Of a stretch of 35,500 nt of DNA, positions 1 to 35,500 are shown piece by piece; position 1 is the first letter of the stretch; each line of letters opens with the position of its first letter. The stretch covers positions 1 through 35,500 of the forward strand of contig JADGEC010000024.1 in the NCBI GenBank assembly GCA_016744575.1. The letters run 5' to 3'. Origin of the DNA: Sulfurimonadaceae bacterium (GTDB taxonomy: Bacteria > Campylobacterota > Campylobacteria > Campylobacterales > Sulfurimonadaceae). The notes beneath the pieces were generated by a model that had not been told where the DNA came from, made no database searches, and saw only the letters and a program-made list of their open reading frames with translations. A program made the position numbers and the translations under genes.

Positions 1-1
1 C

Positions 2-199
2 CTATTACATACACTCATCGTGAACAGCGCTATCGTGATGAAACGCGAGGCACTGTTAAAACAGGTCTGGGGAAAAGATGAGGCGTATCAAAACCGAACG
101 GTCAACGTAGCCATCAACCGCCTGAAAGAGAAGATCGACCCGGAACAGTCTAAAGAGTATATCAAGACAGTTCGGGGAGTCGGTTATACGCTCTGGTAG
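2..199 (+). CDS. OmpR/PhoB-family response regulator, C-terminal fragment
   Basis: The reading frame is open from the left edge to the TAG at 197-199 and encodes 65 residues of a winged-helix DNA-binding domain. The segments TVNVAINRLKEKID and IKTVRGVGYTLW are the recognition helix and the C-terminal wing hairpin typical of Trans_reg_C proteins. The receiver domain and start codon lie outside the window. Such proteins bind direct repeats upstream of target promoters after phosphorylation by a partner kinase; the partner is not visible. It converges with ppnP, with only 9 bases between the two stops. The family is clear; the regulon cannot be told. Confidence 0.9.
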   Translation, partial: LLHTLIVNSAIVMKREALLKQVWGKDEAYQNRTVNVAINRLKEKIDPEQSKEYIKTVRGVGYTLW

Positions 200-208
200 G
201 TCTGCTGT

Positions 209-523
209 CTAAGTAAGATAAGAGCAGCAGTAGTCAGTTATGCTTTTGACACGGACTACAAAACTGGAGTTAGCACCGACTTGAAACGTATCACCGCCAT
301 TTATCTCCTGCCATTTGCTACTTCCCGGAAGCGAGACATCAAGCTTACCCTCTAAGATCTCCATTATCTCTGCTGAGTCAGTACCGAACTCATACTCTCC
401 GGGCATCATTATGCCTAATGTCTTATAGGTCCCGTCTTCAAACTTGACTGTCCTGCTGGTCACGTTGCCGTCAAAGTAGAGATTTGCTTTTTTTACTACG
501 GTCACGTTGTCAAACTGTTTCAT
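209..523 (-). CDS. ppnP: Pyrimidine/purine nucleoside phosphorylase PpnP
   Basis: This 104-residue single-domain cupin has the PpnP (formerly DUF1255/YaiE) pattern: an opening segment [15 protein letters not shown], then [31 protein letters not shown], then [16 protein letters not shown] and the C-terminal YCCSYL. The E. coli protein is 94 residues, so the length fits. The family cleaves nucleosides with phosphate to the free base and pentose-1-phosphate in the cytoplasm, for nucleoside salvage. The start is supported by an AAGG ribosome site just upstream on the minus strand. It is a single gene facing the response-regulator fragment. Function is transferred from the family. Confidence 0.85.
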
Positions 524-651
524 AAAGTTGCCTTTTGTATGCAGATATTGGATTATAGCGTAGTAGGTAACAGTATTGAGATGATAGCTTCATCGGATCA
601 AAAGCATTAAGCTTCTTCTGGTTACTATATTGGGCAAAACAAGGAGAGTCT

Positions 652-1083
652 ATGGGATTTTTTGATTTTATTAAAGATGCAGGTGCCAAGATGTTAGGCA
701 ATGATGAAACGAGTATCAAGAGTGAGATAAACGATAATAATGCGACGATGCCGATCGATGACCTTGATGTCAAGGTCGATGGTGATACTGTCGTCTTAAG
801 TGGCAGTGCCAAGAGTGCAGAAGACCGTGCAAAAGCGGCTTTGATCGCCGGAAATGTCAAAGGTGTCAGTAAAGTGGTCTTTGATGATGTGAGGGTAGAG
901 GAGGGTGAAGGCTCTGATGATACAGTCTATGAGATAAAAAAAGGTGATACCCTTTGGAAGATCGCTACGACTTACTATAAGAACGGAACCCGTTATCCAG
1001 AGATCGTAGAGGCAAATCTTGAGGTCATCAAAGATGCTGATAAGATCTATCCGGGACAGCTTATCAGAATACCAAACGCGTAA
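652..1083 (+). CDS. kbp: BON-LysM domain protein (Kbp/YgaU type)
   Basis: This 143-residue protein opens with MGFFDFIKDAGAKML, a hallmark of the Kbp/LysM family. A BON domain follows at about residues 20-82 (VDGDTVVLSGSAKSAEDRAKAALIAGNVKGV) and a LysM domain at about 92-141 (YEIKKGDTLWKIATTYYK ... IYPGQLIRIP). E. coli Kbp (149 aa) is a cytoplasmic potassium-binding protein used under osmotic stress; LysM domains otherwise bind peptidoglycan. No signal peptide is present, in agreement with Kbp. The start is fixed by AAGGAGAG about 8 bases upstream of the ATG. It is transcribed alone, with a stem-loop downstream at 1107-1131. Confidence 0.87.
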   Translation: MGFFDFIKDAGAKMLGNDETSIKSEINDNNATMPIDDLDVKVDGDTVVLSGSAKSAEDRAKAALIAGNVKGVSKVVFDDVRVEEGEGSDDTVYEIKKGDTLWKIATTYYKNGTRYPEIVEANLEVIKDADKIYPGQLIRIPNA

Positions 1084-1106
1084 AGAGTACTGAAATATGC
1101 CTCCTG

Positions 1107-1131
1107 TTGTCTCATGATACATGAGAGACAA
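1107..1131 (+). terminator. Stem-loop after the BON-LysM gene
   Basis: TTGTCTC at 1107-1113 pairs with GAGACAA at 1125-1131 around an ATG/CAT inner pair. The hairpin starts 24 bases after the stop codon. It is followed by TGGGACTTTT, only a weak U run, so termination is plausible rather than certain. Confidence 0.4.
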
Positions 1132-1394
1132 TGGGACTTTTGCTCCCTCATCTTTTTGACCTCTCTTGATCATAAACGTTGTAGCCTCTAAGATATTGCC
1201 TGGATCGATCGGACCTATAGAGCTCTTTAAATCTGTTTTTTAGAGCAGAGATCGTTTAAAATAAGATCTAAATGTTCTATATTTAGTCATTTTTAGTGTT
1301 CTGTTATGATCAGCTAAAAAGTACGGATCGTTATCCTTTATGTGATAGTATTCGGACTTTGTGATCTTTAATGACTGAGGACAAAGGAAGGTAT
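1132..1394. other. Intergenic stretch, no gene
   Basis: No convincing coding frame is seen. The stretch is AT-rich from about 1225 to 1370 and must contain the promoter of the OmpA-like lipoprotein gene. No clear -35/-10 pair could be assigned by eye. Confidence 0.4.
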
Positions 1395-2219
1395 ATGAGA
1401 GTAGCCCTGTTTACTACATTGACATTAGCAGCATTGCTAAGTACAGGTTGTGTCACTAAAGGCACCCATGAGTTTACACTGCAGGAGTTGGCAGAGACTA
1501 AAAGTTCACTTGGTGATGCTGAGAAGACGATCAGTCAACAGCAGGGGATGATCGAAGACAATAGTGCGGAGATCAGACGGACAAAAGAGGAGCTTGCAGA
1601 GCTTCAGAGACAAAAAGCCCTACTTGAAGATGGGTACGCGGAGGCGCAATATCGTCTGGATGACTCAACAGATCGTCTGAATGAATCAAAGTCCCAACTG
1701 GAGAAGATGCGTCAGATCGAAGAAGAGACCAAAAAACGTAATGAGATCTATGCCCGTTTCGTAAGTGAACTTCAGAAGATGATCGATGGCGGACAGTTGA
1801 CTGTGAGTATTGAGCAGGGACGCATCGTCATCAATCTTCCGAACAATGTCCTTTTTGCGAGTGGACATACAAGTGTCAACGCAGCCGGTCAAGGAGCGCT
1901 TAAACAGATCGGAAGCGTACTTAAAGAGTTCTCTGACCGTCGTTTTCAGATAGAAGGGCATACAGACAATGTACCTATCAAGAGTACACGTTTCCCAAGC
2001 AACTGGGAACTTTCTACCGCCCGGGCTTTAAGTGTCGTCCATCTTATGGTCGCTGAGGGGGTAAGACCTGAGAATGTCTCTGCTGCCGGTTTTGGAGAGT
2101 TCCAGCCGCGCGCTGATAATGAGACAAAAGAGGGACAAGCACTTAACCGCCGTATTGAGATCATCATGCTTCCAGATCTTGATATTCTCTCGAATGAACT
2201 GCCAAAAGTCGCGCAGTAG
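1395..2219 (+). CDS. OmpA/MotB-like peptidoglycan-binding lipoprotein
   Basis: The likely start is the ATG at 1395, preceded by AAAGGAAGG, rather than the in-frame ATG at 1371; it gives 274 residues. The N-terminus MRVALFTTLTLAALLSTGC is a lipoprotein signal with Cys19 as the lipidated residue. Residues about 25-130 form a heptad-rich coiled coil full of E, K, Q and R. The C-terminal OmpA-like domain carries the peptidoglycan-binding pattern IEGHTDNVPI, SNWELSTARA and LNRRIEI, including the expected Asp (GHTDN) and Arg (NRRIE). The lipid anchor and coiled coil suggest a spacer tethering the outer membrane to the cell wall. The SNWELSTARA form resembles MotB-like proteins, but no MotB membrane helix or Asp is present and no motor gene is near. 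It is a single gene. Confidence 0.85.
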   Translation: MRVALFTTLTLAALLSTGCVTKGTHEFTLQELAETKSSLGDAEKTISQQQGMIEDNSAEIRRTKEELAELQRQKALLEDGYAEAQYRLDDSTDRLNESKSQLEKMRQIEEETKKRNEIYARFVSELQKMIDGGQLTVSIEQGRIVINLPNNVLFASGHTSVNAAGQGALKQIGSVLKEFSDRRFQIEGHTDNVPIKSTRFPSNWELSTARALSVVHLMVAEGVRPENVSAAGFGEFQPRADNETKEGQALNRRIEIIMLPDLDILSNELPKVAQ

Positions 2220-2226
2220 ACGCTTT

Positions 2227-2254
2227 GACACTTCCGCGACCTTGCGGACGTGTC
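2227..2254 (+). terminator. GC-rich stem-loop after OmpA-like gene
   Basis: GACAC (2227-2231) and CCGC (2234-2237) pair with GCGG (2244-2247) and GTGTC (2250-2254), separated by two-base internal loops. It begins 8 bases after the stop codon. There is no strong T run behind it, so it may be a factor-dependent terminator or an mRNA-stabilising hairpin. Confidence 0.45.
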
Positions 2255-2390
2255 TTGATATCCCACCGTATCGAGCTCCGCTTTTTACTAAACTATAAGC
2301 CTCGATCCCTAGCTAATCCAATACCTTTTGTCCGTGTTTAATTATATAAGATAATATTATGTAAATGACTTCTATCCGAAGGAGGATAAG

Positions 2391-2990
2391 ATGAGACATG
2401 TATTGATGGAACTGCCTTATGCGCAGAACGCACTCGAACCCTACATCTCAGCAGAGACGATCTCTTTTCACTATGGTAAGCATCATGCGACTTATGTCAA
2501 TAAACTAAATGGACTTATTGAAGGCACGGAGTTTGAGGAGAAGAGCCTTGAACATATCGTCCGCTTTGCGGAAGGTCCTCTCTTTAACAATGCGGCACAG
2601 ATCTTTAACCATGACTTCTACTGGCGTGGACTGACCGGTAGACCCAGCAGTGCTTCGGCCCAACTCTCTGATATGATCGACCGTGATTTTGGATCACTGG
2701 AGGCCCTCAAGGAGGTGTTTTTCGGTATGGCTACAGCACTTTTTGGCTCAGGATGGGTGTGGCTGGTGGTCACAGACGAGAATAAGCTGGTGATCGAATC
2801 GACTTCAAATGCCGATACCCCTCTACGACATGGACGCACTGCCTTACTCACCTGTGATGTCTGGGAGCATGCTTATTATGTCGATTATCGTAATGCGCGA
2901 CCTGAATATCTAAAGAGTTGGTGGAGAGTGATCGACTGGAGATCCGTATCGGAAAATCTGGCAGACTATCTAAATGATGATACCGTCTGA
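2391..2990 (+). CDS. sodB: Superoxide dismutase [Fe]
   Basis: This 199-residue cytoplasmic Fe-type superoxide dismutase converts superoxide to oxygen and hydrogen peroxide. The N-terminal helical hairpin has FHYGKHHATYVNKLN. Metal ligands by alignment with E. coli SodB are His27, His74 (FNHDFYW), Asp156 and His160 (DVWEHAYYVDY). Gln70 in NNAAQ is the second-sphere residue that marks iron rather than manganese enzymes. The start is set by GAAGGAGG a few bases upstream. The upstream region at about 2338-2372 is very AT-rich with a small ATAATATTAT palindrome. That could be a Fur- or PerR-type site, but this is a guess. It is a single gene between two unrelated genes on the same strand. Confidence 0.95.
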   Translation: MRHVLMELPYAQNALEPYISAETISFHYGKHHATYVNKLNGLIEGTEFEEKSLEHIVRFAEGPLFNNAAQIFNHDFYWRGLTGRPSSASAQLSDMIDRDFGSLEALKEVFFGMATALFGSGWVWLVVTDENKLVIESTSNADTPLRHGRTALLTCDVWEHAYYVDYRNARPEYLKSWWRVIDWRSVSENLADYLNDDTV

Positions 2991-3141
2991 CATAGCCAGC
3001 TATATGATGATGCGCTGTGTGACAATGTCGATGAGGTGTAAAAAGAGGAATATACCACGTCATAGATAGCTCATCAGACGACGCCCTTAGCATGACATCA
3101 GACATTTAGAGATATGATAGTAAAAAGTGGAGAGGTGTTTG

Positions 3142-4035
3142 ATGCTCAATATGAGTCGTGAGATGTTGCAATCGACACATCGTGAACTGGAACAGGCTTC
3201 TTATAACCATGACCGCTGGTATAAAGAGCTGATCAGATCGATAGTCTGTCGGCTTCCTCATGATCAGCGGGACTTGAGTGATGACGCATTTCGACAGTGC
3301 CGTTTTGGTCAGTGGTACTATAGCAAGCTGCCTGATGAACTGAACGCACATCCGACTTTTATCTCTATAGAGACAGAACATACCCTTATGCATAGACTGG
3401 CGAGTATATTGCTTGCTCGCTCATCCAATGGTGAGGTCATCGATCCCATTGACTATGACAACTTTGCCAGTGCCCTTGACAGACTGCGTTTGAACGTCGA
3501 GTCGCTCAGACACGAGATAGAAGAGACGCTTTACAACCGAGACCCGCTCACCGGTGCTCGTAACCGTGTCAGTATGCTAAGTGATCTTCGAAAGATGCAT
3601 GAGCTGGTCAAACGAAATACTCAGAGTGTCAGTGTCGCTATCATGGATATAGATCATTTTAAATCCATCAATGACACCTATGGACATCCTGTGGGCGATA
3701 TCGTACTCGCCGCATTGGCCCGGTTTGTCATAGTCCATACCCGGCCTTATGACCATGTATACCGATACGGAGGGGAAGAGTTTCTTATCAGTATGGGTAA
3801 TACCGATATTGAGACAGCCCAGGTGATCATTGAGCGATTGCGTGAAGCTATAGCTAAGTTTACAGCGGTCAGTGAAGGTACTATCAATATCTCGGTCTCA
3901 GCCTCTTTTGGACTCTCCACGTTAAAAGCCGATGAGACCGTTGAGGATGCTATCAAGCAGGCAGACGAGGCACTCTATGTCTCGAAGACCTCTGGGCGCA
4001 ATAAAGTCACAGTCTGGGAAGAGAGTCAAGACTAA
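3142..4035 (+). CDS. dgcZ: CZB-GGDEF diguanylate cyclase, DgcZ-like
   Basis: This soluble diguanylate cyclase makes c-di-GMP from two GTP. The ATG at 3142 is preferred over a GTG at 3127 because GGAGAGG lies six bases before it. The product is 297 residues. Residues about 20-125 form a CZB zinc-binding domain with all four expected ligands: His23 (NHDRWY), Cys53 (CRFGQWYY), His80 and His84 (HTLMH). The spacing is almost the same as in E. coli DgcZ, where zinc binding inhibits the enzyme. The GGDEF domain follows: DPLTGARNR, IMDIDHFKSINDTYGH, the inhibitory RxxD site at 201-204 (RPYD) and GGEEF at 210-214. It should therefore be active, product-inhibited and zinc-responsive. It is monocistronic; a GCTCC/GGAGC hairpin lies at 4047-4059. 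Confidence 0.92.
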   Translation: MLNMSREMLQSTHRELEQASYNHDRWYKELIRSIVCRLPHDQRDLSDDAFRQCRFGQWYYSKLPDELNAHPTFISIETEHTLMHRLASILLARSSNGEVIDPIDYDNFASALDRLRLNVESLRHEIEETLYNRDPLTGARNRVSMLSDLRKMHELVKRNTQSVSVAIMDIDHFKSINDTYGHPVGDIVLAALARFVIVHTRPYDHVYRYGGEEFLISMGNTDIETAQVIIERLREAIAKFTAVSEGTINISVSASFGLSTLKADETVEDAIKQADEALYVSKTSGRNKVTVWEESQD

Positions 4036-4087
4036 AGCAGAGAGAGGCTCCCTCGGAGCAAGATGGTGTTCTCAGCTTATATTGCTA

Positions 4088-5512
4088 TTAGGCTAACTGC
4101 TTTTTTTGTGTCAAAGGACAGACATACGATGTCACCGGGATATCTGTCTTGACGATGGCATCAAAACCACCATCGACATTGACAAGATTGTCATAACCTT
4201 TTGCTTTAAGGATGGAGATGGCACTCATCGACCGATAACCTCCGGCACAATGGACGTAATAGGTCTGCTTCTTATCTAGTACATCGGTATCGTCAAAGAT
4301 ATCCTCGACCGGTAAAAGCATCGCGTCAGAGACATGCTGTGCGTCATACTCCGAGGGCTTACGACAATCGATGGTCTTGATCGTCCCTTGTCGATGATAC
4401 GTGGCATAACTTTCTGCGGAGATGTGCTCTTGCATCTCGACTACCTCTCCATTAGCCGTCCAGGTATCAAACCCACTTTCGAGAAAACCGACCGTTTGAT
4501 CTAAACCGACACGTGAGAGACGGGTCAGTGCTTCGATCTCCCTACCGACTGGTGCGACCAGTACTATCTTCTGCTTAAGGTCTTCGATAAGTACCCCTAC
4601 CCACATGGCAAAACTGCCGTCAAGTCCGATGAAACGTGATCCTGGGATGTGCCCATTACCAAACTCAGTCTCGTGACGGCAGTCGAGTACCAGTACATCA
4701 TCGTCGTTCATCAACGCTTTGAACGTATCGATCTGTAAAGGATGGTCCCCACGTTCGATGACACTTTTATAACTCTCGTAACCGGTACGGTTCATCTGTG
4801 CATTGACAGGAAAGTAGCGCGGTGGTGGCAGCATCCCGGTCAACAACTCTTTGATAAACTCATCTTTGTGCATATCTTCACGAAGAGCGTAGTTTGTAGC
4901 CTTTTGGTTGCCGAGGGTATCGACAGTATCATGGCTCATACTCTTACCACATGAAGAGCCTGCTCCATGTCCGGGATAGACGATCAGCTCATCAGGCAGC
5001 GGCATGATGGTAGTGCGAAGTGAGTCAAAAAGAAGTCCGGCAAGGTCCTCTTTACTCAGGTCTGATTTGACGGCGAGATCGGGTCTGCCAACATCACCTA
5101 AAAAGAGGGTGTCGCCAGTGAAGATAGCGTGTTCTTTTCCGTCTTCATCATAAAGAAGGTAGGTCGTACTCTCCATGGTGTGCCCTGGGGTATGGAGTGC
5201 CTTTATGGTGATCTTACCTATCTGAAATAGCTCTTCATCCTGTGCGACATGGACCTCATACTCTGGTGAAGCCATCGGACCAAAAACGATGGTCGCACCG
5301 CTTTCACGTGCCAGGTCGATATGACCGGAGACGAAGTCGGCATGGAAATGAGTCTCAAAGATGTACTTTAGCTCTGCAGCATCATCAGATGCTCGTTGAA
5401 GATAAGGCTCAGTCTCACGTAGAGGGTCGATGATCGCAGCTTCTCCATCTGACTCGATGTAGTAGGCAGCTTCGGCCATACATGCGGTATATATCTGTTC
5501 GATCTTCATCAT
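4088..5512 (-). CDS. Persulfide dioxygenase-rhodanese fusion (CstB-like)
   Basis: This 474-residue protein has three domains. Residues 1-240 are an ETHE1-type metallo-beta-lactamase fold with THFHADFVSGH (His55, His57, Asp59), HTPGHT (His111) and FTGDTLFLGDVGRPDL (Asp134). The mononuclear iron enzymes of this family oxidise persulfides to sulfite. Residues about 270-365 are a rhodanese fold whose active-site loop reads VAPVGRE with no cysteine, so this domain is inactive. Residues about 375-465 are a second rhodanese with the catalytic loop HCAGGYRS, able to carry persulfide and form thiosulfate. The same order (dioxygenase, dead rhodanese, live rhodanese) is known in Staphylococcus CstB, a sulfide-stress enzyme. 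Its role here is probably sulfane-sulfur detoxification or oxidation. Two adjacent ATGs follow an AAAGGA site; either may start. No CsoR/CstR-type repressor is adjacent. Confidence 0.88.
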   Translation of the reverse strand: MMKIEQIYTACMAEAAYYIESDGEAAIIDPLRETEPYLQRASDDAAELKYIFETHFHADFVSGHIDLARESGATIVFGPMASPEYEVHVAQDEELFQIGKITIKALHTPGHTMESTTYLLYDEDGKEHAIFTGDTLFLGDVGRPDLAVKSDLSKEDLAGLLFDSLRTTIMPLPDELIVYPGHGAGSSCGKSMSHDTVDTLGNQKATNYALREDMHKDEFIKELLTGMLPPPRYFPVNAQMNRTGYESYKSVIERGDHPLQIDTFKALMNDDDVLVLDCRHETEFGNGHIPGSRFIGLDGSFAMWVGVLIEDLKQKIVLVAPVGREIEALTRLSRVGLDQTVGFLESGFDTWTANGEVVEMQEHISAESYATYHRQGTIKTIDCRKPSEYDAQHVSDAMLLPVEDIFDDTDVLDKKQTYYVHCAGGYRSMSAISILKAKGYDNLVNVDGGFDAIVKTDIPVTSYVCPLTQKKQLA

Positions 5513-5744
5513 AGATCCTTTCGTTTATAGAAAATAGTAAAGTGTTTTTTGTCTTTTTATAGTTATGTTTATTCTGACACTATAACGGAAGCTGCTTATG
5601 CAAATAAGCAAGATAAAAGTTGTGTTAGTGATCTAAGTGGAAAGCAGCAAGGAGAGCTATAGATGGTTAGAAATGTTGTTTTTGGACTTTAGCCTGATAT
5701 CAACATCAAGTGATGATATCAGCCATGACTCTTAAGGTGGCGGC

Positions 5745-6239
5745 CTATTTGTGTCCGCTACCACCGCTGCGGGGAAGCAGCGAGTGCATATGTTCGCCTC
5801 CGACAGTGTAGGCTTCCCCAAAGCCGTAGGTCGCTTCTCCAGCGACTGTACGAAAAGCATAAAGATTAAAATCCTGCATACTCATAAGCATTCCGACCAT
5901 GGACGGCTCAAATTTCTGTTCAAACTGCTTCATCACAGTAGAAAAGGCTTTTTCATCCCGACTTACAGCTGTCACATCGCACTGTAAGGAGATGCGTTTT
6001 CGGGCAAAGATATTGGCTGTTTGGGACTCATCCTCTATAAAGAAGAGCGAACCAGTCCCAGAGTGTTTGAGGTTAAGCGCATGCCTGGCGATATCGCTGA
6101 TAAAGATGTAATGACGATGTTCATGATAGACAAAAGGAGCGTAAGAGCTAAATGGTCGTCCCTCTTCATCTATACTACCTATGACAGCACTTTCAAAGCC
6201 TTCAATAAAAGTGAGAAGGTCTCTCTTTTCTGCCATCAT
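5745..6239 (-). CDS. Short HugZ-like PNPOx-fold protein
   Basis: This 164-residue split-barrel (pyridoxamine-phosphate-oxidase-like) protein resembles the catalytic half of HugZ/ChuZ. The N-terminal segment FIEGFESAVIGSIDEEGRPFSSYAPFVYHEHRHYIF is typical, and the tail AGEATYGFGEAYTVGG with His-rich GEHMHSLLPRSGGSGHK matches the C-terminal loop that supplies a heme-binding His in Helicobacter HugZ. Those proteins degrade heme to release iron and are about 250 residues, with an extra N-terminal domain absent here. Heme degradation is therefore possible, but simple heme or flavin binding is as likely. The gene follows the persulfide dioxygenase on the same strand direction, 232 bases away with no obvious link. 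AAAGGA precedes the start. Confidence 0.72.
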   Translation of the reverse strand: MMAEKRDLLTFIEGFESAVIGSIDEEGRPFSSYAPFVYHEHRHYIFISDIARHALNLKHSGTGSLFFIEDESQTANIFARKRISLQCDVTAVSRDEKAFSTVMKQFEQKFEPSMVGMLMSMQDFNLYAFRTVAGEATYGFGEAYTVGGEHMHSLLPRSGGSGHK

Positions 6240-6372
6240 CTATCCTTTGACTTAAAGATACTTTTGTCTGGTGTTATTCTCAAGGTCTCCATAGATCTCC
6301 TTTAGTCGTTTGATCTTGGAAGCAATGATACAGTCTTGTCGCTATATCTTTTCGCAGTGGGTATGTAGTATG

Positions 6373-7032
6373 TCATAAAAGTCCCTCTTCTTGAAAACTA
6401 AAGTATCCCTCGTGGGTGATGATGACATGGTCAAGTAGTTCGATACCCATGATCTTTCCGACCTCTTTTAGCCGTTTGGTGACTACCGTGTCCTCATGGC
6501 TGGGGAAGCATTGGCCGCTGGGATGGTTGTGGGCGATGATGATACCTGCTGCCCTGTCACTGATGGCATCGGCAAAGACCTCCCGGGGATGGACAAGGCT
6601 CTGGTTCAGGGTCCCGATGGAGATGACTCTGGTGCTGATAAGGTGTGAAGCGCCATCAAGAGTAAGTGTCAGAAAGTACTCTTGCCGTTTCCGACTATAT
6701 TCGAAAAGCTCTTCATAGACACTGTCTGCCGAGGTGATCTGGCGATTCTGTTTTATGAGATAACGTCGACTTAGTTCGATGGCGGAGATGATCTGTGCTG
6801 CTTTGGCAGGACCCAGACCATATACTTCAGAGAGTGTGTCCAGAGTGAGCATGTCAAAGTCGTTCTTAAACAGTGTGATGATCTCCCGGGAGAGCTTGAG
6901 TACATCTTTATCCTTTACACCACTACCGAGCAGAACAGCCATAAGCTCAAAGTCTTTGAGTGCAGAAGCTCCTTTTTTTAGAAGTTTCTCTCTGGGTCTA
7001 TCTTTCTCATAGAGTTCATCGATTGTTTTCAT
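6373..7032 (-). CDS. radC: RadC family JAB-domain protein
   Basis: This protein of 219 residues has the normal length for the family. The N-terminal UPF0758 region contains RPREKLLKKGASALKDFELMAVLLGSG and a helix-hairpin-helix EVYGLGPAKAAQIISAIELSRRYL. The C-terminal JAB/MPN domain keeps the full metal signature: IIAHNHPSGQ with downstream SHED. RadC was named for DNA repair, but the link is disputed; JAB folds suggest metalloprotease or nuclease activity. It is the first gene reading leftward from a divergent region shared with the unknown protein at 7157. No mobile element surrounds it, so it looks like the chromosomal housekeeping copy. Confidence 0.93.
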   Translation of the reverse strand: MKTIDELYEKDRPREKLLKKGASALKDFELMAVLLGSGVKDKDVLKLSREIITLFKNDFDMLTLDTLSEVYGLGPAKAAQIISAIELSRRYLIKQNRQITSADSVYEELFEYSRKRQEYFLTLTLDGASHLISTRVISIGTLNQSLVHPREVFADAISDRAAGIIIAHNHPSGQCFPSHEDTVVTKRLKEVGKIMGIELLDHVIITHEGYFSFQEEGLL

Positions 7033-7156
7033 GTAGTCAGTATAAGATATCTCTGTTGCTCCTGAAGTGAACTATTGCATATAGACATAAAGGTGTCCTA
7101 AAGGCAACCGTACTGAAAAAAGTGCTATGATCTCATCATCAAAAAGGAGTGCGACT

Positions 7157-7606
7157 ATGACGGAAGAAGAACAGAAGATAGAAAAAGCCTGCACAGTATG
7201 GCATGCATGGTTTGAAGACGATGCTAATGATTACTCAGAACGTGAGGATTCTGATGTCGAATACTTCATCGGTGTGTTGATGTATAACCATTTTGCTTTC
7301 TCAAAAGCGATCCCTACGATGAAGACGATGGACCTTGGTGCGGACTTTATCCAAGCTGCTGATGCGTCGTATGCCGAGGTAAACTCACTAATAGGTTCTG
7401 TCAGAAGTGATGATGAGCTGGTACTTCTCGCACTGCTCCAAGGCCATATCAAGCGTTCTCTGGAAAAGTACGGTAATGATCCGATGGATTGTTATCTACT
7501 TACCCGTCTGGATAATCACATCAAGACATTGGCAGGTATCTATGCTGGTGAGGTAGAGGTCAAGACTATGGATTTTGAGAAGATAGCCGCTCCACGTACG
7601 AAGTAG
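7157..7606 (+). CDS. Hypothetical acidic alpha-helical protein
   Basis: I do not recognise this family. The ATG at 7157 is favoured over one at 7127 because AAAAAGGAG lies directly before it. The product is 149 residues, acidic at the N-terminus (EDDANDYSEREDSDVEYF), with no signal peptide or membrane helix and apparently mostly helical. The only cysteines are Cys12 and one in the segment PMDCYLLTRLDNH. Codon use matches the neighbours, and a clear terminator follows at 7632-7678, so the gene is very likely real and transcribed alone. No function is proposed. Confidence 0.75.
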   Translation: MTEEEQKIEKACTVWHAWFEDDANDYSEREDSDVEYFIGVLMYNHFAFSKAIPTMKTMDLGADFIQAADASYAEVNSLIGSVRSDDELVLLALLQGHIKRSLEKYGNDPMDCYLLTRLDNHIKTLAGIYAGEVEVKTMDFEKIAAPRTK

Positions 7607-7631
7607 AAGTCTCTCTATACACCAGAAGAGT

Positions 7632-7678
7632 CCTCTCTTAATATGAACTTCTAAAATATTAAGTGGAGGCCTTTTTTT
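7632..7678 (+). terminator. Rho-independent terminator
   Basis: CCTCTCTTAATAT at 7632-7644 pairs with the ATATTAAG-GGAGG run at 7656-7669 (one bulge), followed directly by CC and seven T at 7672-7678. It ends the unknown gene at 7157-7606. Confidence 0.85.
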
Positions 7679-7759
7679 ATCAATACATATGATAAAGCAG
7701 GAGCTTCAAGAGAGCTATTTGTTATCATCTTTTAGAGTTTATTATAAGGAGAGTGTCCT

Positions 7760-8836
7760 ATGAACCCCTTATTAGATCCATTTGATCTGGGTGGTCTGAT
7801 GCTAGAGAATCGCATTGTCATGGCCCCATTGACACGCTGTAGAGCAGAGGCCGAGCATACTCCCGGTGTATTGATGAAAGAGTACTATGCACAGCGGGCC
7901 ACTGCCGGACTTATCATCGCTGAAGCGACGATGGTGATGGAGGGTACTTCAGCATTTTGGACGGAACCGGGTATCTACTCACCGGCTCAAGTCAAAGGCT
8001 GGAAAGCTGTCACTGACGCAGTCCATGCAGAGGGTGGACGTATATTTCTACAGCTCTGGCATGGTGGACGGGCTTGCCATCCGTTGTTGAACGATGGTCG
8101 TGAAGCAGTCGCTCCAAGTGCGATGCGTATCCGCGGTGATGAGGTACATACTCCTGAGGGTAAACAGCCCTATACCATCCCTAGGAAACTCTCTTTGGAT
8201 GAGATCGCTATGATAGTCGAAGGTTTCAGGCTGGCTGCCGTCAATGCAAAAAAAGCGGGTTTTGATGGGGTCGAGGTACATGGGGCCAACGGTTATCTCA
8301 TCGATGAGTTCCTGCGTGATGGAAGTAATCACAGAACAGACAGTTATGGTGGCCCATTTGAGAACAGGGCACGACTTTTGTTCGAGGTGCTTGATGCAGT
8401 CTGTAGTGTCTGGGAAAATCATCGTGTCGGGCTTCGTCTTTCGCCGCTAAACAGTTATAACGATATGAAAGAGAGTCATCCTGTCGAACTGTTCAGTTGG
8501 CTGGCAGAAGAGCTAGATCGATTTGGGTTGGGTTATCTTCATGTGATGCGAGCCGACTTCTTAGATAAGCAGCATGGCGATATCCTGAGCTCTATACGAG
8601 GACTCTATAATGGGACCCTGATCGCTAACATGGGTTATACCAGTGAGGAAGCTGCTGAAGCGGTAAAGACAAAAAAGGTCGACGCTGTGGCTTTTGGGAC
8701 TTATTTTTTAGCAAATCCTGATCTGGTCGAACGTATCAAGACGTCTGCCCCACTTAACGAAGCCGACCCGGACACTTTCTATTCACCCGGAGCAAAAGGC
8801 TACACAGATTATCCTCTCCTGAGTGTTGATGAATAG
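7760..8836 (+). CDS. Old Yellow Enzyme family alkene reductase
   Basis: This 358-residue FMN-dependent ene-reductase is in the NemA/OYE class. It has the expected N-terminus LENRIVMAPLTRCRAE (Thr25 near the flavin), QLWHGGR, and the substrate-binding trio His174, Asn177 and Tyr179 in EVHGANGYLIDEF. It also has RTDSYGGPFENRARLL and the C-terminal phosphate-binding part IANMGYTSEEA ... DAVAFGTYFLANPDL. The family reduces activated C=C bonds and sometimes nitro compounds with NAD(P)H in the cytoplasm; the physiological substrate is usually unknown. AAGGAGAG precedes the ATG. It converges with the yceI-like gene and the two are separated by stem-loops. Confidence 0.92.
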   Translation: MNPLLDPFDLGGLMLENRIVMAPLTRCRAEAEHTPGVLMKEYYAQRATAGLIIAEATMVMEGTSAFWTEPGIYSPAQVKGWKAVTDAVHAEGGRIFLQLWHGGRACHPLLNDGREAVAPSAMRIRGDEVHTPEGKQPYTIPRKLSLDEIAMIVEGFRLAAVNAKKAGFDGVEVHGANGYLIDEFLRDGSNHRTDSYGGPFENRARLLFEVLDAVCSVWENHRVGLRLSPLNSYNDMKESHPVELFSWLAEELDRFGLGYLHVMRADFLDKQHGDILSSIRGLYNGTLIANMGYTSEEAAEAVKTKKVDAVAFGTYFLANPDLVERIKTSAPLNEADPDTFYSPGAKGYTDYPLLSVDE

Positions 8837-8909
8837 AGTCGCTCTCATGAGCTTGCATGATATCAGAGATCAAAGAAAGTGTGAGGCCTTTGACCTAAGA
8901 GAGTGACTC
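8836..8909. terminator. Inverted repeat between convergent genes
   Basis: GAGTCGCTCTC at 8836-8846 pairs with GAGAGTGACTC at 8899-8909 (one G-U pair), starting at the stop codon of the reductase gene. A second hairpin (GGTGATGA ... CTCTC GAA GAGAG ... TCATCATC, about 8930-8964) overlaps the end of the opposing gene. Together they probably serve as a bidirectional termination region; neither has a long T run. Confidence 0.45.
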
Positions 8910-8960
8910 TGCCAGACTGCTATCATAGGGGTGATGAGAACTCTCGAAGAGAGATCATCA

Positions 8961-9536
8961 TCATCCCTGCGTCATGATCCCTTCGAGTTCGATGTTTAGT
9001 TTGACCTTGTCATCGACCAACAGGCCTCCCGTCTCCAGCATTTTATTGAAGTTGATGTTGAACGCTTTACGATCGATCTTTCCTTCTAATGCAAGTGCGG
9101 CGCGGCTATTACCCCATGGGTCTTTGATAATACCGCTGACATCCTCTACCTCCATCTCTATCTGTTTTGTCACATCTTTGATGGTCAGTTCGACGATAGC
9201 TTTGTCGCCTTCATGTTTGATGAGCTTCAGTGTCATCTGCGGATACTTTTCGGCATCAAAAAAGTCTGCACTTCGCAGATGGTCGTCACGTTTTTTGTTT
9301 TGCGTAGTAATAGAGCTGACCGTTACTGTCCCTTCTATACTGGAGAGCACCTTACTCTTCTCGTCAAGAGAGAAAGAGCCTTCGAACTCTTGAAAGTTTC
9401 CTGTGACATTACTTATCATCATGTGTTTGACTTTGAAACCAATATTTGAATGAGATGTGTCGACATTAAAATCTGCACCGACTAGTGATGTAAGACCTAA
9501 CATACCTGCTAACGCTAATGAGATGATACTCTTCAT
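8961..9536 (-). CDS. YceI family periplasmic protein
   Basis: This 191-residue protein has a clear signal peptide (MKSIISLALAGMLGLTSLVGA, cleavage about residue 21) and then the YceI lipocalin-like domain: FNVDTSHSNIGFKVKHMMISNVTGNFQEFEG, RDDHLRSADFFDAEKYP and NSRAALALEGKIDRKAFNI. YceI proteins are periplasmic beta-barrels that bind long-chain isoprenoids such as polyprenyl pyrophosphates and are often induced by alkaline or envelope stress. It is a single gene converging with the OYE gene. About 470 bases of AT-rich DNA lie upstream, so it must carry its own promoter there. Confidence 0.93.
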   Translation of the reverse strand: MKSIISLALAGMLGLTSLVGADFNVDTSHSNIGFKVKHMMISNVTGNFQEFEGSFSLDEKSKVLSSIEGTVTVSSITTQNKKRDDHLRSADFFDAEKYPQMTLKLIKHEGDKAIVELTIKDVTKQIEMEVEDVSGIIKDPWGNSRAALALEGKIDRKAFNINFNKMLETGGLLVDDKVKLNIELEGIMTQG

Positions 9537-9941
9537 GATCTATCCTTGTGGGGTTTTTACGAATACTATGATGTTCTCGTGTAGTACTCTGGAACTATAG
9601 CATGAGCAGATTTCATTTATAAAGAGTAATTACACTAATATTTTAGATTAATATTTTTTTATAGTGTCAGAGAAAATGATTTTGCGATCAATGATATATA
9701 TACATTTGACAAGATCAATAACAAATGGAAGTATTCATTGTTAGTCCCATAGCCTAGATTTTGATAAACATATGACAAGTACGTGGAGTCGTGATGATCT
9801 ATTTTTCGGAAAGATCATCATTCATGGTAAACGTTAGGATGGTGTGAGCATGATCGAGATCAAACGTAGCGCGTATACGCCGCCTTACTCTGGCTGCACA
9901 ATGCACTAAGACCTCTAGGATGACCAGTGCTATGAGTGCGC
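9537..9941. other. AT-rich intergenic stretch at island edge
   Basis: There is no supported gene. The part from 9600 to 9780 is very AT-rich. A hairpin GATGATCT/AGATCATC lies at 9793-9819. A GTTAGGAT at 9833 resembles an integron core site, but its partner is poor. The following GC-richer part to 9941 has no coding character on either strand that I trust. Confidence 0.35.
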
Positions 9942-9995
9942 GATCTAACAAGGTGCTGCTGCGGACAGATCTTCCGCAGAACACGACGTCATATC
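9942..9995 (+). repeat. Decayed attC-like dyad
   Basis: GATCTAAC (9942-9949, matching RYYYAAC) faces GTCATATC (9988-9995). These pair at 6 of 8 positions. Inside, GTG/CAC and the perfect CTGCGG/CCGCAG stem surround a nine-base loop. The order of outer core box, unpaired spacer, inner stem and loop is that of an integron recombination site, but the right core reads GTC instead of GTT, so it would be inactive. It could also be an ordinary hairpin in the leader of the next gene, which starts 14 bases later. Confidence 0.25.
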
Positions 9996-10008
9996 TAAAG
10001 GAAGTGCT

Positions 10009-10429
10009 ATGACACCATTAAAAAACAGCGATGTGATCAATAAATATGATAGTTATCCCAGTGATATAAGAGTAAGACTTTTGGAGCTACGAGAACTTAT
10101 ATATGAAGTAGCAAACGATGAAGAGAGCATAGGTGCTATTGAAGAGACATTAAAATGGAATGAACCAAGCTATATAAGTAAGAATGGAAGCACATTGAGA
10201 ATTGATTGGAAAAGATCAAAACCAAATCAATATTCGATGTATTTTAATTGTAAGACTAGATTAGTCGAGACATTCAGAGAACTTTTAAGTGATAGATTTC
10301 AATTTGAAGGAAATCGAGAGATCGTTTTTCAAAAAAGATACTATATTTGATAAAGAAGCTTTAAAATACTGTATCTTATTATCATTGACTTACCATGATA
10401 GAAAACATCTACTTATGTTAGATGAGTAA
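10009..10429 (+). pseudogene. DUF1801 protein with one-base frameshift
   Basis: The frame opened by the ATG at 10009 (AAAGGAAG upstream) reads as a DUF1801 protein (NKYDSYPSDIRVRLLELRELIYEVA, GAIEETLKWNEPSY, FNCKTRLVETFRELL) but stops at 10350 after 113 residues. After the run C-AAAAAA at 10330-10336 the next frame continues the family C-terminus (FDKEALKYCILLSLTYHDRKH, then LLMLDE) and stops at 10427-10429. Removing one base restores a 139-residue protein of normal length. That full stop codon overlaps the next ATG as ATGAGTAA. The cause may be a true disruption, a sequencing slip in the A6 run, or recoding. DUF1801 proteins (YdhG/Fra-like fold) have no firmly known function. Base composition is AT-richer than in the flanking genes. 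Confidence 0.8.
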
Positions 10430-10667
10430 AAATAGAACAAGTAGTAGGGGGAGACAGATGAGAGAATCCTTTAAAAGTAAGATCATTGAAGTCTGTAATA
10501 AAAAGATCGAAGCCAAAGGCTCAGATGTAGGACTATCGTTTTATGCATTTTTTGCGAACAAAAATGGTGATCCAGAACTGCTGATGGAAGTTGCAGAATG
10601 GTGGATCTTGACAAACAAGCTAGACCACTTTGAAAAAGCTATGAAGATCAAAAAAATGGTTGAGTGA
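10422..10667 (+). CDS. Small conserved-looking protein, unknown
   Basis: This is an 81-residue reading frame from 10422, or 69 residues from the ATG at 10458 (MRESFKSKIIEV). The latter start has a GGGGGAG site six bases upstream and is preferred by me. The sequence KSKIIEVCNKKIEAKGSDVG, LSFYAFFANKNGDPELLMEVAEWWI and LDHFEKAMKIKKMV is well-formed. It resembles a small bacterial family I recall as DUF6500, which has no known function; I am not certain of the number. The overlap of the upstream start with the repaired DUF1801 stop suggests that the two were one transcription unit. Confidence 0.65.
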   Translation: MSKNRTSSRGRQMRESFKSKIIEVCNKKIEAKGSDVGLSFYAFFANKNGDPELLMEVAEWWILTNKLDHFEKAMKIKKMVE

Positions 10668-10758
10668 GATCAAACATAACAAGACTTTGCAAGATATAGT
10701 CGATTCTGTGGATGCAGTTATTTTTCAAACTAAACTTTAGTGCTAGAAGGAGATCATC

Positions 10759-11445
10759 GTGTTTACAAATAAGAAAGCACTTCTATTAGACATGAATAAC
10801 ACCTTCATGTTTGGAGAAGATAGATTTGATGAAAATGAAGACTTCTTTATGTATTACAATAGTATTGGTGGAAAACTGCCTAAAGATGACCTAGACCGTA
10901 TTATTAGGTCGACCTATCAATACCTTGATGAAAGATATACAGATGAAAGATATAGGCATGCTTTTCCCTCGGTAGAGGAAGCAATGGCAAATACTCTAGA
11001 TAGGGAGTTGTCTGCGGAAGAAAAAGAAAAGATCATTAATACTTTTGCTTTTCATGAACTTGGTCATATCCCGAAAGAATTTGTTGAAGTACTACATAGA
11101 CTAAAAAAACGTTTTATCCTATCTGTTGTTATCGATATCTGGTCGCCAAAAGATGTTTGGCTTGAAATATTTAAAAAAACAGGGATAAGTGAATTGTTCT
11201 CTGCGGCTTCGTTTTCCTCAGATCACGGGATGGTCAAGCCATCACCCAGACCGTTTGAACTGGTTGTCCATAGATTGGACTTGACTAAGGAAGAGTGTTT
11301 GATCGTAGGTGATTGTGTAAGAAGGGACCTTGGAGGGGCTATAGCTGCTAGGATCGATTGTATCTTGGTCGGTGGAGCTGAAGACTCAAAAGCAATCGAC
11401 TACTATCCAACTCTTTTAGAGTTTTGTGATGATCTTGCCTTTTAG
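10759..11445 (+). CDS. HAD-superfamily hydrolase
   Basis: This is a 228-residue protein starting with GTG at 10759 behind AAGGAG. The HAD motifs are in order: motif I LLLDMNNTF (Asp11 as nucleophile), motif II VVIDIWSPKD, motif III with Lys in MVKPSPRPFE and motif IV IVGDCVRRDLGGA. A helical cap lies between motifs I and II (about residues 20-95), as in subfamily I phosphatases. Motif I has Asn13 where phosphatases usually have the general acid Asp (DxD), so the activity may be altered or slow. The substrate is unknown. It lies in the AT-rich island of unrelated small genes, 91 bases after the previous one. Confidence 0.82.
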   Translation: MFTNKKALLLDMNNTFMFGEDRFDENEDFFMYYNSIGGKLPKDDLDRIIRSTYQYLDERYTDERYRHAFPSVEEAMANTLDRELSAEEKEKIINTFAFHELGHIPKEFVEVLHRLKKRFILSVVIDIWSPKDVWLEIFKKTGISELFSAASFSSDHGMVKPSPRPFELVVHRLDLTKEECLIVGDCVRRDLGGAIAARIDCILVGGAEDSKAIDYYPTLLEFCDDLAF

Positions 11446-11558
11446 ATCTTTTTGTTAAATGACAAGACTCTTCTACAGTCGTGGATAATACTATCTTATG
11501 ATATTAAGGCTATTTGGTATAAAGTATCTACTAATAAATAGGTATAAGAAGGAATGAG

Positions 11559-11924
11559 ATGAACGTACATGAAAAGATCGATTATATTGAACTGCCTGCA
11601 AAAGATCTAGACGCGGTAAAAGAGTTTTTCAGAGCTGCCTTTGGTTGGAAGTTCACTGATTTTGGACCTGATTATACAGCCTTTAGTGATGAAGGTCTTG
11701 ATGGCGGGTTTTATAGATCAGACTTGATCTCATCAACAAAGAATGGTAGTGCTTTAGTCGTCTTCTATAGTAACGATCTGGAAAAGACATTATCAAAGAT
11801 CGAAGATGCTGATGGCAAGATCATAAAACAGATATTTGAGTTCCCCGGCGGAAGAAGAGCACATTTTTCAGATCCAAATGGAAATGAGTATGCGGTATGG
11901 TCTGATATTAGTGAAAAGAGCTAG
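11559..11924 (+). CDS. VOC family (glyoxalase/bleomycin-resistance fold) protein
   Basis: This 121-residue single-domain VOC protein has two beta-alpha-beta modules: IDYIELPAKDLDAVKEFFRAAFGWKFTDFGPDYTAF, and VVFYSNDLEKTLSKIEDADGKIIKQIFEFPGGRRAHFSDPNGNEYAVW. The C-terminal FSDPNGNEYAVW is the family signature. Members act as dimers in glyoxal metabolism, dioxygenation or antibiotic sequestration; the ligand here cannot be predicted. AAGGAATGAG precedes the ATG. VOC genes are common passengers of integron cassettes and mobile islands, and an attC-like site begins about 50 bases after its stop codon. Confidence 0.88.
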   Translation: MNVHEKIDYIELPAKDLDAVKEFFRAAFGWKFTDFGPDYTAFSDEGLDGGFYRSDLISSTKNGSALVVFYSNDLEKTLSKIEDADGKIIKQIFEFPGGRRAHFSDPNGNEYAVWSDISEKS

Positions 11925-11972
11925 GGTCGGTCAGACGGCATTTTACATGAAGTGGCGTCTATCGATGAAAAA

Positions 11973-12038
11973 GTACAACAAAGCTAGCCATAGGGAGTTC
12001 CACCCTACGTGTTGCAGTCCCTGTTAGCAGCGTTAATA
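11973..12038 (+). repeat. Candidate integron attC recombination site
   Basis: The outer core AAC at 11977-11979 faces GTT at 12032-12034. Inside, spacers AAA and AGC separate these from inner boxes GCTA (11983-11986) and TAGC (12025-12028), followed by AGGGA (11991-11995) pairing with TCCCT (12018-12022) across an internal asymmetry. The central part has GTTGCAGTCCC, reminiscent of Vibrio-type cassette repeats, and the right end CAGCGTTA is typical. The AAC-AAA-GC opening also fits. The R boxes are imperfect relative to RYYYAAC/GTTRRRY. The site lies between the VOC gene and the next ORF, which starts 15 bases downstream, as in cassettes. Confidence 0.45.
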
Positions 12039-12053
12039 GACAAGGTATACATA

Positions 12054-12404
12054 ATGAATTTTGAAGAAATACCTGAAGAAGAGCTGATCAAAATAGCCAA
12101 TTCGATGATGGATGATCTGATGGATGCATCTACTTCTATTGATTATGAACGTCATGTGCAAGACTTTACGGACAGATTGAAAAAGATCGTGACAAAAGAA
12201 CATCTAAATGATGTTTGTGAAAAATACCAGAAGGAAAAAGGGTATTTTGCAGAAAGAGAGCTGATCTCTGTTCTGCGTAGACCGACTTCTGCGATCGTCA
12301 TTTGGAGGCAAAGGTTTACAAAGGTAAGTGGAGAGTATTTAGCCGAAATGTTAATAGTCCATAAAGATGGCAGATTTTTAGTCGATCATGCTTGGGTGAT
12401 ATAA
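12054..12404 (+). CDS. Hypothetical protein, cassette-like
   Basis: The product is 116 residues from the ATG at 12054 (CAAGG eight bases upstream). It is unrecognised: an acidic helical N-terminus (MNFEEIPEEELIKIANSMMDDLMDAS, then a HVQDFTDRLKKIVTKEHL helix) and a basic beta-like C-terminus (RRPTSAIVIWRQRF, EYLAEMLIVHKDGRFLVDHAW). There is no signal peptide. The reading frame is compact and begins 15 bases after the attC-like site, the usual spacing for a gene cassette. No attC follows it at the expected place, although TAACAGCCTCATTTGA at 12407-12422 looks like a left half without its partner. Confidence 0.65.
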   Translation: MNFEEIPEEELIKIANSMMDDLMDASTSIDYERHVQDFTDRLKKIVTKEHLNDVCEKYQKEKGYFAERELISVLRRPTSAIVIWRQRFTKVSGEYLAEMLIVHKDGRFLVDHAWVI

Positions 12405-12884
12405 ATGCTAACAGCCTCATTTGACGAGCCGATGAAGATGGGATAAGGGTGGGGTATGGATAAGCCTGGATCTACAGAGATTCTGCATCAACATCAAGCT
12501 AGGACAGGTGGATCTGTCTCCTCGATACTCTTAGACATAAAACATAGAAACGGTATTATCATCCTTTCGCATCAAACTTCACTTTATGATGATGAGCCTA
12601 ATGATATTGGTTCATTATCTATGGCACTGATGTATTGACATGATAGGAGTGCCGTATGATAAAAGTCATCATCGATGTGTTCTGCGTAAGTAATCAGATA
12701 GGCAGCCTATAAAGAGTCTACCTCCCCACTAAGTGTCACCAGCCCGCTTTTCCTGAGATAAAAGCATAAGTATCGTCAAGATGACGATACTCTGTAGAAC
12801 TTGCCGATCTAATGCCATATCAAGCCAAAGAGTCAGGACGGAACAGTGCATTATACATAGCTGAAATATCGTGACCGCAATAAT
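12405..12884. other. Gene-poor stretch after cassette-like genes
   Basis: A 60-codon frame at 12456-12638 is present but looks non-native and matches nothing I know. A perfect hairpin of 10-bp arms (AGTATCGTCA at 12769-12778, TGACGATACT at 12782-12791, 3-base loop) has no T run. A short ORF with a good ribosome site is listed separately. The stretch otherwise shows nothing firm. Confidence 0.4.
12656..12712 (+). CDS. 18-codon ORF with good ribosome site
   Basis: AGGAG at 12645-12649 precedes ATG at 12656 with ideal spacing, and the frame reads MIKVIIDVFCVSNQIGSL before TAA. It could be a leader peptide or the broken beginning of a longer gene, since the MIKVIIDVF start looks like a beta-strand of a folded protein. 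It could equally be chance. Confidence 0.2.
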   Translation: MIKVIIDVFCVSNQIGSL

Positions 12885-12937
12885 GTTACTTATCGTTTAC
12901 AAAGCGTTACATGCCTATTAACAATACTTGGTACAAT
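12885..12937 (+). promoter_or_regulatory. Promoter with GTTAC operator repeats (copy 1)
   Basis: GTTAC at 12885, GTTTAC at 12895 and GTTAC at 12906 form direct repeats at one helical turn. Sixteen bases later comes CTTGGTACAAT (12927-12937), whose TACAAT at 12932-12937 serves as the -10. The 26-base core 12885-12910 matches the element at 15268-15293 at 20 positions, with identical distance to CTTGGTA. This suggests one activator, of the kind that binds tandem half-sites. Confidence 0.6.
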
Positions 12938-12966
12938 CTATTAATAACTTCATAAAAGGACATGTC

Positions 12967-13584
12967 ATGAACGTCAGTTCGGTAAGTCTAAATCAGGTGA
13001 TGCAGACGAGCTCATCACAATCAAACAGTGCTGCACTTACTGCCGCACAGAAGTCACTCATCGAAGAGACTTTGGCAGAGTATGATGTCGACAACCTCTC
13101 CAAAAGTGATGCTCAAGAGATCGTAAAGTCTTTTGAAGAAGCAGGGATCCAACCTTCTGCTGCCTTAGAAAGTGCGATGTCTACAGCGGGCTTTGATGCT
13201 AAAGAGGTCGGCACGATGGCTGCTGTCGGTCCGCAGGGCGGCGGAGGTGGAAGACCAATGGGACCACCACCGCCGGCTTCAGAAGAGGAGCTCTCAGCCA
13301 TTGAAGAACTACTGGAGAGTCTTCTTAGTATAGAAGAGGATGAAGAGAGTGAGAGTACTACGACCTCCTCTTCAGTCTCTTCATTTGAAAATATTCTGGA
13401 CTATACCTACAAAGTCGTTAATCTTAAAGAGGATGCCAAAGCAGAAGTGATGGATATTCTCAACAAGTACAATTCAGAAGATAACATACATTCTCAAGAA
13501 GAGACTCAGGCCTACATCGTCAACTCTCTGAGTCAGATATTTAATGAACCGGATAACTTCAACTCATTTTCGTTTTATGCATAA
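12967..13584 (+). CDS. Acidic Pro/Gly/Ser-rich protein next to CotH gene
   Basis: The start is the ATG at 12967, behind AAAAGGA. An in-frame TTG at 12928 overlaps the -10 element and is rejected. The 205-residue product has no signal peptide. Residues 23-85 are helical (LTAAQKSLIEETLAEYD, DAQEIVKSFEEAGIQPSAALESAMSTAGFDAKEV) and recall EF-hand-like proteins of unknown function. Residues 89-103 are PQGGGGGRPMGPPPP, 105-129 are rich in Glu and 130-139 are almost pure Ser/Thr (STTTSSSVSS). A helical C-terminus follows. Next comes the CotH-like kinase gene, 87 bases away with its own ribosome site, so this protein is a candidate partner or substrate. That role is inference only. Confidence 0.8.
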   Translation: MNVSSVSLNQVMQTSSSQSNSAALTAAQKSLIEETLAEYDVDNLSKSDAQEIVKSFEEAGIQPSAALESAMSTAGFDAKEVGTMAAVGPQGGGGGRPMGPPPPASEEELSAIEELLESLLSIEEDEESESTTTSSSVSSFENILDYTYKVVNLKEDAKAEVMDILNKYNSEDNIHSQEETQAYIVNSLSQIFNEPDNFNSFSFYA

Positions 13585-13671
13585 GTAAAGAACTTTATAT
13601 AGCAATATTCTTTAGAAGCATAAGATGAGCGTAGAGACTGTCAATGCAAAACAATTAAAATAGGAGAAAGA

Positions 13672-15207
13672 ATGAGCAAGACATCCAGGACCGTACTTTA
13701 TTTACTACTGATGGCTTCACTGCTGATGTTTAGTGGATGTGGAGACAGTGACTCTTCTACCGAGGAAGATACAAATACCAGCACTGAGACCAATACGACC
13801 ATAACCGATACGGATTTTGAGACGACTGATTGGACAGAGGCGACACATAGTAAAGGTGCGGATCCAGACTTTGATGAGGTCTTTGATGACACGCAGGTGA
13901 AGCGTTTTGACTTTGTGGTCACTTCTGAGCGTTGGCAGAGTATGTTAGATGATATGACTGAGACGTACGGTACATTTGGTGGAGATGCTGCTTCTGGACC
14001 TGGTGCCGGCGGTCCGGGTGCTGTTGGTGGTCCTGGTGATACTGCTGGCGGTCCAGGAGGTGCTGCTGAAGGTACTCTCGATGGTGTCGCTCCAGCTGCT
14101 GAAGAGACTGTTTTAGTCGATAGTGATGAAGACCCTATCTTTGTACCGGCAGACATCTACTACGATGGCATACAGTGGTATCGTGTGGGGATACGCTTCA
14201 AGGGTAACTCAAGTTTACAGACTAGCTGGGAAAATGGTATATTGAAACTCTCTTTCAAGTTGGACTTTGATGAGTTTGAAGACGATTACCCGCAGATAGA
14301 CAACCAGCGTTTTTACGGGTTCAAAAAGTTTAGTCTGAAGAACAATTTTGATGACAGCTCATTTTTACGAGAAAAAGTCGCCGCTGATGTCTTCAAAGAT
14401 GCTGGTCTTGCTGTGTCGCATACCGCCTTTTATGCACTCTACATCGACCATGGTGAAGGACCGGAGTATTTCGGACTCTATACCCTTGTTGAAGAGGTAG
14501 ATGGTACAGTGCTTGATACCCAGTTTTCAGAAGATGATGGCAATCTCTATAAACCAGAAGATGGTAGTGCTGACTTTGTCGAAAACACTTTTGATGCCGA
14601 TGACTTTACTAAAAAGACCAATGAGGATGATGAGGACTGGTCAGATATTGAGTCTCTTTTTGCAGCCTTACATGATGGCAACCGCACTACTGATGCGCTC
14701 ACATGGAGAGAAGAGCTTGAAACTGTTTTTGATGTGGACCAATATCTGAAATATCTTGCGGTCAATGGTATCATCCAAAACTGGGATTCTTATGGACTGA
14801 TGACGCACAACTACTACTTGTATAACAACCCTGACAATGGTAAATTGACATGGATCCCCTGGGATCACAATGAAGCACTGGAAGAGGGGAAGAGGACTGG
14901 TGCATTAGCTCTGGACTTTTCAGATCTTGATGATGCCAGCTGGCCGTTGATCGCTAAGATCTATGAAGATACGGAGTACAAAGTACAATACGATCTCTAT
15001 CTTCAAGAGGTGATCGATGGCGCTTTTTCGACGGCGACTATGCAGGATAAGTATGATACCTATTCGAATCTGATAGAAGAGTATGCGACATCAGAGAGAA
15101 GCGGTTATAGTTTCTTGAACAGTAGCAGTGACTTCACTGATGCTATCACTGAGTTAAAGGCACATGCCAGCGATCGTGCGACAGCCGTCGCAGACTATCT
15201 GGAATAA
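13672..15207 (+). CDS. CotH-like atypical kinase lipoprotein
   Basis: The 511-residue product has a lipoprotein signal with Cys23 (LLMFSGC), so it is exported and lipid-anchored. A Gly/Pro/Ala-rich linker (about residues 104-140) interrupts the N-terminal part after FDFVVTSERWQSMLDDM. CotH signatures follow: YRVGIRFKGNSSLQTS, KLSFKLDFDEF, RFYGFKKFSLKNNFDDSSFLREKVAADVFKDAGL, YFGLYTLVEEVDG, LYKPEDG and the C-terminal NYYLYNNPDNGKLTWIPWDHNEAL. Bacillus CotH is an atypical protein kinase phosphorylating coat proteins; the Lys, Glu and Asp needed appear to be kept (FSLK, LVEEVDG, PWDHNEAL). GGAGAAAG precedes the ATG. A strong terminator follows at 15222-15249. Its role in a Gram-negative envelope is unknown. 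Confidence 0.88.
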   Translation: MSKTSRTVLYLLLMASLLMFSGCGDSDSSTEEDTNTSTETNTTITDTDFETTDWTEATHSKGADPDFDEVFDDTQVKRFDFVVTSERWQSMLDDMTETYGTFGGDAASGPGAGGPGAVGGPGDTAGGPGGAAEGTLDGVAPAAEETVLVDSDEDPIFVPADIYYDGIQWYRVGIRFKGNSSLQTSWENGILKLSFKLDFDEFEDDYPQIDNQRFYGFKKFSLKNNFDDSSFLREKVAADVFKDAGLAVSHTAFYALYIDHGEGPEYFGLYTLVEEVDGTVLDTQFSEDDGNLYKPEDGSADFVENTFDADDFTKKTNEDDEDWSDIESLFAALHDGNRTTDALTWREELETVFDVDQYLKYLAVNGIIQNWDSYGLMTHNYYLYNNPDNGKLTWIPWDHNEALEEGKRTGALALDFSDLDDASWPLIAKIYEDTEYKVQYDLYLQEVIDGAFSTATMQDKYDTYSNLIEEYATSERSGYSFLNSSSDFTDAITELKAHASDRATAVADYLE

Positions 15208-15221
15208 AAGACTACTACTAT

Positions 15222-15260
15222 CAAGAGATCTGCTTCATCAGATCTCTTGCGCTTTCTTGC
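15222..15260 (+). terminator. Strong stem-loop after CotH-like gene
   Basis: CAAGAGATCTG at 15222-15232 and CAGATCTCTTG at 15239-15249 form a perfect 11-bp stem with a six-base loop. CGCTTTCTT follows. It ends the two-gene unit 12967-15207 before the independent promoter of the DUF1566 gene. Confidence 0.8.
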
Positions 15261-15267
15261 ATCTTCT

Positions 15268-15320
15268 GTTACTTTTCATTTAAATAATGTTACGTAAGTG
15301 TTTGCATGGCTTGGTATGAT
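15268..15320 (+). promoter_or_regulatory. Promoter with GTTAC operator repeats (copy 2)
   Basis: GTTAC at 15268 and 15289, with ATTTA between them and GTTTGC at 15300, precede CTTGGTATGAT (15310-15320; -10 TATGAT at 15315-15320). The two GTTAC boxes lie 42 and 21 bases before CTTGG, exactly as in the element at 12885-12937. The DUF1566 lipoprotein gene begins 26 bases further, after AAGGAG. Confidence 0.6.
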
Positions 15321-15346
15321 ATTCCTATACAATATAAGGAGTCCAT

Positions 15347-16639
15347 ATGTCATTCAAGACCTCGTCCCTGTTCTCAGTGGCACTGGCATCACTAATGCTA
15401 AGCGGCTGCGGTGATTCAAGTAGTAGTCCATCTGATAGCAATGATACTGTGTCGAGTACGTTCCTTCTTCCCGATACCAACCAGGAAAACTGTTACGACA
15501 GCAGCGGTGAGCAGATCACATGCAGCGGCACGGGACAAGATGGCGACTATATCATCAACGCTCCGACCTATACGGATAACGGCGACAGTACCGTCACGGA
15601 TGATATCACCGGTGTGATGTGGCAGCAAAGTGCAGACACCAGCGGCGATGGCGTCGTCGATGTCGATGATAAGTACAGCCAAAGCGGTGCTGAAGCGTAT
15701 TGTCAAAGTCTGGAACTCGCCGGGTACAGTGACTGGGAACTTCCAGATATTAAGACCATGTACTCACTCATCGACTTTACCGGAGAGGATGTCAGTGGTT
15801 GGGAAGGCAGCGATACCTCAGAGTTAGATCCGTTTATCAACGACGATATTTTTGGATACGGCTATGGTGATACCGATGCAGAGGAACGTGTCATCGACGC
15901 CCAGTGGGCAACGACGTCACTCTACGTAGCCGATGAAAGTATGATGTTTGGTGTGAACCTTGCCGATGGACGCATAAAAGGTTATGGGGTGAACCTAATG
16001 GGAAGCGATAAACTCTTTTATGTTCAATGTAAACGTAATAGTGGAAGTTATGGTCTCAATGACTATCGTGACAATGGTGACAACACGGTAACAGATAACG
16101 CAACAGGCTTCATGTGGCAGCAAGACGATAATGGTGAAGGGGTCAACTGGGACAGTGCCCTTGGCTATTGTGAGGACCTTTCCTTAGGTGACTATACTGA
16201 CTGGCGACTGCCAAATGCCAAAGAGCTGCAAAGCATCGTTGACTATACCGAGTCACCGGATACTACAGGGTTTGCCGCACTTGATAGTGACTACTTCAAC
16301 GCGACTCAGATACTCAATGAAGCTGGAGAAGAGGACTATGGGTATTATTGGACGTCAACGACGCACAAAAATATGATGAACGGTGCCTCAGGCGTTTATA
16401 TCAGCTTTGGTCGTGCACTGGGTTATATGACCGATGTGACAACAAGAGTCTCTTCATGGTTAGATGTTCACGGAGCGGGTGCACAACGTAGTGATCCGAA
16501 AGATCTTGATATCGATCGTCTAGATGCTTCCTATACGATCGTCACTGATGCTAACGGTGATCAGGCAGTCACACATGGACCACAGGGTGATATCATCCGT
16601 GGAGACAACTATGTACGTTGTGTGAGGGATGTTGACTAA
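15347..16639 (+). CDS. Two-copy DUF1566 (Lcl C-terminal-like) lipoprotein
   Basis: The 430-residue product starts with a lipoprotein signal (Cys21 in LMLSGC). It contains two DUF1566 modules. The first is at about 75-230 (YTDNGDSTVTDDITGVMWQQS, AYCQSLELAGYSDWELPDIKTMYSLIDF). The second is at about 242-428 (YRDNGDNTVTDNATGFMWQQD, LGYCEDLSLGDYTDWRLPNAKELQSIVDY, YYWTSTT, NYVRCVRD). The second module is the more complete. The Legionella Lcl adhesin uses this fold for surface attachment and calcium-dependent contacts, so an adhesive or calcium-binding surface role is plausible. It has its own promoter, shared in design with the 12967 gene, tying it to the CotH-like kinase unit. It converges with argC. 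Confidence 0.87.
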   Translation: MSFKTSSLFSVALASLMLSGCGDSSSSPSDSNDTVSSTFLLPDTNQENCYDSSGEQITCSGTGQDGDYIINAPTYTDNGDSTVTDDITGVMWQQSADTSGDGVVDVDDKYSQSGAEAYCQSLELAGYSDWELPDIKTMYSLIDFTGEDVSGWEGSDTSELDPFINDDIFGYGYGDTDAEERVIDAQWATTSLYVADESMMFGVNLADGRIKGYGVNLMGSDKLFYVQCKRNSGSYGLNDYRDNGDNTVTDNATGFMWQQDDNGEGVNWDSALGYCEDLSLGDYTDWRLPNAKELQSIVDYTESPDTTGFAALDSDYFNATQILNEAGEEDYGYYWTSTTHKNMMNGASGVYISFGRALGYMTDVTTRVSSWLDVHGAGAQRSDPKDLDIDRLDASYTIVTDANGDQAVTHGPQGDIIRGDNYVRCVRDVD

Positions 16640-16666
16640 GTATTTTCAGCTACGTGCAATGGGTCC

Positions 16667-17617
16667 TTATACTTTCAGGCCGCGAGTCTCATCAAATCCA
16701 AGCATGATGTTCATGTTCTGGACGGCTGCACCGGAGGCCCCTTTTCCAAGGTTATCTAGACGGGAGATCACAAGCAGGTAGTTTTCGTTCTCATAGACAG
16801 AGATCTCGATACGGTTTGTATTGTTACATCGCATCGCATCCAGGAATCCGCTATCGAGATAATCCTCATCTTCCTTGCGGACTATGTGGACAAAGGGCTC
16901 ATCTTCGTAGTAGGCGGCATACATCTCAAGCAGTGTCTTTCTATCTACTTTCTTGAGTAACTCATCTTTGATGAGATAAGACATCACTAACATACCCTGA
17001 TTGAAATCACCTACACTCGGAGTAAAGAATGGAGCATCATCAAGCCCTAACACATACTTCATCTCCGGCAGGTGCTTATGGTCAAGTCCGAGTCCATAGG
17101 GTCGTTGGCTTTTAAACTTCTCACTGTTCTGCGGAGCCTCATACAGGTCTATCATCCCTTTCCCGCCGCCGCTATAGCCGGTGATGGAGTGACAGATGAG
17201 CTTCTGCTCTTTAGCGATGATGTCGTTCTTTAGTAAAGGGTTTATTGCCATGATAAATCCGGAGGCATGACAACCGGGGACACAGACTCTTTTACTCTCT
17301 TGTATCTTGCTGCGCTGCAAGGGGTCCAGCTCCGGTATGCCATAGACCCACTCGAGATCTGTCCTGTGTGCGGTACTCGCATCGATGACTTTGGTGCTCT
17401 CATCAGTTATCAGTGCCACTGACTCTCTTGACGCAGCGTCTGGCAGACAGAGGAAGACAAGGTCTGCTTCATTAAGCAGTCTCTCTCTGACATTCAGCTC
17501 TTTTTTCTCATCTTCCGCGATCGATAGTATCTCGATATCATCCCTGCCATGAAGCATCTCATGGATCTTCAGCCCGGTCGTACCAAACTGACCATCTACA
17601 AATATTTTAGGTCTCAT
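16667..17617 (-). CDS. argC: N-acetyl-gamma-glutamyl-phosphate reductase, type 2
   Basis: This is the third step of arginine synthesis: NADPH-dependent reduction of N-acetylglutamyl phosphate to the semialdehyde, in the cytoplasm. The 316-residue protein has the type-2 N-terminus KIFVDGQFGTTGLKIHEML with a dinucleotide fold. The catalytic Cys116 lies in VPGCHASG, with STAHRTDLEWVYGIPEL before it. Downstream are ITGYSGGGKGMIDLYE, LGLDHKHLPEM and the C-terminal DNLGKGASGAAVQNMNIMLG. The shorter type 2 form (about 310 residues against 340) is clear. It stands alone and converges with the DUF1566 gene. Other arg genes are not in the window. Confidence 0.95.
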   Translation of the reverse strand: MRPKIFVDGQFGTTGLKIHEMLHGRDDIEILSIAEDEKKELNVRERLLNEADLVFLCLPDAASRESVALITDESTKVIDASTAHRTDLEWVYGIPELDPLQRSKIQESKRVCVPGCHASGFIMAINPLLKNDIIAKEQKLICHSITGYSGGGKGMIDLYEAPQNSEKFKSQRPYGLGLDHKHLPEMKYVLGLDDAPFFTPSVGDFNQGMLVMSYLIKDELLKKVDRKTLLEMYAAYYEDEPFVHIVRKEDEDYLDSGFLDAMRCNNTNRIEISVYENENYLLVISRLDNLGKGASGAAVQNMNIMLGFDETRGLKV

Positions 17618-17789
17618 ATGTTTTCCTCGTTCTCTTTGGGCGAATCATACACTATAATCCGAAAGAGAGCAATTTTGGAAAAGCTTATTTCTCATTAGTC
17701 CTTTATACTTTTTTCAGAAGATCAAAGGAGATGAATATAATATCATACTGTTTTGAGTTATGGATATGATCATATACTGGAGATATGAG

Positions 17790-18014
17790 ATGATAGGCAG
17801 AATAATACTCTGTATGTTGTCGTTTTTAGCAATTACATCTTCAGAAGGACAATATGTGATCGATGAAGTCAGTTCCAACCTCTACTATCAAGTGACTGTT
17901 TATCTTGATCGCGACAGTGACCACCTTGAATATATGGGTAACTGTCGGATCGTTTTATATGAGCTCTTTAGCAAGCATGGCAAACTTGACTTTGATGACT
18001 CTCAATATCTCTGA
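17790..18014 (+). CDS. Small exported hypothetical protein
   Basis: The ATG at 17790 is chosen because GGAGA lies six bases upstream and the product starts with a signal peptide (MIGRIILCMLSFLAITSSEGQ); an in-frame ATG at 17760 would add ten residues. The mature part of about 54 residues is acidic with several aromatics (NLYYQVTVYLDRDSDHLEYMGNCRIVLYELF) and one cysteine. I recognise no family. It converges with the DJ-1 family gene. It is probably periplasmic if expressed. Confidence 0.5.
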   Translation: MIGRIILCMLSFLAITSSEGQYVIDEVSSNLYYQVTVYLDRDSDHLEYMGNCRIVLYELFSKHGKLDFDDSQYL

Positions 18015-18084
18015 TAGTCTCAATGTGTCTGGCAAGTCCGAAATGCTCAAAACAGAGGTGGAGTGAGTCAGAACATCCCTATGT

Positions 18085-18756
18085 CTATTGTTTTGCCTTG
18101 ACTGTTTTTATGATCGCTTTAGCAAGCTCTTTACTTGATTGTGGGTTTTGTCCGGTGATAAGGTTTCCATCGACAATGACATGATCTGACCAGTCGGCTT
18201 GACTGACAAATAGAGCACCTTGTTCTTTGAGCTTGCTTTCGAGCAGGAACGGCATCTTTTCCGTCATCCCGGCTGCACGTTCTTCACTGTTAGTAAAGCT
18301 GGTCATCTTTTTCCCATCTACAAGATATTTTCCATTTTTAAGCTTGACGTCTACCAAGCTGACAGGTCCATGACAGACTGCTGAGACGATCTTGTCCTCA
18401 TCTGCGAACTCCCCTAAGACTTTTTTGACACTCTTGTCATCTGCAAGATCGAACATAGTCCCATGACCGCCTGGCATATAGACTGCAGCATAGTCATCTA
18501 TCTTTATATCGTTCAGTGAGATCGATGTCTTGAGTGCTGTTTGTGCGTCATCCCATTCTGCTCTCTTTACGTCGAGACTCCTTGGGTCGATTGGTACCTG
18601 ACCACCATGGATGGTCGCTACCGTGATATCAAATCCCTCTTTTTTAAACATGCTATAGGGTACGGCAAACTCTTCCAGCCAGACCCCTGTCTGCTCCCCG
18701 TTTTTCATGTGTGTTGCGCCTGTGACTATTATAAGGACGGCTATTATTGTCTCCAT
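18085..18756 (-). CDS. DJ-1/PfpI family protein (type 1 glutamine amidotransferase fold)
   Basis: The 223-residue product has the larger Hsp31/YajL-like layout: NGEQTGVWLEEFAVPYSMFKKEGFDITVATIHGG with the acid residue pair, then YAAVYMPGGHGTMFDL, and the nucleophile elbow SAVCHGPVSL with Cys128 followed by His129. TSFTNSEERAAG and GNLITGQNPQSS are also typical of this subgroup. Members are glyoxalase III/deglycase-like or chaperone proteins acting in carbonyl stress; the exact activity is open. It is divergent from a LysR regulator with a dyad operator between them, a typical regulator-target pair. Confidence 0.88.
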   Translation of the reverse strand: METIIAVLIIVTGATHMKNGEQTGVWLEEFAVPYSMFKKEGFDITVATIHGGQVPIDPRSLDVKRAEWDDAQTALKTSISLNDIKIDDYAAVYMPGGHGTMFDLADDKSVKKVLGEFADEDKIVSAVCHGPVSLVDVKLKNGKYLVDGKKMTSFTNSEERAAGMTEKMPFLLESKLKEQGALFVSQADWSDHVIVDGNLITGQNPQSSKELAKAIIKTVKAKQ

Positions 18757-18811
18757 CTTTTTACCTTTTTTAAGATTTCACAAGATCTTGTATCGTTGTC
18801 CGGACAGTGAG

Positions 18812-18836
18812 ATTATATAGAAGTTTTAAGTATAAT
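18812..18836. promoter_or_regulatory. LysR-type operator dyad in divergent region
   Basis: ATTATA at 18812-18817 and TATAAT at 18831-18836 form a perfect dyad with 13 bases between. It includes a T-N11-A pattern as expected of LysR-family sites. TATAAT is also a good -10 for the LysR gene, so autoregulation together with control of the divergent DJ-1 family gene is likely. Confidence 0.45.
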
Positions 18837-18874
18837 GAAAATTATATATTTGATAAATAGGTATAAATATTATT

Positions 18875-19729
18875 ATGATAAACCTTGAACTCTACCGTAC
18901 TTTCATCGCTATCTATCGTGAGGGTACTATCTCAAAAGCTGCGATATCCATCGATGTGACACAACCTGCAGCCAGTCAGCAACTGGCTATGCTGGAGAAG
19001 AGACTTGAGATAAGACTTTTTGAACGGACCCCCAGGAAGATGATGCCGACTGATGCCGGGCATGAGCTTTACACAAAGATCTCGGACTCCTTTGACTGGA
19101 TAGAGCAGGTGAGTCAGGACTTTATCCTTGATGATCATAAACAGACACTTTTTGTCATCGGGGTCCCTTTGGAATTTTATCAAGAGAGACTTATCCACAA
19201 GCTCAAGGCATTGACGTTTCGCTGTCATTTCGTCTTTGGGACAACAGTAGAACTATCAAAGTCCTTGGAAGAGAGACAGATAGATGCGATGATCTCCACG
19301 CAAAAGAGCACGGTTCCAGTTACCATGCAGCATGAGATCTTCACAGAACACTTTTGGCTTGTCGCACCGAAGGAGATGGTAGTGCCTAAAGAGTACAGTA
19401 GAAGCTGGCTTATTCAACAAAAGTGGATAAGTTACGATGCAAGACTCTCTATAATACGAAGGTACTTTCAGATGATCTATGACATAAGACCTGCCATCTC
19501 ACCAATACTGATCACTCCAGATCTGCACGCGATCCTTAAAGGAGTGGAAGCAGGGGTCGCGATGAGTGTCTTGCCAGATTATATCTGCAAAAAGTCTGTT
19601 GATGAAGGGAAGATCGCTTTAGTGCATAAGCCAGAAGTCCCTATCTCCAACACTCTCTATTTTGTCTATAAAAGTCAGCGTAAAGATAGTGTGCTGGTCA
19701 GACAGTTTTTAGCACTTTTTTCTGAATGA
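18875..19729 (+). CDS. LysR family transcriptional regulator
   Basis: The product is 284 residues. The winged helix-turn-helix covers residues 2-60 (LELYRTFIAIYREGTISKAAISIDVTQPAASQQLAMLEKRLEIRLFERTPRKMMPTDAG), followed by the periplasmic-binding-protein-like effector domain to the end (for example SPILITPDLHAILKGVEAGVAMSVLPDYICKK). The co-inducer cannot be told. It is transcribed away from the DJ-1 family gene, the probable target. No clear ribosome site precedes the ATG, which is common in AT-rich leaders. Confidence 0.92.
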   Translation: MINLELYRTFIAIYREGTISKAAISIDVTQPAASQQLAMLEKRLEIRLFERTPRKMMPTDAGHELYTKISDSFDWIEQVSQDFILDDHKQTLFVIGVPLEFYQERLIHKLKALTFRCHFVFGTTVELSKSLEERQIDAMISTQKSTVPVTMQHEIFTEHFWLVAPKEMVVPKEYSRSWLIQQKWISYDARLSIIRRYFQMIYDIRPAISPILITPDLHAILKGVEAGVAMSVLPDYICKKSVDEGKIALVHKPEVPISNTLYFVYKSQRKDSVLVRQFLALFSE

Positions 19730-19881
19730 TCAATCATATTAGTCTCCCTACTGATTCTCTTTTATCCTTCTGGAGGAGAGCATCTTATAAAGTGAGATCA
19801 GACCGTAGGGTTAGATAAGAGTGACAACACTTAATAGTAAATAGTTCCTCTCTTTTGTCATCTGGATCCCTTCGATAAAAG

Positions 19882-19974
19882 CTATCCGAAAGTATAGTTA
19901 GCAAGCAGGTCTAAGTCATCAACCTGAGTCCACAGTATGTCTCTTTTAGCCGGATCGTCGTCCTGTTTATAGTC
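19882..19974 (-). pseudogene. Possible C-terminal gene relic
   Basis: A 30-codon open stretch ends at TAG and reads KQDDDPAKRDILWTQVDDL followed by DLLANYTFG. The composition is protein-like, unlike the surrounding shadow frames, and it is preceded by an in-frame TAA with no start codon. It may be the tail of a deleted gene. I cannot name the family. Confidence 0.25.
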
Positions 19975-19983
19975 TTACCGAGA

Positions 19984-20328
19984 TCACTCTACTTTTGACA
20001 TCTGCTCCACCTTCATGCCCACTAAAGCACCATCCGTCATTTTCATAAAAGCTTTTATATGGTCAGAATCCAGGTTCTTTTTCCATAATGCCTTATCTTC
20101 CCAGTTTTCAAAGAACAAAAAGATCTCAGGTCGTTCATTGTCCTGGTGCAGATCGTACTGTATACATCCGTTTGCTTGGCGGGTCGGCTCGATCAGCTTT
20201 AGCAACTCAGATCTTACCAGTTCTATCTTTCCTCTTTTGGCTTCGATGTGCGCTACGATCGTCAATGTCTCTGATGCATGTATCAAAGTCAAAGTTCCCA
20301 AGAGGAGTGATGTCACTATCTTTTTCAT
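19984..20328 (-). CDS. Exported ABM-domain (putative quinol) monooxygenase
   Basis: The start is MKKIVTSLLLGTLTLIHASETL at 20328, preceded by AAAGGAAAAG; an upstream ATG at 20382 lacks a site. The 114-residue product has a signal peptide (about 17 residues) and one antibiotic-biosynthesis-monooxygenase domain: LTIVAHIEAKRGKIELVRSELLKLIEPTRQANGCIQYDLHQDNERPEIFLFFENWEDKALWKKNL, with the usual HIKAF segment. YgiN-type relatives act on quinols without a cofactor; export is unusual for them. It lies 88 bases downstream of an AraC regulator on the same strand and is its likely target. Confidence 0.82.
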   Translation of the reverse strand: MKKIVTSLLLGTLTLIHASETLTIVAHIEAKRGKIELVRSELLKLIEPTRQANGCIQYDLHQDNERPEIFLFFENWEDKALWKKNLDSDHIKAFMKMTDGALVGMKVEQMSKVE

Positions 20329-20416
20329 ACTCTTTTCCTTTGTATTGGTCTTTGTTATTATGTCAGGAGAGAGAAGAGTCAACTACTCCAAAAGTGTCAA
20401 AAATAGTGTTTTTAGA

Positions 20417-21355
20417 TCAGATGCGCTCTTGCTGCATCACTTTAGGTGTTTTTGTATAGATGCTCTTATACGCTTTGATGAAATGCGAGACATTGGTATA
20501 ACCGACATTCGAAGCAGTCTCCGTGACACTAAGCCCTTCATCTAAAAGCTCTTTAGCTCTGTGCATCTTTTTTTCTATCAGCCACTGTCTGGGTGTCATG
20601 GCATACTTCTTTTTAAATACTCGATTAAACGTTGAGAGACTTCGCCCACTCAGCTTGGCAAAGTCAGCTATACTCAGTCCCTTATCGTAATGCTCCAGCA
20701 TCATCCGCTCGATGTCCCTTTTTTGCTTACCTTGTTCAGATGCTGTCAAGGTCTGTTTGAATCGATCATCGATGACCAGATGCAGGAACTCCAGGAGTTT
20801 TACTTCCAATAGAGCACTGTTATGTACATCATCAAAGTCCATCTGTCGTATGTTTTGTATATAGTTGTTGACGTTCGTATTAGTCGGAAGGCTGCATATT
20901 GTATTTTTTATCGAGATATCACCATAGTCCTCTTCTAAAAACCTTAAAGCGATATCATGGTCAAAAAAGAGTAAGAACACCTCCAACTTCCCTTTATGCG
21001 CGATATAATCAGAGATAAGATAGCTATCCCGGGGCATGAACAGCATCTCGGTGTCGGTCACATTCACTTCATCACCATCGTAGGTATTGACCCTGACCTT
21101 TCCATGGATGACGTAGAGTATGCAGTGAGAGACGAACAGCTTTTCAGTATCTATCAGGTCTTGTCTCAATTGTTTGTACAGGATGCAATTCTCATGAGAA
21201 GAGAGTATCTCATCGATATTGTCTACACCATATAGATCCCTGGGAAGTATATTAAAGCTCATCTTGTTCTTTGATGGTGGAGAGATAGACCCCATTAGGG
21301 AGAAGGGCACCCAGATCGTAGAACAGTACTGTCTCTCCCCAACTCTGTTTAGCAT
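20417..21355 (-). CDS. AraC family transcriptional regulator
   Basis: The product is 312 residues if started at 21355, or 281 from the in-frame ATG at 21262 (MSFNILPRDLYG); no ribosome site clearly decides. The N-terminal part looks like an AraC cupin-type sensor (DLIDTEKLFVSHCILYVIHGKVRVNTYDGDEVNVTDTEMLFMPRDSYLISDYIA). Residues about 215-310 hold two helix-turn-helix units: LSIADFAKLSGRSLSTFNRVFKKKYAMTPRQWL and LSVTETASNVGYTNVSHFIKAYKSIYTKTP. It is followed by the exported monooxygenase gene, which it probably controls. The effector is unknown. Confidence 0.9.
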   Translation of the reverse strand: MLNRVGERQYCSTIWVPFSLMGSISPPSKNKMSFNILPRDLYGVDNIDEILSSHENCILYKQLRQDLIDTEKLFVSHCILYVIHGKVRVNTYDGDEVNVTDTEMLFMPRDSYLISDYIAHKGKLEVFLLFFDHDIALRFLEEDYGDISIKNTICSLPTNTNVNNYIQNIRQMDFDDVHNSALLEVKLLEFLHLVIDDRFKQTLTASEQGKQKRDIERMMLEHYDKGLSIADFAKLSGRSLSTFNRVFKKKYAMTPRQWLIEKKMHRAKELLDEGLSVTETASNVGYTNVSHFIKAYKSIYTKTPKVMQQERI

Positions 21356-21661
21356 TGACTCTTTCGAGTCTAGAGATGATCTGAGATGGCACGACTGGTG
21401 ATTGGAAGAATGTTCTTTTACTTTTTGTATCTATTATGATCTCCTATATGATATCGGGAAAGTTCTTTATCATCTTAGCATATGTGGAAGATATAGGCAT
21501 CATCTTTTATAGCTTAACGATTTCATATTGTATTGTCATCCTACCCTTGTTCACTAAAAGATGGATATCTTTGACCCTTCGTGATCATTGCCATGATAGA
21601 AGCACATCGACTCAGTCTTTCCAGCCCGTTTATGACCAAGTGATCTGTTAGATTTAACAGC
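21356..21661. other. Gene-poor, decaying stretch
   Basis: A 71-codon frame at 21436-21651 is hydrophobic but has no ribosome site or family resemblance, and I do not accept it. The stretch is followed by relics of two genes and probably belongs to the same decaying zone. Confidence 0.35.
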
Positions 21662-21883
21662 ATCAATCATTCTCTGCGTACTGCAGTAGTGTTTCCGCAA
21701 CTGCTAAAGATCATTGATATTGCCGCGTCTGAGGAGTCCAGTAAAGAGGAGCGTGAGAAGATCTGGGCGAACATCGGAATGCTGGTCGGCGGAGTGACCT
21801 TGGCAAGAGCCGTTAATGATAATGTGGTAGCTGATTAGATAGCCAAAGCGGTCGAAGTCCGCATCGTCCATCTCTTCAACTGA
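21662..21883 (+). pseudogene. TetR-family regulator relic (C-terminal part)
   Basis: Reading from 21662 without a start gives a helical segment ending EEREKIWANIGMLVGGVTLARAV NDN, then an in-frame TAG at 21836-21838, then IAKAVEVRIVHLF and TGA at 21881-21883. The MLVGG-LARAV pattern is the last ligand-domain helix of many TetR repressors. The DNA-binding half is absent and a stop interrupts the tail, so the gene is dead. Confidence 0.5.
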
Positions 21884-21892
21884 TCGATCCCC

Positions 21893-22000
21893 TCATGTGA
21901 TCTCTAACAACGCTTCTATCACATCATCAGTCAAACGATATTTGATCACTTTTGCAGGCCTTCCTCCGACTATGCTGTCAGCAGGCACCAGATAGGTCAT
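21893..22000 (-). pseudogene. Hexapeptide acetyltransferase relic (CatB/Vat-like tail)
   Basis: A 35-codon stretch reads MTYLVPADSIVGGRPAKVI followed by KYRLTDDVIEALLEIT and TGA. The DSIVGG-PAKVIKYR motif is the C-terminal signature of left-handed beta-helix acetyltransferases of the CatB/xenobiotic type. The frame is closed by TAG three codons upstream, and the catalytic beta-helix is missing. It converges with the TetR relic; together they may be the residue of a lost resistance-type locus. Confidence 0.6.
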
Positions 22001-22219
22001 AGTCAGCTATTGGAATACAGGGCTTTTAGAAAGGCCCCTAAATACGCCATATTTCCTTTCTGGACGAATATAAAGTCATAGCGTTATAGTTGGTTTTTAT
22101 ATAAGTATACAAGTAGTCTGAAGTATGGTTAGACAGTCGGCTCGTAAATAGGTCTCTACTACTGATCAGATAGAGAACTGATTACAAATAAATATATATT
22201 ATGATTCTTTATCACAAAA
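22001..22219. other. Intergenic stretch before the GGDEF gene
   Basis: No coding frame is supported. GGGCTTTTAGAAAGGCCCC at 22020-22038 can form a short hairpin. The rest is AT-rich and should contain the promoter of the membrane diguanylate cyclase; no box is clear. Confidence 0.35.
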
Positions 22220-24145
22220 ATGAGAGATAATAATATGTTTTCTTTACTTCGAATGAATATTAGTGCCTTGGTAGTCGCGATCACCCTGCCCATCATCATC
22301 GTCTCGATAAGTGTGGGTTACTTTATTTTAGATCGTTCCCTTTATGAAAAAAGTGAGATCTTAAGACATGATGCCTTTATCATCTCACAGTTGATCTCCG
22401 ATGTCGCGCAGTTCGATAGTCAGTACAGCAAAGAGCCAGCGTTTGATAATGATGCGTTCAAAGCGACGCTCGCACAGGTCCAGAGTAGTCTTAATGCCAG
22501 TGGCATCAACGGACTTTCATTCGAATACCTTGTCGGGACGCGTATAGATGAGGAAATCGTCTTTGAGGCTTTCTCAATGGAACAGCCACCATCAGTACCA
22601 TGGGATGAGAAGGCGCTGGCTGTCCCGATGAGGAAGGCTATCATGGGTGAAGCCGGAGTGATAATCGACGGTGATTATATTGGAAAAAAGGTCTTTGCGG
22701 CATATCATCCCATCCCCCATACGCCATGGGGATTAGTCATAAAACAGCCTTATGATATTCATATCCTGCCATTCAAGCAGGCTATCTTGATCAATGTGAT
22801 CATTACTTTATTACTGATAATCTTTATCTATAAGGTACTTCGTTTTTATCAGCATCGTACGGACACACTGCTAAAAAACAGTGAGACCAGATTTCAACAG
22901 CTGATCGAAAGCGGTGACAACTGGGTATGGGAAGTAGATAAAGAGGGAGTCTATACTTATTCGAGTCCACAGGTATGGACACTGCTCGGCTATAGACCAG
23001 ATGAGATCGTGGGAAAGACTCCTTTTGAGTTTATGGACGAGCAAGAGGCGCAGAGGCTCTCTGCGATCTTTGCAGAGGCTGTTGCAGATCGTACTAAGAT
23101 AACAGATCTGGTAAACATCAATCGGCATAAGAACGGTGATGAGGTCTATCTTCTGACAGGTGGATCACCATTTTTCAATGAAAAAGGTGAACTCTTTGGT
23201 TATCGCGGGATGGATAAAGACATCACACAGAGCATACTTGATAAGAAGCAGCTTGAAGAGCATAAGAGGCGATTGGAAGCCAGTGAGAAGAGACTACAGA
23301 AACTATTTGACCTTCAAAAGAACATCGTCATCTTATCAGATGGAGAGGACATCTCTATGGCAAATCAGGCTATGTATACCTTTTTTGGTGTAGAGCGACT
23401 GGATGACTTTACCGAGCACTATACGAGTATCAGTGAACGATTTATTGAAACGGAAGGCTACTTTGATGTAAAGAAAGTGCCTGAAGGGAGCACCTGGGTG
23501 GAAGCTATCTTACCGCTTTTTGGTGATAAAAGAGTCGTAGTCATGTATGATGCTGATAACAGGTCTCACATCTTTAATGTCTCACTTAGCAAGTTTGATG
23601 AAGATCTCTACATCATCTCTTTTACCGATATCAGTGCCACGATGACCGAGAAGATCGCCCTGAGCCGCAAAGCGACACATGATCAGCTGACCGGTCTGTT
23701 AAATAGAGAGTTTTTGCATGCAAACTATCAGAATATCTTAGAGAACATAGGTGTGGGAAAAGCGTTGGGACTGCTCATCTTTGATATCGATCACTTCAAA
23801 AAGATCAATGATACTTACGGACATAATACGGGTGATGAAGTCCTGAAAGAGGTCGCTGAGATCGTAGCGACCTCTATCCGAAAAGAGGATTTCCTTATCA
23901 GATGGGGTGGCGAAGAGTTTATCGTGCTTGCAGAGACCGCCTCCGCTCGTTCTCTGAGCAGAGTGGCGCAACACCTGCGACAGAAGATCGAACACCATGA
24001 CTTTCCAATAGTCGAAAATCTGACGTGTAGTTTCGGTACGACTATCCACATAGAAGATGAGGATGTCACTAAGACCATAGAAAGAGCAGATAAAGCACTC
24101 TATTTGGCTAAGAACAGTGGCCGGAATCGAGTGGAAGCGTTATAG
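22220..24145 (+). CDS. Membrane PAS-GGDEF diguanylate cyclase
   Basis: The 641-residue inner-membrane protein has a first membrane helix at about 14-36, a periplasmic sensor of about 145 residues and a second helix at about 187-205. A PAS-PAC module follows at about 219-340 (FQQLIESGDNWVWEVDKEGVYTYSSPQVWTLLGYRPDEIVG ... YRGMDKDIT), then a coiled coil, a second, weaker PAS-like region at about 365-480 and a GGDEF domain. The catalytic site GGEEF is at 563-567 and the inhibitory RxxD at 554-557 (RKED), with FDIDHFKKINDTYGH ahead, so it should make c-di-GMP and be product-inhibited. ATG at 22220 and 22235 are both possible starts. It converges with ogt. The signal is unknown. Confidence 0.9.
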   Translation: MRDNNMFSLLRMNISALVVAITLPIIIVSISVGYFILDRSLYEKSEILRHDAFIISQLISDVAQFDSQYSKEPAFDNDAFKATLAQVQSSLNASGINGLSFEYLVGTRIDEEIVFEAFSMEQPPSVPWDEKALAVPMRKAIMGEAGVIIDGDYIGKKVFAAYHPIPHTPWGLVIKQPYDIHILPFKQAILINVIITLLLIIFIYKVLRFYQHRTDTLLKNSETRFQQLIESGDNWVWEVDKEGVYTYSSPQVWTLLGYRPDEIVGKTPFEFMDEQEAQRLSAIFAEAVADRTKITDLVNINRHKNGDEVYLLTGGSPFFNEKGELFGYRGMDKDITQSILDKKQLEEHKRRLEASEKRLQKLFDLQKNIVILSDGEDISMANQAMYTFFGVERLDDFTEHYTSISERFIETEGYFDVKKVPEGSTWVEAILPLFGDKRVVVMYDADNRSHIFNVSLSKFDEDLYIISFTDISATMTEKIALSRKATHDQLTGLLNREFLHANYQNILENIGVGKALGLLIFDIDHFKKINDTYGHNTGDEVLKEVAEIVATSIRKEDFLIRWGGEEFIVLAETASARSLSRVAQHLRQKIEHHDFPIVENLTCSFGTTIHIEDEDVTKTIERADKALYLAKNSGRNRVEAL

Positions 24146-24190
24146 GTATACTATTAGTCAGAAGTGGGGAAGATGGATCGTTTTTACTCG

Positions 24191-24703
24191 TTAGCTAAAC
24201 AGGCCGTTCTCCAACTCCAGCAGCTTCTTCTTAACCGTCAATCCACCGGCATAACCTGTCAAAGAACCATCAGAGCCAATGATGCGATGACACGGGATGA
24301 TGATAGCGATGGCATTGGCACCATTGGCTGAAGCCACGGCGCGCACAGCTTTTTCATTACCGATCTTTTTTGCCAGTTGCAAGTAAGAGAGACTTGTCCC
24401 ATGAGGTGTCTCTATTAGTCCCTGCCAGACAGACTTTTGAAACTCGGTACCTACCATAAGCAGAGGGATGTCAAACACTTTTCGCTCAAGAGAAAAGTAC
24501 TCGTCCAGCTCTCTCTTGGTCTCTTCTATGACTTGACTACTCTCTTCGACATACTCTGCATCCAGCCCTTTTTTTAGTCTGTCGTCGATGCTTTTTCGCA
24601 TCTTCCGGTAACGCCAATCCGCCATGCATAGCCTGTTGTCGTAAGAGCCTAATATCAATTCGCCGACTGGTGTTTTAAAGTACTGGATGCTGATCTTCTC
24701 CAT
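24191..24703 (-). CDS. ogt: Methylated-DNA--protein-cysteine methyltransferase
   Basis: This 170-residue repair protein removes methyl groups from O6-methylguanine by suicide transfer to its own cysteine. The active site IIPCHRII has Cys138. It is preceded by the helix-turn-helix region VWQGLIETPHGTSLSYLQLAKKIGNEKAVRAVASANGAN with its Arg finger, and followed by GSLTGYAGGLTVKKKLLELE. The N-terminal domain IQYFKTPVGELILGSYDNRLCMADW is normal for Ogt-type proteins. A second, truncated copy of the first ~54 codons lies at 28561-28723 inside a pseudogene. It is a single gene converging with the GGDEF gene. Confidence 0.95.
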   Translation of the reverse strand: MEKISIQYFKTPVGELILGSYDNRLCMADWRYRKMRKSIDDRLKKGLDAEYVEESSQVIEETKRELDEYFSLERKVFDIPLLMVGTEFQKSVWQGLIETPHGTSLSYLQLAKKIGNEKAVRAVASANGANAIAIIIPCHRIIGSDGSLTGYAGGLTVKKKLLELENGLFS

Positions 24704-24840
24704 GCTGTCTCTCTTTCAAAGTCGTTTTTTGTAGATCTCTTTTGTAGTCTACTCAAAATCTATAGCCTGATCCATAAATATTGCAGAGTAGATGGATCAT
24801 ATATCCTTGGTGACAACGATGGGTTCACACTATGCGAAAG

Positions 24841-24891
24841 TGTAACATCCATGACAGACACATCTGATGCTCTACGCCATAATGGTAAAAG
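24841..24891. repeat. Dispersed repeat, copy 1
   Basis: About 50 bases resemble 30674-30726. Over the first 40 bases they differ at 11 sites, all of which are transitions. Both copies start TGTRACATCCATGA and end TAAAAG, and neither lies in a gene. The nature is unknown; it may be an old dispersed repeat or a small structured RNA element. Confidence 0.35.
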
Positions 24892-24948
24892 TCGTCCTTT
24901 GAAGCAGTAAACGAGAAGAGGGCTTTCAGAAAAAAAGATGAGGAGTCT

Positions 24949-26775
24949 ATGATGAAAAGAAGATCCTTGAAAATAGAGATGATGAGTCTGATCTTGTCAG
25001 TGTTGCTTGGAGTCACCATACTCGAAGCCAAAGAAGCTGCAATCGATTGGCAGGAGTGGTCACCGGAAGCCTTTGCCAAAGCGAAGCAGTTAGATCGACC
25101 GGTATTTATTAATGTAGGTCATGAAGGATGCATCGCCTGCCGCTGGATGAAAGAGAGTACCTTCTCTGAGCCGGCCATCATCAAAACAATAAATGAGAAC
25201 TTTGTCGCCATACAGGTAGATAGCGAGATGCGGCCGGACATAGGTGAACGCTACTCAGACTGGGCCTGGCCGGCGTTAGTCTTTAACAGCCCTGATGGTA
25301 CGCAGGTCCTGGCTATTCGAGGTAACCGCAGGCCGGATACTTTTGGAGAGATATTGGAGAAGATCATCGAAGGTCATGAGGCTGGTACTCTTCAGGCAGA
25401 TGGACTGGCACCCTACGCCGCTCCTGAAAAAGTGAGAGAGTCGCCTATGAAAGAGATCCGTGACCAGGTGCGTGCCCAGCTTGATAACAGTTACGATACC
25501 AGTCACGCGGCTTGGGGTGAGACCAAGATCATAGAGGATCCGGCACGGCTGCTGCACTATGCGATGCGTTCACTAATAGAAGGCGATGCGTTGGCAGAGC
25601 AGCGGTTTTTCGAGAGTGTCGACTGGTTTTTGGGACATATCGACAAGGTCTGGGGCGGTCTCTTTTATGAGTCGAGTGATGATGGTAAGATATTTGTCTT
25701 TGAGAAACGTTTAGAGTCACAAGCGGCAGGTCTACAGCTTTTCTCTACTGCTTACCAACTCACAGGGGAGCAGCGTTACGCCGATGCAGTCTATGCGATA
25801 CATCGTTATCTAAATGCTCTTATGCGCTCGCAAACAGGGCTCTATTTCGCCAATCAACAGATAAATCTGGAAAGCTTACCTGATGAGATGAGCTTTAAAG
25901 CGTACTATGATCTGGGTGACGAAGCCCGCCGTTCTATCGGCATCCCAAGTATTGACCGCAGTCTCTATACGGACCTTAATGCGCGTATCGTCTCAGGACT
26001 GGTCCGTGCCTACGAAGTGACAGGGAAAGAGGCCTATTTGAGATCGGCATTGAACACGGCAGAGGCGCTTATCACTACTCGAAAGACAAAGAACAACAGT
26101 TTTGTCCAGTTTAAAGCGAACAGTGAGTTTCGACAAGAAGAGCGCATCCATACGGTCTTGAGCAGTGATGCGATCTTTCTTCGTCCGCATGCTTATCTTG
26201 GACAGGCATTTAGTGATCTCTACCGTGCTACCGCAGATGAGAAGTGGCAAAAAGAGGCAAAGAACATAGCCAGCGTACTTCTTGAACTGCATGACAATAG
26301 GCTGGGTGGTTTCTTTGGGACAACAGATCAGATGATCCCCCGTAAACCTCTGGAAGACAATGCAGTGGCTTCATACTTTTTATATCAGTTGGGTGTATTG
26401 ACTAAAAACAAGAGCTATAAGAGCGCCGCTGAAAAGGCGATCAAAGCGACAGCGAGAGAAGATATAGTCAGGCGGGAAGGGCAGATAACGGGCAGACTGG
26501 CACTGGCATCGGAGCTGTTGACAGAAGAGTACATCGAGTTTTCCATAGTTGGTGATCCCAATGAGAAGGCGGCTCGTGAACTTTACGGGGCTGCAGAAAA
26601 GGTCTATGTACCGCATAAGGTCCTGCACTATGAAGCAGTAGGCAGGTACCCCGGGCTAGACCGCCCGGCACTCTACATCTGCACAAGCCAGACCTGTTCA
26701 TTGGCGATCACAGAAGCTCAGGATGTGGGCACTGAGGTCAACAGATATTACAGCGCAAGAGCGACTGAGAAATAG
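24949..26775 (+). CDS. Exported DUF255 thioredoxin-fold protein (YyaL/SSP411-like)
   Basis: The 608-residue product has a signal peptide (about residues 1-28). A thioredoxin-like DUF255 domain covers about 33-145: WQEWSPEAFAKAKQLDRPVFINVGHEGCIACRWMKESTF, with Cys61 and Cys64 forming a CxxC where cytosolic relatives have CHWC. An (alpha/alpha)6 barrel of the N-acylglucosamine 2-epimerase type follows to about 520 (LFYESSDDGKIFVFEKRLESQA, YFANQQINLE, RPHAYLGQAFSDLYRA). The C-terminal tail (about 540-600) has ALYICTSQTCS, a second cysteine pair as in DUF255 proteins. Function is unproven; export and two cysteine pairs suggest periplasmic redox work. GAGGAGT precedes a double ATG. The MITE-like element begins 23 bases after the stop. 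Confidence 0.85.
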   Translation: MMKRRSLKIEMMSLILSVLLGVTILEAKEAAIDWQEWSPEAFAKAKQLDRPVFINVGHEGCIACRWMKESTFSEPAIIKTINENFVAIQVDSEMRPDIGERYSDWAWPALVFNSPDGTQVLAIRGNRRPDTFGEILEKIIEGHEAGTLQADGLAPYAAPEKVRESPMKEIRDQVRAQLDNSYDTSHAAWGETKIIEDPARLLHYAMRSLIEGDALAEQRFFESVDWFLGHIDKVWGGLFYESSDDGKIFVFEKRLESQAAGLQLFSTAYQLTGEQRYADAVYAIHRYLNALMRSQTGLYFANQQINLESLPDEMSFKAYYDLGDEARRSIGIPSIDRSLYTDLNARIVSGLVRAYEVTGKEAYLRSALNTAEALITTRKTKNNSFVQFKANSEFRQEERIHTVLSSDAIFLRPHAYLGQAFSDLYRATADEKWQKEAKNIASVLLELHDNRLGGFFGTTDQMIPRKPLEDNAVASYFLYQLGVLTKNKSYKSAAEKAIKATAREDIVRREGQITGRLALASELLTEEYIEFSIVGDPNEKAARELYGAAEKVYVPHKVLHYEAVGRYPGLDRPALYICTSQTCSLAITEAQDVGTEVNRYYSARATEK

Positions 26776-26798
26776 GAGTCCAAGATGGCATCGTTAGC

Positions 26799-27098
26799 TT
26801 ATACCAACCCTCGCTAAGGGGTGCTACTTTAAACGAGCATAGTGTGTTAGAGTGTGAGGCAGGAGTCGGCAGGAGCTACTGGTAGCTTCAAGGACTTCTA
26901 ACGAAGCAATATGACACACTATGTTCGCCCTTCGGGTAAAAGATAAGCCATCATCTACTTCGTTAGGCCTTATTGGATTAACCAGTTAGTCTGCGCCCAA
27001 GCGAAGCGACAAAGTGCTCCTGGGGTGCAAAGACCTGCCTTGTAGCTAATAGCTTTTCTCTTATTTAAAGTAGTACCCCTTAGCGGGGGTTGGTATAA
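26799..27098. mobile_element. MITE-like element with 35-bp terminal inverted repeats
   Basis: The left end 26799-26833 (TTATACCAACCCTCGC...) and the reverse complement of the right end 27064-27098 match at 33 of 35 bases. The element is 300 bp and encodes no protein. TA dinucleotides flank the TACCAACC tips on both sides, consistent with a TA target duplication. The inside is highly structured: GAGCATAGTGTGT (26835-26847) faces ACACACTATGTTC (26914-26926), AGCTAC/GTAGCT (26874-26887) nests inside, and CTAACGAAG (26898-26906) faces CTTCGTTAG (26958-26966). No transposase is present in the window, so it would be mobilised in trans. Confidence 0.82.
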
Positions 27099-27102
27099 AG
27101 TA

Positions 27103-27615
27103 TTGACAGAGAAAAACATAAAGTTTATCGAGGTGCAGAGGCTTTTCTATCTGGCCAGTGTCTCAGACAAAGAGGTGAACCTCTCACCAAAAGGACATGA
27201 CTCACTGCGGGTGCTGGATGAGAGCACACTGCTGTTTATGAACTACTCGGGCAGCGGCAACCGGACGTACCGCGACGCGGTCAATGATGGTGAGTTCACC
27301 ATGGTCTTTAATGCTTTTGAAGGCAAACCGAAAATAGTCCGACTCTTCTGTAAAGCAGGCATCGTCCATAAAGAAGATGAAGCGTTTGAGAAGTATCTGG
27401 CTATGTTTGGCGAAAATCCTTCTCTGGTGCGCAATCTCTTTATCTTTCACATCTATGCGGTAGAGATCAGCTGTGGTTATACTGTTCCGGAGATGGCGAT
27501 CAAAGCGGAGCGGACTTATCTGCATGATTGGATGACTGACTATGTTGAGAAAGGCAGACTCGAAGCCTATAACATCAAGAACTTCACACCACCAGACTTA
27601 CGAGCATATAGATAA
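27103..27615 (+). CDS. PNPOx-like split-barrel protein, start altered by MITE
   Basis: The 170-residue frame from TTG at 27103 encodes a pyridoxamine-phosphate-oxidase-like protein: IKFIEVQRLFYLASVSDKEVNLSPKGHDSLRVLDESTLLF, GSGNRTYRDAVNDGEFTMVFNAFEGKPKIVRLFCKAGIV and the C-terminal VEISCGYTVPEMAIKAERTYLHDW. Relatives of 180-190 residues carry about ten more N-terminal residues before this point. Here the MITE ends five bases before the TTG and the frame runs open back into it to 27046 with no ATG. The insertion has therefore probably removed the native start and ribosome site. Function in the family is unclear (flavin or heme binding). It is followed by a decayed MITE derivative and a Crp/Fnr gene. 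Confidence 0.82.
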   Translation: MTEKNIKFIEVQRLFYLASVSDKEVNLSPKGHDSLRVLDESTLLFMNYSGSGNRTYRDAVNDGEFTMVFNAFEGKPKIVRLFCKAGIVHKEDEAFEKYLAMFGENPSLVRNLFIFHIYAVEISCGYTVPEMAIKAERTYLHDWMTDYVEKGRLEAYNIKNFTPPDLRAYR

Positions 27616-27662
27616 TATCAACCCTCGGTAAGGAGTAGTATCCCTTAACGAGAATTGGTATA
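27616..27662. repeat. Decayed TIR-to-TIR remnant of the MITE
   Basis: The first 18 bases (TATCAACCCTCGGTAAGG) match the outer left repeat of the element at 26799. The last 29 (27634-27662, ending TTGGTATA) match its right end at 24 of 29 bases, and the five differences are all transitions. The interior is lost, leaving a 47-bp hairpin directly after the stop codon of the PNPOx-like gene, where it may act as a terminator or mRNA end. Confidence 0.7.
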
Positions 27663-27684
27663 ACAAGAAGGATTAGGTTACTAT

Positions 27685-28302
27685 TTGCAGATGAGATTAG
27701 AAGACTTTTATTTTTATTCACTACTGTCAGATGAGGGAAAGGCCCTGCTTAAAGAGAACCTCAGGCCCTTTAGTATGCAAGAACAGGGCATACTCTACTA
27801 CGCGGGTGATGTCTGTGAAGATATTTTGATCATCGAGTCCGGTTCGGTGCGGGTCTTTGTGCAGGGTGACGGGGATGTGACCTATACCCTCTACGCTCTG
27901 GGAGCTGATGAACCATGCATCGTAAACACCTTTTCGACCATCTTTTCCAGTGCTGCGGTCGCCAATGCCGAGGTAGAGAGTGATTTGAACGGCTGGCTGC
28001 TCAACAAGAAGATACTACTGCGGCTGCTGGCAGACGAACCAGAGTACAGCGCCTACCTTTATGCGACTATCTCCAAGAACTTCTCTGCACTGGTGGGCAC
28101 CATAGAAGACATCAAGTTCACCTCCGTAAAAGAGCGGCTTGAGAAGTGGTTGTTCTCGCAGCCTACGACGCATATCAAAGTCACGCATGAGAAGATAGGC
28201 CAGCACCTCGGAAGCGCACGACCCGTGATAAGCAGGCTGCTTAAGAGCATAGAAGATGAGGGTAAGATCGAGCTGCAGCACGGAGGCATCAAGGTCTTAT
28301 AA
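27685..28302 (+). CDS. Crp/Fnr family transcriptional regulator
   Basis: The product is 205 residues from a TTG at 27685, or 203 from the ATG at 27691; AGGTTA upstream suits the TTG better, so the start is open. The cyclic-nucleotide-binding-like domain (about 10-125: FSMQEQGILYYAGDVCEDILIIESGSVRVFVQGDGDVTYTLYALGADEPC) has no cluster of N-terminal cysteines, arguing against an FNR iron-sulfur sensor. The C-terminal helix-turn-helix is VTHEKIGQHLGSARPVISRLLKSIEDEGKIEL. It follows the PNPOx-like gene by 70 bases with the MITE remnant between. Its ligand and targets are unknown. Confidence 0.9.
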   Translation: MQMRLEDFYFYSLLSDEGKALLKENLRPFSMQEQGILYYAGDVCEDILIIESGSVRVFVQGDGDVTYTLYALGADEPCIVNTFSTIFSSAAVANAEVESDLNGWLLNKKILLRLLADEPEYSAYLYATISKNFSALVGTIEDIKFTSVKERLEKWLFSQPTTHIKVTHEKIGQHLGSARPVISRLLKSIEDEGKIELQHGGIKVL

Positions 28303-28322
28303 GTGATATTCTCCTTCTTATG

Positions 28323-28840
28323 TCAAAGAGTATCTGACTCAGTGGAAGGAGAGTCTCCTTCAATCATCGGTAAGATGACAGTAAAGCAAGCCCCTCCATC
28401 TCTGTTCTCCCAAGTGAGTCTCCCTTTGAGATGTTTCTCTATGATGACCTTTGACATGTAGATACCCAGTCCTGTTCCACTCTTAGCTTTTGATGAGACA
28501 TAAGGCTCACCAAGGCGGTGCAGGACTATCTCTGAGATCCCTGCACCGTTGTCACAGATCTCTCTTCGACATACTCCGCATCCAGCCCTTTTTTTAGTCT
28601 GTCGTCGATGCTTTTTCGCATCTTTCGATAGCGCCAGTCGGCTATGCAGAGCCTGTTGTTGTAAGAGCCTAAGATCAGTTCGCCTATGGGTGTTTTGAAG
28701 TACTGTATACTTATCCTCTTCATGCGGCCTCTCCTATTAGGGCATCTCTAATAACCCTGCATATCATCATATGCTCTTTGTCCTCATATAGCATTGTGTG
28801 TCTCTGTAAATGCACCTTTGGCGTTGTTCAACAGGTCATG
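28323..28840 (-). pseudogene. Broken copy of PAS histidine kinase C-terminus
   Basis: Two blocks copy the kinase at 30781. Block 28323-28560 encodes DNGAGISEIVLHRLGEPYVSSKA, SGTGLGIYMSKVI and EKHLKGRLTWENR, nearly identical to its ATPase domain. Block about 28790-28840 encodes LLNNAKGAFTETH, the N-box segment (LLNNAKDALTETQ in the intact gene). Between them, about 25 codons of the kinase are missing and a piece of ogt is found instead. The copy lacks the PAS and H-box regions and cannot be functional. It lies directly downstream of the REC-HD-GYP gene. Confidence 0.8.
28561..28723 (-). pseudogene. Truncated ogt copy inside the kinase relic
   Basis: The first ~54 codons of ogt (MKRISIQYFKTPIGELILGS, then NNRLCIADWRYRKMRKSID and LKKGLDAEYVEE) are duplicated with few changes from the intact gene at 24191-24703, then the sequence runs into kinase-derived DNA at about 28560. 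The catalytic domain with the PCHR motif is absent. Similarity stops near the original ribosome site on the other side, so the donor piece was small. Confidence 0.82.
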
Positions 28841-28955
28841 GGAAGTCGATAACCGATGATAGACTGTGAAAAAGATCGCTTTGACCGTCTTTGGAATCGT
28901 CTTGAGTGATCCTTTAGCCCTTATCGAGCATGACAGGACGTGCTCTTGACACTCT
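28841..28955. other. Intergenic stretch beside the chimeric pseudogene
   Basis: A frame continues from the kinase relic (KTIPKTVKAIFFTVYHRLS) but does not match the intact kinase, so it is probably unrelated filler. No gene is called. Confidence 0.3.
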
Positions 28956-30458
28956 CTACATACTGAAGTGTCTTTCAAACTCTTTTAGGTCTAACATATG
29001 ATCGTCCTCAATATGGAAGTGTCTTTGTTCCAGTGTGATCTCCAGCTCTTTCAAAAAATCAAAGACCTGTAAGTCTTCGGTCTTGATCTCATGGTGCTCT
29101 TTTTCGATAGCTACAAAGTCATCACCATGGATCCTAAACAACAAGGCATCAGGCAGTAACTTCTTCAACACTCCTGCGAGGCGGCTTAAGACTGCGTCAC
29201 CACTCTGCCAGTCATACTTGGCATTATATCTTGTGAAATCATGGAGTAAGAAGATGTTCATACATCTGTAGGTCTTCTCGAATTGGTTTCTTGCCAGTAC
29301 TACATCCAGGTAGTCACGGTTATAGACATCGGCGACCTGGTCTCTGTAATAGTAAGCAAAACGTTCCTGCTCCATGGCGCTCTTCGGGCGTTGTGTGGTC
29401 TGTAGGACCTCAGTATGACTGAATACCTGAGCTGCTGCATCGACGACATCCGGATCATAGTGTGTCGATGATAATGCTTTGAGCTCCTCGATGGCCTCTT
29501 CCACACTTTTCTTACCTTTGTATATTCTATTGGTCGTCATGGCATCAAATGAGTCAGCTACCATCATTATCCTGGCCAGCGGCGGTATCTCATCGCCGAT
29601 GAGCCCGGATGGATACCCTGAGCCGTCTAAGCGTTCATGGTGTGCGATGATGACATGGTAAAAGGTCCGGTACATCGGGATCTTTAAAAGCATCTCAGCA
29701 CCGACCGTCACATGCTCTTTGATAAGTTCATACTCACTTTCGTTCAGTCGGCCCGGCTTTAGTAAGATAGCATCGGGCGTTGCGATCTTACCGATATCGT
29801 GAAGGATACCAGCACGATAGACCAGGTCGCATTCATACTCGGTATAATCCATCTCTTCAGCGATCATCTTCGAGTAGGTCGCGACACGTTGGGAATGTCC
29901 TCCGGTATAGCTATCACGTTCATCGATGAGTTGTACAAGTGATTCCAGCGTCTTCTCATAATTATCGATCTTCTCGTGTTCAAGCTCTTTCTGATGTTCT
30001 ACCTGCTCTGCTACCAGCTCCTCCAGATGAGTCTTGTATCGCTTGTTCTCATGGAGAAGGTCTAGTTTATGGACGATCTGATATAAGGCATCATACATCT
30101 GTAGAGAATCTATTGGTTTGATCATATAACCACTGACGTTCAGCTTGATCGCATCGATCAAATAGCTTTTATCAGTATAGGCTGAAGTCATCAATATGAC
30201 CTGATCAGGATTGACTGCTCTGATGTGTCCTGCCAGCTCTACGCCGTTCATTATCGGCATGGAGATATCTGTGATCACGATATCACAAGGATCATCGTGA
30301 TACATCGCAAGTCCCTCTTTTCCATCAACTGCAGTCAAGACTTTATTGAACAACTTACCAAGATAGATAGCGATACTCTGACGCAGTACAGCATCATCTT
30401 CCACATACAGTACAGAAAAAGGTGATGCCATCATCTTTAAGTGTGAGACATCTTCCAT
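28956..30458 (-). CDS. REC-HD-GYP-GGDEF response regulator
   Basis: The likely start is the ATG at 30458 (MEDVSHLKMM), giving 500 residues; an upstream ATG at 30515 lacks support. A receiver domain (about 12-130; phospho-acceptor Asp64 in VITDISMP) is followed by a coiled coil and an HD-GYP phosphodiesterase domain. This has HSQRVATYS, HD at 220-221 (ILHDIGK), then HHERLDGSGYP, so it should break down c-di-GMP. The last ~130 residues resemble a GGDEF domain with a degenerate motif (RIHGDDF), probably not catalytic. The kinase encoded upstream on the same strand (30781-32085) is the natural partner, although 322 bases separate them. It would link a phosphorylation signal to lowering of c-di-GMP. 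Confidence 0.88.
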   Translation of the reverse strand: MEDVSHLKMMASPFSVLYVEDDAVLRQSIAIYLGKLFNKVLTAVDGKEGLAMYHDDPCDIVITDISMPIMNGVELAGHIRAVNPDQVILMTSAYTDKSYLIDAIKLNVSGYMIKPIDSLQMYDALYQIVHKLDLLHENKRYKTHLEELVAEQVEHQKELEHEKIDNYEKTLESLVQLIDERDSYTGGHSQRVATYSKMIAEEMDYTEYECDLVYRAGILHDIGKIATPDAILLKPGRLNESEYELIKEHVTVGAEMLLKIPMYRTFYHVIIAHHERLDGSGYPSGLIGDEIPPLARIMMVADSFDAMTTNRIYKGKKSVEEAIEELKALSSTHYDPDVVDAAAQVFSHTEVLQTTQRPKSAMEQERFAYYYRDQVADVYNRDYLDVVLARNQFEKTYRCMNIFLLHDFTRYNAKYDWQSGDAVLSRLAGVLKKLLPDALLFRIHGDDFVAIEKEHHEIKTEDLQVFDFLKELEITLEQRHFHIEDDHMLDLKEFERHFSM

Positions 30459-30780
30459 AAATAGCCTTTTTTTGAGTCTTATGCAACCATGCCTAGTAGC
30501 ATATAAGCACTGCATTTATTTTTATTTCATTTATATTAACACATGAGGGATGTGGTACTTATTAATCTTTCTCTCGTTAAGAAACTCTTCTTCGTAGTTG
30601 ATTGAAAGTCTATGGGTCAGACCATGATCATTGTAGATAACATCTCTTTGGTGATAAGGAGAGGACCATGTTATGTGACATCCATGATAGATGCATTCAA
30701 TACTCTGTACTATAGGAATGTAAAAGCAAATAAAAATAAGAGATCAAGATGAGATACTATCTGCCCATCCACTCTATGGA
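30459..30780. other. Intergenic stretch between kinase and HD-GYP genes
   Basis: No gene is seen. It carries the second copy of the dispersed repeat (30674-30726). The part 30520-30545 is AT-rich and may hold the promoter of the HD-GYP gene. The kinase transcript would have to run through this region for co-transcription. Confidence 0.35.
30674..30726. repeat. Dispersed repeat, copy 2
   Basis: This matches 24841-24891 with differences that are all transitions in the first 40 bases. It lies about 50 bases downstream of the kinase stop codon in the direction of transcription. Confidence 0.35.
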
Positions 30781-32085
30781 TCATTTAAGATCTTGGTGGA
30801 TCGGCAGGGTCACAGTAAAGCAGGCCCCGCCCTCTCTGTTCTCCCAAGTCAGTCTCCCCTTGAGATGTTTCTCTACGATGACCTTTGACATATAGATACC
30901 CAGTCCCGTTCCACTCTCAGCTTTTGATGAGACATATGGCTCTCCAAGGCGGTGCAGGACTATCTCTGAGATCCCTGTACCGTTGTCAAAGATCTCCGTG
31001 AAGATATGCTCATTGTCTTCGGTGATGCTGATAGTGAGCCAGGCATCGTCTTGCTGTGTCTCTGTCAATGCGTCTTTGGCGTTGTTCAACAGGTTCAAGA
31101 ACACCTGCAGCAGTTCACCTGGACGTGTCACGATAGTCGTTTGACTATCGAAGACGGTATTAACAGTAATATTGTTGTTCTCCATGCTTTTATAGACGAT
31201 ACGTAGAGCATCTTCCATGATGCTGGTCACTTGGATGGTGCTCTTTGGCTGTTTTGGTCTAAGCAAGTCCTTGAAGTCGTCGATGGTCTTGGAGAGATAC
31301 TGTACCTGTTCGGTGACATCGTCTCCCATACGCGTGATCATCTCATTTGTGATCGTCTCTTTCAGGTCGATATCTAACTGGAGGTTATTGATCTCCATAG
31401 CGATCACTGCAAGAGGCTGTCTCCATTGATGCGCGATCATCGAGAGCATCTCTCCCATCGCTGCCTGACGTGACTGGAAGATCATAAGCTCTTCTTGTCT
31501 GGCTATCTCATCTTCAAGCTTTTTACGATCACTGATATCGACCAAGGCCATTCGAAGTCTCATCTTCCCATCATCAATAGTATTAGTGGCCTGTAAATAG
31601 GCCCAGAACCAACTGTCTTCGTCTTTACGCAGGCGTGTCTCACATGCGGTCTTCTCCCCGCACGATGATGCCTTTTTACGAAAGAGATAGTAGCAGTCCT
31701 GCTCCTCATGATGAATGAAACGCGACAGTGGTCGTTTGATGACTGCTTGTCTACTGACACCAAGCATGTCACATAAGGTAAAGTTTGCCTCTATGATCAG
31801 TCCGGCTTCATCAAGGGTGAGGTAACCTACAGGTGCAAGGTCATATAGATCGAAATACCGTTGTTGACTACTGACAAGTTCTACCTGGGTACGGCGAAGC
31901 TCATCGTTTTGCATCTCCAGTTCGATCTGGTGTACCTTGAGCTCGTGAAGCAGTGTCTCTGACTCTTGCTCTGAGAGCCTCTTCGTCTGTTTAATAGACT
32001 TTTTGGCTTTTGACTCGGCTTGCTGGCGAAGTCTCTGTTCCCTGTGCTCGTCGGCTGCGCTCTGCTCATCCTCTCTATTATTCAT
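30781..32085 (-). CDS. PAS-domain sensor histidine kinase
   Basis: This 434-residue soluble kinase starts with a charged coiled coil (about 15-75). A PAS domain follows (about 76-190: YFDLYDLAPVGYLTLDEAGLIIEANFTLCDMLGVSRQAV ... WFWAYLQATN), then the phospho-acceptor helix MIAHQWRQPLAVIAMEINNLQLDI (His219). The ATPase domain has NLLNNAKDAL (N box), FDNGTGISE and GTGLGIYMSKVI. Its N-terminal ~185 residues are closely related to those of the protein encoded just upstream. The ATG overlaps the upstream stop as ATGA, so the two are translationally coupled. It is likely to phosphorylate the REC-HD-GYP protein downstream. Confidence 0.92.
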   Translation of the reverse strand: MNNREDEQSAADEHREQRLRQQAESKAKKSIKQTKRLSEQESETLLHELKVHQIELEMQNDELRRTQVELVSSQQRYFDLYDLAPVGYLTLDEAGLIIEANFTLCDMLGVSRQAVIKRPLSRFIHHEEQDCYYLFRKKASSCGEKTACETRLRKDEDSWFWAYLQATNTIDDGKMRLRMALVDISDRKKLEDEIARQEELMIFQSRQAAMGEMLSMIAHQWRQPLAVIAMEINNLQLDIDLKETITNEMITRMGDDVTEQVQYLSKTIDDFKDLLRPKQPKSTIQVTSIMEDALRIVYKSMENNNITVNTVFDSQTTIVTRPGELLQVFLNLLNNAKDALTETQQDDAWLTISITEDNEHIFTEIFDNGTGISEIVLHRLGEPYVSSKAESGTGLGIYMSKVIVEKHLKGRLTWENREGGACFTVTLPIHQDLK

Positions 32086-34397
32086 GGTGTACCTCCTGAT
32101 CCATGTTCATTTAAGCTCTTTGCGGGGTGTTCAGTCATAGTGATCCCATTTAAGAGAATAGCTTCCATCTTATCTGCCGGCATCGGTCTAGCATAGAAAT
32201 AGCCTTGGATGTTCTTGCATCCATTCTCAACCAAAAACTTTTTTTGCGCTTTGGTCTCCACACCTTCTGCGATGATATCAAGCTTCAGACTTCGAGCCAG
32301 TGCGATGACCGCTTCTATGATCGCGGCATCATCTTCATCATCGGGGAGGTCATGTACAAATGACCGGTCTATTTTGAGCTTATCTATAGGCAGCTTCTTA
32401 AGATATGAAAGCGAAGAGTAGCCTGTCCCAAAATCATCAACAGCCAATCCAATGCCCAACTCAGCTATATGATCTAAGACCTTTATAGACGCTTCCGGAT
32501 CACGCATGATCTGGCTTTCTGTTAGCTCAAGTGTTATCCACTCTGGTTTACATCCGCTCTCTTTCAGTAGGTCTTGAAAGATGTCTACAAACTCTTTTTG
32601 ATGAAGTTGTCTCATGGCAAGGTTCATAGCTAAGACACCGGGATCAAAGCCATCTTCGTACCATCTTGCCAATTGTGTCATGGCTGTTCTCATGACATAT
32701 CGGTCTATATCGACAATAAGTCCGGTAGACTCAGCTAGAGAGATGAACTTTGAAGGCGAGACTATTCCCATGCTGGTATGCTGCCATCTGACTAGTGCTT
32801 CCATTCCGATGAGCCGATCGGTCTCACCATCCACCTGCGGTTGATAGTAGACGACAAAGTCCTCATGCTCCAGTGCTTTTCTAAGACTGGCTGCCATGAC
32901 GACCCGCTCAAGTGTAAGCTTAGTCATCTCAGGGCTATAGAAATGAAAGTTGTTCTTTCCTTCCGTCTTGGCTTCATACATCGCTGCATCAGCGAACTTC
33001 AAAAGATCATTCGCACTGTTTCCATCATCAGGATAGAGGCTGATACCGATGCTGCTTGAGACATAGAGCTCATGGTTTCCGATGATCATAGGTAAAGTCA
33101 GGGTCTCAATGGTCTTTAGTGCTAATATCGATGCATCTTCTCCTACTGCCAGGTCATCGATGATGATGATGAACTCATCACCGCCCAAACGGGCGATCGT
33201 GTCCTCGCTGCGTTTGAGGCCGTTTAGTCTTTGTGCTACGACCATCAGTACTTCATCACCCACATCATGTCCGAGTAAGTCATTGATCTCTTTAAAATTG
33301 TCAAGATCGATAAAGAAGAGAGCGACCTTGGTGCCATGTCTTTGGGATTTCTCTATAGACTGCGTAAGTCTATCATTAAAAAGAAGGCGGTTTGGAAGTC
33401 CTGTCAATGCATCATGATAAGCTTGATGCTGGAGGATCTGCTTTTGATCCTCTAATGCGTTCTCTGCTTTTTTACGTTTTGTTATGTCTTGTGCATAACG
33501 GATGATTCCGATGGGGATAGCATGCTCATCCTTGAAAAGTGAGAGAGAAAGTGATGTATAGATAAGCTCTTTGGACTTTGTCACATAGTATGTGTCGGCG
33601 TGGTACTTACCTGTTCGCATCAAAACCTCTATACTTTTCTTAAGTAGAGGCCGGTCCTCTTCCCGATACAACATCGAGATATGTCGTCCCAGGACTTCAT
33701 CAGCACGGTAGCCAGAGAGTCTTTCACTTCCAAGGTTCCAACTTGTGATGATACCTTCAAGATCGGTAGAGACGACACTGTCATGGATCTGTTCGATTAT
33801 CTGTGCCTGTTTGGCAGATCTCAGCTGCTGTGCTTTTTGTTCAGTGATATCGAACAAGACCATACGAAGTGTTATCTTTTCATCATCAAAGGATGGAGTG
33901 GCTTGCAGGTATGCCCAGAACCAACTGTCATCATTTTTGTGTAAGCGTACTTCACATGAGCTCTTCTCTTTGCTCGATGAGGCCTTTTTACGAAAGAGAT
34001 AGAAGCAGTCCTGCTCCTCAGGATGGATAAAACGTGACAATGGCCGCTTGAGAACTGCCTGCCTGCTGACGCCTAGCATATCGCATAGTGTAAGGTTTGC
34101 CTCCACGATCAGTCCAGCTTCATCCAGGGTAAGGTAACCTACAGGCGCAAGGCCGTAAAGATCGAAATATTGCTGCTGACTATGAGCGAGTTCTGCCTGC
34201 GCCCGCTGCAGTTCATCATTTTGCATCTCGAGTTCGATCTGATGTACTTGTAGTTCATGGATCAGTGTCTCTGCCTCTTCTGCTGAGAGTCTTGCCATCT
34301 GTTTAGGTGATCTTCTGGCTTTCTGCTTCGCTTTCTCGCGAAGTGTCTTTCCCATGTGCTCGTCGGCTGCAGTCTGCTCATCCTCTTCATCATTCAT
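32082..34397 (-). CDS. PAS-PAS-GGDEF-EAL protein
   Basis: The 771-residue soluble protein has a coiled coil (about 25-75), PAS 1 (about 76-190, paralogous to the neighbouring kinase), PAS 2 (about 195-315: DSVVSTDLEGIITSWNLGSERLSGYRADEVLG) and a GGDEF domain (RLGGDEFIIII with the inhibitory RSED before it). An EAL domain completes it: GMEALVRWQH, the LELTESQIMRD segment, DDFGTGYSSLSYLKKLPIDKLKIDRSFV and IIAEGVET. Both catalytic motifs look intact, so it may make and degrade c-di-GMP or do either under control of the PAS ligands. The ribosome site GGGAGG (34404-34409) lies inside the end of the upstream gene, whose stop overlaps its start by 8 bases. It ends in the ATGA overlap with the kinase. 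Confidence 0.93.
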   Translation of the reverse strand: MNDEEDEQTAADEHMGKTLREKAKQKARRSPKQMARLSAEEAETLIHELQVHQIELEMQNDELQRAQAELAHSQQQYFDLYGLAPVGYLTLDEAGLIVEANLTLCDMLGVSRQAVLKRPLSRFIHPEEQDCFYLFRKKASSSKEKSSCEVRLHKNDDSWFWAYLQATPSFDDEKITLRMVLFDITEQKAQQLRSAKQAQIIEQIHDSVVSTDLEGIITSWNLGSERLSGYRADEVLGRHISMLYREEDRPLLKKSIEVLMRTGKYHADTYYVTKSKELIYTSLSLSLFKDEHAIPIGIIRYAQDITKRKKAENALEDQKQILQHQAYHDALTGLPNRLLFNDRLTQSIEKSQRHGTKVALFFIDLDNFKEINDLLGHDVGDEVLMVVAQRLNGLKRSEDTIARLGGDEFIIIIDDLAVGEDASILALKTIETLTLPMIIGNHELYVSSSIGISLYPDDGNSANDLLKFADAAMYEAKTEGKNNFHFYSPEMTKLTLERVVMAASLRKALEHEDFVVYYQPQVDGETDRLIGMEALVRWQHTSMGIVSPSKFISLAESTGLIVDIDRYVMRTAMTQLARWYEDGFDPGVLAMNLAMRQLHQKEFVDIFQDLLKESGCKPEWITLELTESQIMRDPEASIKVLDHIAELGIGLAVDDFGTGYSSLSYLKKLPIDKLKIDRSFVHDLPDDEDDAAIIEAVIALARSLKLDIIAEGVETKAQKKFLVENGCKNIQGYFYARPMPADKMEAILLNGITMTEHPAKSLNEHGSGGTP

Positions 34398-35500
34398 GAG
34401 GTGCCTCCCAATCGGTGTTCACTTGAGCTCCTTGGTAGGGGGGGGGGCGTTCTGTCGTAGAGATCGCATAGACTTTACCCTCCTCATCCAAAAGTGCGGT
34501 AGCTGTCACTGTGATATCGATGGTACTGCCTTTTTTGCTCAGACGCTGCGTGGCGTAGGGCTTGATGACTTCTGCTTTACTAAGCATCTCCAGTTTTATG
34601 ACATCCTCATGCCGGCGTGATATGGGGATCCTCTCAGTGATGTCTAGCTTTAGTGCTTCTTCCTCACTCCAGCCATATAACCTCTCAGCTGCAGGGTTCC
34701 AGGCCAAGGTACTGCCATCGAGTGCATGCATGGAGATGGCATCGCTGGCGTCATGGACTATGGTGGCCAGATGTGCCGTTGTCTGGATCTTGGAGAGCTC
34801 TTCTCGAAGTCTTACTGATTCGGTGATGTCTACGAAAGAGATCACGGCCCCTTCGATGACGTTCTCAAGTGTCCGGTAAGGCTGGATCCTCATCTGATAC
34901 CATCTATCATTCTTCGTCTTGACTTCGAGCTCTTTGGGGATGAGCGTCTCCAGCACGGCTTCGATATCAGCGACGAGAGTGTCGTATTCGGCGAGGTTAG
35001 AGACGATATGTCCTACTGGTCGTCCCATATCACTACTTATGAGATTGATGATACGTGTGACGGCAGGGGTGAAACGCATGATACACAGTGCATGATCGAC
35101 AAAGACAGTCCCTATGCCTGTTCCTGCGAGCAGGTTGTTCATATCGTTGTTTGAGCGTGAAAGGTCAGTCACTTTCTCCTGTAGTTCTGCATTGACAGTA
35201 GAGAGCTCTTCATTGACCGATTGCAGCTCTTCTCTGGAGGTCTCAAGCTCTTCATTCGTCGACTGCAGCTCTTCGTTCATCGACTGCATCTCCTCATTGA
35301 ACGATTTTAGCTCTTCATTGGAGAGGGCCAGGCGTTCATTAGCGTCTTGAAGGAACTGTTTTTGGATATGCAGTTCGTTCTTCAGTGCTTCGATGCTTTC
35401 AGGGCCGCTTGTCTTGTCCTCAGTCAGTCGTTTAGTGTGCTCGGTCTTCAAGAGTCGTCGCTGCTCCAGTGGTGAGGCACTGTCAAGCAGGACTAAGAAC
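34390..35500 (-). CDS. CheB-CheR-PAS type sensory protein, C-terminal part
   Basis: The frame is open to the right edge (370 residues visible), so the start lies outside. It begins FLVLLDSASPLEQ, like the last strand of a CheR methyltransferase domain. A long coiled coil follows (repeated SNEEL/SMNEEL/STNEEL/SVNEEL), then PAS domains (NNLLAGTGIGTVFVDHALCIMRFTPAVTRII ... VISFVDITESVRLREEL, and AHLATIVHDASDAISMHALDGSTLAWNPAAERLYGWSEEEAL). This order is that of CheB-CheR-PAS fusion proteins. The last ~20 codons are built on a G10 tract at 34438-34447 (CCC codons on this strand). The C-terminus is thus RPPPYQGAQ plus ten more residues rather than the usual link to a kinase or cyclase. It is the first gene of the visible operon. 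Confidence 0.85.
   Translation of the reverse strand, partial: FLVLLDSASPLEQRRLLKTEHTKRLTEDKTSGPESIEALKNELHIQKQFLQDANERLALSNEELKSFNEEMQSMNEELQSTNEELETSREELQSVNEELSTVNAELQEKVTDLSRSNNDMNNLLAGTGIGTVFVDHALCIMRFTPAVTRIINLISSDMGRPVGHIVSNLAEYDTLVADIEAVLETLIPKELEVKTKNDRWYQMRIQPYRTLENVIEGAVISFVDITESVRLREELSKIQTTAHLATIVHDASDAISMHALDGSTLAWNPAAERLYGWSEEEALKLDITERIPISRRHEDVIKLEMLSKAEVIKPYATQRLSKKGSTIDITVTATALLDEEGKVYAISTTERPPPYQGAQVNTDWEAPHE
34438..34447. repeat. G10 homopolymer tract in coding sequence
   Basis: Ten G in a row (C on the coding strand) lie about 45 bases before the end of the CheB-CheR-PAS-type gene. With 10, the frame ends at 34390 and overlaps the next ATG by 8 bases. With 9, it ends at 34419-34421. 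With 8 or 11, it ends in an ATGA overlap at 34394. Such tracts cause phase variation in Campylobacter and Helicobacter. Confidence 0.75.

Follow-up and report, generated by a model that had tools for sequence, protein, structure and literature searches.

Locus and Element

The window, i.e., the whole stretch of 35,500 nucleotides of a Sulfurimonadaceae contig that was analysed, contains a non-coding element with inverted ends that interrupts a PNPOx-like gene. The features of this locus, in window positions, are the following.

26785..26798, + strand: 5' end of the interrupted PNPOx-like gene (ATG GCA TCG TTA GC), with a Shine-Dalgarno-like TAGGAG upstream
26799..26801, no strand: left target-site copy TTA, probably a mutated TAA (from flank comparison and the joined frame)
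26802..27095, no strand: MITE of 294 bp, bounded by aligning homologous copies; the canonical length of the family is about 262 bp
26802..26833, + strand: left terminal inverted repeat (TIR) of 32 bp, helix 1 of the consensus structure
26834..26927, + strand: stem 1, with the core AGGC-helix-GCAGG-hairpin-CAAG-helix-AACG (helices 2-5; covariance model R1)
26928..26936, + strand: mini-hairpin CCC-TTC-GGG between the stems; CCC...GGG is present in most aligned homologues and the loop is variable
26937..27063, - strand: stem 2, with the core motif of stem 1 inverted (helices 7-10; covariance model R1)
26992..27025, no strand: extra segment of about 32 bp at the tip of stem 2, where the remaining rows of alignment A2 have a gap
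27064..27095, - strand: right TIR of 32 bp, the partner arm in helix 1
27096..27098, no strand: right target-site copy TAA (from flank comparison and the joined frame)
27099..27615, + strand: remainder of the interrupted PNPOx-like gene (PF01243, E 1.9e-5, below the gathering cut-off)

The boundary of the element was set at 26802-27095 because 31 homologues give TACCA...TGGTA. An initial annotation, made from the letters alone, had described a non-coding element of 300 bp with 35-bp inverted ends, flanked by TA, with a folded interior and no encoded protein. Such an element is indeed present, and 33 of 35 bases are complementary between 26799-26833 and 27064-27098, but this repeat is made of the arms plus the target copy: the 300 bp comprise the element and both target copies, while the element proper has 294 bp and 32-bp arms. 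Likewise, the flanking duplication is real but consists of 3-bp TWA target copies instead of a TA that is part of the element. No second match to the TIR with up to three mismatches is present in the window, and shuffled sequences have none either. The approximately 230 bp between the arms fold much better than shuffled sequence, and the folding of the whole element is far above chance, both as RNA (MFE of -141.7 versus -87.2 +/- 5.5 for shuffles, z -9.9) and as DNA (z -7.6), in agreement with the annotated fold; no ORF of 80 or more amino acids lies inside, as had been stated. Model R1, which describes the half-element core and was built from 24 sequences, the window among them, matches stem 1 at 26842-26921 on the + strand (85.2 bits, E 5e-20) and stem 2 at 26943-27055 on the - strand (E 6.3e-9).

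The 32-bp extra segment at 26992..27025 is missing in the 262-bp copies. Segments like it are present elsewhere in the window's genome (G000) and also in G009 and G011. A hairpin like TGCGCCCAAGCGAAGCGACAAAGTGCTCCTGGGG is found in the tip of stem 2 of the window element and also on its own, as a stand-alone repeat that often lies at the end of a contig, in the window's genome and in related ones (window 26992-27025; L011, L012, L013, L015, L022, L045 and L047); it may be a module capable of passing from one element to another.

The interrupted gene, judging from its match to PF01243, is probably near the PNPOx family, and nine further matches are found in other places. The element is inserted in codon 5, 14 bases into the gene. 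When the flanks are joined with one TAA, they read ATG GCA TCG TTA GCT AAA GTA TTG ACA GAG..., a frame of 177 aa that is open only with the TAA target copy and whose N-terminus, MASLAKVLTEKNIKFIE, aligns gap-free with the homologue starts MGKQYKxLTxxDIxFI in other genomes. Because joining the flanks restores this frame and its alignment with homologue starts, the window copy is an insertion that parted the first five codons from the rest of the gene; we infer its pre-insertion site from the gene frame.

A Dispersed Family in Campylobacterales

The window's own genome contains copies that are 94% (G000:C185) and 85% (G000:C4) identical to the window element, together with several remnants, and a neighbour species of the same genus (G001) has one copy, 93% identical. 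Of 80 relatives, 32 have matches to model R1, as many as 38 in a single genome; across the class, 36 of 397 genomes have such matches, and these span several families of the order. The exact core pattern, searched across 84,980 species, is present in 88 DNA stretches (the collection may omit records close to the window's genome), all titled Campylobacterota and mostly from Sulfurimonas or relatives, but also from Nitratifractor and Arcobacter. All family matches found lie within Campylobacterales, in several bacterial families; no match to the window element was obtained in phage records. The collection assembled here comprises 111 distinct elements, mostly of 262-275 bp. Near-identical copies (98.9-99.6%) occupy different sites in several genomes, and the closed genome G191 has ten copies that are 97-99% identical and flanked by TA (L299-L309).

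Several observations concern partial or neighbouring sequences. Palindromes of about 26-60 bp made of TACCA tips alone, most of them TWA-flanked, are present at L010 (1501-1549), L024 (1496-1526), L286, L287 and L297 and are probably remnants of internal deletion. At L005 (1500-1558), a 58-bp element end lies at the 3' end of a transporter-like gene and seems to be a remnant within coding sequence or adjacent to it. In draft genomes of sulfur-oxidising Campylobacterota, the family repeat often lies at the end of a contig. A TPP riboswitch is located at L039 (748-840), beside the locus of one family element.

Mobility and Candidate Transposases

Copies of the window's type, the TACCA type, start with TACCA and end with TGGTA (one has a variant end), the outer three bases being TAA or TTA. 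Identical 3-bp flanks (TWA) are present in 25 of 31 such copies, versus a mean of 13.4 when right flanks are shuffled, and none of 10,000 shuffles reaches 25; the window copy, with TTA and TAA, has one mismatch and thus a degenerate duplication. In the GGGCACC type, 4-bp duplications are found in 5 of 13. For this type, an empty site is available from two Sulfurimonas MAGs whose regions are approximately 93-97% identical: CACTTAA-element-TTAATAAAATATAGG at L152 versus CACTTAATAAAATATAGG at the orthologous L143, i.e., TTAA-element-TTAA versus a single TTAA. Where different species carry elements in one orthologous gap, these elements differ both in type and in position, which is the pattern expected of independent insertions. 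Insertion hot spots were considered and rejected, since there is only a handful of shared gaps, with differing positions, and a rough estimate gives about the same number by chance. At L187 (1959-2360), a GGGCACC-type element carries a nested palindromic element with TCCCGGATTTTGCATTAG ends.

The arms of the family are of at least eight types, two of which match IS elements. The closed genome G491 contains twelve near-identical IS copies of 1228-1258 bp (L319-L331) that encode a 326-aa IS5-family transposase (NF033581, 2.6e-77) and have the ends (A)TTGAACCCTCTGAACAA, which are also the ends of f-type MITEs, the match covering 17-18 bp. An f-type MITE with a few mismatches (L315) resides alongside this IS in G491, and AATT-like 4-bp flanks are found in both. 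An IS701-type IS in G020 and G227 (L226 and L263; NF049921, 1.9e-99 for L226) has the TIR CTGACCTTACGCA, and the same tips are found in the MITEs L039, L053 and L317 (G075, G258 and others), with a match of 13-14 bp. Both the IS5-family and the IS701-type IS are 1.1-1.26 kb long and encode a transposase, and the structured core was seen neither in that of G491 nor in those of G020 and G227. One core is thus found with the tips of two transposase families.

Carriers of the family yielded neither a transposase nor a longer element with TACCA ends. G000, G004, G037, G039 and other carriers lack PF01609, and in G037 no single TACCA ends are paired around a transposase-like ORF. The closed genome G191 has a burst of copies, yet no PF01609 (DDE_Tnp_1) and no longer element with its TIR. 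Multi-copy IS elements are often lost from draft and metagenome assemblies, and because several carriers are such assemblies, absence of the transposase is weak evidence there and stronger in the closed G191. Distant tip pairs at L099 and L187 were rejected as autonomous elements, the former being a lone end next to host genes and the latter a nested insertion.

The initial annotation knew of no named family with these ends, read the element as a MITE or else as an expressed structured RNA, and named dispersed relatives, empty sites and a full-length relative with a transposase as things to look for, with a single copy at a fixed place as the sign of a fixed structured locus. Dispersed copies are present in G000, G001 and other Campylobacterales, and the element is thus neither single-copy nor bound to one place. 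A clean empty site (TTAA) was obtained for the GGGCACC-type sister but none at close range for the TACCA type itself; similarly, tip-sharing IS were identified for two sister types but not for the TACCA type. An Rfam search with the element gave no match (SNORD12 at E 0.42 is a chance hit), the publications searched for MITEs together with Sulfurimonas or epsilonproteobacteria contained no description of the family, and the family, which is large and apparently undescribed, is at home in sulfur-oxidising and related bacteria. Since its homologues are mobile, the window element is a MITE, and this assignment is well supported by dispersal, target duplications, the sister-type empty site, the interruption of a gene, and the tips that sister types share with IS elements; with 294 bp and no coding sequence, the element also stays below the upper size of about 600 bp for MITEs.

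The Structured Core

Throughout the family, the plan of the element is the same: arms of about 33 bp enclose stem 1, a CCC-loop-GGG mini-hairpin and stem 2. The motif of a stem consists of AAGGC, a helix of 7-8 bp, GCAGG, a short hairpin (often GCTAC-NN-GTAGC), CAAG, the helix partner and AACG, and it is present in both stems, inverted relative to each other, which means that each DNA strand, or RNA from either, carries one forward copy. More than 110 elements have this cruciform-like plan of approximately 262 bp despite at least eight terminal-repeat types, and a fold with two large branches and the mini-hairpin is obtained for 90 of 111 elements, versus 1 of 111 with a shuffled interior between unchanged arms.

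Covariation was analysed in 24 TACCA-type elements with 103 predicted pairs. In this set, 95.5% of cells are paired, and two-sided changes affect 70 of the 103 pairs (453 cells). Shuffle controls, in which relatedness is ignored, give 77.4% paired, with 45 pairs and 138 cells changed on both sides; controls with a slid structure give 33-42% paired and 48-80 two-sided cells, and although the structure was derived from the alignment on which it was scored, which favours the real structure over the slid ones, the gap is very large. In the terminal arms (helix 1), 24 of 32 pairs have two-sided changes, and homologues retain 96.2% of the arm pairs. In the core, 24 of 29 pairs have two-sided changes. 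Among copies that are about 90% or more alike, 13 compensatory pairs are seen in the interior versus approximately three double changes of any kind expected. The fold looks selected.

As for genomic context, the neighbouring genes are divergent in 40 cases, tandem in 46 and convergent in 4; against the expectation from intergenic length (37/48/15%, respectively), only the shortage of convergent sites stands out. Orientation within tandem gene pairs is 4 versus 4, eight cases being too few to decide. Read outward, TACCA-type tips give TGGTATAAT, an extended -10-like sequence, and on this ground some TACCA-type insertions may supply promoters. The outward TGGTATAAT was rejected as the cause of placement: other types are without it, and the excess of divergent over convergent sites shrinks against a length-weighted background. 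Retention of gene-facing single ends in G037 was also rejected, as it amounts to about 9 of 17, no more than expected.

Mechanism and Alternative Explanations

The element is very probably a gene-less MITE with a conserved foldable interior that is moved in trans by a DDE transposase. Such an enzyme would recognise the outer 13-18 bp of the tips, and transposition would duplicate a short T..A-type target: the 3-bp TWA in the window's type, 4 bp in two types, and TA in others. The IS5 and IS701 transposases presumably move the sister types with which they share tips, and we infer that a related transposase moves, or once moved, the window's type. The interior is a conserved foldable module, held within the terminal stem and composed of two inverted copies of one hairpin motif and the mini-hairpin, that could work in either orientation of insertion. 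Its most likely role would be to aid propagation or tolerance of the element, either through folding of the DNA (as a cruciform, or as a single strand while it is replicated) or through a structured transcript. It is possible, although we put this forward only tentatively, that the element is a transposase-switching parasite, in which a fold-selected core with its own DNA or RNA function in transposition or survival acquires the tips of distant transposase families (IS5, IS701 and others) and is itself the lasting unit.

The paired changes could alternatively result from template switching within hairpins (quasi-palindrome correction), with no selection on structure. Template switching is known to turn imperfect palindromes into perfect ones, and it could in part account for the symmetry of the arms, which among close copies have the largest share of two-sided changes (26 pairs). 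However, it would erase the unpaired AGGC/AACG and GCAG/CAAG positions, and these rank among the most conserved; moreover, one-sided changes in the interior preserve a standard pair about as often as they break it (63 versus 65), and we consider this origin of the fold unlikely. A different source of selection is envisaged if the inverted repeats enclose a structured RNA gene or a cis-regulatory RNA whose transcript works in the cell. Strong covariation, conserved internal-loop residues and the location of most elements upstream of genes (40 divergent and 46 tandem versus 4 convergent) would fit a functional RNA, but dispersal with target duplications, the sister-type empty site and the position of the window copy inside coding sequence would not; in addition, Rfam offers no match, orientation in tandem pairs is unbiased (4 versus 4), and the upstream placement becomes weak after correction for intergenic length, which leaves the RNA explanation with a small chance of being right.

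Two further mechanisms of mobility were weighed against DDE transposition. With two inverted hairpin motifs per element, the family resembles REPINs, and these hairpins could be the substrate of a Y1 (RAYT) tyrosine transposase. Yet Y1_Tnp is absent from the many-copy carriers G004, G037, G039 and G041, as well as from G046, and is present in about 19 of 32 carriers versus 20 of 48 non-carriers, which is no clear association; as the target duplications and the IS-like tips indicate a DDE mechanism, a REPIN-like element is very improbable. The inner boxes are also superficially similar to those of integron attC recombination sites (TAACGAAG...CTTCGTTAGGC), but no integron integrase above the curated cut-off is found in the window's genome, and the elements occur singly, between target duplications and outside cassette arrays; we see next to no prospect of an attC-like origin.

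Comparison with Known Elements

The normal definition of a MITE relies on its ends, and the interior is commonly regarded as what is left of a deleted transposon. In the family described here the interior is conserved and the ends vary, with two end types that match different transposon families. If this is true, a non-coding structured module is the persistent unit of a mobile element and is able to change its machinery. The family provides a large natural covariation set with which the importance of MITE folding for transposition can be tested, and it explains an undescribed repeat that has split a gene in the window.

Correia elements may contain an AAGGC-N8-GCAG stretch similar to the core motif of the family. 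These elements (CREE/NEMIS) of Neisseria are non-coding, 105-155 bp long, with inverted repeats of about 24 bp, TA ends and target duplication, and a highly base-paired transcript and promoters were reported for them (PMC2229807, PMC10969869). Non-coding sequence, inverted repeats and target duplication are common to both, whereas the length of 262-294 bp, the four-way-junction plan, several TIR types, the TWA target and the occurrence in Campylobacterales only set the present family apart. ERIC/RU-1 of enterobacteria, a dispersed palindromic repeat of 127 bp with a 7-bp TIR and target duplication (PMC2229807), shares dispersal and target duplication with our elements but is one sequence family. 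RUP of Streptococcus pneumoniae is a MITE whose tips match the resident IS630-Spn1, by which it is thought to be moved in trans (PMC2229807); RUP has one IS partner, while here one core is found behind the tips of at least two IS families. REPINs likewise have two inverted hairpin motifs and are mobile in trans, but they are RAYT-associated, whereas the elements described here have long TIRs and target duplications, and the Y1 transposase is missing in many carriers. The window element is a MITE, a known kind of element, and the structured core kept across tip types is its unusual part.
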